A stretch of DNA of 64,000 nt, from NCBI RefSeq assembly GCF_016887965.1, contig NZ_JAFDVD010000020.1, forward strand, positions 1 to 64,000, given 5' to 3'. The DNA comes from Phycicoccus sonneratiae. GTDB taxonomy: Bacteria > Actinomycetota > Actinomycetes > Actinomycetales > Dermatophilaceae. Shown in pieces: positions 1-64,000 of this stretch. A model generated the notes under the pieces. The model was given only the letters and a program-made list of their open reading frames with translations, did not search any database and had not been told where the DNA came from. How positions within the stretch are numbered: position 1 is the stretch's first letter; every line of letters starts with the position of its first letter. A program made the position numbers and the translations under genes.

Positions 1-85
1 CCGGCCCGCGCCCCCGGCCCCCCCCGCCCCCCCCGCCCCGCGGGGGGGGGGGGGCGGCCGGGGGGGCCGCCCCCCCCCCCGCCCG
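1..85. other. GC-only low-complexity tract at window edge
   Basis: The first 85 bases contain no A or T. They include a run of 13 G (42-54) and a run of 11 C (70-80). No reading frame, ribosome site or promoter motif is recognisable. It could be a contig end with homopolymer artefacts or a real G/C-rich hairpin region; I cannot separate these. Confidence 0.6.
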
Positions 86-133
86 TCCCACCCGTCGTCA
101 GACCCACACCACCACCCGAGAGGACCGCCGCCG

Positions 134-3100
134 ATGCCCACGTGGACGCTCTCGGTCAGCCCCGCCGCGGAGACCGCCCTGCCGGCCGTCGACGTCACCG
201 TCGAGGCCCAGCCGCACGCCACGGTCGCCGACCTCGCCCGGGCCCTCGGCGGCCACCTCGCCCCGGACCGCCGCGAACTGCTCGTCGTGCCGACCAGCGC
301 CGGCCGCCCCTGGCCGGCGGCAACCCGCCTCAGCGAGTGCGCGATGCGCACCGGAGACCTCGTCGACGTCGTCACCGTCCCGGCCGGATGGCTCGAGCGC
401 CCCGCGCCGGCCCGCGAGGTCCGGGCGGTCCTGCGCGTCGTCGACGGTCCCGACGCCGGGCGCACCGTCGGCATCACCACCCCGTCGGTCGTCGTCGGCC
501 GGGCCGCCGACGCCACCGTTCGCCTCACCGACCCGCTCGTCTCGGCCCGCCACGCCCGCCTCGACCTCACCGGCGAGCCGACCGTCGTCGACGAGGGCTC
601 GGCCAACGGCACGCTGGTCGACGGCGTCCGCGTCACCCGCGCCACCCCGCTGCCCGTCGGCACCCCGGTCGTCGTCGGCGGCACGACGTTCGTCCTCGAC
701 CGCGACGCCACCGCCGACCCGGCCTCCGACTCGGTCTACCGCAGCCCGCGCTTCGGGCCGGCGCTCGAGGTCGACGACCTCGAGGTGGCGTCGCCGCCGA
801 CGAAGCCGAAGCCGACGCCGCTGCAGTGGGCGATGGTCGCGCTGCCGGTCGTCATGGGCGTCGGGCTCTACCTCCAGACCCGCAGCCCGTTCGCGCTCAC
901 CTACGTCTTCGCCTGGCCGATGGTCATGGCCACCGGCTGGTGGCAGCAGCGCCGGGCCGCCCGCAAGGAGCACGAGGCGGCGCTCGCGGCCTGGCGGCGC
1001 CGGCTGGCCCGCACCACCGACCGGCTCGACGCCCAGGCCGCCGAGCAGCACCGCCGCGCCGTCGAGGACCATCCGGACCCGCCGGTCCTGCTGCGGCGGG
1101 CCGGCAACCGCGACGGCAGCCTCTGGGTGCGCCGCGAGGACGGCCCCGACTTCCTCGCGGTGCGCGTCGGGCGGGGGCCGGTGCCGGCCCTGCTCACCGC
1201 CACGCTGCGCGAGGGCGGCGACGAGGAGGTCACCGAGGAGGTGCAGGCCGAGCTCGAGCGGCGCCGCACCGTCCCGGACACCCCGGTGCTCGCCCCGATG
1301 GCCCTCGGCGGGCTCGTCGCGGTCGTCGGACCGGCCGACGAGGTCGACGCCGCCGTCCGGGCGATGGTGACCCGCGTCTGCCTCGACCACTCGCCGGTCG
1401 ACGTCTCGGTGGCCGCCGTCCTCTCGCCGGCCCGCGCCCACCACGAGACGTGGCTGCGGTGGATGCCGCACGCCCGCCCGCGCGTCGGGGGCGAGCCGTC
1501 GATCGCGGTCGGCGCGCCGGACGGCCAGCGCCTCCTCGACCGCCTGCTCGCCGAGGACGGCGGGCACGGCCACACGGTGCTCGTGGTCGACGCCTCGGCC
1601 GGGCTCCAGCGGCGCAGCCTCGAGGCCGCGGCCGCCGTCGCCGCCGAGCGCCGGCTGCACCTCGTCGTCCTCGGTGAGGACGCCGCCACCGTGCCCGCGA
1701 GCACCGACCTGCTCCTCGACCTCACCGAGCGCCACCTCTCCGTTCGGGACCGCGGGGGGCGCCAGGGGCTCGGCTCCACGGACGCCCTCGCGCTCGGGGA
1801 CGCCTGGCGCGCAGCCCGGCTCGTGACCTCCAAGGTCGACGAGGCCGCCGTCCTCCCCGCCGACTCCGCCCTCCCGGCCCGCGTCCGCCTCCCCGAGCTG
1901 ATGGCCGACCTCGCCGACCTCGACGACGTCGAGGCGGTCATCGGCCGCTGGGGGTCGAGCACCGGCCTGCGGGCCCAGGTCGGTGCGGGCGTCGACGGCG
2001 TCGTCACCCTCGACCTGCGCGAGGACGGCCCGCACGGTCTCGTCGCCGGCACGACCGGCTCGGGCAAGTCCGAGCTGCTCCAGACCCTGCTCTGCTCGCT
2101 CGCCGCGAACACGCCGCCGAGCCGGCTGACCTTCCTCCTCGTCGACTACAAGGGCGGCGCCGCCTTCCGAGAGTGCGCCGACCTGCCGCACACCGTCGGC
2201 TACATCACCGACCTCACGCCGGCCCTCGTGCAGCGGGCACTCACCTCGCTCGGCGCCGAGATCGCCCACCGCGAGGAGCTACTCGCCGAGCACGGCGCCA
2301 AGGACCTCGTCCACCTCGAGCGCGAGCACCCCGAGCTCGCTCCGCCGAGCCTGCTCATCTGCATCGACGAGTTCGCGGCGCTGACCGCCGAGGTCCCCGA
2401 CTTCGTCGAGGGGATGGTCAACCTCGCCCAGCGCGGGCGCTCGCTCGGGATGCACCTGCTGCTCGCGACCCAGCGGCCGGCGGGCGTCGTCACGCCGGCC
2501 ATCCGCGCGAACACCGACCTGCGCATCGCGCTGCGCATCGCCTCCGACGAGGACAGCCGCGACGTCATCGACACCCCGGACGCCGCGCACATCTCGCGCC
2601 GGACGCCCGGCCGGGCCTGGGTGCGGCGCACCGGCCACGGCACCGCCGAGATGGTGCAGGCCGCCTGGGTCGGCGCCCGCGAGCCGCTGCGCACCGAGAG
2701 CGCCGCAGCCCTCGTCCGGCCGTTCACCGCGGCCCGGCCGGCCGAGGGCACCGGGCGCGGCACGGGCTCGGAGCGGCTCGACCCGCGCACCGACCTCGAC
2801 CGCTGCGTGCGCACCATCCGGGCCGCGCACGACCGGCTCGGCTCGCCCGACCCGCGCCGCCCGTGGCTGCCCGCGCTGCCGGCCGAGCTGCTCCTCGACC
2901 CGGCGGCCGTCGTCGCCGACGCGACCACCACGGGCAGCGGCCGGGTGCCCCTCGGGCGCGCCGACGACCCGCAGCGCCAGACCCAGCCGGGGCTCGTCGT
3001 CGACTACGCGGCGACCGGGCACCTCCTCGTCCACGGCGCCTCGGGCAGCGGCAAGACCGAGCTGCTGCGCAGCGTCGCGGCGGCGGCCTCGCTCGTCGAC

Positions 3101-4438
3101 GCGCACGCCCCGGGGTCGGTCGCGCCCTACGTCTACGGCATCGACCTGGCCGGCGGCGGGCTCGGGGTCCTCGAAGCGCTGCCCACCGCCGCGAGCGTCG
3201 TCGGCGAGCAGCACGTCGGGCGCATCATGCGGCTCGTCCGCGTGCTGCGGGCGACCGTCGAGGACCGGTCGGCCGCCCTCGCCGCGGCGGGCGCCGCCGA
3301 CCTCGCCGCGCTGGCCCGCGCCGGCCGCCCGCTGCCCCGGGTGCACCTGCTCGTCGACAACCTCCCGGCCCTGCTCGACCTGCTCGACGGGGGCGGGGCG
3401 GTGCGGCGGGCGCACACCGAGATGCTCCAGGCCGTCCTGCAGAACGGACGTCGCGTCGGCATCCACGTCACGGCCACCGCACCGGGCCGGGGCGGCGTGC
3501 CGACGGCGATGGCGGCGGCCTTCGGCACCCGGCTCACGCTGCGGATGCCGACCGAGGACGACTACGTGATGCTCGGCGTCCCGCACCGGCTGCTCGACGC
3601 GGAGTCGCCTGCGGGAGCGGCGGTCTGGTCCGGGCGCCGCGCGCAGGTCGCGACGGTGGCCGGGGGAGCGGGCACCGTCGAACCCGGCCAGCTCGAGGAG
3701 GTCGCGACCCTGCTGCGGACCGCCGTCGACGGCCGGGCCTCCGGTGCCGTACCACCGATGCCGACTCTCGTGCCGGCCCACGCGCTCCCCGCCCCCGAGG
3801 GCTCGCGGGTGGCCGTCGGTGTGCTCGCCGACGACGTCTCGCCGCTCGTCGTCGACCTGCTCGGCGGGCCGGTGCTCGTCGCCGGGCGGGCGCGCTCCGG
3901 TCGCACGTCGGTGTTGGCCGGGCTCGCCTCGCTCGCGTCCCGCAGCAGCGAGCCGCCCTCGGCCGCAGCGTGGTTCGGCATCCGGGCGCCCGAAGGCCCC
4001 CAGCACCTCGCCGACCCCGACGCCCTGACGACGTGGCTCGAGGAGCGGCTGGCCTCCCAGCGCGCCGGGGCCGCCTGGGACCTCCTGCTCGTCGACGACG
4101 CGCACCGCCTCGACCGCGACCTCGAGCACCGCCCGGAGCTCGCCGCGCTCGTGGCCCTCGTCGAGCGGGCCGCCCAGCACCGGGTGGCGGTCGTCGTCGC
4201 CGCCGACGCCGACGACGCCCGCACCCGCTCGATGAGCCCCGGAGTGGTCCAGTCCGTCCGTCGGTCACGCCGCGGTCTCCTGCTGCAACCGGACGGTCTC
4301 GACGGTACGGTTCTCGCGGTCACGGTCCCCACGCAGTCGGTGGAGCCGCTGACCGGCCCCGGGCGGGGGACCTGGTGCGCCGACGGCGTCGTCACCCCCG
4401 TCCACGCCGTCACCGACGTCGAAGGAGCACCGCGATGA
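134..4438 (+). CDS. FHA-domain FtsK/SpoIIIE ATPase, EssC/EccC type
   Basis: A 1434-residue membrane-anchored ATPase of the type VII secretion motor class. Residues 1-88 resemble a ubiquitin-like (YukD-type) domain, and 95-185 form an FHA phosphothreonine-binding domain (SARHARL, SANGTLVDG). A hydrophobic pair lies at about 229-270, followed by three ATPase modules. Walker A motifs are GTTGSGKS (639-646), GASGSGKT (968-975) and GRARSGRT (1251-1258); the last has Arg for Lys and is probably non-hydrolytic. Module 1 has a Walker B, LLICIDEF, near 740. The ATG follows GAGAGGA (118-124). The stop overlaps the moxR start by ATGA, so it heads a five-gene operon. No WXG100, EccB or EccD gene is visible, so the transported substrate is unknown. 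Confidence 0.9.
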   Translation: MPTWTLSVSPAAETALPAVDVTVEAQPHATVADLARALGGHLAPDRRELLVVPTSAGRPWPAATRLSECAMRTGDLVDVVTVPAGWLERPAPAREVRAVLRVVDGPDAGRTVGITTPSVVVGRAADATVRLTDPLVSARHARLDLTGEPTVVDEGSANGTLVDGVRVTRATPLPVGTPVVVGGTTFVLDRDATADPASDSVYRSPRFGPALEVDDLEVASPPTKPKPTPLQWAMVALPVVMGVGLYLQTRSPFALTYVFAWPMVMATGWWQQRRAARKEHEAALAAWRRRLARTTDRLDAQAAEQHRRAVEDHPDPPVLLRRAGNRDGSLWVRREDGPDFLAVRVGRGPVPALLTATLREGGDEEVTEEVQAELERRRTVPDTPVLAPMALGGLVAVVGPADEVDAAVRAMVTRVCLDHSPVDVSVAAVLSPARAHHETWLRWMPHARPRVGGEPSIAVGAPDGQRLLDRLLAEDGGHGHTVLVVDASAGLQRRSLEAAAAVAAERRLHLVVLGEDAATVPASTDLLLDLTERHLSVRDRGGRQGLGSTDALALGDAWRAARLVTSKVDEAAVLPADSALPARVRLPELMADLADLDDVEAVIGRWGSSTGLRAQVGAGVDGVVTLDLREDGPHGLVAGTTGSGKSELLQTLLCSLAANTPPSRLTFLLVDYKGGAAFRECADLPHTVGYITDLTPALVQRALTSLGAEIAHREELLAEHGAKDLVHLEREHPELAPPSLLICIDEFAALTAEVPDFVEGMVNLAQRGRSLGMHLLLATQRPAGVVTPAIRANTDLRIALRIASDEDSRDVIDTPDAAHISRRTPGRAWVRRTGHGTAEMVQAAWVGAREPLRTESAAALVRPFTAARPAEGTGRGTGSERLDPRTDLDRCVRTIRAAHDRLGSPDPRRPWLPALPAELLLDPAAVVADATTTGSGRVPLGRADDPQRQTQPGLVVDYAATGHLLVHGASGSGKTELLRSVAAAASLVDAHAPGSVAPYVYGIDLAGGGLGVLEALPTAASVVGEQHVGRIMRLVRVLRATVEDRSAALAAAGAADLAALARAGRPLPRVHLLVDNLPALLDLLDGGGAVRRAHTEMLQAVLQNGRRVGIHVTATAPGRGGVPTAMAAAFGTRLTLRMPTEDDYVMLGVPHRLLDAESPAGAAVWSGRRAQVATVAGGAGTVEPGQLEEVATLLRTAVDGRASGAVPPMPTLVPAHALPAPEGSRVAVGVLADDVSPLVVDLLGGPVLVAGRARSGRTSVLAGLASLASRSSEPPSAAAWFGIRAPEGPQHLADPDALTTWLEERLASQRAGAAWDLLLVDDAHRLDRDLEHRPELAALVALVERAAQHRVAVVVAADADDARTRSMSPGVVQSVRRSRRGLLLQPDGLDGTVLAVTVPTQSVEPLTGPGRGTWCADGVVTPVHAVTDVEGAPR

Positions 4439-5424
4439 CCGCCGCCGCCACGAGCCCCTGGGCGACCGAGAGCGAGGTCGCCGAGTTCCGGGCCGTCCGC
4501 GAGCGGGTCGCCGACGCCGTCGAGGTCGCCGTGCACGGCAAGCGGCACGTCGTCGACCTCTGCCTCCTCGCGGTCTTCGCCGGCGGTCACGTGCTCCTCG
4601 AGGACGTCCCCGGCACCGGCAAGACGACGCTCGCCCGGGCTGTCGCGGCCTCGCTCGGCGGCACCGCCCGTCGCGTCCAGTTCACCCCCGACCTGCTGCC
4701 CTCCGACGTCACGGGCACGACCGTCTTCCACCCCGCGGACGGGTCCATCCGGTTCCGCCCCGGGCCGGTGTTCGCCAACGTCCTGCTCGCCGACGAGGTC
4801 AACCGCGCCGCGGCCAAGACCCAGGCCGCCCTCCTCGAGGTGATGGAGGAGCGCACGGTCACCGTCGACGGCACGGCCCACCCGGTGCCCCGGCCCTTCC
4901 TCGTCGTCGCGACCCAGAACCCGGTCGACCTCGACGGCACCTACCGGCTCCCCGAGGCCCAGCTCGACCGCTTCCTCGTGCGCACCGCGCTCGGCTACCC
5001 CGACTCCGAGCACGAGCTCGACGTCCTGCGCCCCGGCAGCACCGCGGGCGACGTCGACGACGTCCCGACCGTCACCGACCCGGAGGAGGTCGAGCGCTGG
5101 TCGGCCGCCCTCGCTCGCCTGCACGTCGCCGAGCCGATCCTTCGCTACGTCCGCGAGCTCGGGGCGGCCACCCGCGCCGACGACCGCGTGCGGCTCGGCG
5201 CCAGCACCCGCGGCCTGCGCTCACTCGTCCGGGCGCTCCAGGTGCACGCCGCCGCGCAGGGCCGGCACTACGTCGTTCCCAGCGACGTGCAGCGCCTCGC
5301 CGAACCGGTTCTCGCGCACCGGATGATGCTCACCCGCGACGCCGCACTGGCCGGTCACACGACCGCCGACGTGCTCGGTGCCGCGCTCGAGCAGGTGCCC
5401 GCGCCGCAGCCCACGGCGGGCTGA
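4435..5424 (+). CDS. MoxR-family AAA+ ATPase
   Basis: A 329-residue MoxR ATPase, a family thought to act as a chaperone or activator for partner proteins encoded nearby. Walker A PGTGKTT lies at about 59-66, Walker B LLADEVNRA near 118 and sensor 1 ATQNPVD near 160, followed by the helical lid. The start is the ATG inside the ATGA overlap with the FtsK gene, so the two are translationally coupled. MoxR followed by DUF58 and a transglutaminase-fold protein is a classic association. I infer that this ATPase remodels or assembles the envelope complex encoded by the operon. Confidence 0.93.
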   Translation: MTAAATSPWATESEVAEFRAVRERVADAVEVAVHGKRHVVDLCLLAVFAGGHVLLEDVPGTGKTTLARAVAASLGGTARRVQFTPDLLPSDVTGTTVFHPADGSIRFRPGPVFANVLLADEVNRAAAKTQAALLEVMEERTVTVDGTAHPVPRPFLVVATQNPVDLDGTYRLPEAQLDRFLVRTALGYPDSEHELDVLRPGSTAGDVDDVPTVTDPEEVERWSAALARLHVAEPILRYVRELGAATRADDRVRLGASTRGLRSLVRALQVHAAAQGRHYVVPSDVQRLAEPVLAHRMMLTRDAALAGHTTADVLGAALEQVPAPQPTAG

Positions 5425-5434
5425 GGACGCCCCG

Positions 5435-6619
5435 ATGGGCCCCGGCCGCCTGCTCGCGAGGACGCTGCGCCGGTCGACGCTGACCGGTCGCGGTGCCGTC
5501 GCGCTGCTCGCCGGCCTGGCTCTCGTCACCCTCGCCGTCGTGACCCGGTGGTGGGGGCTGCTCGGGGTCGGTGCCGCCCTCGTCGTGCTCGTCGCCGTCG
5601 AGGTCGCGGCGGTCCGGGGCGAGCGCCGGCTCGTCGCCACCCGCACCGTCGAGCCGCTCGTCGTCCAGCGCGGCACCCCGGCCCGCTGCGTCGTCACGGC
5701 CCACCTGCCGGGCGCGCGGCTGCCGCTGCGGCGCGAGGCGGTCGACCTCGTCGACGGCGCCCGGCGGCCGGTCGCGCTCGACGGCCCGCGCGCCGGTGGG
5801 CCGGCCGGTGCCGCGTACGACGTCGAGACCCCGCGCCGCGGCCTCGTGACCATCGGCCCGCTCGTCGTCCGCAGCCTCGCGCCGCTCGGGCTCGCGGGCG
5901 TCGTGCAGGAGGTCGGGCAGGTCCGGCAGCTGCGCGTGCTGCCACGGCCGGTGCGCCTCGACACCCTGCCCCGCGGCACGCGGCGGGCCGCCACCGGACA
6001 GGACGAGCGGGTCGAGCAGGGCGGCACCGACCTGGTCGGCCTCCACGAGTACGTCGCCGGCGACGACCTGCGCCGCCTGCACTGGGCGAGCAGCGCGCGC
6101 ACCGGCACCCTCATGGTCCGCGACGACGCCGACCCCGCCCTCCCGCACGTCCTCGTCCTCCTCGACGACCGCGCGGGGTCGTACGCCGACGACGAGGAGT
6201 CGTTCGAGGAGGCGGTCGACTTCGCCGCCGGGCTCGTCGAGCGTGCGGTCGCCGACGGCCGGCACGTCCGCCTCCAGACCCTCGGCGGGCAGGTCGACGT
6301 CGACGTCCCCGCCCGCACCGCGCTCGCCGGCGGGCCGGCCGACCGCCGCGCGTCGCACGCCCTCGCCGAGGTCACCCTCGCCGACACCGCGCACGTCGCG
6401 TCGGTCAGCTCGCGCGACCTCGACGTCGCCGTGCTCGTCACGGGGCAGGGCATCGCCGCCACCGAGGTGGCCGGGGTGCTCGCGTCCTCGGCCGTACCGG
6501 TGCTCGCGCAGGTCGAGCCTGCTCCGGAGTCGCCGTTCGGCGCCGTCGGGTCGGTGCCGGTCGTGCGCGGCGCGGCGGCCGGGCTGCTCGCCGCGGCGTG
6601 GGAGGTGGTCCACGGATGA
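5435..6619 (+). CDS. DUF58 domain protein
   Basis: A 394-residue protein with two N-terminal hydrophobic segments (about 19-57) and a C-terminal DUF58 domain carrying the hallmark DLRRLHWASSAR near residue 210. DUF58 is a von Willebrand A-like fold that normally partners MoxR ATPases; its biochemical role is undefined. The ATG lies 10 bases after the moxR stop and follows GAGGA. Its own stop sits in an ATGA overlap with the next gene. The order MoxR-DUF58-transglutaminase supports one functional unit. Confidence 0.9.
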   Translation: MGPGRLLARTLRRSTLTGRGAVALLAGLALVTLAVVTRWWGLLGVGAALVVLVAVEVAAVRGERRLVATRTVEPLVVQRGTPARCVVTAHLPGARLPLRREAVDLVDGARRPVALDGPRAGGPAGAAYDVETPRRGLVTIGPLVVRSLAPLGLAGVVQEVGQVRQLRVLPRPVRLDTLPRGTRRAATGQDERVEQGGTDLVGLHEYVAGDDLRRLHWASSARTGTLMVRDDADPALPHVLVLLDDRAGSYADDEESFEEAVDFAAGLVERAVADGRHVRLQTLGGQVDVDVPARTALAGGPADRRASHALAEVTLADTAHVASVSSRDLDVAVLVTGQGIAATEVAGVLASSAVPVLAQVEPAPESPFGAVGSVPVVRGAAAGLLAAAWEVVHG

Positions 6620-8838
6620 CCGCCGAGTCCGCGCCGACGCGCTCCACTGCCGGTGTCCCGGAGGTCGGCTGGGCCGTGCTCGTCCTCGTCGTCGGTGCCG
6701 TCGGCCTCGCGCAGGCCTACCGGGGATGGCTGCCGGCGCTCGTCCTCGGGGGCACCGCCGCGGCCGGGGTCCTCGTCGTCCTCGCCGGGCGGGCCCTGCG
6801 CACCTCGACCCTCGTCACGACGCTCGCGGCGCTCGCCCTCCTCGTGCTCGGCACGACCCTGCTCCTGCGCGCCGGTGACACCGCCGCAGGCGAGCAGCCC
6901 TGGCGCCTGCTCGCCGACGCCGTGCCGCGGCTCGTCACCGGTCCGCGTCCGGCCCCCGCCGCCCCCGACCTCCTCGCGCCGAGCGTCCTGCTCACCGGGC
7001 TGGTCTCCGTGCTGGCCGGCGTGCGCCTCGGACGTCCCTCGCGGCTGCGGGCCAGCGCGCCCGTGGGGGCGGCCGTCCTCCTCGTGGCCGGCGCCGCCCT
7101 GACCGCCGGGGCCGCGGACCCGTACGGTCTGCTCGCCGTCGTGCTCGTCGTCGTCACCGTCCTCGGCTGGGGTCTGCTCGACCGACCCCAGCGCTCGCCC
7201 GGCGCTGTCCCGCACCGGAACCGGGAACTCGTCGTCGCCTCGGTGGCGCTGGCCCTCGTCGCGGTCCCGGTCGTCGTCGGCGGGGCCGTCCTCGCCCGCG
7301 ACGACGCCTTCGACCCCCGGAGCGTCGTCGAGCCGCCGGTCACCGACGTCACGGTCGCCAACCCGATGCCGATGCTCGACGCGTGGGCGCGCGACCCGCA
7401 GCGCGAGCTCTTCACCGTCGAGGGTGCCGTCTTCCCGCTGCACCTCGCCGTCCTCACCGAGTACGACGGGGCGGCCTGGGCGGCCCCGTCGGCGTTCCGC
7501 CCGCTCGGGGAGGCCGAGGCGCTCCTGCCCGCGGGCGAGAGGCAGGCCGAGGTCGACGCGCAGGTCACCGTGGTCAACCTCCCGGCGCCGTGGCTGCCGG
7601 TCAGCGGGTCACCGGAGACCGTCGACCGGGCGAGCGCCCTCGTCGACGTCGACTCCGGCTCGCTCATCGACCCCCGCGTCCGGAGCGGGACGGCGTACCG
7701 GGCGCTCGGGCTCGTCGACGCCCCCGACGAGGCCGCCGCGACCGCCGCGGGCCTGCCCGACCCGGCGACGGTCGGCGGCCTGCTCGCGACCCGCGGTCTC
7801 CCGGACGGCTTGCGGCAGTACGCCCTCTCCGCCGTCGAGGGCACGGCCGCCCCGTTCGCGCGGGCCAAGGCCGTCGAGGCGGCGGTCCGGGGCAACCGCA
7901 CGCTCGACCCCACCGCCCCCGGGGGCTCGTCCTACCGTCGGATGCAGACCTTCCTCCTCGGCGACGAGGGCACGCCCGGCGCGCAGGCCGGCGGCTCCGA
8001 GCAGTTCGCCACGGCGTTCGCGGTGCTGGCCCGCGCGGCCGGCCTCCCGACCCGCGTCGTCGTCGGCTTCACCCCGGGCACCGAGGACACCCGCACCGGG
8101 GTCCGCACGGTGCGCGGCGAAGACGCCCTCGCCTGGCCGGAGGTCTACTTCACCGGCGCCGGATGGGTGCCGTTCTCTCCGACACCCGACCTCGCCGACC
8201 TCGGCCCCGACGTGCCCGACGACACCCCGATCCCCAGCGCCGCACCGACCCCCGTCCCCGAGCCGTCGACCGCGGTCACCGTCGACGTCACGGCCCCCGG
8301 TGCCGCCGCGTCGGGTCCTGACCTCACGCCGCTCGTCCTCGGGGGCGGCGCCGTGCTCCTCGTCGTCGCGGCCCCGCTGCTCGTCCTCGGGGCGCTGCGG
8401 GCCCGGCGGCGGAGCGCCCACCGGCGGGCGGGGGCGCGGGGGTCGTGGGCCGAGCTCCTCGACGTCGCCGACCTCGCCGGCCTGCGGGCCCACCCCGGGC
8501 AGGACGCCCGCGAGCTCGCCACCGCCCTCGACGCCCGCGCGGGCGACGGGCGGCGCGCGGCCACGGTCGTCGCCGCCGCGGAGGCCGAGGCGTGGTCGCC
8601 GGAGGGGTCCTCGCCGGCCGCCGGCGACCCCTGGCAGACCGCCCGGAGCATCGCCCGGGCCGTCCGGCGGCGGACCTCCGCCGGGCGCCGGGCCACCTGG
8701 GGCGTCCACCCGCGCCCGCTGCGCGCCGGAGGCACCCGGAAGGTTCCGCTCCCACAGCGGTTGAGGGAACCGGCCGCCGTCCCGCAGGATGACCACGAGC
8801 GCTGGGCCCCGGAGTCCCGCGCGGACCGGGAGGACTGA
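6616..8838 (+). CDS. Transglutaminase-fold membrane protein (TgpA type), catalytically degenerate
   Basis: A 740-residue protein with many hydrophobic segments in the first 230 residues, a large extracytoplasmic part, a transglutaminase-like core at about 430-530, a Pro/Thr linker, one more membrane segment near 575 and a cytoplasmic tail. The fold motifs are recognisable but the triad is gone. The Cys position is Ser461 (GGSEQFA), the His position is Leu505 (DALAWPE), and the Asp/Glu before PTP is Ser521 (FSPTP). It is therefore probably a structural or binding protein and not an enzyme. The start overlaps the DUF58 stop (ATGA), indicating coupled translation. Confidence 0.88.
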   Translation: MTAESAPTRSTAGVPEVGWAVLVLVVGAVGLAQAYRGWLPALVLGGTAAAGVLVVLAGRALRTSTLVTTLAALALLVLGTTLLLRAGDTAAGEQPWRLLADAVPRLVTGPRPAPAAPDLLAPSVLLTGLVSVLAGVRLGRPSRLRASAPVGAAVLLVAGAALTAGAADPYGLLAVVLVVVTVLGWGLLDRPQRSPGAVPHRNRELVVASVALALVAVPVVVGGAVLARDDAFDPRSVVEPPVTDVTVANPMPMLDAWARDPQRELFTVEGAVFPLHLAVLTEYDGAAWAAPSAFRPLGEAEALLPAGERQAEVDAQVTVVNLPAPWLPVSGSPETVDRASALVDVDSGSLIDPRVRSGTAYRALGLVDAPDEAAATAAGLPDPATVGGLLATRGLPDGLRQYALSAVEGTAAPFARAKAVEAAVRGNRTLDPTAPGGSSYRRMQTFLLGDEGTPGAQAGGSEQFATAFAVLARAAGLPTRVVVGFTPGTEDTRTGVRTVRGEDALAWPEVYFTGAGWVPFSPTPDLADLGPDVPDDTPIPSAAPTPVPEPSTAVTVDVTAPGAAASGPDLTPLVLGGGAVLLVVAAPLLVLGALRARRRSAHRRAGARGSWAELLDVADLAGLRAHPGQDARELATALDARAGDGRRAATVVAAAEAEAWSPEGSSPAAGDPWQTARSIARAVRRRTSAGRRATWGVHPRPLRAGGTRKVPLPQRLREPAAVPQDDHERWAPESRADRED

Positions 8839-8840
8839 CG

Positions 8841-11159
8841 ATGCGCCTGCTGCCCCAGCGACTGGTGCCGCCGATGCTGCGCCGCTCGCGCGACCGCGGG
8901 TCGGCCGAGATCGGGGTCGCCCTCGTCGCGGCGGCGGTCGTCGCCGGCTCGCTCGTCGGCACCGGGGTCGCGCGCACGGCCGTCGAGGTCACCGACGGCG
9001 TCACGTGGCTCGCCGACTCGCCGACCGGGCAGGTCGTCGAGATCAACCCGTCGACCCTCGAGCCGCAGTCGGCCGCCCTCGTCGGCCTGCCCGGCCAGCA
9101 GCTCGTGCTCTCCCAGGACCGCGGCCGGCTCGTCGTCGCCAACCGGGCCACCGGAGCCCTGACCTCCATCGACCTCGCGACCCTGCTGGCCAGCGGCCGC
9201 CGCGACGCCACGCCCGGCGACGCCGTCACCGTCCTCCTCGACCACGGCCGGGCCTTCCTCGTCGACCGCGGCGTCGGCCTCGTCGCGAGCATCGACCCCG
9301 TCACCCTCGCCACCCGCGGCCGGGTCTGGCTCGCGCCGAAGGGGTTGCGGGACGCCACGATCGACGGCAAGGGCTCGATGTGGGTCGCCTCCGGTGACGA
9401 CGCGCTGACCCGGCTCACCTGGTCCGAGGCCTCGCTCGCGTTCACCTCCGAGGAGACGCACGCGCTGACCCGCGTCGGCACGACGGTGCGGCTCGTCGCG
9501 CACGAGCGGGGCGTCACCGCTGTCAGCCCGAGCACCGGTGCCATCGTCCAGGTCGGCACCGGACACGACCTCGTGAGCGCCGCCCCCCAGATGCGCGGCC
9601 CGATCTCGCCGGCGCAGTCCTCCTCGAGCAGCCTCGTGCCGGTCTCGGTGCCCGAGCGCGACGTCGTCGTCATCGTCCGCGACGGCGCGACCGTCTCCGA
9701 GGTCCGCACGGCCGCGCTGGGATGCCCCCGGCCCGGGGCCCCCGTCGAGCTCCACGGGGTGGTGTACGTCCCCTGCCCGAGCACCGGGCGGGTCATCCGG
9801 CTCGACGGCAACGGCGCAAAGGCCGGCCCGGACATCCTCACCGGCAAGGGCGCCCCCGAGCTCGTCGTCGACGACGGCGCGCTCCTCGTCAACGTCCCGG
9901 GCTCGACCAAGGGCGTCAAGGTCTCGGCCGACGGCACGACGACCTCGTTCGTCCGCTTCGACGAGACGATCAAGCCCGCGGACGTCGACCGCGACCCGGC
10001 CAAGGACGACAAGAAGGCCGAGGAGAAGGCGAAGAAGGACCGGGAGAAGGACCGCGACCGCCCGAAGAAGGACCCGCCGCGCTACGACCCCGGCAGCGGC
10101 GGCCTGCCGACGAACACCCCGGACGGCCCGAAGCCGACGCACACGAGCACGCGCACGACGACCCCGACGCCCGGTGGCACCGGCGGGTCCGAGGAGCCGC
10201 CGTCCGCGCCGACCCCGGCCCCGAAGGCCCCGGTCATCACCGACGCGCGGGCCACGGGCTCGGGCTCGGCCTCGGTCACGTGGACCCAGCCGGGTGCGGG
10301 GGCCAGCTCGTACGACGTCCTCGTCGGCGGCTCGGTGGCCGTCACCGTGTCCGGGTCGACCACCTCGACGACGCTCACCGGCCTCGCGACCGGCTCGACC
10401 GTGCAGATCACCGTCCGCGGCACGTACGCCGGCGGCCGGACCGTCGCCTCCGCCCCGGCCGCGGTGACGCCGGCCGGTGCGCCGGGCGCCCCGGGTGGGG
10501 TCGCGCTCTCGGAGACCGCCCGCAGCCGCACGTCCGCGACGTTCGCGGTGTCCTGGAACGCCGCCGGTGACAACGGCAGCGCCGTCACCCGGTACGCGGT
10601 CTCCGCGACCGGCGCCCACGGGTCGGACACCTGGAGCGGCTCGACCCGCTCGGCCAGCGTCACCGTGCCCTGCGACTCGGGGTCGGCGTCGTGCGGCTCG
10701 GTCAGCGTCTCGGTGACCGCCACGAACGCCGTCGGCACCGGTCCGGCCGGCACCGCCTCGGCCGCGGTGAGCCCGACGCCGGGTCTGGCGTTGCCGCCGG
10801 CGGGTGCGACGGTCGTCGCCTCGCAGGTGTCGGAGGGCGCCGACGACGAGTTCGACTACGAGCGCGTCACGACCCTCACCCTCACGCCCCCGGCCGGGTG
10901 GGCGAGCTTCGGCGGGGTGTGCTCGGTCCGCTACACGACCGCGTACACGAGCGGTCCGGCCACGGTGCCCTGCAGCGCGACGAGCCTGCAGGTCACCTCG
11001 ACCCGGCTCTCGGAGGCCAGCCGCCGCAGCAACCACGGCGTCGTCATCCGCGCCTACGACCCGGCCACGCCCGGCACGTACGTCGAGTCCGCGACCTTCA
11101 CGTGGAGCCTCGTCTGGCCGATCGACGTCTGCGGGACCGGCGGCAAGATCTGCCCCTGA
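8841..11159 (+). CDS. Membrane-anchored fibronectin type III protein
   Basis: A 772-residue protein with a basic N-terminus and a hydrophobic anchor at about 21-45. Next come repeated short beta motifs resembling a propeller (about 50-370), a very charged Lys/Glu/Asp stretch (about 385-413), a Pro/Thr linker, two fibronectin type III domains (about 465-550 and 552-650) and a C-terminal beta-rich region with paired cysteines. The ATG follows GGAGG at 8829-8833, two bases after the previous stop. It closes the operon. I infer a cell-surface component that the FtsK/MoxR machinery exports or assembles; the ligand is unknown. Confidence 0.85.
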   Translation: MRLLPQRLVPPMLRRSRDRGSAEIGVALVAAAVVAGSLVGTGVARTAVEVTDGVTWLADSPTGQVVEINPSTLEPQSAALVGLPGQQLVLSQDRGRLVVANRATGALTSIDLATLLASGRRDATPGDAVTVLLDHGRAFLVDRGVGLVASIDPVTLATRGRVWLAPKGLRDATIDGKGSMWVASGDDALTRLTWSEASLAFTSEETHALTRVGTTVRLVAHERGVTAVSPSTGAIVQVGTGHDLVSAAPQMRGPISPAQSSSSSLVPVSVPERDVVVIVRDGATVSEVRTAALGCPRPGAPVELHGVVYVPCPSTGRVIRLDGNGAKAGPDILTGKGAPELVVDDGALLVNVPGSTKGVKVSADGTTTSFVRFDETIKPADVDRDPAKDDKKAEEKAKKDREKDRDRPKKDPPRYDPGSGGLPTNTPDGPKPTHTSTRTTTPTPGGTGGSEEPPSAPTPAPKAPVITDARATGSGSASVTWTQPGAGASSYDVLVGGSVAVTVSGSTTSTTLTGLATGSTVQITVRGTYAGGRTVASAPAAVTPAGAPGAPGGVALSETARSRTSATFAVSWNAAGDNGSAVTRYAVSATGAHGSDTWSGSTRSASVTVPCDSGSASCGSVSVSVTATNAVGTGPAGTASAAVSPTPGLALPPAGATVVASQVSEGADDEFDYERVTTLTLTPPAGWASFGGVCSVRYTTAYTSGPATVPCSATSLQVTSTRLSEASRRSNHGVVIRAYDPATPGTYVESATFTWSLVWPIDVCGTGGKICP

Positions 11160-11234
11160 CCCGGCGGGTCGCCGCGGCTCGCCGGGCCGGACGTCGCGGC
11201 GCGGAAGGTATCAGCCGCCGGCCACGCGGCCTCT

Positions 11235-11261
11235 TGGAGGTGCACCCCGTGCACTCCTCCA
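11235..11261 (+). terminator. Candidate hairpin after the FtsK operon
   Basis: TGGAGGTGCAC pairs with GTGCA and CCTCCA across a 3-nt loop with a two-base bulge. It lies 76 bases after the last operon stop and 15 bases before the next gene. There is no T-tract, as is common in actinobacteria. It could instead regulate translation of the downstream gene. Confidence 0.4.
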
Positions 11262-11275
11262 GGACGGAGCCCGCC

Positions 11276-12064
11276 ATGACCACCGACCCGTTCGACACCG
11301 GCCCGACCGGCACCTTCCGTGCCCTGTGCCGTGACTACCCCGACGGCACCGTCTTCCGCGGCGCCGACGGCTTCCGGTCGCTGTGGGGCCCGGTGTTCTA
11401 CCGCGGCCGGGCGAACGGCACCGCCCGGCTGCTCGTCATCGGGCAGGACCCGGCGCAGACCGAGGCGGTGACCCGTCGCTGCCTCTCGGGCCAAGCCGGC
11501 CGGCGGGTGCAGGGCTTCGTCGAGAAGCTCGGCTACACGCGGCGCTACCTGATGGTCAACGCCTTCCTCTACGGCATCTACAACCAGTCGATGGCCCTGC
11601 CGCACCTGCTCGACCCCGCCATCCAGGCCTACCGCGACGCGTGGCTCCTCGCGGCGCTCGCGCCGGGCAAGGTCGAGACGGTCGTCACCTTCGGCACGCC
11701 GGCCTTCAATGCCTGGACGGCCTTCACCGCGACGCCGGCGGGGGCCGCGGCGAGCGCCGGCGTGCTGTTCCACAAGGCGCTGCACCCGACGGCCGACAAG
11801 CCCGGGGGGCCGATCACGCGCCAGGACCTGCTCGACAACTGGAACGTCGCCCTCCAGTTCCTCCACCCGCAGGTGCAGAAGCCCGACGTGAAGAAGCCGC
11901 TCGTCCCGTACGGCAGCGACTTCACCCCCGCCGAGCTGCCGGAGATCCCCGCCCGCGACCTGTCGTTCGGGTTCCCGGCGTGGATGCGCAGCACCGACTT
12001 CTGGGCGTCGATGTCGCCGACCCCCGGCACCGAGCGGGCGAACATCTCGGTCGAGGTGCCGTAG
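11276..12064 (+). CDS. Uracil-DNA glycosylase superfamily protein
   Basis: A 262-residue protein with UDG-fold motifs: GQDPAQ near residue 55 matches the water-activating loop, and ALHPTAD near 168 matches the HPS-like DNA-interaction loop. A base-excision repair glycosylase removing uracil or a related lesion is the likeliest role, but it is not an ordinary family 1 Ung and the substrate is unproved. The ATG at 11276 has GGAG nine bases upstream; the open frame reaches further back with no support. It stands alone between the FtsK operon and a convergent methyltransferase gene. Confidence 0.75.
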   Translation: MTTDPFDTGPTGTFRALCRDYPDGTVFRGADGFRSLWGPVFYRGRANGTARLLVIGQDPAQTEAVTRRCLSGQAGRRVQGFVEKLGYTRRYLMVNAFLYGIYNQSMALPHLLDPAIQAYRDAWLLAALAPGKVETVVTFGTPAFNAWTAFTATPAGAAASAGVLFHKALHPTADKPGGPITRQDLLDNWNVALQFLHPQVQKPDVKKPLVPYGSDFTPAELPEIPARDLSFGFPAWMRSTDFWASMSPTPGTERANISVEVP

Positions 12065-12095
12065 AGCGTCTGGGTCGGGCCGCGGTCGGTGCGGG

Positions 12096-12737
12096 TCAGG
12101 CGGGCCGGTGCGCGAAGACGATGGCCCCGGGCACGTCGTCGTCCGGGCGCAGGAGCAGCTCGGCGTCGATCTCGAACCCGCTGTCCCGCAACCACGTCGA
12201 CACCTGACGGGGTGTGCGCCGGTGGGTGTCGACGCCGATGGACCGGCCGCTGTGGCCCTCGGTCGTCCGCCGGGTGCCATCGCCGACGTGGAAGCCGACG
12301 AGCACCGGCGCGCCGGGGCGCAGGACGCGGCCGAACTCGTCGAAGACGCCGGGGACGGCGTCGTCGGGCACGTGGATGACCGACCAGAAGGCGAGGACGC
12401 CGCCGAGCGAGGCGTCGGCGAGGGCGAGGCCGGTCATCGTCCCGACGGTGAAGTCGAGGTCGGGATGGTCCTGCCGGGCGCGGGCGACCATCCCGGGTGA
12501 GAGGTCGATGCCGAACGCGTCGATGCCGAGGTCGCACAGGTGGCGGGTGACGTAGCCCGGGCCGCAGCCGACGTCGGCCACCGGCCCGCCGCCGGCGTCG
12601 GCGACCGAGTCGGCGAAGAGGGCCAGGCCCGCGCGCAGGGCCGGGTTGCCGTCGAGGAGGCCGGTGACGACCTCGGCGTACGCGTCGGCGTCTGTGTCGT
12701 AGGAGTCGCGGGCCTCGTCGAGCCAGTCGTCGGGCAT
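12096..12737 (-). CDS. Class I SAM-dependent methyltransferase
   Basis: A 213-residue Rossmann methyltransferase. Motif I VADVGCGPG near 53-61 binds SAM, FGIDLSPGM near 76 is motif II, and the post-I and IV regions (LAFWSVIHVP) follow. It lacks features that identify the acceptor. Its start is adjacent to the stop of the upstream Imm-5/Arr fusion gene, with the shared base at 12737, so the two are likely co-transcribed. The GNAT-, VOC- and reductase-like neighbours suggest small-molecule modification, but no substrate can be named. Confidence 0.85.
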   Translation of the reverse strand: MPDDWLDEARDSYDTDADAYAEVVTGLLDGNPALRAGLALFADSVADAGGGPVADVGCGPGYVTRHLCDLGIDAFGIDLSPGMVARARQDHPDLDFTVGTMTGLALADASLGGVLAFWSVIHVPDDAVPGVFDEFGRVLRPGAPVLVGFHVGDGTRRTTEGHSGRSIGVDTHRRTPRQVSTWLRDSGFEIDAELLLRPDDDVPGAIVFAHRPA

Positions 12738-13675
12738 CAGTCCATCGCCTCGATGCCGAGCTCGGCCAGCTCACCGGACGAGTCGCGGATCCGTTGCACG
12801 AGAACGGCGTCCGGTGGTTCCCAGTCCATGACCTCCTCGACGACGCGGACCCCCTCGGTGGTGCGGTACGAGCGGGTCGGGTTGCCGGGGAAGCGCTTGT
12901 CGGTGACGTTGGGGTCGTCCTCGAGCTCGCCGAGCGGCTCGACCCGGTAGACGCGCGGCGGCCCGTCGCCGCGGGCGAGCTCGGCCGCCAGGGGTGCGCC
13001 GTTCGCCGAGGCCGTGACGTAGATGTGCTTCAGGGGACGGCCCGTCCCGTAGTTCGAGCGCCACCCCGGCGCCAGCACGTCGCCGGGCCGGACGTCGGCG
13101 CGGGTGCCGTGGAAGAACGGGCCAGGGTCGTCGACCACCCGCCGCGGCGGGGGAGGGTCGCGCAGCAGCACGTCGAGCCGCCGCACGAGCGCCGCCACCC
13201 GGGTGCGCCCCTCCGGCGCCCGCGGGTAGCGCGACAGGACGTCGAGGACTACCGGGGTGGCGCGCCGTGCCGCGGCGTCGACCACGTACTCGGCGACCAC
13301 CGGGTCGTCGCCACGGTGCAGCTCGGCGGCCCGTGCGGCGTGCGCGGCCGCGCCGAGGAGGTGCCGCAGCTGCGTGGCGTTGCCGAGCGGGTGCAGGTAG
13401 GCGGATGCGGCGGCGTCACCGGCAGCCGTCGCCGCGTGCCGGGCGGCCTCGGTGGCGGCCTCCCGTCCGGCGCGGTGGGCGTCGGTCGCGGTGTGCCGCT
13501 GGAGGTTCGAGCGCGGCGCCCCCTCGGCGAACACCCGGGCCGCGGCGATGGCCGCCCGCGGCCGGTCGTCGTCGGGATGCGTGCGGTCCCAGACGACGAG
13601 GGCCTGCTCGGCGCAGTCGGCGGCGTACCCGGCGACCGCGCGCAGCTCGTCCGCCGTCAGCTCGAAGTCGGCCAC
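12737..13675 (-). CDS. arr: Imm-5-like domain fused to rifampin ADP-ribosyltransferase (Arr)
   Basis: A 312-residue two-domain protein. Residues 1-180 are Ala-rich helices resembling the putative immunity protein family (Imm-5-like; AGDAAASAYLHP, RRATPVVLDVLSRYP). Residues 185-312 are an Arr domain that transfers ADP-ribose from NAD to rifampin: FFHGTR, HIYVTAS, LEDDPN, FPGNPTRSYR. The Arr triad is intact as His189, Tyr219 and Asp254, with the same 30- and 35-residue spacing as mycobacterial Arr. The GTG at 13675 is preferred over an ATG at 13720, which would overlap the end of the DHFR-like gene. Arr is normally a single-domain protein of about 140 residues, so the fusion is unusual. Confidence 0.85.
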   Translation of the reverse strand: MADFELTADELRAVAGYAADCAEQALVVWDRTHPDDDRPRAAIAAARVFAEGAPRSNLQRHTATDAHRAGREAATEAARHAATAAGDAAASAYLHPLGNATQLRHLLGAAAHAARAAELHRGDDPVVAEYVVDAAARRATPVVLDVLSRYPRAPEGRTRVAALVRRLDVLLRDPPPPRRVVDDPGPFFHGTRADVRPGDVLAPGWRSNYGTGRPLKHIYVTASANGAPLAAELARGDGPPRVYRVEPLGELEDDPNVTDKRFPGNPTRSYRTTEGVRVVEEVMDWEPPDAVLVQRIRDSSGELAELGIEAMD

Positions 13676-13703
13676 CCGCTCGAGTCTGGCACGGCGCGGG
13701 GCC

Positions 13704-14291
13704 TCACACCGGATGGGCATCGCGGCGGACGCGGTAGCGCAGGTGGGTCACCTCGCGCCCCTGCACGACGCGCGGCGGCTCGAGCTCGACCGGGCCGGCG
13801 AGGTCGTCGAGGCCGTCGAAGAGCCGGCGCCCGGCGCCGAGGAGCACGGGCACGACGTGCACCTGGACCTCGTCGAGCTCGCCGGCGCGGATGAGGGCGC
13901 GGGCGGCCCCGGCACCGTGGACCATCACGTCCCGGTCGCCGGCGCCCTCGCGGGCCTCGGCCGCACACTCGGCGACGTCGGTGTCGAAGCGCGCGGTCCC
14001 CGGGGGCACGTCGCCCTCGTCGACGTGGTGGGTGAGCACGAGGATGGGGACGCCGTCGTGGTGGTCGCCGCCCCAGCGGCCGGCGAGCTCGAAGGTGCGG
14101 CGCCCGGAGATGATCGCGCCGGTCGCGACGCTCTCGGCGTACACCTCGCCGTCCGGTCCGGGCCCGTCGCGGTCGTCGAGCCAGTCGAAGAGGCGGAAGC
14201 CGCCCCTGCCCATCTCCTGTCCGGGCCGGTCGTCCGGGCCGGCGCAGAAGCCGTCGAGGGACATCGTCATGTCGAGGCGGATGGCGTTCAT
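13704..14291 (-). CDS. RibD C-terminal/dihydrofolate reductase-like protein
   Basis: A 195-residue protein of the RibD_C/DHFR-like family, usually NADPH-dependent reductases of unknown substrate. It begins with RLDMTMSLDGFCAG and contains the family's GRRTFE and DVMVHGAG nucleotide-binding motifs. The upstream VOC gene ends in an ATGA overlap with its start (14288-14291), so the two form a translationally coupled pair. It is not a chromosomal folA: such paralogues are common in actinobacterial accessory regions. Confidence 0.85.
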   Translation of the reverse strand: MNAIRLDMTMSLDGFCAGPDDRPGQEMGRGGFRLFDWLDDRDGPGPDGEVYAESVATGAIISGRRTFELAGRWGGDHHDGVPILVLTHHVDEGDVPPGTARFDTDVAECAAEAREGAGDRDVMVHGAGAARALIRAGELDEVQVHVVPVLLGAGRRLFDGLDDLAGPVELEPPRVVQGREVTHLRYRVRRDAHPV

Positions 14292-14737
14292 GCGGTGGGC
14301 TCCTCGGGGTCGGTGGTGCGCTCGGGTGGGGGCGCGAAGTCGGCGCGGGTCATCGCGACGGGGTGGCCGGCCGGCCACTCGACGAGCTCGAGGTGGTGGC
14401 CGTCCGGGTCGGGCACGGTGGCGGTGAGCGGGCCGTCCGGGCCGCCGGGCGTCTCGAGCTCGCCGACGGGCAGGCCGGCCGCGAGCAGGCGGGTCCGGGT
14501 GGCGCGCAGGTCGTCGACCTGCACCGCGAGGTGGTCGAGGCCGCCCGGGTGCACGGGTCCTCGGGCCGGGGTCTCGACGAGCTCGAGGCACACTTCCTCG
14601 GCGCCTGGGGCGGCGAGCATCGCCATCCGGGTGTCGTCGGTCTCGACGCGTCCGACCACCTCGAGGCCGACCGTCTCGTAGAAGTCGACGGACGGCTCGA
14701 GGGCGCCGACGCGCAGGGCGGGGAACAGGACCTTCAT
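14288..14737 (-). CDS. VOC (glyoxalase/bleomycin resistance) family protein
   Basis: A 149-residue protein with the paired beta-alpha-beta-beta-beta modules of the vicinal oxygen chelate fold (VDFYETVGLEVVG at the start, DPDGHHLELVEW near 114-125). Metal-ligand positions of the fold are plausible (His in HPGGLDHLAV, Glu in HLELVE). The reaction is unknown; the family includes isomerases, dioxygenases and antibiotic-binding proteins. It overlaps the DHFR-like gene by four bases, so the pair likely acts on one pathway. Confidence 0.85.
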   Translation of the reverse strand: MKVLFPALRVGALEPSVDFYETVGLEVVGRVETDDTRMAMLAAPGAEEVCLELVETPARGPVHPGGLDHLAVQVDDLRATRTRLLAAGLPVGELETPGGPDGPLTATVPDPDGHHLELVEWPAGHPVAMTRADFAPPPERTTDPEEPTA

Positions 14738-14791
14738 GCACGGACCGACCGGTGGCGGGCCGCGAACTCATCGGTCCCGGCCCGCCCGGTG

Positions 14792-15160
14792 TCAGCCGCG
14801 GTCGTGGAGCGTCACGTGGTAGCCGTCGGGGTCGGCGAAGGTGAAGGTGCGGCCGAAGGGGCCGTCGATGGGGTCACTGACGATGGTGTGGCCGTCGGCG
14901 ACGAGGGCGTCGTGGATGTCCTGGACGTCGTTGGCGTGCAACCAGATCGCGGCGCCGAGGCCGGGTCGCGGGCCGGCGTCGAGGTCGGTGCCGGGCACCA
15001 CGTCGCGCAGCGCGAACGCGATCGGGGTGGTGGCGAAGACGACGGCGTGCGGCGGCCCCTCGGGGGAGCGGACGAGGCCGAGGTAGCGCTCGTAGAACTC
15101 CTGCGACGCGTCGAGGTCGCGGGCCTGGAGCGAGATGAAGTCGGGTCCGGTGGCAGGCAT
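14792..15160 (-). CDS. VOC family protein, divergent from marR
   Basis: A 122-residue vicinal oxygen chelate protein (LDASQEFYERYLGLV, DPDGYHVTLHD). The ATG at 15160 is chosen because GAGGAG lies 8 bases upstream; the frame extends further without a ribosome site. It is transcribed divergently from a MarR regulator across a 62-bp region with two perfect palindromes, so I infer it is the regulator's target. The ligand is probably a small toxic or aromatic compound sensed by the regulator; this is inference. Confidence 0.87.
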   Translation of the reverse strand: MPATGPDFISLQARDLDASQEFYERYLGLVRSPEGPPHAVVFATTPIAFALRDVVPGTDLDAGPRPGLGAAIWLHANDVQDIHDALVADGHTIVSDPIDGPFGRTFTFADPDGYHVTLHDRG

Positions 15161-15177
15161 GGTGGTCTCCTCACTGT

Positions 15178-15196
15178 GTGTCAGTCCTTCTGACAC
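15178..15196. promoter_or_regulatory. MarR operator, site 1
   Basis: Perfect inverted repeat GTGTCAG-N5-CTGACAC between the VOC gene and marR. It shares its TGTCAG/CTGACA core with a second site at 15207-15224, which is typical for dimeric MarR binding. Confidence 0.75.
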
Positions 15197-15206
15197 CTAT
15201 GACGGT

Positions 15207-15224
15207 ATGTCAGGCTACTGACAT
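15207..15224. promoter_or_regulatory. MarR operator, site 2, overlapping the marR start
   Basis: Perfect inverted repeat ATGTCAG-N4-CTGACAT ending on the first two bases of the marR ATG. The position predicts autorepression. Its centre is about 28 bp from that of site 1, so two dimers could sit on nearly the same face of the helix. Confidence 0.75.
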
Positions 15225-15669
15225 GGCCCCTGACCGAGTCGGCGTCGACCTCGAGACCTCCCACGGCTACCTGCTCAAGGAAGCCTCGAGCGCCCTGCGG
15301 TCGGCGATGGAGGAGGTGCTCGCCCCGCTCGGGATGACGGTGACGCGCTACTCCTGCCTCGAGCTGCTGGCGCAGCGGCCGGGGCTGTCCAACTCGGAGC
15401 TCGCGCGCGGTGCGTTCGTCACGCGGCAGTCGATGAACGTCCTGCTGCGGGCCCTGGAGGCGGAGGGGCTCGTGACCCGGCCCGCCGAGGCGCCGGTCGG
15501 GAAGGTGCTACCCACCCGGCTCACGCCCCTCGGCCGGCGCCGACTCGCCCGGGCGTCGAAGGCGGTCCGGGAGGTCGAGGTGCGGATGCTCTCCGGCCTC
15601 ACCAACGCAGAGCGCACGGCCGCCCTCGACATCCTGCGCAGCATGGTCACCGCCCTCCGCGCCGACTGA
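15223..15669 (+). CDS. MarR-family transcriptional regulator
   Basis: A 148-residue winged-helix repressor: LTRYSCLELLAQRPGLS-type helices, recognition helix GAFVTRQSMNVLLRALE near 68, wing with LPTRLTPLGRR, and flanking dimerisation helices. The ATG at 15223 is chosen because TGTCAG operators occupy the bases before it; upstream in-frame ATG codons lie inside the operator region. The natural ligand is unknown. Regulation is probably of itself and the divergent VOC gene. Confidence 0.88.
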   Translation: MAPDRVGVDLETSHGYLLKEASSALRSAMEEVLAPLGMTVTRYSCLELLAQRPGLSNSELARGAFVTRQSMNVLLRALEAEGLVTRPAEAPVGKVLPTRLTPLGRRRLARASKAVREVEVRMLSGLTNAERTAALDILRSMVTALRAD

Positions 15670-15679
15670 GTCGACACCG

Positions 15680-15820
15680 GGGCCTAGGGACGGCCTCGAC
15701 GGACGCGTCGTCCACGACTACACGGTGCGCCGGACCAACCGCGGCACCGAGGTCACCGTCCGGACGCACGCCGGACGGCACACCCTCACCGTCACCACCG
15801 GACGGGGGGCGCCGACGACC
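15680..15820 (+). other. Coding-like remnant without a start
   Basis: Reading forward from 15698 gives a protein-like stretch (DGRVVHDYTVRRT, then THAGRHTLTVTT) in a frame with no convincing start or ribosome site. It ends before a hairpin at 15821. It may be the tail of a decayed gene. I do not recognise the family. Confidence 0.2.
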
Positions 15821-15856
15821 GGAGCGGTCGGCCGTGGTGACGCGGCCGACCGCTCC
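15821..15856. terminator. 14-bp perfect hairpin after the MerR-clamp gene
   Basis: GGAGCGGTCGGCCG (15821-15834), an 8-nt loop, then the exact reverse complement (15843-15856). It begins 7 bases after the stop of the leftward gene at 15864. No T-tract follows on either strand, but stems of this type end actinobacterial genes. Confidence 0.7.
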
Positions 15857-15863
15857 GGGACGC

Positions 15864-16904
15864 TCAGGCCGGCTGGTCGAGCCGGACCGGCATGAGGATC
15901 GAGAGCGCGTCCTGCCGTGCCGGGTCCCGGATGGCCAGGGGCGAGATGGGGTCGTCGATCGCGAGGGTCAGCTGGCCGCTGGATCCGAGCGCCTGGAGGA
16001 GGAAGTCGCGGTTCACGCCGACGACGAGCACCTCGGGGTCGTCGGACGGGCCGACGTGCACGCCGTCGGCGCCGAGGCCGAGGCGGCTGACGTCGAAGGT
16101 CACGCCGTCGCGCTCGCGGGTCTGGGTCTCGGTGCCGCCGGCGTCGAGGGCGGCGCGCAGGGCGGCGGCGTCGACGGGCACCGGCTGTTGGCCGACCTCG
16201 AGGAGGCTGCGGTAGGCCGGGAAGTCGACGTCGGACACCTCGGCCCGGACGGTGCCGCCCGCGCCGGTCAGGGTGATGGTGCCGCGGTCGATGACGACGT
16301 CGAGGGTGCCGGTGTGCCGGCCCTCGGTCAGCGCGTCGACGGCCTCGGTGGGGAGCAGCAGGTGCAGGCCCGGGTCGCCGTCCGTGGGGACGGTGGTCGT
16401 GCTGAGCCGGTACCGGTCGGTGGCGACGACGCGGAGCAGGCCGTCCTCGCTGTCGAGGTAGACCCCGTTCAGGCGGGGCTCGGCGGGGTCGTCGCTGACG
16501 GCGTGCCGGACCTCGTGCAGGGCGCGGACGAGGTCGGCGGCGGGCAGGGTGCATCGGTGCATGGGGGTCTCCGTGGTCTCGAGCAGGTGATGGACGGCGG
16601 AGATCTCCCTGCGGGCATCGGCCAGCCCGGCTTCCAGACGCCCGACGTGGGCGGCCAGGATGGACGGCGCCTCGTGTGGCGCGGCCAGCACGGCCCGGAT
16701 GTCGTCCAGCGGCAGCCCGACCCGTCGCAGGTGCGCCACCACCCGAGCCGGGCGGACCTGGCTCGGGAGGTAGTAGCGGTACCCGGACGACGGGTCGACC
16801 ACCACGGGCGGCAGCACGCCGGCGGTGTCGTAGAAGCGCAGGGCACTGACGGGCAGGCCGCTCAGTGCGGACAGCCGACCGATCCCCAGCAGCTCGTTCT
16901 CCAT
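15864..16904 (-). CDS. MerR-type regulator fused to two DNA sliding-clamp (DnaN) domains
   Basis: A 346-residue protein. Residues 5-75 are a MerR winged helix (GIGRLSALSGLPVSALRFYD, SGYRYY), followed by a short coiled coil to about 110. The rest matches domains 2 and 3 of the DNA polymerase III beta clamp: LNGVYLDSEDGLLRVVATDRYRL near 155-178, DFPAYRSLL near 245, and the C-terminal MPVRL that corresponds to the MPMRL tail of DnaN. Clamp domain 1 is absent, replaced by the DNA-binding head. The clamp part may serve as a ligand or peptide-binding sensor. The start at 16904 is supported by a MerR-type promoter. Related MerR/beta-family proteins may exist in databases; their function is not known to me. 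Confidence 0.85.
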   Translation of the reverse strand: MENELLGIGRLSALSGLPVSALRFYDTAGVLPPVVVDPSSGYRYYLPSQVRPARVVAHLRRVGLPLDDIRAVLAAPHEAPSILAAHVGRLEAGLADARREISAVHHLLETTETPMHRCTLPAADLVRALHEVRHAVSDDPAEPRLNGVYLDSEDGLLRVVATDRYRLSTTTVPTDGDPGLHLLLPTEAVDALTEGRHTGTLDVVIDRGTITLTGAGGTVRAEVSDVDFPAYRSLLEVGQQPVPVDAAALRAALDAGGTETQTRERDGVTFDVSRLGLGADGVHVGPSDDPEVLVVGVNRDFLLQALGSSGQLTLAIDDPISPLAIRDPARQDALSILMPVRLDQPA

Positions 16905-16911
16905 GTCCCGG

Positions 16912-16942
16912 ACCCTTCCGTCTCGACCTGCTCGAGGGTCAA
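16912..16942 (-). promoter_or_regulatory. MerR-type promoter with 19-bp spacer and palindrome
   Basis: On the minus strand, -35 TTGACC (16942-16937) and -10 AAGGGT (16917-16912) are separated by 19 bp. The palindrome GACC-N8-GGTC (16925-16940) lies across the -35 and spacer. A long 19-bp spacer with an internal dyad is the hallmark of MerR-controlled promoters. The -10 ends 7 bases before the ATG, predicting a leaderless, self-regulated transcript. Confidence 0.6.
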
Positions 16943-17402
16943 GCCCGGCCATCATCACAGCGTCGCCCGACAGGCCTGTCGCCGTCCGCGACATCCACGG
17001 CACATCCGGACCACGCGAACGCTAGACCCGACAGTCGGTGTGGAACAGCCCCGTCAGGCGGCGAAGAGACGCAGGGCGCGAGGTCCCATTCTGCGGAGGA
17101 CGCAGGGGTGCGCCTCGGCTCGGTGGTGGCAGCGCTCTGGTAGTCGATGCCGTGGTGCCCCTGGCGCGCGTCGCGATGCGGTCCCGGTGACGCCCCAGGT
17201 CCTGGAGGCCTTCGGTCCAGCGAGCGAGGGCACGTCGTTTGATCAGCGTCCCGGGGCTCGACTCGGTCGTGGCATGGACGCGCACGCTCGGGAGGGTCTC
17301 GTGAGTGTCACCGAGGGCGTACGGTCAAAGTACCGCCGAGCCGCGATGCCACATCCGACATCGCTCTGCCGGTTACGGGGTATCCCGATGAGAGGACCAG
17401 TC
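16943..17402. other. Gene-poor gap, no gene identified
   Basis: This stretch has more A/T than the flanks. Short frames exist on both strands but none looks like a protein or has a ribosome site. It holds the ribosome site of the next gene (GAGAGG near 17389) and nothing else I can support. It may be decayed sequence in an accessory region. Confidence 0.5.
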
Positions 17403-17699
17403 ATGGCTGTCGACCGAGGACTGTTGGCGACGTTGAAGGCCAAGCCCGGCAAGGGGGATGAGCTGGGAGAGTTCTTGAGGAAGGGCCGAGGGCTGGCAGC
17501 TCAGGAGGACGGCACCGTCACCTGGTACGCGTTTCGACTCGACGACACGACGTACGGGATCTTCGACACCTTCGAGAGCGAAGACGCTCGCCAGGCCCAC
17601 GTGAACGGCCAGATCCCGGCGGCACTCCAGGATGTCGCCTCAGATCTGCTGGCCGAGGATGCCGTGATCTCACCGATCGACGTGCTCGCGGTCAAGTAG
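17403..17699 (+). CDS. Antibiotic biosynthesis monooxygenase (ABM) fold protein
   Basis: A 98-residue ferredoxin-like alpha-beta protein resembling the ABM/quinol monooxygenase family (LLATLKAKPGKGDEL at the start, TFESEDARQAHVNGQIP near 60). Such proteins oxidise quinones or act as dimeric enzymes without cofactors; the substrate here is unknown. The ATG is preceded by GAGAGG at suitable distance. It stands alone after a gene-poor gap, and its codon use is less GC-extreme than that of most neighbours, which suggests acquired DNA. Confidence 0.75.
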   Translation: MAVDRGLLATLKAKPGKGDELGEFLRKGRGLAAQEDGTVTWYAFRLDDTTYGIFDTFESEDARQAHVNGQIPAALQDVASDLLAEDAVISPIDVLAVK

Positions 17700-17773
17700 C
17701 GATCCGCCCGCTCGGCTGGACCGTCGCCCCTTGGCGGCGGAGTGGGCAGGTCCTTGGCTGCGAGTATGAGCAC

Positions 17774-18298
17774 ATGGGTGTCGCCGAGCCGCAGACGGAG
17801 CGTGTGCGGCTGGACCGGCCCCTCACGACCGACGCACCCGGGGTGCTTGCGATCCTCGGGGATGCGCGAACCGTTGAGCACAACCCCTCGGAGCTGCTGA
17901 GTGACGAGGGTGGGGCCGCTGAGCTCGTCGGCCGGTGGATCCGCCATTGGGACGAGCACGGCTTCGGCTACTGGTACGCACGGCTCCTTGGCGAGGACCG
18001 CATCATCGGCTACGTCGGGGTGAAGCGCATGACCGTGCGGGACCGGCCGGTCCTGAACCTCGTCTACCGTCTGGCGCCCGACGCTTGGGGGCGGGGGCTC
18101 GCCACCGAGGCCGTCGCGGGCGTCGTGTCCAGAGTCACGGAACAGATGCCGGCCGAGGTGATCCTGGCGCGCGTACGGCCCGGGAACCTGGCGAGCCAGA
18201 ACGTCGCCGTGAAGGTCGGGCTCCGTCGCGACATCGCGTTGGACGAACACGGCGAAGACGGCCTGGACTGGGCCTACACCAACAGGGTCCTGTCGTAG
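17774..18298 (+). CDS. GNAT-family N-acetyltransferase
   Basis: A 174-residue acetyltransferase of the RimJ/RimL-like GNAT branch: an N-terminal VRLDRPLTTDAPGVLAI strand-helix, a central FGYWYARLLGEDRIIGYVG sheet, the acetyl-CoA loop APDAWGRGLATEAV near 97-110, and NLASQNVAVKVGL near 148. It would transfer an acetyl group from acetyl-CoA to an amine on a small molecule or a protein N-terminus; the acceptor is unknown. It lies 74 bases after the monooxygenase-fold gene and 168 bases before mazEF. Confidence 0.85.
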   Translation: MGVAEPQTERVRLDRPLTTDAPGVLAILGDARTVEHNPSELLSDEGGAAELVGRWIRHWDEHGFGYWYARLLGEDRIIGYVGVKRMTVRDRPVLNLVYRLAPDAWGRGLATEAVAGVVSRVTEQMPAEVILARVRPGNLASQNVAVKVGLRRDIALDEHGEDGLDWAYTNRVLS

Positions 18299-18445
18299 GG
18301 CATCCACCGGCTGACGTCGGTGGATGGCAACTCCGACCCCCGGCCACCGGGGCCGGAGCCAACCTGCCTGGCGGCTCGGCTCGGTCGACTCGCGGCGGAG
18401 TGCCGCGTATCGCGGACGCCTGTCCTCTCGGACGGTATTGCGGTA

Positions 18446-18460
18446 CTACCCGAGTAGGAT
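18446..18460 (+). promoter_or_regulatory. mazEF promoter with overlapping dyad
   Basis: The -10 hexamer TAGGAT (18455-18460) ends 6 bases before the GTG at 18467. A CTAC-N4-GTAG dyad (18446-18457) overlaps it, a plausible autorepression site for the antitoxin. A GAGGG between -10 and GTG could serve as a ribosome site if the transcript starts earlier. Confidence 0.45.
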
Positions 18461-18466
18461 GAGGGT

Positions 18467-18697
18467 GTGAAACTCAGCATCAGCCTCCCCGACGAGGACG
18501 TCGTCGCTCTGGACCGCTACGCCCGAGCCGCCGGAATCACCAGCCGCTCCGCGGCCATCCAGCGTGCGATCCGACTCCTGAGCCAGCCGGAGCTCGACGA
18601 CGCCTATGCCGCCGCCTGGGACGAGTGGGAGGCCTCCGGCGACGCCGCCACATGGGAGGAGACCACGGCGGACGGGCTCACCGATGCTGCGCGGTGA
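18467..18697 (+). CDS. Ribbon-helix-helix antitoxin of a MazEF pair
   Basis: A 76-residue protein with an N-terminal ribbon-helix-helix DNA-binding domain (KLSISLPDEDVVALDRYA, SRSAAIQRAIRLL) and an acidic C-terminal tail (about 45-76, rich in Asp, Glu and Trp) suited to wrap and block a MazF toxin. Its stop lies 14 bases inside the toxin gene, so the two are translationally coupled. It should repress its own promoter as a complex with the toxin. Confidence 0.88.
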   Translation: MKLSISLPDEDVVALDRYARAAGITSRSAAIQRAIRLLSQPELDDAYAAAWDEWEASGDAATWEETTADGLTDAAR

Positions 18698-19031
18698 GAT
18701 CCGACTGGTCGACCTCGACCCGGCCCGCCACGGTGAGGCGAACAAGCGCCGGCCCGCCGTGGTGGTCAGCAACAACCGCGCCAACGCCACCGCCGCCCGT
18801 CTCGGTCGCGGCGTCGTCACGGTCGTGCCCGTGACCAGCAACCTGGCCACCGTCTACCCGTTCCAGGTCGCCCTGCCCGCCGAGGAGACGGGGCTGCGGG
18901 TGGACTCCAAGGCGCAGGCCGAGCAGGTCCGCTCCGTCTCCGTCGAGCGCCTCGGGCAACCCCTGGGGCTCGTCCCGATCCCGCTCATGGAGAAGCTGGA
19001 CGACGCGCTTCGACTGCACCTCCAGCTCTGA
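18684..19031 (+). CDS. mazF: MazF-family mRNA endoribonuclease toxin
   Basis: A 115-residue MazF/PemK-type toxin that cleaves RNA at a short sequence. Family motifs are RGEIRLVDLDPARHGEA at the start, KRRPAVVVSNN near 22-32, VVTVVPVTSN near 44-53, and the DSKAQAEQVRSVSVERLG strand near 75-92. Length matches the family. It overlaps the antitoxin by 14 bases. A strong hairpin 134 bases downstream likely ends the operon. The pair is probably a chromosomal stress or stability module in an accessory region. Confidence 0.88.
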   Translation: MLRGEIRLVDLDPARHGEANKRRPAVVVSNNRANATAARLGRGVVTVVPVTSNLATVYPFQVALPAEETGLRVDSKAQAEQVRSVSVERLGQPLGLVPIPLMEKLDDALRLHLQL

Positions 19032-19164
19032 CCGCGCCCCGGCCACGTCGCCCCTCGGGCAGCGGAGAGGGGCATCCTCGTCCGGTGCGACAACGGCACG
19101 GTCAACGGTGGTCGGGACCCCGCCTCGTCGCGTTGCGGATCGCTGCCACTGCCTTCGGACACCC

Positions 19165-19208
19165 GATGGGAGGATCGACCGCCTCATGACCCGGTCGATC
19201 CTCCCATC
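19165..19208. terminator. 17-bp perfect hairpin between mazEF and the kinase gene
   Basis: GATGGGAGGATCGACCG (19165-19181), a 10-nt loop, then its exact reverse complement (19192-19208). It lies between convergent genes (mazF ends 19031; the kinase ends 19267), so it can serve as a bidirectional terminator. Confidence 0.65.
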
Positions 19209-19266
19209 AATCCGACGCCATTGAGCGGGAGCCCTATCTGCGCGACGTGAAATGGGGGGCCGTCGG

Positions 19267-20919
19267 TCAGGGGGAGGGGTCGAGGCAGCGCTGGGCGCTG
19301 GTGGCGGCGGCGGAGCCGTCGAAGGCGCCGACGACGTAGCAGACCTGCGTCGCCGACGGATCGACGCCCTCGACGACGCCCTTGGTCGTGCCTGGCGGGA
19401 ACTGCGCGACGACCTTCGGCTCGGGCAGCCCGACCTGGGTGACGAAGAAGGTCACCTTCCCCTGCGACGGGTCGGTCCACTCGAGCGCCACGCTCGTGCC
19501 GCCGGCCCGGGCGTCGACGATGACCGGCCGCAGCGCCGGCTCCTGCACCGGCGGGACCGGCGTCGCGGAGATGCTCGGGTCGAGGCTGGCCGTCGGCACC
19601 GTGTTCGCCGTCGGGGTGCGTGACGGCTGCGCGGCCGGCGTGCCGTTCCCGTCGGTGACGAGGACAAGGGTGATGCCGATGGCGGCGCCGGCGACGAGGC
19701 CGAGCGCGACCCGTCGGCCGGGGGTGCCGAGCATCCCGCGCCGCGACGGAGCCGCCGGGGCGACCACCGTCGACGGGTCGTCCGCGGGCGGAGCCGGTAC
19801 GGCACCGGTCGGCTCGGCGTCGCGGGGCTCAGCAGCGGTGTGGGCCAAGGCAGAGACCGCCGGGGCGGGTGCCGCAACAGCCTCCGGCGGCGGGCCCGGC
19901 GGGACGGACGGCGTCACGGGCTCGTCGACCGGAACGGGCACCGAAGTGGGTTCTGGCACAAGCGGTGTGAGTGCCGACCGGTCGTTCGTCACCGGCTCGG
20001 GGGCCTCGACCGGCGTGGTCACCGAAGAGCCAGCCGTGGGGGCCCATCCGCTCGACGCACCCTCGACGCGGGACAGCTCGTGGAGCAGCTCCTCGGCGGT
20101 CGCGATGCGCAGAGCCGGGTCCTTCGCGAGGCACCGCCCGATGACATCGGCCAGCCCGGGCGGCAGGTCACCCCGCGCCAGCACCCGCGGAGCCTCGGTG
20201 CGCACCCGGCGCAGGTAGGCCAGCGCGGTGTCGTCGGCCGGGTCGTCGGAGGCGAACGGCGGACGCCCGTCGAGCAGCGTGAAGAGCGTCGACCCCAGCG
20301 ACCACACGTCGTCGGCCGCGGTGGGCGGCAGACCGTCGAGCACCTGCGGCGCCGCGTGCCGGTACGAGAACTGCTCGACCGACGCCGTCGCCCCCGAGTC
20401 GGCGAGCCGGGCGATGCCGAAGTCGGCGAGCACCCACGACGTCGGCAGTACGAGGATGTTCTGCGGCTTGACGTCGCGGTGCAGCACGCCCTGCCCGTGC
20501 GCGAAGGCCAGGGCATCCGCGATGACCTTCCCGACCCGCACGACGTCGGCCGCGGGCAGCGGACCGGTGGCACGGAGGGTGTCCTGCAACGACCCTCGCT
20601 CGAGGTACTCCATGACGATGGCCGGCCGGCCGTCCGCGGTCGTGCCGGTGTCGAGGACCGTGACGATGTGCGGGTGGAGCCGGCCGAGCCGAACGGTCAG
20701 CTCGAGCTCGCGCGCGAAGCGGGCCGCCGTCGCGGGGTCGTCGACCTGGAGGACCTTGACGGCGACGTCGCGCCCGAGCGCCTTCTGCCGGGCGCGGTAC
20801 ACGACGCTGTCGGCGCCGCGGGCGACCTCGACCGCGCCGTCGTACCCGGGCAGCAGCTCGGGGCCGGCGGTGGGCGCGGCCGAGGGCTCCGGGGGACGCC
20901 AGGCGTCGTCGGTGCTCAC
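19267..20919 (-). CDS. Membrane Ser/Thr protein kinase with extracellular FN3-like domain
   Basis: A 550-residue Hanks-type kinase. The catalytic domain spans about 15-275: VAVKVL lysine near 55, HRDVKPQN catalytic loop near 140-148, ADFGIAR near 160. A Pro-rich juxtamembrane linker follows (about 290-390), then one membrane helix near 395-412. The C-terminal extracellular domain of about 90 residues resembles fibronectin type III and has paired Cys near the end. The GTG at 20919 follows a G-rich ribosome site; the frame continues upstream only as noise over the divergent gene. It could phosphorylate FHA ligands, perhaps of the FtsK-type protein at 134-4438; this is inference. Confidence 0.9.
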   Translation of the reverse strand: MSTDDAWRPPEPSAAPTAGPELLPGYDGAVEVARGADSVVYRARQKALGRDVAVKVLQVDDPATAARFARELELTVRLGRLHPHIVTVLDTGTTADGRPAIVMEYLERGSLQDTLRATGPLPAADVVRVGKVIADALAFAHGQGVLHRDVKPQNILVLPTSWVLADFGIARLADSGATASVEQFSYRHAAPQVLDGLPPTAADDVWSLGSTLFTLLDGRPPFASDDPADDTALAYLRRVRTEAPRVLARGDLPPGLADVIGRCLAKDPALRIATAEELLHELSRVEGASSGWAPTAGSSVTTPVEAPEPVTNDRSALTPLVPEPTSVPVPVDEPVTPSVPPGPPPEAVAAPAPAVSALAHTAAEPRDAEPTGAVPAPPADDPSTVVAPAAPSRRGMLGTPGRRVALGLVAGAAIGITLVLVTDGNGTPAAQPSRTPTANTVPTASLDPSISATPVPPVQEPALRPVIVDARAGGTSVALEWTDPSQGKVTFFVTQVGLPEPKVVAQFPPGTTKGVVEGVDPSATQVCYVVGAFDGSAAATSAQRCLDPSP

Positions 20920-21031
20920 CGTGCACCCCCCGACAGGCTGCTCTCCACCGATCCCCTTCCGCGTCCGCTGCGACTCGCCGTCATGGTATGGCCCTGACGC
21001 CGAGCCCGCCCGATCGGCCATGATCGTCCCC

Positions 21032-22006
21032 GTGCAGGGAATCCCGGTCGTCCTCGACGTCGACACGGGCGTCGACGACGCCTGTGCCCTGCTGCTCGCC
21101 GCGCTCCACCCGGGGCTCGATCTGCGGGCCGTCACCTGCGTCGGCGGCAACGCCCCGCTCGTCGACGTCGTCCGCAACACCCTCACCGTGCTCGAGATGG
21201 TCGGGCGCACCGAGGTCCCCGTCGGCATCGGGGCCGCGCGACCCCTCCTCGAGGACCCCGTCGACGCCCGCCACGTGCACGGCTCGGACGGGATGGCCGA
21301 CCTCGGCCTGCCGAGCCCGGCGATGCGCCCCGACGAGCGCATCGCCGTCGACCTGCTGCGCGACACCATCGAGGCCTCCGCGGACGAGGGCCGGCCGCTC
21401 ACGCTCGTGCCCCTCGCACCGATGACCAACATCGCCCTCCTCGCCCGGCTGCACCCGCACGCCTTCCGGCGCCTCGGCCGCGTCGTCTTCATGGGCGGCG
21501 GCGCGAACGTCAGCAACGCCACCGCCGCAGCCGAGTTCAACGTCTTCCACGACCCCGAGGCCGCCGCCGTCGTCCTCGACGCCTGCGCCGTGCACGAGGT
21601 GCCGGTGACGATGTACGGCCTCGACGTCTTCTACGAGCCCAAGGTCACCGACGCCCACGTCGCCCGGCTGCGCGGCATCGACACCGCCGCCGCCCAGCTC
21701 GCCGCGGCGCTCATCTCCTTCCACCACCGGCGCTTCGCCAGCGACGGTGCGACCATCGGTGACGCCGGAGCGGTGGCCACCCTCCTCGCCCCCGACGCCG
21801 TGCGCACCGAGCGCCGGCCCGTGCGGGTCGAGCTCTCCGGCACGTGGACCCGCGGCCGGACCATCGTCGACACCCGGGACTGGAGCGGTGACATGGCCCA
21901 CGACCCCCACGGACCGGCGCCCGCGAGCGTCGACGTCGCCCTCGAGGTCAACGGGCCCTGGCTCGCCGACGTCTGGCTGCGCACGGTCGGCGGTGAGGAC
22001 TGGTGA
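21032..22006 (+). CDS. Nucleoside hydrolase (inosine/uridine-preferring type)
   Basis: A 324-residue N-ribohydrolase that splits nucleosides into base and ribose. The calcium-binding signature DVDTGVDDA is at residues 8-16. It also has LVPLAPMTNIALL and GGGANVSNATAAAEFNVFHDPEAA, the conserved asparagine/aspartate sugar-binding segment near 155-178. The GTG at 21032 is chosen because CATGAT ends 7 bases upstream, like other leaderless starts here; an ATG at 21020 is the alternative. It overlaps the ribokinase start by GTGA, forming a nucleoside salvage pair. Confidence 0.92.
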   Translation: MQGIPVVLDVDTGVDDACALLLAALHPGLDLRAVTCVGGNAPLVDVVRNTLTVLEMVGRTEVPVGIGAARPLLEDPVDARHVHGSDGMADLGLPSPAMRPDERIAVDLLRDTIEASADEGRPLTLVPLAPMTNIALLARLHPHAFRRLGRVVFMGGGANVSNATAAAEFNVFHDPEAAAVVLDACAVHEVPVTMYGLDVFYEPKVTDAHVARLRGIDTAAAQLAAALISFHHRRFASDGATIGDAGAVATLLAPDAVRTERRPVRVELSGTWTRGRTIVDTRDWSGDMAHDPHGPAPASVDVALEVNGPWLADVWLRTVGGEDW

Positions 22007-22836
22007 GCGGGCGGGTCCTCGTCCTCGGGTCGCTCAACGTCGACCTCGTGACGCGCGTCGAGCGCCATCCGCGCCCCGGCGAGACGGTGCTGGGGGAGGG
22101 GCTGCGCCGACTCGCCGGTGGCAAGGGCGCCAACCAGGCCGTGGCCGCAGTGGAGGCCGGCGCCGACGTCGCGATGGCCGGCTGCGTCGGCGACGACGAC
22201 GGCGGCCGGGCCTACCGGGCGCGCCTGGAGCGCCTGGGCGTCGACGTCACGGCCGTCCGCGTCGTCGACGGCCTCGAGACCGGGCACGCGCTCATCCAGG
22301 TCTCCGACGACGGCGAGAACTCGATCGTCGTCGTCCCCGGCGCCAACCACGCCCTCGACGAGCGCGAGGTCGCCGCCGTCGACGCGCTCGGCCCGGGCGA
22401 CGTCCTCGTCCTCCAGCTCGAGGTGCCGTTCGCGGTCGTCTGCACCGCGGCCCGACGAGCCGCCGGCCGCGGGGCGCGGGTCGTCCTCAACGTCGCCCCG
22501 TGGGCCTCCCTGCCCCCGGACGTCGTCGCGCTCGCCGACCCCGTCGTCGCCAACGAGCTCGAGATGGCCGCGCTCGCCGAGGCCGGCGCCCAGCCCGCCT
22601 CCCTCCTCGTGACCTTCGGCCCCAACGGCGCCTCGTGGGACGGCGTCTCGGTGCCGGCGCACGCGGTCGCGGCCGACGAGGTCGCAGACACGACCGGCGC
22701 GGGCGACGCGTTCTGCGGGGCGCTCGCTGCCGCCCTCGCCCGCGGCGCCGACCGCGAGGAGGCGATGGACGCCGCGCTGGCCGCCGGGGCCGCCGCCGTG
22801 CGCCGGGAGGGCGCCCAGCCCGATCCCTACCTGTGA
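22003..22836 (+). CDS. rbsK: Ribokinase (PfkB family)
   Basis: A 277-residue sugar kinase that phosphorylates ribose with ATP. Motifs are LGSLNVDLV at the start, GGKGANQAVAA near 39-49 (PfkB signature 1) and DTTGAGDAFCGAL near 228-240 with the catalytic Asp (signature 2). Coupled to the nucleoside hydrolase by a 4-bp overlap, it would capture the released ribose as ribose 5-phosphate. It is slightly shorter than the usual ~305 residues but all core motifs are present. Confidence 0.9.
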   Translation: MSGRVLVLGSLNVDLVTRVERHPRPGETVLGEGLRRLAGGKGANQAVAAVEAGADVAMAGCVGDDDGGRAYRARLERLGVDVTAVRVVDGLETGHALIQVSDDGENSIVVVPGANHALDEREVAAVDALGPGDVLVLQLEVPFAVVCTAARRAAGRGARVVLNVAPWASLPPDVVALADPVVANELEMAALAEAGAQPASLLVTFGPNGASWDGVSVPAHAVAADEVADTTGAGDAFCGALAAALARGADREEAMDAALAAGAAAVRREGAQPDPYL

Positions 22837-22893
22837 GTAACTTCCTGACCCCTGAGGCCCCGGAGGGCGTGCCCGTCGTGTCATCGTGACGAC

Positions 22894-24879
22894 ATGGCCG
22901 CCACCGACGCCGTCCGCACCGACGACCCCACCCGCCGCGCGCCGGCACCCCTCGCCGCCGACCCGGCCGTCCTGCGCGCCTTCCTCGACGGCCCGCATGC
23001 CGCCGTGCGCGACGAGGTCCGCGACGCCCTCGTCGAGCACGCCGCCCTCCTCGACGAGCGGCTCGACCTGCCCCGTGCCGAGCTGCGCCGCCGCGTGCGC
23101 GACCTCGTCGTCGAGATCGGCTCGAGCGGCCGTGCGGCACACGGCTTCCCGCGCGAGTACGGCGGGGGTGGCGACATCGGCGCGTCCATCGCCTCGTTCG
23201 AGACCCTCGCGTACGGGGACCTCTCGGTCCTCGTGAAGTCGGGCGTGCAGTTCGGGCTGTTCGGCGGGGCGGTGCTCCAGCTCGGCACCCGCCGCCACCA
23301 CGAGCGCTACCTGCCGGACGTCCTCACCGGCCGCCTCCTCGGCTGCTTCGCGATGACCGAGACCGGCCACGGCAGCAACGTCCAGGCCCTCGGCACGACC
23401 GCCACCTACGACCCCGACACCGACGAGCTCGTCATCCGGACCCCCGACGACGCCTCGCGCAAGGACTACATCGGCAACGCCGCCGAGGACGGCGAGCTGG
23501 CCGTCGTCTTCGCCCAGCTCGAGGTCGGCGGTGAGGGCCACGGGGTGCACGCCGTGCTCGTCCCCATCCGGCGCGACGGCGAGGTGCTGCCGGGCGTGCG
23601 GGTCGAGGACTGCGGCGCCAAGCTCGGGCTCGAGGGCGTCGACAACGGCCGACTCTGGTTCGACGACGTGCGCGTGCCGCGCGAGAACCTCCTCGACCGG
23701 TTCGCGACCATCGACCCCGACGGCACCTACCGCTCGAGCATCGAGAACCCCAACCGCCGGTTCTTCACGATGCTCGGCACGCTCGTCCAGGGCCGGGTGA
23801 GCGTCGGCGGCGGCGCGGTCGCGGCCTCGAAGGTCGCGCAGGAGATCGCCGTCCGGTATGCGTTGCGGCGCAGGCAGTTCGAGGCCGGGGCGGGCTCGGA
23901 GGAGACCCTGCTCCTCGACTACGGGATGCACCAGCGGCGTCTCCTGCCGCTGCTGGCCCGCACCTACGCGCTGAGCTGCGCGCAGCAGGAGGTCGCCCGC
24001 CGGCTGCACGAGGTGTTCTCGCACGACACCCCCGAGGCCGACGACCGGGCCCGGCGCGCGCTGGAGTCGCGGGCGGCCGGCACCAAGGCGCTGACCACGT
24101 GGCACGCCAGCGAGGCCATCCAGGAGTGCCGCGAGGCGTGCGGCGGCGCCGGCTACCTCGCCGCCAACCGGTTCGCCGCGCTCAAGGCCGACACCGACGT
24201 CTTCACGACGTTCGAGGGCGACAACCACGTGCTGCTCCAGCTCGTCGCCAAGGGCCTGCTCACCGACTACTCGTCCGACTTCGAGGACCTCGACCAGTTC
24301 GGGATGGTCCGCTTCGTCACGGGGCTGGCCGTCGACACCCTCGTCGAGCGCACCGCCGCCCACCAGCTGCTCGAGCGGATCCGCGACGTGCTCCCCGGCG
24401 GCCGCGACTCCTGGGACACCGAGGCCGGCATCCTCGACCCCGACTACCAGCTGGCGATGCTCCGGTTCCGCGAGGAGCACCAGATCGCCGGGGTCGCGCG
24501 CCGGCTCAAGGCCGGCGTGGGTGCGGGGACACCGGCCGGCGAGGTGTTCAGCGCGGTGCAGGACCACGTCATCGCCGCCGCCCGCTCGCACGTCGAGCGC
24601 CTGGTCCTCGAGGCCTTCGTCGAGCGGGTGCGGGCCGAGCCGCCGTCGCCGAGCCGCGACGTCCTCGCCGCGCTCTGCGACCTCCACGCGCTGGCCACCA
24701 TCGAGGCCGACCGCGGCTGGTTCCTCGAGCACGGACGGCTGTCGGCGCCGCGCTCGAAGGCCATCACCCGCGAGGTGTCGGCCCTGCTGCGCCGGCTGCG
24801 GCCGGTCGCGCTCGAGCTGGTCGAGGCGTTCGGCATCCCGTCCGAGGTCCTCGGCGCGCGCGACCTCGTCGGCCCCTGA
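22894..24879 (+). CDS. Acyl-CoA dehydrogenase/oxidase family flavoenzyme
   Basis: A 661-residue enzyme with the acyl-CoA oxidase layout: an N-terminal helical domain, the FAD-binding beta domain (CFAMTETGHGSNVQ near 150-163), the central helical domain, and the signature ECREACGGAGYLAANRF near 411-427 followed by DTDVFTTFEGDNHVLLQ. The Glu in FEGDN is the expected catalytic base. Length and a long C-terminal second domain favour an oxidase of beta-oxidation over a classical dehydrogenase. The ATG at 22894 lies 57 bases after rbsK. It converges on the methyltransferase gene with a 15-base gap. Confidence 0.88.
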   Translation: MAATDAVRTDDPTRRAPAPLAADPAVLRAFLDGPHAAVRDEVRDALVEHAALLDERLDLPRAELRRRVRDLVVEIGSSGRAAHGFPREYGGGGDIGASIASFETLAYGDLSVLVKSGVQFGLFGGAVLQLGTRRHHERYLPDVLTGRLLGCFAMTETGHGSNVQALGTTATYDPDTDELVIRTPDDASRKDYIGNAAEDGELAVVFAQLEVGGEGHGVHAVLVPIRRDGEVLPGVRVEDCGAKLGLEGVDNGRLWFDDVRVPRENLLDRFATIDPDGTYRSSIENPNRRFFTMLGTLVQGRVSVGGGAVAASKVAQEIAVRYALRRRQFEAGAGSEETLLLDYGMHQRRLLPLLARTYALSCAQQEVARRLHEVFSHDTPEADDRARRALESRAAGTKALTTWHASEAIQECREACGGAGYLAANRFAALKADTDVFTTFEGDNHVLLQLVAKGLLTDYSSDFEDLDQFGMVRFVTGLAVDTLVERTAAHQLLERIRDVLPGGRDSWDTEAGILDPDYQLAMLRFREEHQIAGVARRLKAGVGAGTPAGEVFSAVQDHVIAAARSHVERLVLEAFVERVRAEPPSPSRDVLAALCDLHALATIEADRGWFLEHGRLSAPRSKAITREVSALLRRLRPVALELVEAFGIPSEVLGARDLVGP

Positions 24880-24894
24880 CGGGGTCGGCTCGCG

Positions 24895-26157
24895 TCAGCT
24901 GCTCGCGGGGGCGTCGACCGGCGCGGGGTCGACGACGATGGCCGTCTGCTGGCCGGCGACGCGGGTGAGGATGACCGTGGCCTGCGCGCCGTCGCCGGCC
25001 TTGCGCCCGATCTTCAGCTGGCGGCGCAGCTCGTCCTCGTCGAGGCGCACGCCGCGCTTCTTGACGGTGAGGCCGGTGACGCCGTGCTGCACCAGCCAGG
25101 ACCGCAGGGTCTTCACGGTGAACGGCATCGACTCGCGGACGGCGTAGCGGCGGGCGAACGGGATGTCGACCTCGGCCTCGGACAGGACGTACCCGAGCCC
25201 CCGGTCGACCTCGACCCCGAGCGTCGCCGCCGTGACCGCCCCGAGCAGGCCGGCCTGGGTGACCGCCCGGTCCGGCTCGTAGAGCCACGCCCCGATCGAG
25301 CCCGACCCCTCGGCGACGGGCGGGTCGGGCTCGGCCATCGTCTGGTCGACCTCGACGGGGGAGCGGCCGGGGGCGAGGATGCGGGCGCTGCGGCCGGGCT
25401 GCTGCGCGAGCGGACCCCACCAGACGGCGCACTCGAGCACGTCGCCGGCGTACGAGGTCCACTGCGCCTCGGTGCCGAGCGGGATCGCGTCGTGCGGCAT
25501 CGACGGCGACAGCTTCGCGCCAGTGGCCGGCACCGAGGTCGCGACCTGGAGGACGAAGTCCCAGGTCGGGCGGATCTCGTCGAGCCGGAAGACCCGCTTG
25601 ATGCGCCCGTGCCGGCCGGTCTTGCCGGGCACGCGGCGCGCGGGGTCGAGCCAGACGCCGACGCGGGCCCGCAGCGGGTCGCGCGGTGGCTCGAACTCCT
25701 CCGCATACCCCTCGCGGGCGCGCGAGTCGGGCCAGGGCCGCAGGTTGGTGTCGGCGACGGCCGCCGTGACGGGGTCGATGTCGACGCCCTGCACGGTGAC
25801 CCCGAGGGCCGACATCGCGACGGCGTCCGACCCGATGCCGCAGCCGAGGTCGTGCACGGTGGCGAGCGAGGCGTTGTAGAAGCGCCCCGCGTGGGTGGCG
25901 GCCACCTCCAGGCGGGAGGCCTGCTCGAGGCCGTCGGCGGTGTAGAGCAGGTCGGCGGCGAACTCGCCGAACTTCGCCTCGGCGCGCGCGCGCAGCCGCT
26001 GCTGGGTGAGCACGGCCGCGACGAAGTCGGCCGAGTGGCCCTCACGGCGCAGCCGGTCCCGGAGCCCGAACACCGCCGCCTCGTCGTAGGGCGGCAGGGA
26101 GCGGAGGAGGGCCTTGCCGTCGGGCGACCCGAGCGCTCGTACGGTGCCGACGTCCAC
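24895..26157 (-). CDS. THUMP-like class I SAM-dependent methyltransferase
   Basis: A 420-residue protein with an N-terminal helical domain (LPPYDEAAVFGLRDRLR), a Rossmann SAM domain with motif VHDLGCGIGSDAV near 100-112 and VQGVDIDPV, and a C-terminal THUMP-like region (about 330-410; MPFTVKTLRSWL, VKKRGVRLDEDELRRQLK). The family is linked to RNA modification but this branch is uncharacterised. The GTG at 26157 is preferred: CAGGAT lies 8 bases upstream and homologues begin near this point. An ATG at 26175 is the alternative. It is divergent from groES. Confidence 0.82.
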   Translation of the reverse strand: MDVGTVRALGSPDGKALLRSLPPYDEAAVFGLRDRLRREGHSADFVAAVLTQQRLRARAEAKFGEFAADLLYTADGLEQASRLEVAATHAGRFYNASLATVHDLGCGIGSDAVAMSALGVTVQGVDIDPVTAAVADTNLRPWPDSRAREGYAEEFEPPRDPLRARVGVWLDPARRVPGKTGRHGRIKRVFRLDEIRPTWDFVLQVATSVPATGAKLSPSMPHDAIPLGTEAQWTSYAGDVLECAVWWGPLAQQPGRSARILAPGRSPVEVDQTMAEPDPPVAEGSGSIGAWLYEPDRAVTQAGLLGAVTAATLGVEVDRGLGYVLSEAEVDIPFARRYAVRESMPFTVKTLRSWLVQHGVTGLTVKKRGVRLDEDELRRQLKIGRKAGDGAQATVILTRVAGQQTAIVVDPAPVDAPASS

Positions 26158-26229
26158 GGCCGGACATCCTGCCATCCGGACCCGACCGTCCGGCGCGAAC
26201 CCCGACGACCCGGGGCCGACGCCCGCCCG

Positions 26230-26256
26230 CTGGCACTCGAGTTGACCGAGTGCTAA
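26230..26256. promoter_or_regulatory. CIRCE operator 1 upstream of groES
   Basis: CTGGCACTC-N9-GAGTGCTAA matches the CIRCE consensus (TTAGCACTC-N9-GAGTGCTAA) with two changes in the left arm. It covers the -35 of the groES promoter, so HrcA bound here would block transcription except under heat or misfolding stress. Confidence 0.92.
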
Positions 26257-26270
26257 CGGCGTCCTAGATT
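26242..26270 (+). promoter_or_regulatory. groESL promoter
   Basis: TTGACC (26242-26247), a 17-bp spacer and TAGATT (26265-26270) form a clear housekeeping promoter. The predicted start, near 26277, falls at the left edge of the second CIRCE site. This operon has a long leader with its own ribosome site, unlike many neighbours. Confidence 0.8.
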
Positions 26271-26277
26271 TGCCCTA

Positions 26278-26304
26278 TTGGCACTCGTCACCGGCGAGTG
26301 CCAG
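26278..26304. promoter_or_regulatory. CIRCE operator 2 upstream of groES
   Basis: TTGGCACTC-N9-GAGTGCCAG, a second HrcA site 21 bases after the first, lying over the start of the transcript. The two sites flank the promoter core. Confidence 0.9.
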
Positions 26305-26404
26305 CGCAGCCCGGTCCGGGGATCGACCCCCGCGACGGCGTGACACGGTCCGGCCCGCGCAGTCCCCGTCCACTTCGACTCATCCCACAGGGGAGGAGCA
26401 CACC

Positions 26405-26698
26405 GTGTCGGTTTCCATCAAGCCGCTCGAGGACCGCATCGTCATCAAGAGCCTCGAGGCCGAGCAGACCACCGCGTCCGGGCTCGTCATCCCGGACACC
26501 GCCAAGGAGAAGCCCCAGGAGGGCGAGGTCCTGGCGGTCGGCCCGGGTCGCATCGACGACAAGGGCAACCGCGTCCCGCTCGACGTCAACGTCGGCGACC
26601 GCGTCATCTACAGCAAGTACGGCGGCACCGAGATCAAGCACGGCGGCGAGGAGTACCTCATCCTCTCCGCCCGTGACGTGCTCGCCGTCGTCGGCTGA
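26405..26698 (+). CDS. groES: Co-chaperonin GroES
   Basis: A 97-residue Cpn10 ([21 protein letters not shown] at the start, mobile loop near 16-33, then [15 protein letters not shown]). It caps the GroEL ring during ATP-driven protein folding. The GTG at 26405 is chosen for the GGGGAGGAG ribosome site just upstream and for matching family length. It is the first gene of the CIRCE-controlled operon; groEL follows after 141 bases with its own ribosome site. Confidence 0.97.
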
Positions 26699-26719
26699 CG
26701 CACGCACCCTCTGCCGTGA

Positions 26720-28459
<1,740 letters not shown>

Positions 28460-28485
28460 GGCTGCTCCCTCCCTCGCACCACGCA

Positions 28486-28517
28486 CGCCGCCCGGCCCCG
28501 GAAGGGGCCGGGCGGCG
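28486..28517 (+). terminator. groESL terminator hairpin
   Basis: CGCCGCCCGGCCCC (28486-28499), loop GGAA, then the exact reverse complement (28504-28517), beginning 27 bases after the groEL stop. A GNRA-like tetraloop and a 14-bp GC stem make it a strong terminator without a T-tract. Confidence 0.8.
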
Positions 28518-28533
28518 TCGCGTGTCGCCTGCC

Positions 28534-28602
28534 ACTTCTTGCGAGTTCGACCGCTCGACACGCCACCCCCGGCCGGTCGGAGCGGCTGAACTCGCCAGAA
28601 GT
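28534..28602. repeat. 23-bp imperfect inverted repeat
   Basis: Arms at 28534-28556 and 28580-28602 match at 20 of 23 positions, with a 23-base centre. It lies between the groEL terminator and the PadR gene. It could be a second hairpin or an interspersed intergenic repeat. Confidence 0.5.
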
Positions 28603-28607
28603 ACCTC

Positions 28608-28636
28608 TTGACTCAACTAGTCACACAGTGAATAGT
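28608..28636 (+). promoter_or_regulatory. PadR promoter with overlapping palindrome
   Basis: TTGACT (28608-28613), a 17-bp spacer and AATAGT (28631-28636); the -10 ends 6 bases before the ATG. The dyad TGACT-N5-AGTCA (28609-28623) overlaps the -35, a probable PadR self-operator. Confidence 0.55.
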
Positions 28637-28642
28637 GGAGCC

Positions 28643-29176
28643 ATGACGACGAGTCACGTCCTGCTGGGGCTGCTGTCGAGGGGGCAGCAGCACGGCTACG
28701 ACCTCAAGAAGGCGCACGACGCCGCCTTCCCGTCGGCGCGCCCCATCGCCGCGGGCCAGGTGTACGCGGCGCTGGCCCGGGCCGAGGGGCGCGGCTGGGT
28801 GCGCGCCGTCGCCGTCGAGCGCGAGGGCGGCCCGGACCGGACGGTCTACGAGGTGACGCCCGAGGGTCGCGAGGAGCTGGCGCGCTGGACCTCGACCCCC
28901 GAGGCCCCTGAGCGGCTCGTCGCCCACCCGCTCGCCACCCGCGCCACCGTCGCGATGCTCGCCGTCGGACCCGACGCCGCCCGCGACCTCCTCGACCGCC
29001 AGCGCGTCGCCGTCGTCGACCGGATGCGCGAGCTGACGGCCCACAAGACCCGCCCCGGTCTCTCGGTCGGCGAGCTGCTCGCCACCGACCACGCCATCGC
29101 CCACCTCGACGCGGACGTGCGGTGGCTCGAGGCCGCCGCGCTGCGCGTCGTCGACCTCACCGAGGAGCTCCGATGA
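28643..29176 (+). CDS. PadR-family transcriptional regulator
   Basis: A 177-residue PadR regulator: winged helix with LLGLLSRGQQHGYDLKKAHD, PIAAGQVYAALARAEGRGWV (recognition helix and turn), VYEVTPEGREEL wing, then a C-terminal helical dimerisation domain. The ATG at 28643 is favoured by the promoter geometry and a GTGGAG; a GTG at 28628 is possible. Its stop overlaps the ABC ATPase start by ATGA. PadR plus ABC exporter is a common drug-sensing arrangement, so it probably represses the operon until a lipophilic compound binds. Confidence 0.9.
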   Translation: MTTSHVLLGLLSRGQQHGYDLKKAHDAAFPSARPIAAGQVYAALARAEGRGWVRAVAVEREGGPDRTVYEVTPEGREELARWTSTPEAPERLVAHPLATRATVAMLAVGPDAARDLLDRQRVAVVDRMRELTAHKTRPGLSVGELLATDHAIAHLDADVRWLEAAALRVVDLTEELR

Positions 29177-29901
29177 CCCCGCTCGACCAGCCCGCCGCCG
29201 CGACCGCCGAGCCGTGGACCGACGGCGTCCCGCGGCTCGCCGCGCACGACCTCGTCGTCGACCAGGGAGCGACCCGGGCCGTCGACGGCGTCGCCCTCGA
29301 GCTGCGGGCGGGGGAGCGGCTGGCCGTCACCGGGGCGTCGGGCTCGGGAAAGTCCACCCTCCTGCTGGCCCTGGCCGGGGTGCTCGCGCCGACGTCGGGG
29401 CGGGTCGACCTCGACGGCACGCCGCTCTCGACGCAGGGCGAGGCCGCCCGGGCCCGGTTGCGCCGCACCCGGTTCGGCATCGTCTTCCAGTACGGCCAGC
29501 TGATCCCCGACCTCACCGCCGTCGAGAACGTCGCCCTGCCGCTGCTGCTCCTGCGCCGGTCCCGGCGGGAGGCCCTCGAGGCCGCCCGGGCGGTCCTCGA
29601 CGAGCTGCGCGTCGGCGACGTCGCCGACCGGCGACCGGTCGACATGTCCGGCGGGCAGTCGCAGCGGGTGGCCATCGCCCGCGCCCTCGTCACCGCCCCG
29701 GACGTCGTCCTCGCCGACGAACCGACCGGCTCCCTCGACAGCGTCTCCGGCGAGCGGGTCATGGCGACGCTGCTCGGGGCGGTGCGCGAGCGCGGGACGA
29801 CCCTCGTCGTCGTCACCCACGACGCCACCGTCGCCGCCTACTGCGACCGCGAGGTCCGGCTGCGCGACGGGCGGGTCGTCGAGGCCGGGAGCGGGCGATG
29901 A
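29173..29901 (+). CDS. ABC exporter ATPase (LolD/MacB-like)
   Basis: A 242-residue ATPase. Walker A TGASGSGKSTL lies near 55-65, Q-loop FQYGQLIPDLT near 109, signature MSGGQSQRVAIARAL near 157-171, Walker B VVLADEPTGSLDS near 177-189 and the H-loop histidine in VVTHDAT. Sequence type is that of MacB/LolD transporters, which pair with FtsX-like permeases. It is coupled by ATGA overlaps to both the PadR gene and the permease gene, so the three form one operon. Confidence 0.92.
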   Translation: MTPLDQPAAATAEPWTDGVPRLAAHDLVVDQGATRAVDGVALELRAGERLAVTGASGSGKSTLLLALAGVLAPTSGRVDLDGTPLSTQGEAARARLRRTRFGIVFQYGQLIPDLTAVENVALPLLLLRRSRREALEAARAVLDELRVGDVADRRPVDMSGGQSQRVAIARALVTAPDVVLADEPTGSLDSVSGERVMATLLGAVRERGTTLVVVTHDATVAAYCDREVRLRDGRVVEAGSGR

Positions 29902-31307
29902 CCTGGTCCGGCGCCACCTGGCTGGCCTTCCGCGGCGGTCGGTCCGACCGGCTGCGCATCGTCCTCACCGTCGCCTCGGTGGCGGTCGCCGCCGTGTTCG
30001 TCATCCTCGCCGGCGCGGTGGTCGCCCCGGACGATCTGCACAGCACGACGGTCTACTCCAACGCCGTCCTCTGGACCGAGTCCGGGCTCAAGGGGGGCAC
30101 GGTGCTCGCGCTCGCGCTGCTCTGCCTGCCGTTCCTCGCCTTCGCCGCCCAGTGCTCGCGGATCGGGGCGCCGGCCCGCGAGCGGCGCCTGGCCGACCTC
30201 GCGCGGCTGGGGGCGACGCCGGCCGAGCTGCGGCGCCTCGTCGCGCTGGAGGCCGGGATCGCCTCTGCCGCAGGGGTGCTGGTCGGCATCCCGCTCTACG
30301 GCCTGCTCGCGCTGGTCGTGGGCGCGGTCGGGGGTCCGGTGCAGGTGTACCGCGACGTCGACCCCATCCCGGTCGGCACCCGGTGGATGGACGACGCCCT
30401 CCTGCTCCCGACCGACCGGGTGCCGACCTGGTGGGTCGTCGTGCCCGGGCTCCTGCTGCTGCCGCTGCTCGTCACCTGGGCGGCGTCGGTCGGCGCCGCC
30501 CGTCGGGACGGGGCGGGGGAGGTGACGCACGCCGGCAGCCGGCGGACCCTCCGCTCGGCCGCGCTCGCCGTGCTCGGCCTGCTCGTCGCCGCCTCTGCGC
30601 CCCGGGTCGTCTCCGGGACGTCCTTGACCACCCTCCTCTTCTCGGTGCTGCTCCTGGTCGCCGTCGTCGCGTTCTCGTTGGGTGCCGCGGGGCTGGCGGC
30701 CGAGCTCGCCGTCGTCGTCGGCGCGCGGCTCGCCGTGGCGGCGGGGCGCGCCGACCTCCTGCTCGCCGGCCGCCGGATGGCCGCCCAGCAGCGGCGAGGC
30801 GCCTCGCGCCTCACCCTCCTCCTCGGCTGCCTCGTCGGCGGCGGGGCGCTCGTGCTGCGCTCCGAGGCGCTCGCGATGAGCGAGCAGCAGGGCGACTACG
30901 GCGGCTTCTTCGCGCAGACCTACACCCTCGTGCTCGTCGCGCTCGGCCTCGCGACGGCGGCCAGCGCGCTCGGGCTGCTCGTCGCCGAGGTCGAGGGAGT
31001 CGTCGAGCGGCGCCGCAGCCTCGCGACGGCCGTGGCGGCAGGGGTGCCTCGCGCCGTCGTCGCGCGGGCGGTCGTCGTCGAGGCGGTGCTCCCCGTCGTC
31101 CCGGCCGTGGTCGTCACGACCCTCGTCGGGGCGCTCGCCGCGAAGACCTACCTCGTCTCGGTCGCGGACCCGTACGGCCCGTTCCCCGCCGGGACCGTGC
31201 TCGGCTTCGCCGGGGTCGTGTGCCTCGCGGCGGTCGTGGCCGCCGGCCTCGCGACGCTGGCCCTGCCGGCGAGCACCGACGTCTCGGAGGCCCGCGTCCC
31301 CGCCTGA
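29898..31307 (+). CDS. FtsX-like ABC transporter permease
   Basis: A 469-residue integral membrane protein with about eight to ten hydrophobic segments in two FtsX-like halves. The conserved cytoplasmic-helix feature ERRLADLARLGATPAELRRLVALE lies near 93-116, as in actinobacterial exporters of this class. The second half has EVEGVVERRRSLATAVAAG at the matching position. The first ATG overlaps the stop of the ATPase gene. With the ATPase it would form an exporter or mechanotransmission complex for peptides or lipophilic drugs; the cargo is unknown. Confidence 0.88.
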   Translation: MTWSGATWLAFRGGRSDRLRIVLTVASVAVAAVFVILAGAVVAPDDLHSTTVYSNAVLWTESGLKGGTVLALALLCLPFLAFAAQCSRIGAPARERRLADLARLGATPAELRRLVALEAGIASAAGVLVGIPLYGLLALVVGAVGGPVQVYRDVDPIPVGTRWMDDALLLPTDRVPTWWVVVPGLLLLPLLVTWAASVGAARRDGAGEVTHAGSRRTLRSAALAVLGLLVAASAPRVVSGTSLTTLLFSVLLLVAVVAFSLGAAGLAAELAVVVGARLAVAAGRADLLLAGRRMAAQQRRGASRLTLLLGCLVGGGALVLRSEALAMSEQQGDYGGFFAQTYTLVLVALGLATAASALGLLVAEVEGVVERRRSLATAVAAGVPRAVVARAVVVEAVLPVVPAVVVTTLVGALAAKTYLVSVADPYGPFPAGTVLGFAGVVCLAAVVAAGLATLALPASTDVSEARVPA

Positions 31308-31316
31308 GCCCGGCCG

Positions 31317-31322
31317 TAGGGT
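31317..31322 (+). promoter_or_regulatory. -10 element of the racemase gene (leaderless)
   Basis: TAGGGT ends 7 bases before the ATG at 31330, placing the transcript start at or next to the start codon. Confidence 0.55.
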
Positions 31323-31329
31323 GGGCGGC

Positions 31330-32037
31330 ATGCGGCTGCTCGGCGTGCTCGGCGGGATGAGCTGGACCTCCACGGAGTCCTACTACCGGGGGCTCAACGC
31401 GGGCGTCGCCGCCCGGCTCGGGGGTCTGCACTCGGCCCGGCTGCTGCTGCACTCGGTCGACTTCGCGCCGGTCGCGCAGGCGCAGCACGACGGCGACTGG
31501 GACGCCACGGCGCGCCTCCTCGGCGACGCCGCCCGGGGCCTGGCCGCCGGGGGAGCGGAGGCGCTGCTCCTTGCGACGAACACGATGCACAAGGTCGCCG
31601 GCGCCGTCGAGGCCGCGGCGGGCATCCCGCTGCTGCACATCGCGGACCCCACGGCCGACGCCCTGCTGGCGGGCGGGCACCGACGCGTCGGGCTGCTCGC
31701 GACCCACTTCACGATGGAGCACGACTTCTACGTCGAGCGGCTGCGGGCTCGCGGGCTGGATGTCGTCGTCCCCGGCGACGCCGACCGCGACCTCGTCCAC
31801 CGCGTCATCTACGACGAGCTCGTCCACGACGTCGTGCGCGACCGCTCGCGCGACGCCTACCTCGAGGTCGTCCGGCGGCTCGTCGCCGACGGGGCGGACG
31901 CGGTCGTCCTCGGCTGCACCGAGATCGGCCTGCTGCTCACCGACGGCGACGCCGACGTGCCCCTCCTCGACACGACCGCGCTGCACGTGGCGGCCGGCGT
32001 CGACTGGCTCTGCGCCGACCCCTCGGACCCCGACTGA
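31330..32037 (+). CDS. Aspartate/glutamate racemase family protein (YgeA/EcL-DER type)
   Basis: A 235-residue two-domain racemase. The first catalytic residue is Thr83 in ATNTMHK and the second Cys196 in LGCTEIGLL. This Thr/Cys pair and its numbering agree with Escherichia coli YgeA, which converts L-Asp and L-Glu to the D forms in one direction, as opposed to the Cys/Cys pair of MurI. It would supply or recycle D-amino acids rather than act as the essential MurI. The ATG at 31330 follows a -10 hexamer at leaderless distance. It ends before a convergent S4-domain gene. Confidence 0.85.
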   Translation: MRLLGVLGGMSWTSTESYYRGLNAGVAARLGGLHSARLLLHSVDFAPVAQAQHDGDWDATARLLGDAARGLAAGGAEALLLATNTMHKVAGAVEAAAGIPLLHIADPTADALLAGGHRRVGLLATHFTMEHDFYVERLRARGLDVVVPGDADRDLVHRVIYDELVHDVVRDRSRDAYLEVVRRLVADGADAVVLGCTEIGLLLTDGDADVPLLDTTALHVAAGVDWLCADPSDPD

Positions 32038-32112
32038 TTGCCCACGACCCACCCAGAACGCCCGGATCCGGGCCCTCCGAGGTGGGTTCCGGGCAAGACG
32101 TCGGGAAGTCCG

Positions 32113-32340
32113 CTAGTCGGAGGTGACGCGGATGCTGCCGCCGCCGTCGAGCGACACCACGTCACCGACCCGCACCTGACGCCCCCGCCGCGTGTCGACC
32201 TCCCCGTTGACGGCGACGAGCCCGCGCTCGACGACCTCCCGGGCGCTCGCGCCGTCGTCGACCAGGCCGCTCAGCTTGAGCAGCTGGCCGAGCCGGATCG
32301 ACTCGTCACGGATGGGGACCTCAAGGGCGTCGTCGGGCAC
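32113..32340 (-). CDS. Small RNA-binding S4-domain protein (YbcJ-like)
   Basis: A 75-residue protein that is almost only an S4 RNA-binding domain: IRLGQLLKLSGLVDDGASAREVVERGLVAVNGEVDTRRGRQV, then VGDVVSL. It resembles YbcJ/RlbA-type proteins, thought to bind structured RNA or ribosomal particles. Length is typical. It sits downstream of whiB3 on the same strand, but two hairpins (32406-32490) separate them, so it is probably transcribed separately. Confidence 0.85.
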   Translation of the reverse strand: MPDDALEVPIRDESIRLGQLLKLSGLVDDGASAREVVERGLVAVNGEVDTRRGRQVRVGDVVSLDGGGSIRVTSD

Positions 32341-32405
32341 CGCGTCAGGCTACGCCGCCGGACGGACCGCGGACCGGGCAGGCCCGGGCACGAAGGAGCC
32401 GCAGG

Positions 32406-32437
32406 GCCGGTCGTGGGCTCTCGCCCCCACGACCGGC
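32406..32437. terminator. Hairpin 1 downstream of whiB3
   Basis: GCCGGTCGTGGG, loop CTCTCGCC, CCCACGACCGGC: a perfect 12-bp stem. The same loop and lower stem recur at 32463-32490. Confidence 0.7.
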
Positions 32438-32462
32438 ACCTGCGGCCGGTAGGCCGCCGGAC

Positions 32463-32490
32463 GGACCGTGGGCTCTCGCCCCCACGGTCC
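32463..32490. terminator. Hairpin 2 downstream of whiB3
   Basis: GGACCGTGGG, loop CTCTCGCC, CCCACGGTCC: a perfect 10-bp stem. It is nearer the whiB3 stop (32571) and is probably its main terminator. Confidence 0.7.
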
Positions 32491-32570
32491 CCGGGCGGCC
32501 CGGGTGCGGCCCCCGGAGGGCCGCCTGGCACCCGTGTGGGGACGGGGCCGAGTTCAGGTGGTGGCGTCGG

Positions 32571-32861
32571 TCAGGACGCCAGGTGACGCTCGCGCGAGTA
32601 GACGCTCTCGCGCTCGTCCTCGGTGAGACCGCCCCAGACCCCGTAGGGCTCGCGGACGGCCAGCGCGTGCTCGCGGCACTGCTGGATGACGGGGCAGCCG
32701 AGGCAGACCTCCTTGGCGGCGGTCGCCCGGCGGTGGCGCTTGCTGCCGCGCTCACCCTCGGGGTGGAAGAAGACCTCGGGCCCGACGCGGCGGCAGGAGC
32801 CCTCGAGCTGCCAGTCCCACAGGTCGGCCACGGGGCCCGGGAGCCGGGTGATCTCGGCCAT
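32571..32861 (-). CDS. whiB3: WhiB-family [4Fe-4S] regulator, WhiB3/WhiD branch
   Basis: A 96-residue redox-sensing transcription factor. Cluster ligands are Cys23, Cys53, Cys56 and Cys62, in the pattern C-x29-C-x2-C-x5-C. The WhiB turn GVWGG is at 74-78 and a basic tail follows. The opening LPGPVADLWDWQL is typical of WhiB3 (mycobacteria) and WhiD (Streptomyces), which bind the primary sigma factor and control redox or developmental genes. The ATG follows GGAGGT with a 6-base gap. It is divergent from guaB across about 215 bp, close to its neighbourhood in M. tuberculosis. Confidence 0.93.
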   Translation of the reverse strand: MAEITRLPGPVADLWDWQLEGSCRRVGPEVFFHPEGERGSKRHRRATAAKEVCLGCPVIQQCREHALAVREPYGVWGGLTEDERESVYSRERHLAS

Positions 32862-33064
32862 GTGTCTACCTCCACGCACTAGCGCACCGCGTCCCTCCAG
32901 CGGCAACGGATCTCACGCTAGGTGGCGTTTGTGAAGGGGTGGGCAAGCGTTGGGTAAGGCTTTGGTCAAGGGTGGCGCCCGCGGGCCCGGAACCCCTCCG
33001 AACGGCTGATGGGCGCCTCGTCCGGAGGGCGCGTGCCGGGTTCGGCCGCTCGGCCACGGGGCCG
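32862..33064. promoter_or_regulatory. Divergent whiB3-guaB control region
   Basis: About 200 bases without a gene and locally richer in A/T near 32915-32970. It must hold the whiB3 promoter and leader, which includes GGAGGT, and upstream elements of guaB. No palindrome or riboswitch is evident to me. Confidence 0.5.
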
Positions 33065-34678
<1,614 letters not shown>

Positions 34679-34682
34679 CACC

Positions 34683-35267
34683 GTGCGCCGGGGGGCGTGG
34701 GCGGGGATGCTGACCGCCGGCGTGCTGCTGGCCGCCGGCTGCAGCGCCGACGGGGACCGTGGGGCCGCGGGCTCCGCGTCGCCGTCCGTGACGGCCGCGA
34801 CCGCCGACCCCGCCACGGCGGCCGACCCCGCCGCGACGGCCGGGCCGTCCGGCGCTCCGGCCACCTCCACGGCGAGCCCGACCCTCCCGCCGGCGCCGAC
34901 GACCGCCACCGGGCCGGCGGACCTGCCGCCGCGCGCCGACGCGACGATGGACCCGCTCGAGCTGCGGCTCGCACAGCGGCTGGCGCAGGGGGAGGGCGAG
35001 GCGTTCCCGCCGTCGACCTGCGGCGTGGTGCGCGTGGCCGCCCGGGGTGACGACGTCTTCGGTTGGGGGTTCTGCAGCACGGAGTACGGCGGGGCGACGA
35101 GCATGAGCTCCGGCGTCGTCGGCATCCGGCACGGGCACCTCTGGGCGCCGCAGGACGGTGCGCGCCACCAGGACGACCTCGTCCGGGCCCTCGGCGCCAC
35201 GCGGGCGGCGTGGGTGCTCGACCACGAGGCCGAGCTGGGGCGCACCGCCGAGCAGCGGCACGGCTGA
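34683..35267 (+). CDS. Putative lipoprotein of unknown function
   Basis: A 194-residue protein starting at GTG, four bases after guaB. It has a lipoprotein signal peptide with lipobox LLAAGC (Cys near 20), then a long Ala/Thr/Pro linker (about 22-82). A small C-terminal domain has two cysteines (STCGVV and GFCSTE) that could form a disulphide. I do not recognise the family. Its position suggests co-transcription with guaB without implying a shared pathway. Confidence 0.7.
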   Translation: MRRGAWAGMLTAGVLLAAGCSADGDRGAAGSASPSVTAATADPATAADPAATAGPSGAPATSTASPTLPPAPTTATGPADLPPRADATMDPLELRLAQRLAQGEGEAFPPSTCGVVRVAARGDDVFGWGFCSTEYGGATSMSSGVVGIRHGHLWAPQDGARHQDDLVRALGATRAAWVLDHEAELGRTAEQRHG

Positions 35268-35301
35268 CGGGCGCCGGGTCGTGCCGGGGCCCGGTCCGAC
35301 G

Positions 35302-35307
35302 TAGGGT
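35302..35307 (+). promoter_or_regulatory. -10 element of the serine-hydrolase gene (leaderless)
   Basis: TAGGGT ends 7 bases before the GTG at 35315. Confidence 0.55.
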
Positions 35308-35314
35308 CTGGCGC

Positions 35315-36247
35315 GTGCGACGCGTCCTGGTGCTCCTCCCGCTGCTCGCGCTCGTCCTCGCCGGCGGGTGCGGGACGGCGGGGCGGTCGACGACGCCGTC
35401 ACCGAGCGGGTCCACCGCCGACGGCGAGGCGGTGCCCTCGACGGCGCCGACGCCCAAGCCGCGGCCCGTCGCCACGAAGGCCGAGGAGCTGGTGCGGGCG
35501 GTGCCGGACCCGACCGAGGTGGCGTCCTCCGGCGGCTCCGGGGGCGCTCCCGCGCAGGGCACCGGCACGGGTGGGCTGACCAGCCTCGAGGGCAACACCC
35601 GCAACCAGATCGTCTGGGCGCCGCTCTCGAACCCGTCGGCGGTGCGCACGGAGGGGTCGGTGTCGCGCTACAAGGCGTGGTCGACCTCCAAGGTCCTCGT
35701 CGTCGCGGCCTACCTCGACACGGTCGTCGACGGCGACCCCGGCAAGATCCCGAGCGGCGACCGCGACCTCATCCGGGCCGCGCTGACCCGCAGCGACGGG
35801 GACGCGGTCGTCGCCATCCGCGAGAAGATCCCCGGCAGCCCCGGCGCCGCCATCACCGCCGTGCTGCGCTCCATCGGCGACACGGCGACCGCGGCTCCGG
35901 ACCGCTCCCAGGGCTCGATGTCGTGGAGCCCGCGCGAGCAGGTGCGCTTCATGGCCGCGCTCGCCGCCGGGCGCGTGGTCAGCGGGTCGGCGAGCTCGTG
36001 GCTGCTCGGGCAGATGCAGCCGATCTCGGCCCACCGGTGGGGCCTCGGCACGATCGGCGCCTCGGCGTTCAAGGGCGGCTGGCTCACCTCGGAGTCGGAG
36101 ACCCGCCAGATGGGCATCGTCGGCGGCTACGCGGTCGCCATCATCACCGTCGGGGAGGGGCCGGCCGTCGTCCAGACCGACGGCGACTCCGCGCACGTGC
36201 AGCAGATGAACCGGCTCGCCGCGCTGCTCGCCAAGCGCCTCGGCTGA
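35315..36247 (+). CDS. Serine hydrolase-like lipoprotein (beta-lactamase/PBP fold)
   Basis: A 310-residue lipoprotein with signal ending LVLAGGC (Cys near 18), a Pro/Thr linker, then a domain of about 220 residues with STSK near 125-130, matching the SxxK active site of class A-like serine hydrolases. A candidate SxD/SxN element is SDGD near 163. The KTG-type third motif is unclear (FKGGW near 255), so it may have limited activity. It would act outside the membrane, perhaps on peptidoglycan-like substrates. The GTG is set by the -10 hexamer. Confidence 0.75.
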   Translation: MRRVLVLLPLLALVLAGGCGTAGRSTTPSPSGSTADGEAVPSTAPTPKPRPVATKAEELVRAVPDPTEVASSGGSGGAPAQGTGTGGLTSLEGNTRNQIVWAPLSNPSAVRTEGSVSRYKAWSTSKVLVVAAYLDTVVDGDPGKIPSGDRDLIRAALTRSDGDAVVAIREKIPGSPGAAITAVLRSIGDTATAAPDRSQGSMSWSPREQVRFMAALAAGRVVSGSASSWLLGQMQPISAHRWGLGTIGASAFKGGWLTSESETRQMGIVGGYAVAIITVGEGPAVVQTDGDSAHVQQMNRLAALLAKRLG

Positions 36248-36269
36248 CCCGGACTCCGGCGGCGACGCA

Positions 36270-36307
36270 GACGACATCAATCGACACTTTCGTCGATTGA
36301 TGTCGTC
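36270..36307. terminator. 16-bp hairpin between convergent genes
   Basis: Arms 36270-36285 and 36292-36307 are perfect complements around loop ACTTTC. The hairpin is 22 bases after the serine-hydrolase stop and faces the P1 peptidase stop, so it is suited to end both transcripts. Confidence 0.75.
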
Positions 36308-36369
36308 CGGCTCGGGCGGGCGGAGAGCAGCATTCGACACTTTCGTCGATTGATGTCGTCCGGCTCGGG
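36281..36369. repeat. 36-bp direct repeat, two identical copies
   Basis: Copies at 36281-36316 and 36334-36369 are identical over 36 bases. Each contains the loop and right arm of the hairpin plus CCGGCTCGGG. Only the first copy has the full left arm; the second can form just a 5-bp stem. Confidence 0.85.
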
Positions 36370-36400
36370 GTGATGTCGGCGTCGCCGGAGGCAGGACCGG

Positions 36401-37435
36401 TCAGGCGCGGGTCAGGGCGTCGCGCCAGGACGCGGCGACGAGCCCCCCGTCCTCCGACCGGTCGACCGACGTCGAGGCGAGCAGGGCCGTGACGATCGCC
36501 CGGGTGACGCAGCGCGCCGCGGCGTCGTGGAGGTCGACGAGGTCGAGCCCGGCCGGCGCGGTCTGTGCACCGGTCGCGAGGGCGAAGACGGTGTCGCCGT
36601 CGAACGGGGTGTGCACGGGCGAGAGCGCCCGGGCGATGCCGTCGTGCGACACCGTCGCCAACCGGCGGCAGCCGCCCTTGCCCAGCGACGCGTCCGTGGC
36701 GACGACGACCAGCGTCGTCGCGGTGCCGGCCCTCAGCGCCTCTGCCTCGGCCCGCCGACGCTCCCAGTAGGCCTGCGCGGCAGCCGGGTCCGGGGCGGGG
36801 AGGTCCGCGAACTCCTCACCCAGACCCCACGCCGCCCCGAGCAGCGACCCGTCGTCACCGACCGCCGAGCCCACGGCGTTGACGGCCACGAGCGCGCCGA
36901 CGGTGAGTCCGGACTCGAGCACCGCCGACGCCGTGCCGACCCCGCCGTGCAGCCCCCCGGCCCGCGCCCCGGTGCCGGCGCCGACCGCCCCGCACGCCAC
37001 CGGCCCGTCGCTCGCGGCGGCGTAGGCCGCGGCGCCCTCGGCCGGTCCGGGGTGGTGGCGCCAGATGCCGCCGCGTCCGAGGTCGAAGAGGATGGCCGCC
37101 GGGACGATCGGCACCCGCTCGTCCTCGCCGGGTCCGACCGGCCAGCCGCGCCCGTCCGCCCAAGCCGCGTCGGCCACCCCGTCGGCCGTGCCCAGCCCGA
37201 ACGCGCTCCCGCCGGAGAGGACGACGGCGTCGACCGCGTCGACGGAGTTCGCGGGGTCGAGCAGGTCGGTCTCGCGGGTTCCCGGTCCGCCGCCGCGCAC
37301 GTCCACCCCACCGACCGTGCCCCGCGGCGGGACGACGACCGACACCCCGGTGAGCCAGCCGGGGTCGTCGCGGGTGACCTGACCGACGCGCACGCCGGCG
37401 ACGTCGGTGATGGCGTTGAGGGGTCCGGGGTGCAC
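36401..37435 (-). CDS. P1-family (DmpA-type) peptidase
   Basis: A 344-residue N-terminal nucleophile-like peptidase of the DmpA/BapA family, which releases N-terminal amino acids, often D- or beta-residues. It begins NAITDVAGVRVG, carries VVLSGGSAFGL near 90, and the nucleophile region GLTVGALVAVNAVGS near 200-215. Self-cleavage ahead of the nucleophile is expected from the family. The GTG at 37435 is chosen because CATGCT ends 6 bases upstream; the longer frame (to 37492) would run through a hairpin. The leftward MFS gene lies upstream. Confidence 0.85.
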   Translation of the reverse strand: MHPGPLNAITDVAGVRVGQVTRDDPGWLTGVSVVVPPRGTVGGVDVRGGGPGTRETDLLDPANSVDAVDAVVLSGGSAFGLGTADGVADAAWADGRGWPVGPGEDERVPIVPAAILFDLGRGGIWRHHPGPAEGAAAYAAASDGPVACGAVGAGTGARAGGLHGGVGTASAVLESGLTVGALVAVNAVGSAVGDDGSLLGAAWGLGEEFADLPAPDPAAAQAYWERRRAEAEALRAGTATTLVVVATDASLGKGGCRRLATVSHDGIARALSPVHTPFDGDTVFALATGAQTAPAGLDLVDLHDAAARCVTRAIVTALLASTSVDRSEDGGLVAASWRDALTRA

Positions 37436-37460
37436 GACCCCAGCATGCCCCCGACGCGAC

Positions 37461-37493
37461 GGTGCCGGCCCCGCGGCGTGCGGGACCGGCACC
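37461..37493 (-). terminator. Terminator hairpin after the MFS gene
   Basis: GGTGCCGG, one mismatch, CCCGC, loop GGCGT, GCGGG, mismatch, CCGGCACC. It lies 20 bases past the MFS stop on the minus strand and separates that gene from the P1 peptidase gene. Confidence 0.65.
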
Positions 37494-37512
37494 GGTCAGG
37501 ACGTGGAGGGCC

Positions 37513-39174
37513 TCAGTGGACGATCACCGGGGGCGCCGCCTCGTCGAGCGCACCGTCGTCGAGCAGGTGCGACTCCTCGTGCTTGCGCGGCAGGAACGCC
37601 GCCGACACGAGCGTGAGGGTGACGAACCCGGCCGCGAACCAGAACGTGTGCGAGTACGCGTCGGCCGAGAGCTCGGCGACCCGGGCCCCGAGCGCCGCGA
37701 CCGCAGCCTGCGGGTCGGACCCCGCCTGCGACAGGAACTGGCCGACGAGCGGCAGCTGCCCGACGAGACCCTGGGCCGCCTCCGGGCCCTTGGTCTGCAC
37801 GGCCTCGAAGTACTGCCCGGCCTGCCCGACGAGCGGGCGGTCCTTGAACGCGTTGGTGAGGATGACCGAGAAGGTCGCGACACCGACCGAGCTGGCGATC
37901 TGCTGCGTGATGTTGAGCAGCGTCGTGCCGCGGGCGACCTCGTGGTGGGTCAGCGTCTTGAGCGCCGAGGTCATGATCGGCATCATCGTGCCGCCCATGC
38001 CCAAACCCATGACGAACAGGACCGGGATGAGGAAGCCCCAGTGCGAGGAGTCGGCCTCGATCTGGGTGAGCGCGAACATCCCACCGGTGATGAGCAGCAG
38101 CCCGAACGGCACGATGCGCCCGACCGGGAAGCGGTCGACGAGCGCGCCGGCGATCGGCATCGTGAGCATCGCGCCGAGGCCCTGCGGGGCCATCAGCCAG
38201 CCGGCCGACAGCGGGGTCTCGCCCTGGACCTGCTGGAGGAACTGGGGGATGAGCAGGAGGCCGCCGAAGAACGACGCGGCGAAGATGAACATCGTGACGA
38301 TCGCGACCGTGAGGTTGCGGTTCTTGAACAGCCGGAAGTCGAGCAGCGGGTGCTGCGGCCGGAAGCTGTACGCGACGAAGGCGACGATGAGCGCGAGGCC
38401 GACCAGGCCCGGCAGCAGCACCTTCGTGTGCCCGATGCCGCCCTCGCCCGGGATCGACGAGACGCCGTAGAGGAAGAGCGCCAGACCGGGGCTCATCATG
38501 AGGACGCCCTTCCAGTCGAGGGTCTCCGACGGGTGCGGACGGTCCGAGGCGAGCGCGAACCAGGCGTAGGCGAGGGCGACGATGCCGATCGGCAGGTTGA
38601 TGAGGAAGATCCAGTGCCAGCTGTAGTGGTCGATGAGCCAGCCGCCGAGGATCGGGCCGAAGATCGGGCCGAGGAGCATCGGGATGCCGAGGACGGCCAT
38701 CAGCCGGCCCATCCGCTTCGGGCCGGCCGCGCGGGTCATGATCGTCATGCCGAGCGGCATGAGCATGCCGCCGCCGAGGCCCTGGAGGACCCGGAAGCCG
38801 ACGAGCATCTCGATGCTCGTGGCGGTGGCGCAGAGCACCGAGCCGGCCGTGAAGAGCGCGACGGCGAGCATGTAGAGGCGCTTGGTGCCGAACCGGTCGG
38901 CGGCCCAGCCGGTGAGCGGGATGACCGTCGCGAGCGCGAGCGTGTACCCGGTGACGGTCCACGCGACGGTGGAGTAGTCGAGCGGGACGCCGTCCTTGGC
39001 GAAGTCGACCTGGAGGGTGCGCAGGGCGACGTTGACGACGGTGATGTCGAGGATGGACATGATCGCCCCGAGGACGACGACGCCGGCGACCTTGAGGACG
39101 GCCGCGTCGATCTTCTCGGGGTACTCCGGGGGCGCCGGGGGCGCGGAGGCTGTTGCTGACACGTGTGGCTCCAT
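37513..39174 (-). CDS. MFS multidrug exporter, DHA2/EmrB-QacA type
   Basis: A 553-residue 14-helix exporter using the proton gradient. Helix 1 carries LDITVVNVAL (the DHA2 signature), and motif A-like GWAADRFGTKRLYM lies near 90-103. Helix 5 motif C is LGPIFGPILGGWL near 168-180. The C-terminus is cytoplasmic. Substrates are probably lipophilic cations or drugs. The ATG at 39174 is used; a GTG at 39162 preceded by GGAG is an equally good start. It is divergent from guaB3 with about 190 bases between. Confidence 0.9.
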   Translation of the reverse strand: MEPHVSATASAPPAPPEYPEKIDAAVLKVAGVVVLGAIMSILDITVVNVALRTLQVDFAKDGVPLDYSTVAWTVTGYTLALATVIPLTGWAADRFGTKRLYMLAVALFTAGSVLCATATSIEMLVGFRVLQGLGGGMLMPLGMTIMTRAAGPKRMGRLMAVLGIPMLLGPIFGPILGGWLIDHYSWHWIFLINLPIGIVALAYAWFALASDRPHPSETLDWKGVLMMSPGLALFLYGVSSIPGEGGIGHTKVLLPGLVGLALIVAFVAYSFRPQHPLLDFRLFKNRNLTVAIVTMFIFAASFFGGLLLIPQFLQQVQGETPLSAGWLMAPQGLGAMLTMPIAGALVDRFPVGRIVPFGLLLITGGMFALTQIEADSSHWGFLIPVLFVMGLGMGGTMMPIMTSALKTLTHHEVARGTTLLNITQQIASSVGVATFSVILTNAFKDRPLVGQAGQYFEAVQTKGPEAAQGLVGQLPLVGQFLSQAGSDPQAAVAALGARVAELSADAYSHTFWFAAGFVTLTLVSAAFLPRKHEESHLLDDGALDEAAPPVIVH

Positions 39175-39353
39175 GTCGAGTGGTCTGGGCGGGTGGTCCG
39201 CGCCGTGGGTCGGCCCGTCGTCCCCGCGGGGGGAGTGGCGACGGTGCCGAGGAGAAGTCTGCCGGAGGGGTCCGACAGCGCGGAAACGTTTTTGGGTTCC
39301 CGGCTCTTCCCGGACCCTCAGGACGCCGTCCGAACGGTCGATGCGGGCGTCGG

Positions 39354-39359
39354 TAGGCT
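39354..39359 (+). promoter_or_regulatory. -10 element of guaB3 (leaderless)
   Basis: TAGGCT ends 6 bases before the GTG at 39366. Confidence 0.6.
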
Positions 39360-39365
39360 GCCCGG

Positions 39366-40487
39366 GTGAGCGAGATCGAGATCGGCCGTGGCAAGCGCGG
39401 ACGCCGTGCGTACTCCTTCGACGACATCGCCATCGTGCCGTCGCGGCGCACGCGCGACCCGCAGGAGGTGTCGACCGGCTGGCAGATCGACGCCTACCAC
39501 TTCGACCTGCCGGTCATCGCGGCCCCGATGGACTCGGTGATGTCGCCCGAGTCGGCCATCGCCTTCGGCCAGCACGGTGGCCTGCCGGTGCTCGACCTCG
39601 AGGGGCTGTGGACCCGCTACGAGGACCCGACGCCGCTGCTCGCCGAGATCGCGACGCTCGACCCGGCGCTCGCCACGCAGCGGATGCAGGAGATCTACCG
39701 CGAGCCGATCCAGCCCGAGCTCGTCACCGAGCGGCTGCGCCAGGTGCGGGCCTCGGGGGTCACCGTCGCCGGGGCGCTCAGCCCGCAGCGCACCCAGGAG
39801 CTGTGGAAGACCGTCGTCGACGCGGGGGTCGACCTCTTCGTCATCCGCGGCACGACGGTCTCGGCCGAGCACGTCTCCGGCCGGGCCGAGCCGCTCAACC
39901 TCAAGCGCTTCATCTACGAGCTCGACGTGCCGGTCATCGTCGGCGGGGCCGCCTCGTACTCGGCCGCCCTCCACCTGATGCGCACCGGGGCGGCGGGCGT
40001 CCTCGTCGGCTTCGGCGGCGGGGCGGCTCACACGACGCGCACGACCCTCGGCATCCACGCCCCGATGGCGTCCGCGATCGCCGACGTCGCCGCGGCCCGC
40101 CGCGACTACCTCGACGAGTCCGGCGGCCGGTACGTCCACGTCATCGCCGACGGCGGGGTCGGCACGAGCGGCGACATCGTCAAGGCCGTGGCCTGCGGCG
40201 CCGACGCCGTGATGCTCGGGGCCGCCCTCGCGCGTGCCACCGACGCCCCCGGCCGCGGGTACCACTGGGGTCCGGAGGCCCACCACCCCGAGCTGCCGCG
40301 CGGCGAGCGGGTCGAGGTGGGGGCGGTCGCGCCGCTCGAGGAGCTGCTCTTCGGGCCGAGCCGGCTGGCCGACGGCACGACCAACCTCGTCGGCGCCCTG
40401 CGCCGGGCGATGGCCACCTCGGGCTACCTCGACCTCAAGGAGTTCCAGCGCGTCGAGGTCGTCGTCGCGCCGTACCAGCGCAGCTGA
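39366..40487 (+). CDS. guaB3: GuaB3-family IMP dehydrogenase-related protein
   Basis: A 373-residue IMPDH/GMPR-fold barrel without CBS domains, typical GuaB3 length. It opens with the family-like RRAYSFDDIAIVPSRRTRDP and has PVIAAPMDSVMSPE near 49-62 and GGVGTSGDIVKAVACGADAVMLG near 262-284. In the loop where IMPDH has its catalytic Cys, the sequence is GGGAAHTTR, with His in place of Cys; actinobacterial GuaB3 proteins generally lack this Cys. Function in actinobacteria is unproved; cyanobacterial GuaB3 has been reported as an active IMPDH. The GTG start follows a leaderless -10. Confidence 0.9.
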   Translation: MSEIEIGRGKRGRRAYSFDDIAIVPSRRTRDPQEVSTGWQIDAYHFDLPVIAAPMDSVMSPESAIAFGQHGGLPVLDLEGLWTRYEDPTPLLAEIATLDPALATQRMQEIYREPIQPELVTERLRQVRASGVTVAGALSPQRTQELWKTVVDAGVDLFVIRGTTVSAEHVSGRAEPLNLKRFIYELDVPVIVGGAASYSAALHLMRTGAAGVLVGFGGGAAHTTRTTLGIHAPMASAIADVAAARRDYLDESGGRYVHVIADGGVGTSGDIVKAVACGADAVMLGAALARATDAPGRGYHWGPEAHHPELPRGERVEVGAVAPLEELLFGPSRLADGTTNLVGALRRAMATSGYLDLKEFQRVEVVVAPYQRS

Positions 40488-40556
40488 CCGCGGCCGGCGC
40501 CGACCCGAACCCACCGACATGACGCGCGACGCACTGCGCGAGCCGCGCGCCCGACG

Positions 40557-40562
40557 TACCCT
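40557..40562 (+). promoter_or_regulatory. -10 element of the DUF6153 gene (leaderless)
   Basis: TACCCT ends 7 bases before the ATG at 40570 and lies in a small dyad TACCC-N4-GGGTA. Confidence 0.5.
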
Positions 40563-40569
40563 CAGGGGT

Positions 40570-41046
40570 ATGAGGAGCGCCGTGGTCGACGGACGGGGCC
40601 GCATCCTGCGGGCCGGTCTGCTGCTGCCCCTGCTCACCGGCGTGCTCGCGATGCACGTGCTGCTCCTGTGCTCCGACGGAGCCGGGGAGGGCGGCCACGG
40701 GGGACACGTGGGGCACGCGCCGGCCGCCGTCCCGGCTGCGCCCGCGATGGCGGCGCCCGCGATGACGGCGCATGCGCCGACGTCCGCGGCCGCCGACGTC
40801 GGCGCCGTCGGGACGATGCTCGTGTCCGCCGCCCGGGGCGGTGCCGTCGCGGACCGCTCGGCGACGACCGCGGTCGTCTGCCTCGCCGTGCTGGGCGCGG
40901 TGGTCGCGCTGGTCCTGCGTCGCCGCGGCGGCCTCGCGCCGCGCTCCACCTCGACCACCGTCGACCACACCCGGGTCCGACGACGCCTTGCCCGAGCCCC
41001 TCCATCCGTCCCGCTCCCGCTCCTCCTCTGCGTCTCGCGGACCTAG
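40570..41046 (+). CDS. DUF6153-like membrane protein, His-rich
   Basis: A 158-residue protein with a membrane segment near 14-33, a His/Gly-rich then Ala/Met-rich extracytoplasmic loop (GGHGGHVGHA near 43-52), and a second membrane segment near 98-115 followed by a basic tail. It resembles the uncharacterised actinobacterial DUF6153 family. The His-rich loop and the neighbouring DUF305 gene suggest a role in copper or other metal handling; this is inference. The ATG is 7 bases after a TACCCT hexamer. Confidence 0.7.
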   Translation: MRSAVVDGRGRILRAGLLLPLLTGVLAMHVLLLCSDGAGEGGHGGHVGHAPAAVPAAPAMAAPAMTAHAPTSAAADVGAVGTMLVSAARGGAVADRSATTAVVCLAVLGAVVALVLRRRGGLAPRSTSTTVDHTRVRRRLARAPPSVPLPLLLCVSRT

Positions 41047-41101
41047 ACCGCTCTCCGGTCCCGTTCCCGCACAGCACGTTCCAGAGAGAGGCAGTTCCAC
41101 C

Positions 41102-41713
41102 ATGCGCACCACCACGTCTCGGCGCGCCGCCCTGTTCGCGGCCCCCGCCCTCCTCGTCCTCGGCCTGACCGCCTGCGTCACGACCACGGACGACGACCGA
41201 GCCCCGATGGGCTCGATGATGGGCTCCCGCAGCCCGTCGACCGCCGGCTCCCCGGCCGACCACGACCAGGCCGACGTCATGTTCTCGATGATGATGGTCC
41301 CGCACCACGAGCAGGCCCTCGAGATGGCCGCCCTCGTCCCGACCCGGTCCGACGACCCCGCCCTGCTCGACCTCGCCCGCCGCATCGAGGCCGGGCAGCA
41401 GCCCGAGATCGACCGGATGGAGGGCTGGCTCGAGGACTGGGGGGCGGGCTCCATGGACCGCATGGGCTCGATGGGTCACGACATGGGCGGGATGATGTCC
41501 GCCGCCGACCTGCGCGAGCTGGCGTCGCTGGAGGGCGCCGAGTTCGAGCGGACCTGGCTGCGGATGATGGTCGAGCACCATGAGGGAGCCATCGACATGG
41601 CCGAGGACGTCCTGCGTCGCGGGACCCACGCCGGGACCAAGGACCTGGCCCTGGCGATCGTCAAGGCCCAGCAGCGCGAGATCGACGAGATGCAGGCGAT
41701 GCTCGCCGGCTGA
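41102..41713 (+). CDS. DUF305 lipoprotein, Met/His-rich
   Basis: A 203-residue lipoprotein (lipobox LGLTAC, Cys near 25) with two DUF305 four-helix halves. The half motifs MMMVPHHEQALEMA (near 64-77) and MMVEHHEGAIDMAED (near 161-175) carry paired His. Between them is a Met-rich stretch (MDRMGSMGHDMGGMM). DUF305 proteins include copper-binding CopM of cyanobacteria and often sit near metal-resistance genes. GAGAGAGG lies before the ATG. The likely role is periplasmic metal binding. Confidence 0.88.
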   Translation: MRTTTSRRAALFAAPALLVLGLTACVTTTDDDRAPMGSMMGSRSPSTAGSPADHDQADVMFSMMMVPHHEQALEMAALVPTRSDDPALLDLARRIEAGQQPEIDRMEGWLEDWGAGSMDRMGSMGHDMGGMMSAADLRELASLEGAEFERTWLRMMVEHHEGAIDMAEDVLRRGTHAGTKDLALAIVKAQQREIDEMQAMLAG

Positions 41714-41784
41714 GCGCCGTGGCGGTGCCGGTGGGACGACCGGCACCGCCACGCGACCGCGTGACGGCGGCGCCCCCCGGTGGT

Positions 41785-41790
41785 TACCCT
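41785..41790 (+). promoter_or_regulatory. -10 element of the SSADH gene in a palindrome (leaderless)
   Basis: TACCCT ends 6 bases before the ATG at 41797. It lies in the dyad TTACCC-N2-GGGTAA (41784-41797), which could be a repressor site. Confidence 0.55.
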
Positions 41791-41796
41791 CGGGTA

Positions 41797-43380
41797 ATGC
41801 CCGACGTCATCGCCGACCCGGAGACCGACCCCCGCGCCACGTACGCGGTCGACCCCGCGAGGGTGCGCGCCCTGACGGCGGGGGTGGTGGCCTCGGGCGA
41901 ACCGATGACGACGCATACCCCGATGACCGGGGCGCCCCTGGCGGTCCTGCCGACCTCCACCGCCACCGACGTCGGCGTCGCGGTCGACCGGGCCCGGGCC
42001 GCGCAGCGCCGCTGGGCGCCGGTGCCCCTCGAGCGCCGGGCCCGCCTCCTCCTCGACGTCCACGACCTCGTCCTCGAGCGCCAGGGCGAGCTGCTCGACC
42101 TCGTGCAGCTCGAGTCCGGCAAGGCCCGCAGCCACGCCTTCGAGGAGGTCGCCGACGTCGCCATCGTCTGCCGGTACTACGCGCGACGCGGCCCGGCGCA
42201 CCTCGCCCCGCAGCGCCACCTCGGCGTCTTCCCGGTGCTCACCCGCAGCACCGAGCACCACCGGCCCAAGGGCGTCGTCGGCATCGTCTCGCCGTGGAAC
42301 TACCCCCTGAGCCTGGCCGTCACCGACGCCCTGCCGGCGCTGCTCGCGGGCAACGCCGTCGTCCTGCGCCCCGACCCCCAGGGCACGCTCACCGCGCTCG
42401 CCGCCGTCCGGCTGCTCGTCGAGGCGGGGTTCCCCGACGACCTCGTCCAGGTCGCCCTCGGCCCGGGCGACCCCACGGGAGCGGCCGTCGTCGACCGCGC
42501 CGACTACGTCTGCTTCACCGGCTCGACGGCCACCGGACGCACGGTCGCCGCGGCGGCCGGGAAGCGGCTCGTCGGCGCCAGCCTCGAGCTCGGTGGCAAG
42601 AACACCGTCTACGTCGCCGACGACGCGGACCTGCGCCGGGCCGTGCCGGGCGTCCTGCGCGCCTGCTTCGCCTCGGCCGGCCAGCTGTGCGTCAGCGCCG
42701 AGCGGCTCGTCGTCCACGAGGCGGTGGCCGACGAGTTCCTCGGCCGCTTCCTCGACGCCGTCTCCGGCATCCGCCTCTCCACGGGCCTGCACTGGGACGC
42801 CGACATGGGCAGCCTCGTCGGGCCGGCCCAGCTCGAGCGGGTCCTCGGGCACGTCGACGACGCCGTCGCCAAGGGCGCCACCGTGCTCACCGGAGGACGC
42901 GCGCGACCCGACGTCGGGCCGTACGTCGTCGAGCCGACCGTCCTCGACGGCGTCACCTCGGCGATGGCCTGCCGCGACGAGGAGACCTTCGGCCCGGTCG
43001 TCGCCGTCTACCGGGTCCCGGACGACGACGCCGCCGTCGCGCTCGCCAACGACACCGAGTACGGCCTCAACGCCTCGGTGTGGACCCGCGACGTCGCCCG
43101 CGGCCGGGCGCTCGCCGCACGCATCGAGGCCGGCACGGTCAACGTCAACGAGGGCTACGCCGCGGCCTGGGGGAGCATCGGGTCGCCGATGGGCGGGATG
43201 AAGGCCTCCGGGGTCGGCCGGCGGCACGGGCGCGAAGGCATCCTCAAGTACACGGAGGCGCAGAACGTGTCGGTCCAGGGGCTCGTGAACATCGCCGACG
43301 TGCCGGGGCTCGCGGGGGAGGCGTACGCGCGCACCCTCACCGGCGCGCTGCGGGCGATGCGGGCGGCGAGGCTCCCGTGA
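41797..43380 (+). CDS. Succinate-semialdehyde dehydrogenase (NADP-type)
   Basis: A 527-residue aldehyde dehydrogenase oxidising succinate semialdehyde to succinate. Catalytic Cys298 lies in GQLCVSAE and the general base Glu264 in LELGGKN. The cofactor region VSPWNYPLS and the FTGSTATGR turn are intact. An N-terminal ~30-residue extension resembles the GabD2 type of actinobacteria. The ATG at 41797 is chosen from the -10 position; the frame runs upstream without support. Its stop overlaps the flavoprotein start (GTGA), so the two are coupled. Confidence 0.9.
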   Translation: MPDVIADPETDPRATYAVDPARVRALTAGVVASGEPMTTHTPMTGAPLAVLPTSTATDVGVAVDRARAAQRRWAPVPLERRARLLLDVHDLVLERQGELLDLVQLESGKARSHAFEEVADVAIVCRYYARRGPAHLAPQRHLGVFPVLTRSTEHHRPKGVVGIVSPWNYPLSLAVTDALPALLAGNAVVLRPDPQGTLTALAAVRLLVEAGFPDDLVQVALGPGDPTGAAVVDRADYVCFTGSTATGRTVAAAAGKRLVGASLELGGKNTVYVADDADLRRAVPGVLRACFASAGQLCVSAERLVVHEAVADEFLGRFLDAVSGIRLSTGLHWDADMGSLVGPAQLERVLGHVDDAVAKGATVLTGGRARPDVGPYVVEPTVLDGVTSAMACRDEETFGPVVAVYRVPDDDAAVALANDTEYGLNASVWTRDVARGRALAARIEAGTVNVNEGYAAAWGSIGSPMGGMKASGVGRRHGREGILKYTEAQNVSVQGLVNIADVPGLAGEAYARTLTGALRAMRAARLP

Positions 43381-45077
43381 CGGCGGTGGACGCCCCCGAC
43401 GTCGACCTCGTCGTCATCGGGTCGGGCTTCGGCGGGTCGGTCGCGGCGCTGCGGGCGGCCGAGAAGGGGTACCGCGTCCTCGTGCTCGAGGCCGGACGCC
43501 GGTTCGAGGACGAGGACTTCGCCGAGACCTCGTGGGACCTGCGCCGCTTCCTCTGGGCCCCCCGGTTCGGTTGCTACGGCGTACAGCGCATCCACCGGCT
43601 CCCCGACGTCGTCGTCCTCGCCGGCGCCGGGGTCGGCGGCGGCAGCCTCAACTACGCGAACACCCTCTACCGTCCGCCGCGCGCCTTCTACGACGACCCG
43701 CAGTGGCGCGACCTCGCCGACTGGGAGGCCGAGCTCGCGCCGCACTACGACACCGCGAGCCGGATGCTCGGTGTCGTCACGAACGCCTGCGACGGCCCGG
43801 TCGAGCGGGCGATGGAGGCCACGGCCGGTGACCTCGGCGTGCGGGAGTCGTTCCGCCGCACCCCGGTCGGCGTGTTCTTCGGCAAGCCCGGCGAGACCGT
43901 CGACGACCCGTACTTCGGCGGGGCCGGGCCGCGACGCACCGGCTGCACCGAGTGCGGCAACTGCATGGTCGGCTGCCGGGTCGGGGCGAAGAACACGCTG
44001 ATGAAGAACTACCTCGCGCTGGCCGAGAACCTCGGGGTCGAGATCCGGCCGATGCGCACCGTCACCCGCCTCGGCGCCGTGCCGGGGTCGGACGCCGGTG
44101 ACGGCGAGCCGCTCCTCCGGGTGCTCCACGAGCGCACCGGGCCCCGCGGCGGCCGCGACCGGCAGGTCGTGACCGCCCGCCGGGTCGTCGTGGCGGCCGG
44201 GGCGTGGGGCACCCAGACGCTGTTGCACGCCATGCGCGACGAGGGCGAGCTGCCGTCCCTCTCACCGCGACTCGGCCACCTGACGCGCACCAACTCGGAG
44301 GCGCTCGTCGGCGCGATGACCGAGCACGCCCCGCGCGACGTCGACCTGACCCGCGGCGTCGCCATCACCACCTCGTTCCACGTCGACGACGACACCCACG
44401 TCGAGAACTGCCGCTACGGCAAGGGCTCGAACGCGATGGGCCTGCTCGCCACCCTCGCGGTCCCCGGGGGCACGGGGCGGCCGCGCTGGCGCGAGTTCGT
44501 CCGGATGGTCGTCCGCGACCCCGAGCCGCTGCGCCGGATGCTCCCGACGACCCGCGACTGGAGCGAGCGCATCGTCGTCGGCCTCGTGATGCAGAGCCGC
44601 GACAACTCGCTGCGCGTCTCGCTGCGCCGCCGGTTCGGCCGCCGGACGCTCACCTCGACGCAGGGCCACGGCGAGCCGAACCCGTCGTACATCCCCCAGG
44701 GCCAGGTGGCGATGCAGGCCCTCGCCGCCCGGCTCGCCGAGGCCACCGGCGAGTACACGGTCGCCGGCGGATCGTGGCCCGAGGTCCTCGACGTGCCGAT
44801 GACGGCGCACTTCCTCGGGGGCGTGGCGATCGGCGGCTCGCCCGAGCAGGGCGTCCTCGACCCCTACCAGCGGGTCTGGGGTCACCCCGGCATCTCGGTG
44901 CTCGACGGCTCGGCGATCTCGGCGAACCTCGGGGTCAACCCGTCGCTGACCATCACGGCGCAGGCCGAGCGGGCGATGGCCCACTGGCCGCGGGCCGGCG
45001 AGCCCGACGAGCGCCCCCGCCAGGAGGCGCTGCTCGCGGACCGGGTGTCGGTGGGCCCTGCCACCGTGGGGGCGTGA
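43377..45077 (+). CDS. choD: ChoD-like GMC-family flavoprotein
   Basis: A 566-residue FAD oxidoreductase with the N-terminal dinucleotide fold (VVIGSGFGGSVAAL near 11-24; LVLEAGRRFEDE). Its segments match the M. tuberculosis ChoD protein closely: FLWAPRFGCYGVQRIH, GGGSLNYANTLY, SAISANLGVNPSLT. Four clustered cysteines (GCTECGNCMVGC near 185-196) could bind a metal or Fe-S centre. ChoD is annotated as a cholesterol oxidase but proof is weak, so the substrate is open. The gene overlaps SSADH and DUF1905 by 4 bases each. Confidence 0.85.
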   Translation: MTAVDAPDVDLVVIGSGFGGSVAALRAAEKGYRVLVLEAGRRFEDEDFAETSWDLRRFLWAPRFGCYGVQRIHRLPDVVVLAGAGVGGGSLNYANTLYRPPRAFYDDPQWRDLADWEAELAPHYDTASRMLGVVTNACDGPVERAMEATAGDLGVRESFRRTPVGVFFGKPGETVDDPYFGGAGPRRTGCTECGNCMVGCRVGAKNTLMKNYLALAENLGVEIRPMRTVTRLGAVPGSDAGDGEPLLRVLHERTGPRGGRDRQVVTARRVVVAAGAWGTQTLLHAMRDEGELPSLSPRLGHLTRTNSEALVGAMTEHAPRDVDLTRGVAITTSFHVDDDTHVENCRYGKGSNAMGLLATLAVPGGTGRPRWREFVRMVVRDPEPLRRMLPTTRDWSERIVVGLVMQSRDNSLRVSLRRRFGRRTLTSTQGHGEPNPSYIPQGQVAMQALAARLAEATGEYTVAGGSWPEVLDVPMTAHFLGGVAIGGSPEQGVLDPYQRVWGHPGISVLDGSAISANLGVNPSLTITAQAERAMAHWPRAGEPDERPRQEALLADRVSVGPATVGA

Positions 45078-45385
45078 GCACGGGCCGCGCCCAGGGGTGG
45101 AGCTTCAGCGCGCCGCTGTGGCGGTGGCGCGAGGGGTCGTGGCACTTCGTCACCGTCCCCCAGGCGGTCAGCGACGAGGTCGACGAGGCGGTCGGCGACG
45201 CCACCGGCGGCTTCGGGTCCGTGCGGGTCGAGGTCACGGTCGGCGCGACGGTCTGGCGCACCAGCCTCTTCCCGTCCACCGAGGAGGCGGCCTACGTCCT
45301 CCCGGTGAAGAAGGCGGTCCGCACCGCCGAGGGCCTGCTCGAGGGCGAGCCCGCGCAGGTCACCGTCCGCCTCGTCACCGGGTGA
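45074..45385 (+). CDS. DUF1905 domain protein
   Basis: A 103-residue protein that is a single DUF1905 beta-barrel domain: FSAPLWRWREGSWHFVTVP, then FGSVRVEVTVGATVWRTSLFP, and the ending VLPVKKAVRTAEGL. Function is unknown in the family, which is often fused to YdeI-type proteins. The GTG overlaps the choD-like stop (GTGA), so it is the last gene of the SSADH operon. Confidence 0.85.
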   Translation: MSTGRAQGWSFSAPLWRWREGSWHFVTVPQAVSDEVDEAVGDATGGFGSVRVEVTVGATVWRTSLFPSTEEAAYVLPVKKAVRTAEGLLEGEPAQVTVRLVTG

Positions 45386-45411
45386 CGCGCGGGGCGCTCG
45401 GCCGGGTCCCG

Positions 45412-45417
45412 TAGCGT
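45412..45417 (+). promoter_or_regulatory. -10 element of the DedA gene (leaderless)
   Basis: TAGCGT ends 6 bases before the ATG at 45424. Confidence 0.5.
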
Positions 45418-45423
45418 TCGGTC

Positions 45424-46137
45424 ATGCAGAGCATCACCGGGCCGGTCGTCGACGTCATCGAGTCCGTCGGCGAGGTCGGGGTCGGGGGCCTCATCGCCCT
45501 CGAGACGGTGCTGCCGCCCATCCCGTCCGAGGTGATCCTCCCGTTCGCCGGGTTCGCCGCCGCCGACGGACGGCTCAACGCGCCGCTCGCCTGGGCCTGC
45601 GCGACGGTGGGGTCGCTGCTCGGCGCCGGCATCCTCTACTGGTTCGGCCACGCGCTGAGCTACGAGCGCCTCTACCACCTGGCCGGCAAGCCGTGGTTCT
45701 TCCTCTTCGGCCAGAAGGACCTCGACCGCGGCTTCCGGTTCTTCGACCGGCACGGCTCGGTCGTCGTCCTCGTCGGCCGGTTCGTCCCGCTCATCCGCTC
45801 CATCGTCTCGGTCCCGGCGGGGATGGACCGGATGCCGCTGCCGCGCTTCCTCGCCCTCACCGCGCTCGGCAGCGGGGTGTGGAACGCGGCGTTCATCGCG
45901 CTCGGCTACCGGCTGCGCGAGGACTACGAGGTCGTCGAGCAGTACATGGGGCCGGTGAGCCGGGGCGTGCTCGTCGTCTGCGCGATCGTCCTCGTGTGGC
46001 TCGTCGTCCGGCGGGTGCGCGACCGGCGGGCTGGCGGTGCGGAGGCCGAGGAGGCCGAGCCGTTCCACCCCGGCGCCGACCGCGCCCGCGGCGCCGACCA
46101 CGGCTCCGACCGCGCCCGGGTGCGCGCCGAGGACTGA
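45424..46137 (+). CDS. DedA-family membrane protein
   Basis: A 237-residue DedA/SNARE-associated protein with about five membrane segments. Conserved motifs are LETVLPPIPSEVILPFAGF near 25-43 and GRFVPLIRSIVSVPAGMDRM near 119-138, the Arg-containing re-entrant loops of the family. DedA proteins are thought to flip phospholipids or undecaprenyl phosphate. The cytoplasmic tail is rich in Arg/Asp/Ala. It converges with the ABC exporter gene with 9 bases between. Confidence 0.9.
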   Translation: MQSITGPVVDVIESVGEVGVGGLIALETVLPPIPSEVILPFAGFAAADGRLNAPLAWACATVGSLLGAGILYWFGHALSYERLYHLAGKPWFFLFGQKDLDRGFRFFDRHGSVVVLVGRFVPLIRSIVSVPAGMDRMPLPRFLALTALGSGVWNAAFIALGYRLREDYEVVEQYMGPVSRGVLVVCAIVLVWLVVRRVRDRRAGGAEAEEAEPFHPGADRARGADHGSDRARVRAED

Positions 46138-46146
46138 CGGGCCGGC

Positions 46147-47922
46147 TCAGCCCTCGTCGCGCCAGGACCGCCAGAGCGCGGCGTACGAGCCGTCGGCGGC
46201 GAGCAGCTCGTCGTGCGAGCCCAGCTCGGCGACCCGGCCGCCGTCCACCACGGCCACCCGGTCGGCGTCGTGGGCCGTGTGCAGGCGGTGGGCGATGGCC
46301 ACGACCGTGCGCCCGGTGAGCACCGCCCCGAGCGAGCGCTCGAGGTGACGGGCGGCCCGCGGGTCGAGCAGCGAGGTGGCCTCGTCGAGGACGAGGGTGT
46401 GCGGGTCGGCGAGGACGAGCCGGGCCAGCGCCAGCTGCTGCGCCTGGGCCTCGGTGAGCGGGTGCCCGCCCGAGCCGACCGTCGTCGCGAGCCCCTCGGG
46501 CAGGGCCCGGGCCCAGTCGAGGGCGTCGACGGCGTCGAGCGCGGCGAGCAGCTCGTCGTCGGTGGCCGCCGGGCGGGGCAGGCGCAGGTTGTCGGCGAGG
46601 GTGCCGACGAAGACGTGGTGCTCCTGGGTGACGAGCGCGACCTGCCCGCGGAGCTCGTCGAGCTCGAGGTCGACGAGCGGGACGCCGCCGACGGTGATCC
46701 GCCCGGTGCGCGGGCCGTCGACCCCGGCCATCAGCCGGCCGAGCGTCGACTTGCCGGCGCCCGACGGACCGACGACGGCGAGCCGCTCGCCGGGCCGCAG
46801 GTCGAGCGAGACGCCGTGGAGGACGTCGCGGCCCTCGCGGTAGGCGTAGCGGACGTGGTCGACCGCCAGCCGGTCGTCGGAGGGCGCGGCCCCGGTGGCG
46901 ACCCGGTCCGGGGGCACCTCGGCGACCCCGAGGATGCGCGACATCGAGGTCGCGGCGAACTGGATCTCGTCGAGCATGCTCATCAGCTCGCCGAGCGGGT
47001 CGAGGAGGCGCTGGACGTAGAGGACGACGGCGGTGGCCGTGGCGACCCCGATCGTGCCCTCCCACGCGAGCCAGCCACCCCAGAGCAGCGTGCCCGCGAC
47101 CGGCGCGAAGAACCCGACCTCGAGCCACGGGAACCAGCGCAGCCGCAGCCCGACGGTGTAGCGCTCGGCGTCGTGGCTCTCGCGGATCGCCTCGGCGAAG
47201 CGGGCCTCGCGCTCGGCGGACAGGCCGAGGGCGTCGACGGTGGCCGCGCCCTCGACGGTCTCGGCGGCGACCCCGTTGAGCCGGGCGTACGTGGCGTGCT
47301 CCCAGAGGTACCCCGGGCCGGCGAGGCGCAGGTAGCGGCGGGTCGGGAGGAACCAGACGAGCGGCGTGAGCAGAAGCGGCAGGGCCGCGAGCGGGGAGGC
47401 GAGGACGGTGGCGACCCCGGTGACGAGCACGGTCGTGCACGACACGACGACCGTCGGGATGCCGAAACGGATGACGTAGCTGATGGCGTCGATGTCGTTG
47501 GTCGTCCGGGCCAGCAGGTCGCCGGTGCCGGCGCGCTCGACGGTCGAGAGCGGCAGGCGGACCGCAGAGGCGACGAAGCCCTCGCGCAGCTGGGCGAAGA
47601 CCTGCTCGGAGAGGACGAAGGAGCTGCGCCGGGCGACCCACGTGACGGCCGTCTCGGCGAGCACCGCCGCGGCGAGCAGCCCGACGAGCACGCGGACGTC
47701 GGTGATCGCCGCGCGGCCGGTGGTCACCGTGCCGACGACCTGCCCGATGACCCACGGCCCGGCGAGGCCGACGACGGCCGCGAGCAGGTGCCACAGCAGC
47801 ACCGCGAGCAGCGGCCGCCGGTGCTCGCGCAGGAGGACCCCGACGTGCTCGCGCACCACCCGGCCGGACGCGATCGGGAGGGTCCGGCGGGCGTGGTCGG
47901 TCCGCAGCGAGAGCGGGCTCAT
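46147..47922 (-). CDS. Heterodimeric ABC exporter half, intact Walker sites and degenerate signature
   Basis: A 591-residue half-transporter: six membrane helices (about 40-330) then an ATPase domain. Walker A GPSGAGKST near 384-392 and Walker B TLVLDEATSLLD near 507-518 are intact, but the ABC signature is LTEAQ near 488 where LSGGQ is expected. In a heterodimer with the 47919-49640 protein, its Walker site would pair with the partner's good signature to make the only functional ATP site. It overlaps the partner gene by ATGA. Cargo could be drugs, lipids or a siderophore. Confidence 0.92.
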   Translation of the reverse strand: MSPLSLRTDHARRTLPIASGRVVREHVGVLLREHRRPLLAVLLWHLLAAVVGLAGPWVIGQVVGTVTTGRAAITDVRVLVGLLAAAVLAETAVTWVARRSSFVLSEQVFAQLREGFVASAVRLPLSTVERAGTGDLLARTTNDIDAISYVIRFGIPTVVVSCTTVLVTGVATVLASPLAALPLLLTPLVWFLPTRRYLRLAGPGYLWEHATYARLNGVAAETVEGAATVDALGLSAEREARFAEAIRESHDAERYTVGLRLRWFPWLEVGFFAPVAGTLLWGGWLAWEGTIGVATATAVVLYVQRLLDPLGELMSMLDEIQFAATSMSRILGVAEVPPDRVATGAAPSDDRLAVDHVRYAYREGRDVLHGVSLDLRPGERLAVVGPSGAGKSTLGRLMAGVDGPRTGRITVGGVPLVDLELDELRGQVALVTQEHHVFVGTLADNLRLPRPAATDDELLAALDAVDALDWARALPEGLATTVGSGGHPLTEAQAQQLALARLVLADPHTLVLDEATSLLDPRAARHLERSLGAVLTGRTVVAIAHRLHTAHDADRVAVVDGGRVAELGSHDELLAADGSYAALWRSWRDEG

Positions 47923-49640
47923 CGGTCCTCCTCCTCCCCGCGGACGACGACCGCCCAGTAGCGCGGGTCGGTGCGCGACAGCTCGCGGTGCGTGCCGGTG
48001 GCGGCGACCCGTCCGTCCTCGACGAGGTGGACGACGTCGGCGTGGTCGAGCAGCAGCGGGCTGGCGGTGACGACCACGGTCGTCCGGCCCTTCCGGTGCT
48101 CGGCGAGCCGGACGGCGATGCGGGCCTCGGTGTGGGCGTCGACGGCGCTCGTCGGCTCGACGAGGACGAGGACGTCGGGGTCTCGCAGGAGGGCCCGGGC
48201 CAGGGCGAGGCGCTGGCGCTGGCCGCCGGAGAGCGAGCGGCCGCGCTCCTCGAGCTCGCCGTCGAGCCCCTCGTCGACCGCCGCGAGGGCGTCGTCGGCG
48301 TCGGCCACGGTGAGCGCGGCCAGGCGCGCGTCGTCGTCCGGGCCGCCGAGCTCGTCGCGCACGGCTCCGCTGAACAGCCGGGGGTCGGCCTGGGAGACGA
48401 GGATCCGGGCGCGGACGTCAGCCACCGGGAGGTCGTCGAGGGCGGTACCGCCCCACGTGACACCGTGCCGGCCGCGGGCGGTGCGCCCGAGCCGGCCGGC
48501 GACGGCGGCGGTCTCCTCGGGCCGGGCGCCGACGAGCGCGGTGAGGACGCCGGGCTCGACGGTGACGCCGGACTCGGGGTCGGCGAGCACGGCGTCCGGC
48601 GGCGTCCATCCGCGGGCCGCCTCGGCCGGATGGTCGGGGTCGGTGCCGACGATGCGGGCGACGCGGCGCGCGGCGACGCGCGTGGTGATGAGCTTGTCGG
48701 CCATCTCGACGGCGGTCTGGAGGGGGATGGTGAGGAAGGCCGTGTACCCGTAGAAGGCGACGAGCTGGCCCGGCGTGATCTCGCCGGCCACCGCGAGGTT
48801 CGCCCCGACCGCCGTGACGACGAGGACGAAGAGGCCGGGCAGGAGCACCTGGGCGGCGTCGAGGGTGGCCTGGGTGCCGGCGACCCGGACCCCGGCGCGA
48901 CGCACGGTCTGGCTCTGGGCGCGGTAGCGGTCGAGGAAGGACTCCTCGCCGCCGATGCCGCGCAGCACCCGCAGCCCGGAGACCGTGTCGGCACCGAGCG
49001 CGGTGAGCCGGCCGGCCTCCTCGCGCTGGGCGGTCTGGCGGCGCTGCAGCGGCTTCATGACGAAGGCGAGCGACGCCACGAGCAGCGGGCCGCCGAGGAG
49101 CATGACCATCCCGAGCAGGAGCGAGCCGCGCAGGAGGATGACCGCCACGACGACGAACGACACGACCGCGCCCATGAACCGGGCGAGGACGTCGAAGGAG
49201 TGGCCCATCCGCCCGAAGTCGCTCGTGAAGCTCGCGAGCACCTCCCCGGCGGGCATGGTGCGGGTCAGCGCGGGGCCGGTGCGCCGGACGGCCCGGTCGG
49301 CGACGACCCCGGCGCGGAAGGCGGCGGTGAGCCAGTTCTTCACGGCGAACCAGTGCCGCCCGTTGCCCGCGGCCGCCGACAGCAGCCCGAGCCCGACGAC
49401 CGAGAGCGACCAGAGGACGAGGGCGCGTCCGTCGCGGGCGACGATCCCGTCGTCGACGGCCCGGCCGATCGCCGCCGGCACGAGGGCGATCGAGAGCATC
49501 CAGGGGATGCCGAAGCAGGCCCCGGCCGCGAGCGAGCGCCACTGCCGGCGCGCGAGCCACACGAGCAGGCGGTCGGCGTCGGCCGGCGGCTGGTCGTCGG
49601 GTCGCACGCCGTACGGCCAGGGGGGTCGGCGGCTCGGCAT
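47919..49640 (-). CDS. Heterodimeric ABC exporter half, lost Walker A and intact signature
   Basis: A 573-residue half-transporter: six membrane helices (about 35-320) then a nucleotide-binding domain. The P-loop is replaced by VGARPEET near 368-375, with no GK(S/T). Walker B reads LVLVEPTSAVD near 489-499 with Val for Asp. The signature SLSGGQRQRLALARAL near 467 is perfect. It is the complement of the partner's defects. The ATG at 49640 is chosen over an extension to 49697 that has no ribosome site. Confidence 0.9.
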   Translation of the reverse strand: MPSRRPPWPYGVRPDDQPPADADRLLVWLARRQWRSLAAGACFGIPWMLSIALVPAAIGRAVDDGIVARDGRALVLWSLSVVGLGLLSAAAGNGRHWFAVKNWLTAAFRAGVVADRAVRRTGPALTRTMPAGEVLASFTSDFGRMGHSFDVLARFMGAVVSFVVVAVILLRGSLLLGMVMLLGGPLLVASLAFVMKPLQRRQTAQREEAGRLTALGADTVSGLRVLRGIGGEESFLDRYRAQSQTVRRAGVRVAGTQATLDAAQVLLPGLFVLVVTAVGANLAVAGEITPGQLVAFYGYTAFLTIPLQTAVEMADKLITTRVAARRVARIVGTDPDHPAEAARGWTPPDAVLADPESGVTVEPGVLTALVGARPEETAAVAGRLGRTARGRHGVTWGGTALDDLPVADVRARILVSQADPRLFSGAVRDELGGPDDDARLAALTVADADDALAAVDEGLDGELEERGRSLSGGQRQRLALARALLRDPDVLVLVEPTSAVDAHTEARIAVRLAEHRKGRTTVVVTASPLLLDHADVVHLVEDGRVAATGTHRELSRTDPRYWAVVVRGEEEDR

Positions 49641-49710
49641 GGTGCCGTCCACGCTACGGCGCGGGCCGGGCGCCCGGCGAACCGTTTTCGGGCCCACCCC
49701 TGCGCGCCGG

Positions 49711-49764
49711 CGGGGTTGTCGGCGGCGGACGGGGAGACAACCGCGCCGGCCGCCGACAACCCCG
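49711..49764. terminator. 16-bp inverted repeat between MOSC and ABC genes
   Basis: Arms 49711-49726 and 49749-49764 are perfect complements. The centre holds an additional GACAACC (49736-49742), able to pair with GGTTGTC of the left arm. On the minus strand it follows the MOSC stop (49786) and precedes the ABC operon (start 49640). Confidence 0.6.
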
Positions 49765-49785
49765 TCACCAGCGAGGGGCAGGGGC

Positions 49786-50331
49786 TCAGGGGAGTGGACG
49801 GTGCCCGGAGGCAGCGGAGGCGGCTGACGCGGCGGCCCGGGAGGCGGCGGCGCGCTGGGCGGCCTCGGACGCCTCGAACGGCAGCTCCTCGTAGCGGTCG
49901 CCGACGGCGACGCGCCCGCCCTCGAGGACGCGGAACACCGTCCCGGCCCGGTCGTGGAGCGCGGCCGCGGCCCCGGGACCGATCTCGTCGTCGAGGATGC
50001 GGCACGGCGCCGCCACCCGCACGACCTCGAGGAGCACCTCGCCGACCCGTGCCCGTGCCCCGGGCGTCCGCACGATGCTGTCGCGGGACACCGTGAGGTT
50101 GCGCCGGGTGCCGGACGCGGGGACCTCGGCGCCGAGCCGCTCGGCCGCCTCGGCCAGCTGCTCGGCCGACTGCACGGTCACGTGCCGGTGCCGCGAGCCG
50201 TGGTACCGGTCGCCGACGAGCCCGGCCCCGGCCTCCGCCACGGCGTGCTCGACCGCGCGCACCGGCAGCCGGCGGCCGGGCGCGAGGTGGATGGCGGTGA
50301 CGACCGGGAGATCGTCGGCGGGCTCGGGCAC
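49786..50331 (-). CDS. MOSC-domain protein
   Basis: A 181-residue MOSC (molybdenum cofactor sulfurase C-terminal) domain protein, a beta-barrel fold that carries sulphur on a conserved cysteine: GLVGDRYHG near 40, GTRRNLTVS near 75, PCRILDDE near 107 with the candidate Cys. An Ala/Ser-rich tail follows. It may act in sulphur transfer or Moco-linked reactions; the partner is unknown. The GTG at 50331 is preferred because the longer frame runs into the promoter of the divergent SURF1 gene. Confidence 0.82.
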   Translation of the reverse strand: MPEPADDLPVVTAIHLAPGRRLPVRAVEHAVAEAGAGLVGDRYHGSRHRHVTVQSAEQLAEAAERLGAEVPASGTRRNLTVSRDSIVRTPGARARVGEVLLEVVRVAAPCRILDDEIGPGAAAALHDRAGTVFRVLEGGRVAVGDRYEELPFEASEAAQRAAASRAAASAASAASGHRPLP

Positions 50332-50392
50332 CCGACCATCATCGGGCAGGCGGGCCGCGCGACGGGCCGGCCGGGCGCCCAGCGGGGTCACG

Positions 50393-50398
50393 TACCCT
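50393..50398 (+). promoter_or_regulatory. -10 element of the SURF1 gene (leaderless)
   Basis: TACCCT ends 7 bases before the GTG at 50406. Confidence 0.55.
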
Positions 50399-50405
50399 CG
50401 ACGTC

Positions 50406-51164
50406 GTGCTCCGGACCGCCCTCACCCCGCGGTACCTCGGGCTGCTCGCCCTCGCCCTCGTCGTCGGCGTCGTGTTCGTCCAGCTCGGCCGGTGGCAGCT
50501 CGGGGTCGCGGAGGGCAAGGCCCACCAGGAGGCCGTCGAGGAGGCCCGCGCGGCGGCGCCGCTGGCCCTCACGTCGGCCCTGCGCCCGCACACGTCGTTC
50601 CCCGGCGAGCTCTCGTCCCGGCCGGTCACGGTCACCGGCCGCTACACCGACGGCCAGCTGCTCGTGCCGGACCGCCGGCTCGACGGCCGGGCCGGCTCGT
50701 GGGTCGTCACGCCGTTCGTCGTCGACGGCACGGGCGCGACCCTGCCGGTGCTGCGCGGCTTCGTCACCGACCCCGGGCAGGCCGGCGCGCCACCGACCGG
50801 CACCCTCACCCTGGCCGGCGGCCTCGCGCCCCCGGAGTCGCCGGTGTCGGCGCCGGTCGCATCCGGCGAGATCGGCTCGGTCGACACCTCGGTGCTCGCG
50901 AACACCTGGCCGGGCGACCTCTACAACGCCTTCCTCTTCCTCGAGACCGAGGACCCCGCCGCCGGGCCGCAGCTGACCAAGGTGCCGACCCCGCTCGCTC
51001 CGACCGGGCTCAGCTGGCGCAACGCCGCCTACGCCGTGCAGTGGTGGGTCTTCGCCGCGTTCGGGCTCTGGCTCTGGTGGCGGATGGTCCGCGAGGAGGA
51101 GCGCCGGGCCGGTGCCCCGGCGCTCGCGGGCGCGGGCGACAATGGTGCGCGTGAGCACCCCTGA
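50406..51164 (+). CDS. SURF1-family cytochrome oxidase assembly protein
   Basis: A 252-residue protein with membrane helices at about 10-30 and 208-228 flanking a periplasmic beta domain, the SURF1/SHY1 layout. Family motifs are LGRWQLGVAEGKAHQ near 27-41, RPVTVTGRYTDGQ near 72-84 and SWRNAAYAVQWWVFAAFGL near 199-217. SURF1 aids haem a insertion into aa3-type oxidase, indicating aerobic respiration. The DUF3817 gene starts inside its 3' end. Confidence 0.9.
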   Translation: MLRTALTPRYLGLLALALVVGVVFVQLGRWQLGVAEGKAHQEAVEEARAAAPLALTSALRPHTSFPGELSSRPVTVTGRYTDGQLLVPDRRLDGRAGSWVVTPFVVDGTGATLPVLRGFVTDPGQAGAPPTGTLTLAGGLAPPESPVSAPVASGEIGSVDTSVLANTWPGDLYNAFLFLETEDPAAGPQLTKVPTPLAPTGLSWRNAAYAVQWWVFAAFGLWLWWRMVREEERRAGAPALAGAGDNGAREHP

Positions 51165-51531
51165 GGCCGGCCCGGCCGGCACCGCGATCGCCCCCGAGGA
51201 CGTCGACGCCGTCCGTCCCCGCCTGCGCTTCTTCGAGGTGATGGCCTTCGTCGTCGGCATCGGCCTGCTCGTCCTCGTCGTCGAGATGGTCCTGTCCTAC
51301 GCGTTCGGGATGAAGGGCGACGACAACCCGCTGCACTGGTGGCCCCAGCCGCACGGGTTCATCTACATGGTCTACCTCGTGGCGACCGCGCTGCTGGGCT
51401 TCAAGGTGGGCTGGTCGCTGACCAAGATGGTGCTCGTCATGCTCGCCGGCTGCGTGCCGTTCCTCTCCTTCTGGGTCGAGCGCCGCGTGGCCCGCGAGGT
51501 CGAGGCGGGACTCGCCGCCGCGCGCCGATAG
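51151..51531 (+). CDS. DUF3817 membrane protein
   Basis: A 126-residue protein with three membrane helices: [20 protein letters not shown], the helix with [16 protein letters not shown], and [21 protein letters not shown]. This matches the actinobacterial DUF3817 family (integral membrane, function unknown). The GTG at 51151 fits homologue length and lies 7 bases after GACAAT; an ATG at 51142 is the alternative. It overlaps the SURF1 end by 14 bases. guaA starts 11 bases after its stop. Confidence 0.85.
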
Positions 51532-51534
51532 CCT
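51529..51534 (+). promoter_or_regulatory. -10 element of guaA (leaderless)
   Basis: TAGCCT, including the DUF3817 stop codon TAG, ends 7 bases before the GTG at 51542. guaA could thus have its own promoter despite the short gap. Confidence 0.45.
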
Positions 51535-51541
51535 TGGCCGC

Positions 51542-53281
<1,740 letters not shown>

Positions 53282-53381
53282 GCAAGGTATCCCGTGCGCG
53301 CCGCAAGGGATATCCTGCCCGGTGCAAGGGATTGCTTGCGAGCCGCAAGGGATCGCTTGCCGGGTGCAAGGGATCGCTTGC
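53282..53381. repeat. Five tandem 16-bp palindromes with exact 21-bp period
   Basis: Five copies of a GCAAGGGATCGCTTGC-like unit start at 53282, 53303, 53324, 53345 and 53366, each separated by 5 bases (GCGCC, CCGGT, GAGCC, CGGGT). Copies 4 and 5 are identical; copies 1 and 2 are the most altered. Each copy is a near-palindrome (GCAAG/CTTGC around GATC). A 21-bp period is two helical turns, so bound proteins would line up on one face. It lies between convergent genes. Confidence 0.92.
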
Positions 53382-53453
53382 GTGAGGCACGGAGAGCTGG
53401 AGCACCAGGGGTGTGGTCGGCGGGGCTCGGCGAGCGGCCGGCCGCGCCGCTCC

Positions 53454-53864
53454 TCAGTCGAGCAGGTAGATCATCCCGAATGTGACGGCCAGCGCCAGAG
53501 CGAAGACCCCGAAGGTCGCCGGCAGCATCCACGCGCCGGGGCGCTTCTGCGGCGTCGTGCCGATCGCCCCGCGCGTGAACTGGTGCCACGGCACGGCGTA
53601 GAACACCGGCACGACGGCGCCCGGCGCCACCTCCACCTCGAGCTCGGCCTGCCCGTACCGGCGCATCCACTGCGACCACGCCTCGACGCGTACCCGGCCG
53701 GCCCAGACCGGTACGTCCTGCACCCCGAACCGGGCCCGGACCTGGTGCCCGCCGACCAGCACGGTCGGCGTCAGACCCGCCATCGGGCCGCTGCCGTGCA
53801 GCGTCAACCGGATCGTCCCCGTCGGGGGCTGCGGGGCCCCCGGTCCCCCCGTGACCTGTGACAT
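53454..53864 (-). CDS. Small membrane-anchored protein of unknown function
   Basis: A 136-residue protein: a Gly/Pro N-terminus, a beta-rich cytoplasmic part (IRLTLHGSGPMAG, VLVGGHQVRARFG, AELEVEVAPGAVVPVFYAVP) and one C-terminal membrane helix (about 112-132). Similar tail-anchored actinobacterial proteins exist but I know no function. The ATG at 53864 is chosen because TAGGGT (53877-53872 on this strand) ends 7 bases before it. It converges with guaA across the palindrome array. Confidence 0.75.
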   Translation of the reverse strand: MSQVTGGPGAPQPPTGTIRLTLHGSGPMAGLTPTVLVGGHQVRARFGVQDVPVWAGRVRVEAWSQWMRRYGQAELEVEVAPGAVVPVFYAVPWHQFTRGAIGTTPQKRPGAWMLPATFGVFALALAVTFGMIYLLD

Positions 53865-53871
53865 GCGCACG

Positions 53872-53877
53872 ACCCTA
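53872..53877 (-). promoter_or_regulatory. -10 element of the 53454-53864 gene (leaderless)
   Basis: TAGGGT on the minus strand ends 7 bases before the ATG. Confidence 0.5.
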
Positions 53878-53950
53878 GCGACGACGCCCCCTCGCCGTGG
53901 CAGGCTTGCCCCGAGTACCCGCCGGTAACCCATCCCCGAGGACGGACCCC

Positions 53951-54877
53951 ATGGAGAGCTCGACGACGAGCGTCACCGCCAGCGACGGCACCGCCGTCTT
54001 CACCCACCGCTGGCTGCCGGAGGGCGCCCCGAAGGCGGTCGTCGTCGTCGCCCACGGGATGGCCGAGCACTCGGCCCGCTACGCCCGCCTCGCCGAGGCC
54101 CTCACCGGCGCCGGCTACGCGGTCTACGCCCCCGACCACCGGGGCCACGGACGCACCGCCTCGGCCGCCGACCACGGCTACTTCGCCGACGCCGACGGAT
54201 GGGACACCGTCGTCGCCGACCTGCGCGCGGTCACCACCCACGCGCGCGACGAGCACCCCGGCCTGCCGGTCTTCCTCCTCGGGCACAGCATGGGCTCGTT
54301 CCTCTCCCGGGCCTACGTCATCGAGGACTCCCGCGACCTCGCCGGGCTCGTCCTCTCCGGCACCGCCGGCGACCCCGGCGCGCTCGGCAGGGTCGGCGCC
54401 GGCATCGCCGCCGCCGAGGCCCGCCTGCGCGGCCGCCGGCACACGAGCACGCTGCTCGACAAGCTGACCTTCGGCCAGTACAACGCCGCCTTCAAGCCCA
54501 ACCGCACCGACTTCGACTGGCTCTCGCGAGACGACGCCGAGGTCGACGCCTACGTCGCGGACCCCTTGTGCGGCAACACCTTCACCTCCGGGTTCTTCAA
54601 GGACCTGCTCGGCGGGCTGGCCGGAATCAACGACGCGAAGCGGGTCGCCGGCGTCCGCCGGGACCTCCCGGTGCTGCTCGTCTCCGGCGACAAGGACCCC
54701 GTCGGCGACGGCGGCAAGGGCCCGCGCGCGGTCGCCCAGCAGTACCGCGACGCCGGCCTCACCGACGTCACGTGCACGCTCTACCCGGACGCCCGGCACG
54801 AGCTGTTCAACGAGACCAACCGCGACGAGGTCACCGCCGACGTCGTCCGCTGGCTCGACGCCCACCTCCCGTCCTGA
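53951..54877 (+). CDS. Alpha/beta hydrolase, monoacylglycerol-lipase-like
   Basis: A 308-residue serine hydrolase. The oxyanion region is VAHGMAEHSARYARLA near 34-49. The nucleophile elbow is GHSMGS near 113-118 with the catalytic Ser, the acid is in LVSGDKDPVGDGG near 245, and the His is in ARHELFNE near 283. The pattern (HGxxEHSxRY, YAPDHRGHG) is that of monoglyceride lipases. It could release fatty acids from membrane or storage lipids. The ATG at 53951 begins the conserved region. Confidence 0.87.
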   Translation: MESSTTSVTASDGTAVFTHRWLPEGAPKAVVVVAHGMAEHSARYARLAEALTGAGYAVYAPDHRGHGRTASAADHGYFADADGWDTVVADLRAVTTHARDEHPGLPVFLLGHSMGSFLSRAYVIEDSRDLAGLVLSGTAGDPGALGRVGAGIAAAEARLRGRRHTSTLLDKLTFGQYNAAFKPNRTDFDWLSRDDAEVDAYVADPLCGNTFTSGFFKDLLGGLAGINDAKRVAGVRRDLPVLLVSGDKDPVGDGGKGPRAVAQQYRDAGLTDVTCTLYPDARHELFNETNRDEVTADVVRWLDAHLPS

Positions 54878-54920
54878 GCGGCGGCCCGGACCGGATGCGG
54901 GGCCGGCGCCCCCGGCTGGC

Positions 54921-54926
54921 TAGGGT
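54921..54926 (+). promoter_or_regulatory. -10 element of murT (leaderless)
   Basis: TAGGGT ends 6 bases before the ATG at 54933. Confidence 0.6.
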
Positions 54927-54932
54927 TGGCGG

Positions 54933-56231
54933 ATGCTGAGAACGGCCGCCGCCGTCGTCGCGGGCAAGACCGTGCGCGCCCTGGCCCGCCGCCGCGGGGG
55001 CGGCTCGGCCTTCCCGGGCCTCGTTGCCGAGCGCATCGACCCCGGCATCCTCCGGCACGCCCTCGCCGAGGTGCGCGGCGGCATCGTCGTCGTCAGCGGC
55101 ACGAACGGCAAGACGACGACGACGAAGATGCTCGTCGCCCTGCTGCGCGCCCACGGCCGCACGGTCTTCACCAACCCCACCGGGTCGAACTTCACCCGCG
55201 GCGTCCTCTCCGAGATGCTCCCGCAGCTCCCCGTCAGCGGCCGGCTGCGCAGCGACATGGCCGTCGTCGAGCTCGACGAGGCCCACGCGATGCGATTCAT
55301 CGCCGAGGTGCCGCCCACCCACTCCCTCCTGCTCAACGTCGCCCGCGACCAGCTCGACCGGTTCGCCGAGATCGACCACACCGCCGACCTCCTCGCCCGC
55401 CTCGGGAAGGCCAGCACCGAGGGCGTCGTCGCCAACTGCGACGACCCGTTCATCGCCCGGGCGGCCGACGCCGTCGACGTCCCGGTGCGCTGGTTCGGGC
55501 TTGACGCCTCCATCGCCGACCGGCTCCCCGAGCTGACCGAGCACGACGCCCGCTTCGACGACGGCCCCTCCGAGCGGCACCCCGGCCCCGGCGACGCCCG
55601 GCTGCGCCCGCACGACGAGCGCGCCTTCGACATCGTCTTCGACGACCTCGTCGTCGGCCCGGTCACCCTCCAGCAGCGCGGGCTCGCGGCGATGATCAAC
55701 GCGACCGCCGCGACGACGACCGCCCGGATGCTCCTCGGCGACGCCTTCGACCCTGCCACCTGCGTCGACGCGCTCGCGAAGGTCCGCCCGCCGTTCGGCC
55801 GCGGCGAGGTGGTCATGGTCGACGGGCAGCCCCTCGAGCTCGTCCTCGTGAAGAACCCGGCCGGCTTCGGCGTCGCGCTCTCGACCTACGGCAGCACCCC
55901 CGTCGCGACGATGGTCGCCATCAACGACAACGACGCCGACGGCCGGGACGTCTCCTGGCTCTACGACGTCAGCTTCGCCTCCCTCCGCGAGCGCGGCGTC
56001 GCCCTGACCAGCGGGGTGCGGGCCTACGACATGGCGCTGCGCCTGCACTACGACGACGTCCACACAGACCGCGTCGTCCCCGACCTCGACGAGGCCCTCG
56101 ACGCCTTCGTCGCCGCCCATCCCGACGAGCCGAAGCGCATCTTCTGCACGTACACGGCGATGATGGCCCTGCGCCGGACGCTGGCCGCCCGGCACGGCCT
56201 GGCCCACTTCGGAGAGGACGCCCCGGCATGA
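54933..56231 (+). CDS. murT: Lipid II isoglutaminyl synthase subunit MurT
   Basis: A 432-residue Mur-ligase homologue that, with GatD, converts the D-Glu of lipid II to D-isoglutamine. The ATP loop is SGTNGKTTTTKM near 55-66, followed by NPTGSNFTRG near 83-92, then ligase motifs and the C-terminal DUF1727 domain (AINDNDADGRDVSWLYD near 329-345). The Cys4 zinc ribbon described for staphylococcal and pneumococcal MurT is absent: the equivalent segment has no CxxC pairs. The gene overlaps gatD by ATGA. Confidence 0.93.
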   Translation: MLRTAAAVVAGKTVRALARRRGGGSAFPGLVAERIDPGILRHALAEVRGGIVVVSGTNGKTTTTKMLVALLRAHGRTVFTNPTGSNFTRGVLSEMLPQLPVSGRLRSDMAVVELDEAHAMRFIAEVPPTHSLLLNVARDQLDRFAEIDHTADLLARLGKASTEGVVANCDDPFIARAADAVDVPVRWFGLDASIADRLPELTEHDARFDDGPSERHPGPGDARLRPHDERAFDIVFDDLVVGPVTLQQRGLAAMINATAATTTARMLLGDAFDPATCVDALAKVRPPFGRGEVVMVDGQPLELVLVKNPAGFGVALSTYGSTPVATMVAINDNDADGRDVSWLYDVSFASLRERGVALTSGVRAYDMALRLHYDDVHTDRVVPDLDEALDAFVAAHPDEPKRIFCTYTAMMALRRTLAARHGLAHFGEDAPA

Positions 56232-56992
56232 GCACCACCGAGCTGCTGGCGCCCGACGGCCCGAGCAAGGGCACGATCACCCTCGTCCACCTCTACCCGC
56301 GCGAGATGAGCATCTACGGCGACCGCGGCAACACCCACGCGCTCGCGAGCCGCATCCGCCGGCACGGGTACACCGCCGAGGTCGTCCTCCACGACCCCGG
56401 CAGCCCGTTCCGCGACGACGCCCACCTCCTCATGGGCGGCGGCGGCCAGGACTCGGGGCAGGCCCGGGTCGAGGCCGACCTCGAGGCCGTCGGCCCCACC
56501 CTGGCCTCGATGGCCGCCGACGGCGTCCCGATGCTCATGATCTGCGGCATGTACCAGCTGTTCGGCAACTCCTTCCACACCGTCACCGGCCAGGAGCTGC
56601 CCGGGCTCGGCATCCTCGACGTGACGACCCGCGGCAACGACAAGCGGATGGTCGGGCCGGTGTGCGTCGAGACCGAGTGGGGGCCGGTCGTCGGCTACGA
56701 GAACCACTCCGGGTCGACCGTCCTCGGCGAGGGACAGCAGCCGTTCGGGCGCGTCCTCGCCGGCTACGGCAACAACGGCGAGGACGGCACCGAGGGCGCC
56801 CGGACCCGCAACGTCATCGGCACCTACCTGCACGGGCCGCTGCTCCCGGCGAACCCGATGGTCAGCGACGCGCTCATCGCGGTCGCGGCCGAGCGGGCCA
56901 CCGGAGGCCCCTTCGAGCCCGAGCCGATGAGCGACCCGCTCGCCGACGAGGCCCGCGGCCGCCAGGTGCGCCGGCTCGTCGGCACCCGCTGA
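56228..56992 (+). CDS. gatD: Lipid II isoglutaminyl synthase glutaminase subunit GatD
   Basis: A 254-residue class I glutaminase supplying ammonia to MurT. The nucleophile is Cys106 in MICGMYQLFG. GYENHSGST near 157 and the catalytic His of GTYLHGPLLPANP near 202 are conserved. It opens with LVHLYPREMSIYGDRGN as in the family. The murT-gatD overlap gives coupled synthesis of the 1:1 complex. Amidated lipid II is needed for efficient peptidoglycan cross-linking. Confidence 0.95.
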   Translation: MSTTELLAPDGPSKGTITLVHLYPREMSIYGDRGNTHALASRIRRHGYTAEVVLHDPGSPFRDDAHLLMGGGGQDSGQARVEADLEAVGPTLASMAADGVPMLMICGMYQLFGNSFHTVTGQELPGLGILDVTTRGNDKRMVGPVCVETEWGPVVGYENHSGSTVLGEGQQPFGRVLAGYGNNGEDGTEGARTRNVIGTYLHGPLLPANPMVSDALIAVAAERATGGPFEPEPMSDPLADEARGRQVRRLVGTR

Positions 56993-57015
56993 CCCGCTCT
57001 CCCGCGCCCGGCTGA

Positions 57016-57021
57016 CAGGAT
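57016..57021 (+). promoter_or_regulatory. -10-like element of the M18 peptidase gene
   Basis: CAGGAT ends 6 bases before the ATG at 57028, the same geometry as the TAnnnT sites but with C in the first position. Confidence 0.4.
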
Positions 57022-57027
57022 GGCCGG

Positions 57028-58296
57028 ATGAGCACCGCCGCCACCCGCGACCGCCTGGCCACCGAGTTCGCCGAGTACGTCACGGCCTCGCCGACGGCCT
57101 TCCACGCCGCGGCGGTGGCGCGCGACCGGCTCGTCGCCGAGGGGTTCACCGAGCTCGACGAGTCCGCCGCCTGGCCGAGCGACGCCGGCGGCTACGTCGT
57201 CGTCCGCGACGGCGCGGTCATCGCCTGGCGCATCCCGGCCGGCGCCGGACCGACGACCCCGTTCCGCGTAATCGGTGCGCACACCGACAGCCCGACCTTC
57301 CGGCTCAAGCCGAACCCCGTGGTCCGCGAGCACGGGTGGGAGCGGCTCAACGTCGAGGTCTACGGCGGTCCGACCTTCCCGTCGTGGTTCGACCGCGACC
57401 TCGCCGTCGCGGGCCGGGTCGTCGACGCCGACGGCAGCACGCGGCTCGTGCGCTCCGGACCGGTGGCGCGCATCCCGCACCTGGCCATCCACCTCGACCG
57501 CGCGGTCAACGACGGCTTCACCCCCGACGTCCAGCGCCACCTGCTGCCGGTCGTGGGGGCCTCCGACGGCCCGGACCCCGTCGACGCCGCGCACTGGCTG
57601 CGCGAGCTCGTCGGCGACGCCGTCGCCTGGGACCTCTTCCTCGCCGACACCCAGGAGCCGGCGCGCATCGGGGCGTACGGCGACCTCTTCGCCTCGTGGC
57701 GGATGGACAACCTCACGAGCGTCCACGCCGGGCTGCTCGGCCTGCTCGAGGCGCCCGCCGACGGCGCCCACATCCCGGTCCTCGCCGCCTTCGACCACGA
57801 GGAGGTGGGCTCGGCGTCGGTCACCGGCGCCGGCGGACCGTTCCTCGAGGACGTCCTCGGCCGGGTGCTCGAGGGGCTGGGTGCCGGACGCTCGGACGCG
57901 GCCCGGGCCTTCCGCGCGTCCTGGCTGCTCTCGAGCGACGCCGGCCACCTCGTCCACCCCGGACACCCCGAGAAGCACGACCCGACGAACCGCCCGCGCC
58001 CCGGCGGCGGCCCGCTGCTCAAGGTCAACGCCCGGCAGCGCTACACGACCGAGGCCCGCGGCGAGGCGCTGTGGGCGGCGGCCTGCGACCGGGCCGGCGT
58101 CCCCTTCCAGCACTACGTCAACCCGAACAGCATCCCGGGCGGCTCGACCATCGGCCCGATCGCCGCCACCCGGCTCGGCATCCCCACGGTCGACATCGGC
58201 GTCGGGCTGCTCTCGATGCACTCGACGCGCGAGCTCGTGCACGTCGACGACCTCGCGGCGCTGCACGGGGCGGTCGCGGCCTTCCTCGCCGGCTGA
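57028..58296 (+). CDS. M18-family aminopeptidase
   Basis: A 422-residue zinc aminopeptidase, cytosolic, releasing N-terminal (often acidic) residues. Metal and catalytic motifs are IGAHTDSPTFRLKP near 82-95 (His/Asp), FDHEEVGS near 254-261 (Glu-Glu), and the final GLLSMHSTRELVHVDDL near 392-408 with a ligand His. Length matches bacterial PepB/ApeB proteins. The ATG follows a leaderless CAGGAT. It converges with the flippase-like gene. Confidence 0.93.
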   Translation: MSTAATRDRLATEFAEYVTASPTAFHAAAVARDRLVAEGFTELDESAAWPSDAGGYVVVRDGAVIAWRIPAGAGPTTPFRVIGAHTDSPTFRLKPNPVVREHGWERLNVEVYGGPTFPSWFDRDLAVAGRVVDADGSTRLVRSGPVARIPHLAIHLDRAVNDGFTPDVQRHLLPVVGASDGPDPVDAAHWLRELVGDAVAWDLFLADTQEPARIGAYGDLFASWRMDNLTSVHAGLLGLLEAPADGAHIPVLAAFDHEEVGSASVTGAGGPFLEDVLGRVLEGLGAGRSDAARAFRASWLLSSDAGHLVHPGHPEKHDPTNRPRPGGGPLLKVNARQRYTTEARGEALWAAACDRAGVPFQHYVNPNSIPGGSTIGPIAATRLGIPTVDIGVGLLSMHSTRELVHVDDLAALHGAVAAFLAG

Positions 58297-58323
58297 CCCC
58301 GCTGAACTCGGCGCCTCGAGGCC

Positions 58324-59397
58324 TCAGGCGTGGCCGGCGAAGACCGGCTCCTCGCCCTCGGCGGGCGGCTCGGTCTTCGCGCTCACCGACCAGAGCAGCC
58401 ACCCGAGACCGCCGAGCGGCACCTCCATGAGGTGGGTGATGATCGAGAAGAGCACGACCCCGGCGGTGGCCTCGGCGTTGCCGGCGCCCCAGCCGACGAG
58501 CACGGTGGTCGTCGCGACCTCGGTGACGCCGACGCCCCCCGGCGTGATGCCGACCGCCGTGAGCAGCCGGCCGATCGCGTACGCGGCGAAGAGCAGGTTG
58601 AGCGGGAGCATCACCCCGGTCTCGCGCATCACGAGCACGAAGAGCACGTAGTAGGCGCCGAAGAACCCGACCATGCCGAGGGTCATCGACCACCAGCGCC
58701 AGCGGACGACGTCGATGATCCGGCCCCGCAGGTCGCGCACGAGGTCCTCGACGCTCATCGTCGAGTCCGGCCGGCGGCGGCGCACGAGCGGACCGATGAG
58801 CCGGTCGAGGAGGCCGCCGAGGCGCTGCGCCACCCGCTCGCTCGCGAGCATCCCGGCGATGACGGCGATGACCCCGAGCCCGGTGAGCGACCCGGCGACG
58901 GCGAGGTCGGTGAGGGCCTTGGGCAGGGTGACCCCGCCGATGACGAGCACGAGGATGGCGACGACCGGCAGCGCGATGCGGGCCAGCACGTTCCAGACGC
59001 CGGTGACGATCGCCGACGTCGAGGTGGCGCGGCGCGAGAAGCCCCACGAGCGGCACATCGCGTAGGTCGCCGCGAGGCCCACCGCGCCGCCCCCGGGCAG
59101 GAGGTTCGAGACCGACGAGCCGCAGAGGTTGATGATGAGCGCCTTGCCGTGCGTCAGCCCGCGCAGCGACCCGGTGAAGGTGAAGGTGTAGCAGTACAGC
59201 CCGAGGAGCATGAGCACCTGGAAGCCGACGACGTGCAGCGGGGGCACGGTGCGGATGACGTCCCAGATGTCGCCCCACGACGTCTTCGCGAAGTAGGGCA
59301 GGCCCCAGACGAGCAGCACGACGGCCAGCCCGAGCCCGAGCCCGAACTGCACGAGCTGGCGGCGGTGCGTGGGCACGTGCACCCCGGCCGCCCTCAC
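58324..59397 (-). CDS. YbhN/UPF0104-family membrane protein (LPG synthase TM-like)
   Basis: A 357-residue protein of about eight to ten membrane helices matching the lysylphosphatidylglycerol synthase transmembrane/UPF0104 family. Motifs are NLCGSSVSNLLPGGGAVG near 101-118 and GITPGGVGVTEVATTTVLVGWG near 283-304. These proteins are thought to flip lipids or glycolipids; the aminoacyl transferase domain of MprF is absent. The GTG overlaps the PIG-L stop (GTGA), so both are made together. Confidence 0.88.
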   Translation of the reverse strand: MRAAGVHVPTHRRQLVQFGLGLGLAVVLLVWGLPYFAKTSWGDIWDVIRTVPPLHVVGFQVLMLLGLYCYTFTFTGSLRGLTHGKALIINLCGSSVSNLLPGGGAVGLAATYAMCRSWGFSRRATSTSAIVTGVWNVLARIALPVVAILVLVIGGVTLPKALTDLAVAGSLTGLGVIAVIAGMLASERVAQRLGGLLDRLIGPLVRRRRPDSTMSVEDLVRDLRGRIIDVVRWRWWSMTLGMVGFFGAYYVLFVLVMRETGVMLPLNLLFAAYAIGRLLTAVGITPGGVGVTEVATTTVLVGWGAGNAEATAGVVLFSIITHLMEVPLGGLGWLLWSVSAKTEPPAEGEEPVFAGHA

Positions 59398-60242
59398 GGC
59401 AGGCCCTCGAAGACGTCGGTCGCCACGTGTCCCCCTGCTGGTCTCGACGGGTCGCGGAACCACTCGCGCCCGAACACCAGATCGTAGAGGGGGCGGGGGA
59501 TGCGGAGGAACGCCCCGAGGGTCCGGTCGCCGGTCTGGCCGCCGGCACCGACCTCGGCGGCGCCGCCGCCGGTGGCCTGCGAGGCGTGGGCCCGCATCGA
59601 GGCCCGCTTGGCCCGCACGTACCGGCGGACGTCGACGCGGTGGGTGATGTCGGCCCGCGCGGTGAAGGCGCGCTCGAAGCTCGACGGGTCGAACTCGGCC
59701 GGGAAGCGGTAGACCCGCCCGACGAGCCGGATGGCGCGCACGATGGTGTCGCGGGGCACCGTGGCCTCGAGGACCCTCGGGGTGCCGGCGATCTCGGCGG
59801 CCCGCGCCGCCACCTCGTGCACCCGGCGGTGGTCGCGGTGGCCGTAGCCGCCGTTCGCGTCGTAGGAGAGCAGGACGTCGGCGCGCTCGGTGGTGAGGAC
59901 GGCGGCGAGCCGCTCGGCGGCCTCCTCCAAGGGCGCCCGGCAGAACCGTGCGACGCCGGGGGCGTCCGGTTCCGGCTCCGGCCCGGACCCACTGTCGGCG
60001 TAGCCGAGCCACTCGACCCGGGCCACCCCGAGGGCCGACGCCGACCGCTCGGCCTCGGCGAGCCGGCGGGTCCCCAGCGACCCGTCGCGGCGCAGCTCCT
60101 CGGCCGCCAGGCCGGCCCCGCCGTCGGTGGCGAGCACGAGCACGACGCGGTGCCCCTCGGCCGCGGCACGGGCCATCGTGCCGGCCGTGAGCAGGGCCTC
60201 GTCGTCGGGATGGGCGTGGAACGCCACGAGCGTGCGGGACAT
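59394..60242 (-). CDS. PIG-L-family deacetylase
   Basis: A 282-residue zinc-dependent N-acetyl hydrolase of the MshB/PIG-L family. Metal site motif FHAHPDDE is at residues 8-15, and GHRDHRRVHEVA near 141-152 supplies a third ligand. The family removes acetyl groups from N-acetylglucosaminyl sugars, for example in mycothiol or glycolipid synthesis. Its placement next to a lipid-flippase-like gene and a divergent glycosyltransferase favours an envelope glycolipid over mycothiol; this is inference. Confidence 0.9.
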   Translation of the reverse strand: MSRTLVAFHAHPDDEALLTAGTMARAAAEGHRVVLVLATDGGAGLAAEELRRDGSLGTRRLAEAERSASALGVARVEWLGYADSGSGPEPEPDAPGVARFCRAPLEEAAERLAAVLTTERADVLLSYDANGGYGHRDHRRVHEVAARAAEIAGTPRVLEATVPRDTIVRAIRLVGRVYRFPAEFDPSSFERAFTARADITHRVDVRRYVRAKRASMRAHASQATGGGAAEVGAGGQTGDRTLGAFLRIPRPLYDLVFGREWFRDPSRPAGGHVATDVFEGLP

Positions 60243-60278
60243 CGTCGGCCATCCTCTCGCATGGCAGGGTGGACCCTC

Positions 60279-61409
60279 GTGAAGGTCGCCCTCCTGTCGG
60301 ACTGCTACCCGCCCCGGCTCGGCGGGATCGAGCGGCAGGTGCACGACCTCGCGCACCACCTCGCGCGGGCGGGGCACGAGGTCGAGGTCTTCACGGCGAC
60401 CACCGGTCCGGACGGCGAGCGGCACGGAGCACGCACCGCCGAGGAGGACGGCGTGCTCGTCCACCGCATGGCCCTGCCGCTGCCGAACGGCGTGCCCGTC
60501 AACCCGTTCGCGCCCCCGGAGGTGCGCCGGCGGCTCGACGCGGGCGGCTTCGACGTCGCCCACGCGCACCTCGGGGTGGTCAGCCCGTTCGCCACCGACC
60601 TCGTCCGCACCGCGCTCGCGGCGGGCCTGCCGGTGGCGGCCACGTTCCACTGCGTCATCGCCCGCTCGGCCCCGGTGTTCCGCGTCGTCGGGCACCTCGG
60701 CCGGTGGGCGCGCCGCGGGGTCGCCTTCAGCGCGGTGTCGTCGATGGCCGCCGGGCGGGTGCGCGCCGCGGCGGGAGACGTCGAGGTGGCCGTGCTCAAC
60801 AACGGCATCGACGCCGCGTGGTGGGCGCCGGACCGAGGCGCCCCGCCGCGCGAGGCCGCGGCCGGCGTGCACGTCGTCACGGCGATGCGCCTCGTCAGCC
60901 GCAAGCGGCCGCTGGCCCTCCTCGGGGCCCTGCACCGCGCCCGCGCGCTGCTCGACCCCGCCGTGCCCCTGCGCGCCACGCTCGCCGGCGAGGGACCGCA
61001 GCGCCGGGCGATGGAGGCCTTCGTCCGGGCCCGGGGGATGGACTGGGTGTCGATGCCCGGCCGGCTCGACCGCGAGGGGCTGCGCCGGCTGCACCACTCC
61101 GGCGACCTCTACGTCTCGACGGCCCGGCTCGAGGCCTTCGGCATCGCCGCCCTCGAGGCGCACGCGGCCGGTCTGCCGGTCGTCGCCCCACGCGGCACCG
61201 GCGTCGACGACATCGTCACCGACGGCGTCGACGGCCTGCTCGCTCCCTCCGACGCGGGGGTCGCCGAGGCGGTCGCGCGGCTGGCCGGTGACGCGGGGCT
61301 GCGCGAGGGGATGCGCGCGCACCTCGCGGCGCACCCGCCGCGCCAGGACTGGACGGGCACGGTCGCGGCGACCCTCGCCGAGTACCGCCGGGCGGGGGCG
61401 CCGGGGTGA
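60279..61409 (+). CDS. GT4-family glycosyltransferase
   Basis: A 376-residue retaining GT-B glycosyltransferase. The N-terminal loop is PPRLGGIERQVHDLAHHLARAG (residues 11-32), the acceptor side has LLNNGID-like VAVLNNGIDAAWW near 172, and the nucleotide-sugar motif EAFGIAALEAHAAGLPVVA near 287-305 carries the two conserved Glu. It resembles mannosyl/glucosyl transferases of membrane lipids. The GTG at 60279 is preferred (CAGGGT 8 bases upstream); an ATG at 60261 is possible. It overlaps the Nudix gene by GTGA. Confidence 0.87.
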   Translation: MKVALLSDCYPPRLGGIERQVHDLAHHLARAGHEVEVFTATTGPDGERHGARTAEEDGVLVHRMALPLPNGVPVNPFAPPEVRRRLDAGGFDVAHAHLGVVSPFATDLVRTALAAGLPVAATFHCVIARSAPVFRVVGHLGRWARRGVAFSAVSSMAAGRVRAAAGDVEVAVLNNGIDAAWWAPDRGAPPREAAAGVHVVTAMRLVSRKRPLALLGALHRARALLDPAVPLRATLAGEGPQRRAMEAFVRARGMDWVSMPGRLDREGLRRLHHSGDLYVSTARLEAFGIAALEAHAAGLPVVAPRGTGVDDIVTDGVDGLLAPSDAGVAEAVARLAGDAGLREGMRAHLAAHPPRQDWTGTVAATLAEYRRAGAPG

Positions 61410-62092
61410 TCGTCGTCCGGGGTGAGCGGGGCGGGGCGCCGGTCGTCGAGTTCGTGCTCGGGCACGGCGAGGACCCGGTGGCCGGGCTGGCCGCGCGCGG
61501 CTGGAGCGGGCGGAGCACCGGGGTCGACGGGGTGCTCGGCCGGCTCGTGCTGCGCTTCGAGGTCGTGCCGGTGACGCCGCTACGCGTCCGGCACGGCCCG
61601 CACGGGCCGGGGCTGGCCACCGAGGACCGCGCCGTCGTCCGGCCCCACCAGCGGGTCGCCGCCTACGCCGTCGTCGTCGCCGACGAGCGGCTGCTCCTCA
61701 CCCAGCTCGCCCCGCGCACCGGTGCGGACGGTCGCTGGAACCTGCCCGGGGGTGGCCTCGAACCGGGGGAGTCCGTGGCCGGGGCGGTCGTGCGCGAGGT
61801 GCTCGAGGAGACCGGCCAGGTCGTCGACGACGTGCAGTTCGTCGACGTGATGACCCAGCACTGGGTCGGCCGCTCCGAGCGGGGGGCCGAGGACTACCAC
61901 GCGGTGCGCCTGGTCCACACCGCCCGCTGCACACGACCGACCCGCCCCGTCGTGCACGACGTGGGCGGGTCGACGTCCGACGCCCGGTGGGTGCCCCTCG
62001 ACGACCTCGGCGCGGTGCCGGTCGTCGCGAGCATCCCGGCGGCCCTGCGCGCCGCGGGGGTCCCGGTGCCGGGAGCCTGGCCTCAGTCCTGA
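61406..62092 (+). CDS. Nudix hydrolase with N-terminal extension
   Basis: A 228-residue protein. A Nudix domain at about 85-220 carries the Nudix box GGLEPGESVAGAVVREVLEE near 115-134 with the REVLEE metal-binding Glu residues. The first ~80 residues are an extension I do not recognise. It would hydrolyse a nucleoside diphosphate linked to another group, perhaps a nucleotide sugar given its coupling to the glycosyltransferase gene. The GTG overlaps that gene's stop. Confidence 0.87.
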   Translation: MIVVRGERGGAPVVEFVLGHGEDPVAGLAARGWSGRSTGVDGVLGRLVLRFEVVPVTPLRVRHGPHGPGLATEDRAVVRPHQRVAAYAVVVADERLLLTQLAPRTGADGRWNLPGGGLEPGESVAGAVVREVLEETGQVVDDVQFVDVMTQHWVGRSERGAEDYHAVRLVHTARCTRPTRPVVHDVGGSTSDARWVPLDDLGAVPVVASIPAALRAAGVPVPGAWPQS

Positions 62093-62460
62093 GCCCGGCT
62101 GCTGCGCAGCCCGACCAGGCCGACGAGGAGGACGAGGGCCCCGCCGGCGACGATGGTCCACGGCCCGAGGTCGTTCCACGGCAGGTCGACGTCGGTCAGC
62201 TCGGTGACGAGGACGGCACCGGCCGTCACGAGGCCGAGGATGCCGAGCAGGAGGGCGAAGGGCGCCGGGCCGGAGCGGTAGCGCGGGGCCGGGGGTCCCT
62301 GCTCCGGGGGGCCCACCGGCGACGGCGCGGTGGCCGGGGAGGGAGTCGTTGCCGGGGCCGTGGCCGGTGCGCTGCCGGTGTCCGTCGTCGTGGTGTCGTC
62401 GTCGCGGTCCTCGAGGCCGAGGTCGGCGCTCAGGGGGCGGGTGGTGTCGTCGGTGGTCAT
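62083..62460 (-). CDS. Small protein with two membrane helices, unknown
   Basis: A 125-residue protein: an acidic, Thr/Pro/Ala-rich N-terminal half followed by two predicted membrane helices (about 70-89 and 101-119) and the tail SSRAQD. The ATG at 62460 lies 2 bases after the PspC/LiaF-like gene stop, so the two form an operon. It overlaps the Nudix gene end by 10 bases, tail to tail. The family is not recognised; membrane-stress function is guessed from its partner. Confidence 0.75.
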   Translation of the reverse strand: MTTDDTTRPLSADLGLEDRDDDTTTTDTGSAPATAPATTPSPATAPSPVGPPEQGPPAPRYRSGPAPFALLLGILGLVTAGAVLVTELTDVDLPWNDLGPWTIVAGGALVLLVGLVGLRSSRAQD

Positions 62461-62462
62461 GC

Positions 62463-63845
62463 TCAGCGCTCCTCGATGATCGTGACGTCGCCGATGCCGA
62501 TCTCGGTCGAGACGACGAGCACGGGGGTGTCGTCGCCGACGGTGACGTCCTGGGTGTAGTCGGTGCCCGACCGGTTGTCGACGGTCCTCAGGCCGTTGCC
62601 CGCGGTGCGCGCCTCGTGGGTGAGGTCGCCGACGCCGATCTGGTTCTCGATGCGCACGTCGAGGCCCTCGGGCACGACCACCTGCAGCTCGCCGGCACCG
62701 ACGCTGACGTCGATGGTCGGCGGGGTGCTCGTCTCGGGCAGACCGGCCAGCCCGGCGAGGTCGAGCCGCGCGTCCCCGACGCCGAGGTGGTAGCTGGCCG
62801 GCAGGGTGGTCGTCGTCGGGGTCCAGATCCGGTCGCCGACACCGTTCGTGGCCGGGATGTGCGTCACGAGGGCGGCGAAGACCGTGGTCAGCCCGAGGGC
62901 GATGACGAGGAAGCCGCTGAAGCCGGAGGCCCGGCCGGTGGCGCCGAGGCCGAGGACGACCGCGGAGGCCCCGGCGAGGGCGAGGACGAGGCCGAGGACG
63001 CCCGGTTCGCCCGGGAAGCCCACCGGGTCGGCGATCGCGACGCCGAGGCCGACGAGGGCGATGACCAGGCCGAGGGTGACGAGCCCGACGAAGCCGCTGG
63101 GCCGGCGCCGGCGCGGGGCCGGCGGCACGGGCGGCGGGGGCGGGGCGATCGGGCGCGGTGGGACGGGCGGGGTCGGCGTGCCGCCGTAGGGCGCGCGGGG
63201 CGCGGTCGGCGCCGCGCCCGGGTAGGCGGGCTGGCCGTACGGGGTCGGCGGGTGGCGGTAGCCGGCGGGCGGCGCGCTCGGCGCGGGACCCGCGGCCGGG
63301 GCCGCGTAGGGGGTCGACGGGGTCGACATCGGGGTACCTCCGGGGGGTGGGGGTGGCGGGTAGGCGGTCTGGCCGGTCCACGCGGAGGACCGGGACGAGC
63401 GGCTGCGGGTGGCGAGGAACCAGACGACGAGGGCGACCGGGACGAGCAGCCAGAACGAGCCGCCCCAGGCGTCGCCGCCGGACCCGATGGACACGAGGGC
63501 GCCGAGGACGACGACCCCGGTGAGCACCGCGAGGACGATGGCCCAGGCGTCGCCGTGGCGCATCGCGCGCTCGCCGAGGATCTCGCCGCCGCGGTCCGGC
63601 AGCAGCAGCCAGAGCACGAGGTAGATCGGCAGGCCGATGCCGCCGGCGATGGTCAGGGCGATGGCGGCCGCGCGGATGAGCAGCGGGTCGACGTCGAAGC
63701 GGGCGGCGATGCCGGCGCAGACCCCGCCGAACCAGCGGCGGTCGGTGTCGCGCCGGACGCCGACGCCGCGCAGCCGCTCGAGGCCGTCGTCGAGGACGGT
63801 CGGGCCGCCGGCGGGCGGGGTCTGGGAGGAGGAGGTGTCCGTCAT
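62463..63845 (-). CDS. PspC-domain protein with LiaF/DUF4097-like C-terminus
   Basis: A 460-residue membrane protein. The PspC domain is at about 20-85 (DRRWFGGVCAGIAARFDVDPLLIR), then two helices, a long Pro-rich linker (about 160-270), four further helices, and a C-terminal beta-repeat region (about 365-460) with alternating Gly-Val-Gly-Asp motifs like LiaF/DUF4097 domains. This layout is typical of actinobacterial envelope-stress sensors that sit opposite a PspC-domain histidine kinase. The ATG at 63845 fits the PspC domain; the longer frame overlaps the divergent gene. Confidence 0.87.
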   Translation of the reverse strand: MTDTSSSQTPPAGGPTVLDDGLERLRGVGVRRDTDRRWFGGVCAGIAARFDVDPLLIRAAAIALTIAGGIGLPIYLVLWLLLPDRGGEILGERAMRHGDAWAIVLAVLTGVVVLGALVSIGSGGDAWGGSFWLLVPVALVVWFLATRSRSSRSSAWTGQTAYPPPPPPGGTPMSTPSTPYAAPAAGPAPSAPPAGYRHPPTPYGQPAYPGAAPTAPRAPYGGTPTPPVPPRPIAPPPPPVPPAPRRRRPSGFVGLVTLGLVIALVGLGVAIADPVGFPGEPGVLGLVLALAGASAVVLGLGATGRASGFSGFLVIALGLTTVFAALVTHIPATNGVGDRIWTPTTTTLPASYHLGVGDARLDLAGLAGLPETSTPPTIDVSVGAGELQVVVPEGLDVRIENQIGVGDLTHEARTAGNGLRTVDNRSGTDYTQDVTVGDDTPVLVVSTEIGIGDVTIIEER

Positions 63846-63949
63846 GGCACCCACTCTGGCGGCGAGCGACCCCCCGCGGCCATGAGGGTCGACCCTGAGC
63901 ACCCCCTGACCGGACCCCGGCAGGGGGTCGCAGCCGCCCCCACGTGCGT

Positions 63950-63955
63950 CAGGAT
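63950..63955 (+). promoter_or_regulatory. -10-like element of the gene at the right edge
   Basis: CAGGAT ends 6 bases before a GTG at 63962, the same geometry as the other leaderless starts. Confidence 0.35.
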
Positions 63956-63961
63956 GGTGTC

Positions 63962-64000
63962 GTGCCCACACCGTACGAGCCCGCGGCGACCCGCGTGCGC
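63962..64000 (+). CDS. 5' end of a divergent gene, cut by the window
   Basis: Thirteen codons are visible from a GTG (VPTPYEPAATRVR). The position opposite a PspC/LiaF-like gene suggests a PspC-domain sensor histidine kinase, but nothing in these codons proves it. Confidence 0.4.
   Translation, partial: MPTPYEPAATRVR

Follow-up and report, generated by a model that had tools for sequence, protein, structure and literature searches.

A gene on the minus strand of the window (the whole 64,000-nucleotide stretch of DNA that was analysed) encodes a protein in which a MerR DNA-binding head is joined to two domains of the DNA sliding clamp, DnaN. The promoter, the gene and the parts of its product are as follows.

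16912..16942, minus strand: MerR-type promoter/operator, TTGACC-19 bp-AAGGGT, the spacer containing a dyad (pattern shared with other members of the family)
15864..16904, minus strand: coding sequence, 346 amino acids, MerR head plus sliding-clamp domains II and III (profile, model, structural alignment)
16683..16904, minus strand: MerR winged helix-turn-helix, residues 1-74 (Pfam MerR_1, 7.6e-13; model)
16581..16679, minus strand: long helix, residues 76-108, presumably the usual MerR dimer helix (DSSP of the model)
16197..16562, minus strand: clamp domain II, residues 115-236, border approximate (Pfam DNA_pol3_beta_2, 7.9e-9; structural alignment)
15879..16196, minus strand: clamp domain III, residues 237-342, ring-dimer segment deleted (TIGR00663 to residue 342; structural alignment)

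The initial annotation had described a MerR winged helix followed by DnaN-like domains 2 and 3, including the C-terminal MPVRL. This architecture was confirmed by Pfam, TIGR00663, a predicted model and structural alignment. The MerR_1 match exceeds the curated Pfam cut-off, and the helix at residues 76-108 of the predicted model would correspond to the long dimerization helix of MerR proteins. Domain II carries the motifs T162-D-R-Y-R-L167 and F228-P-A-Y-R232, and domain III terminates in M338-P-V-R-L342. The clamp II-III fold of the C-terminal part was indicated by profile and model and recovered by VIA-align structural alignment on the predicted model. Of the three domains of DnaN, solely II and III aligned, by profile and by structure; domain I is absent, and the MerR head stands in its place. 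A Pfam scan to an E value of 1 returned MerR and clamp families only, and the TipAS domain (PF07739) was not found. The best MerR matches in the PDB were BmrR with the single sequence and BrlR with the profile. One such gene is annotated in public records as 'MerR family transcriptional regulator'.

The family was examined in an alignment of 95 distinct proteins, the window member included, onto which E. coli DnaN positions were mapped. An ORF or coverage filter excluded L084, L106, L121, L124, L125, L127 and the partial L008 and L010, and the identical copies L117 and L118 were dropped. Fifteen columns, which we take from E. coli DnaN positions to form the peptide/drug pocket of the clamp, had a mean entropy of 0.56 bits, versus 1.86 bits for the other clamp columns (95 members; Mann-Whitney p 2e-7); some columns outside the pocket were likewise invariant. 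Among the 95 members, Asp173, Arg176, Met362 and Pro363 occurred in all, Thr172 in 94, Pro242 in 92, and Arg365 in 85. The pocket residues are thus conserved across homologues, not lost. The segment I272-N275, in which I272 and L273 presumably contribute to the ring interface, was gapped in 95/95 members. Glu304, to which we assign a similar role, was present in 18 of 20 DnaN sequences that were a by-product of a phylum search and not a balanced sample, and was mostly Val or Leu in the MerR-clamps. By this alignment, the ring-dimer interface of domain III is missing from the family, and the hydrophobic pocket between domains II and III is retained as a predicted peptide site. Positions 198, 205, 269 and 282 were basic in 18 to 20 of the 20 sampled DnaNs and mostly replaced in the MerR-clamps. 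Two further positions, near the pocket, set the family apart from 18 of these 20 DnaNs: position 152, with Leu in place of Arg, and position 174, with Arg in place of Ser, the latter being Arg also in the window genome's own DnaN. These differences and the incomplete conservation of Arg365 weigh against a drug-sensing role. A retained pocket combined with the loss of ring and basic features is what would be expected if the module binds a ligand and has ceased to form a ring on DNA. The proposal of the initial annotation that the clamp piece serves as the sensor is therefore well supported at the level of sequence, since its conservation lies in the peptide/drug pocket and the ring-forming parts are lost.

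MerR proteins activate promoters with over-long spacers by distorting the DNA upon ligand binding; TipA is an example (PMC7762955). A promoter of this kind lies directly before the window gene, whose start codon is 7 nt past the -10 element; its transcript is probably leaderless. Across the family, the layout consists of a -35 TTGACC, a 19-bp spacer with a dyad, a -10 that is mostly CAGRRT, and a start codon 4-8 nt further on. This operator precedes 92/95 distinct members by the first pattern (94/97 when the two duplicates are counted) and 94/95 by a relaxed pattern. The dyad lies in a 19-bp spacer, within the over-long 19-20 bp range, in 94/95 members, the window member among them. The most distant members, subfamily B (L301-L303, L123-L127, L035 and L036), have their own operator version with an identical layout and different half-sites. 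Because the layout is kept while the half-sites are altered, the operator site and the MerR head appear to have evolved in concert.

At least 80 loci were found when species genomes were scanned, in Streptomyces, Micromonospora, Actinoplanes, Pseudonocardia, Blastococcus, Nocardioides, Knoellia and others. Among 396 evenly sampled Actinobacteria genomes, with the best five candidates per genome scored, 11 had a match to both halves. The gene is also carried by linear megaplasmids of Streptomyces and Embleya; in phages, 13 records were matched, none over 80% of the query. In a tree of the clamp part, one branch separated 27 MerR-clamps from 21 DnaNs (support 94/89; 96% of bootstrap trees), which fits a single origin of the family. 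In one genome of the window's genus, the copy (L008) is split between two frames, and L304, from a Micromonospora relative, is a broken or split copy. Such copies suggest that the gene is accessory and can be lost.

No neighbour genes conserved across genera were seen with our own crude gene caller. The divergent ABM monooxygenase gene and the convergent MarR gene of the window were considered as conserved partners and rejected, as they are not conserved. At most Micromonospora loci the gene adjoins an apparent serS (judged by eye), an instance of synteny. Of the 88 loci for which a downstream neighbour was called, 29 have it on the opposite strand; the gene is thus often on its own. Elsewhere in the window, at 18467-19031 on the plus strand, a gene for a ribbon-helix-helix antitoxin-like protein precedes one for a PemK/MazF-like toxin (3e-7 and 6.5e-26).

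The operator was used to search for further putative targets. In the window genome, the sole exact site was the promoter of the gene itself, and five more sites had two mismatches; no operator was found upstream of its dnaN or before an exporter. The initial annotation had also supposed that the protein links transcription to replication state. This found no direct support, the own promoter being the window genome's only match to the promoter pattern at one mismatch or fewer. The exact pattern occurred in 392 Actinobacteria genomes at four sites, once each in four genomes and always before this gene; it overlooked 7 of the 11 gene-bearing genomes of the sample, which have variant operators. 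Twenty-nine genomes of Streptomyces and its kin gave 29 sites, all self. Thirty other genomes gave 35 sites in 27 genomes, comprising 27 self sites (four assigned by identity with known operator strings) and 8 extra ones, and three same-family genomes with divergent members gave zero operator matches. All 8 extra sites fell in Micromonosporaceae (7 of 8 genomes). By eye, those of Actinoplanes and Asanoa precede TPR-like genes (L260, L263, L276, L278), an exporter (L277) and a YunG-like gene (L264); the sites L258 and L261 fit no class. When the extra sites of these 59 genomes were checked, none at one mismatch lay before dnaN.

Twenty Micromonospora genomes chosen for carrying the gene were searched at up to two mismatches. 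They yielded 55 sites, 20 self (16 verified by blastp, four by operator-string identity) and 35 others, and the reversed-pattern control yielded 0. The 35 non-self sites were assigned to groups from blastp searches with ORFs chosen by script, some with doubtful starts, and dnaN was identified by tblastn. Five groups resulted: MFS exporter 1 (10), dnaN across oriC (9), a TPR-like gene (7), a YunG gene (PF24585; 6) and MFS exporter 2 (3). One member per group, and two for the TPR-like group, were run against Pfam. Both exporters exceeded the MFS_1 cut-off and resembled drug/proton antiporters (TIGR00900, 1.7e-45 and 1.2e-21, short of the cut-off of that model), whereas the TPR matches were below Pfam cut-offs. 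The operator-bearing YunG-family genes are L165, L189, L197, L203, L215 and L216, with PF24585 tested on L197. Apart from one weak match (L179, 7e-7), no other MerR gene was found within 1.5 kb of a non-self site.

The co-occurrence of gene and sites was assessed in 121 Micromonospora genomes, of which 115 had at least one site; the reversed control gave one match overall. Twenty of them were hand-picked for the gene search, namely all six siteless, eight single-site and six multi-site genomes. The canonical gene was present in 14/14 picked genomes with sites (E at most 1e-95), and its canonical form was lacking in 6/6 siteless genomes, three of which carried the subfamily B form alone and two partial or broken pieces, while one gave no full match. 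The dnaN site was present in 9/20 and missing in 11/20 of the gene-chosen genomes at two mismatches. At up to four mismatches it was present in 2/8 single-site genomes and in none of the other six. It occurred in 6/6 multi-site genomes, a figure biased by their having been picked for several sites, and in 0/6 genomes without the canonical gene.

In 17 Micromonospora genomes, some 631-702 nt separate the dnaN-side site from the downstream dnaN start, which was estimated by alignment; the site is located toward dnaA in the origin region. Considering this distance, compared with 4-8 nt at the self promoter, the oriC-side operator may not drive dnaN. From the same position it could be argued that the protein is an origin-binding replication regulator, its operator tuning initiation and not dnaN transcription. 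We consider this very unlikely, since the site keeps the -35, the 19-bp spacer and the -10 of a promoter pointing toward dnaN, the window genome has no such site upstream of dnaN, and the exporters would be left unexplained.

The dnaN sites also bear on clamp homeostasis as an explanation. In that case, the pocket would bind the clamp motif of the cell's own replication and repair proteins; when clamp is scarce, free partners would occupy the MerR-clamp and raise its own expression and, in Micromonospora, that of dnaN. The pocket is indeed the clamp's general protein-binding site (PMC5694481), and 9 of the 20 gene-bearing genomes have dnaN as a putative target. However, MFS exporters are the commonest extra target (13/35), the dnaN site at one mismatch is absent from the 59 genomes above, and a gene this patchy, carried also on plasmids, is unlike a housekeeping control. 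This explanation therefore appears improbable, if somewhat less so than an origin regulator.

The TPR-like and YunG targets do not suggest drug resistance, and count as evidence against a drug-related role, as do the distance and patchy occurrence of the dnaN site and the window genome's lack of dnaN and exporter sites. The two unexplained target groups speak for the alternative that the protein senses an unrelated ligand on a clamp scaffold, the pocket being conserved for folding only; clamp-ligand binding is, moreover, a prediction. Yet it is mainly the pocket columns that are conserved, much of the remainder having diverged, and the ring and basic features have been lost, which makes an unrelated ligand quite doubtful.

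The reading we favour, with moderate confidence, is that the protein is a one-component regulator of the MerR type that senses clamp-inhibiting cyclic peptides with a non-ring-forming copy of clamp domains II-III. The fusion, the conserved pocket, the loss of ring and basic features, and the MerR-type promoter just upstream are its established parts. The clamp pocket, the own operator, and the shared operator at dnaN and drug-pump genes in some relatives together make the sensing of clamp-blocking antibiotics probable. A regulator with a clamp pocket, and with an operator common to itself, dnaN and exporters, is most simply interpreted as a clamp-drug sensor. Of the ligands listed in the initial annotation (clamp-binding peptides, a clamp-targeting antibiotic or a replication protein), the antibiotic fits best, because the Micromonospora operator precedes dnaN and MFS exporters; endogenous clamp peptides may be a signal. 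The dimer would occupy the promoter with the 19-bp spacer until the pocket between domains II and III was filled by a griselimycin- or mycoplanecin-type cyclic peptide or a clamp inhibitor of similar kind. The dimer would then distort the DNA and switch the promoter on, and more regulator would be made. The surplus protein could act as a decoy clamp soaking up the drug, in the manner of TipAS and AlbA. The switch would extend, in Micromonospora, to dnaN, supplying more target, and to the MFS exporters, adding efflux. In self-only genomes, the regulator may act as a drug sponge; by its operator sites, the window genome shows the self loop alone. There is about an even chance, in our estimate, that widespread actinobacterial sensors copy the drug's own target in this way, as switch and decoy, with clamp overproduction and efflux in Micromonospora.

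Published work on the clamp drugs accords with parts of this scheme. Griselimycin binds between clamp domains II and III, and resistance to it depended on an amplified region with dnaN and the origin (PMC5694481). Met362 and Arg365 participate in drug binding, and producer clusters carry a further DnaN gene, taken as self-resistance (PMC10817943). These extra genes of the griselimycin and mycoplanecin clusters, GriR and MypR, are like the MerR-clamp in being clamp copies tied to clamp drugs; they differ in being described as self-resistance DnaN genes, and a term search of the main text did not return the word MerR (PMC10817943). One Micromonospora genome has two DnaN-like matches (G528:C1:708691-709443 and 5827781-5828533), one of which could be a second clamp as in griselimycin-type producers.

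A close parallel is the TipA class (TipAL/TipAS, Mta, SkgA, AlbA), with a MerR head, autoregulation and a drug-trapping C-terminal part, the last two predicted for the MerR-clamp. TipA proteins are autoregulated antibiotic-binding MerR systems, a drug-sponge role is described for TipAS, and the skgA probe TTGACCCTCACGCCACGTCAGACCTG has a similar promoter layout (PMC7762955); AlbA is reported to be an albicidin-binding resistance protein (PMC6078987). Their effector is the TipAS domain, whereas that of the MerR-clamp is clamp II-III, which copies the target of the presumed drug. BmrR-type sensors likewise join a MerR head to a larger drug-binding domain, as predicted here, but their effector is GyrI-like (PMC7762955). 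The MerR-clamp shares with DnaN the fold of domains II/III and the peptide pocket, and differs from it in having a MerR head instead of domain I and in lacking the ring segment and basic residues. The beta-lactam sensors BlaR1 and MecR1 also have a sensor domain related to a drug-binding protein, but they signal through a membrane protease, unlike a one-component MerR protein.

Among open-licence PMC papers, judged by titles and abstract openings, no description of a MerR-sliding-clamp fusion was found; in two papers that contain 'merr', the word belonged to author names. MerR drug sensors are already known, and what would be new is the kind of sensor domain. Validation of the clamp as a target for antibiotics (griselimycins, mycoplanecins) is recent. 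If our reading is correct, a self-inducing sensor built from the target would be a new bacterial route of drug detection, and clamp-targeting natural products would be common in soil and act on many soil actinobacteria. The protein would also offer a ready detector, or a simple whole-cell reporter, for finding clamp-binding compounds. In a genome of the same order (G046), L018:1399-2553 encodes a MerR head joined to a protein phosphatase of the PP2C type (MerR_1, 8.7e-13; PP2C_2, 2.9e-9), which by its profile matches is another unusual MerR effector domain.
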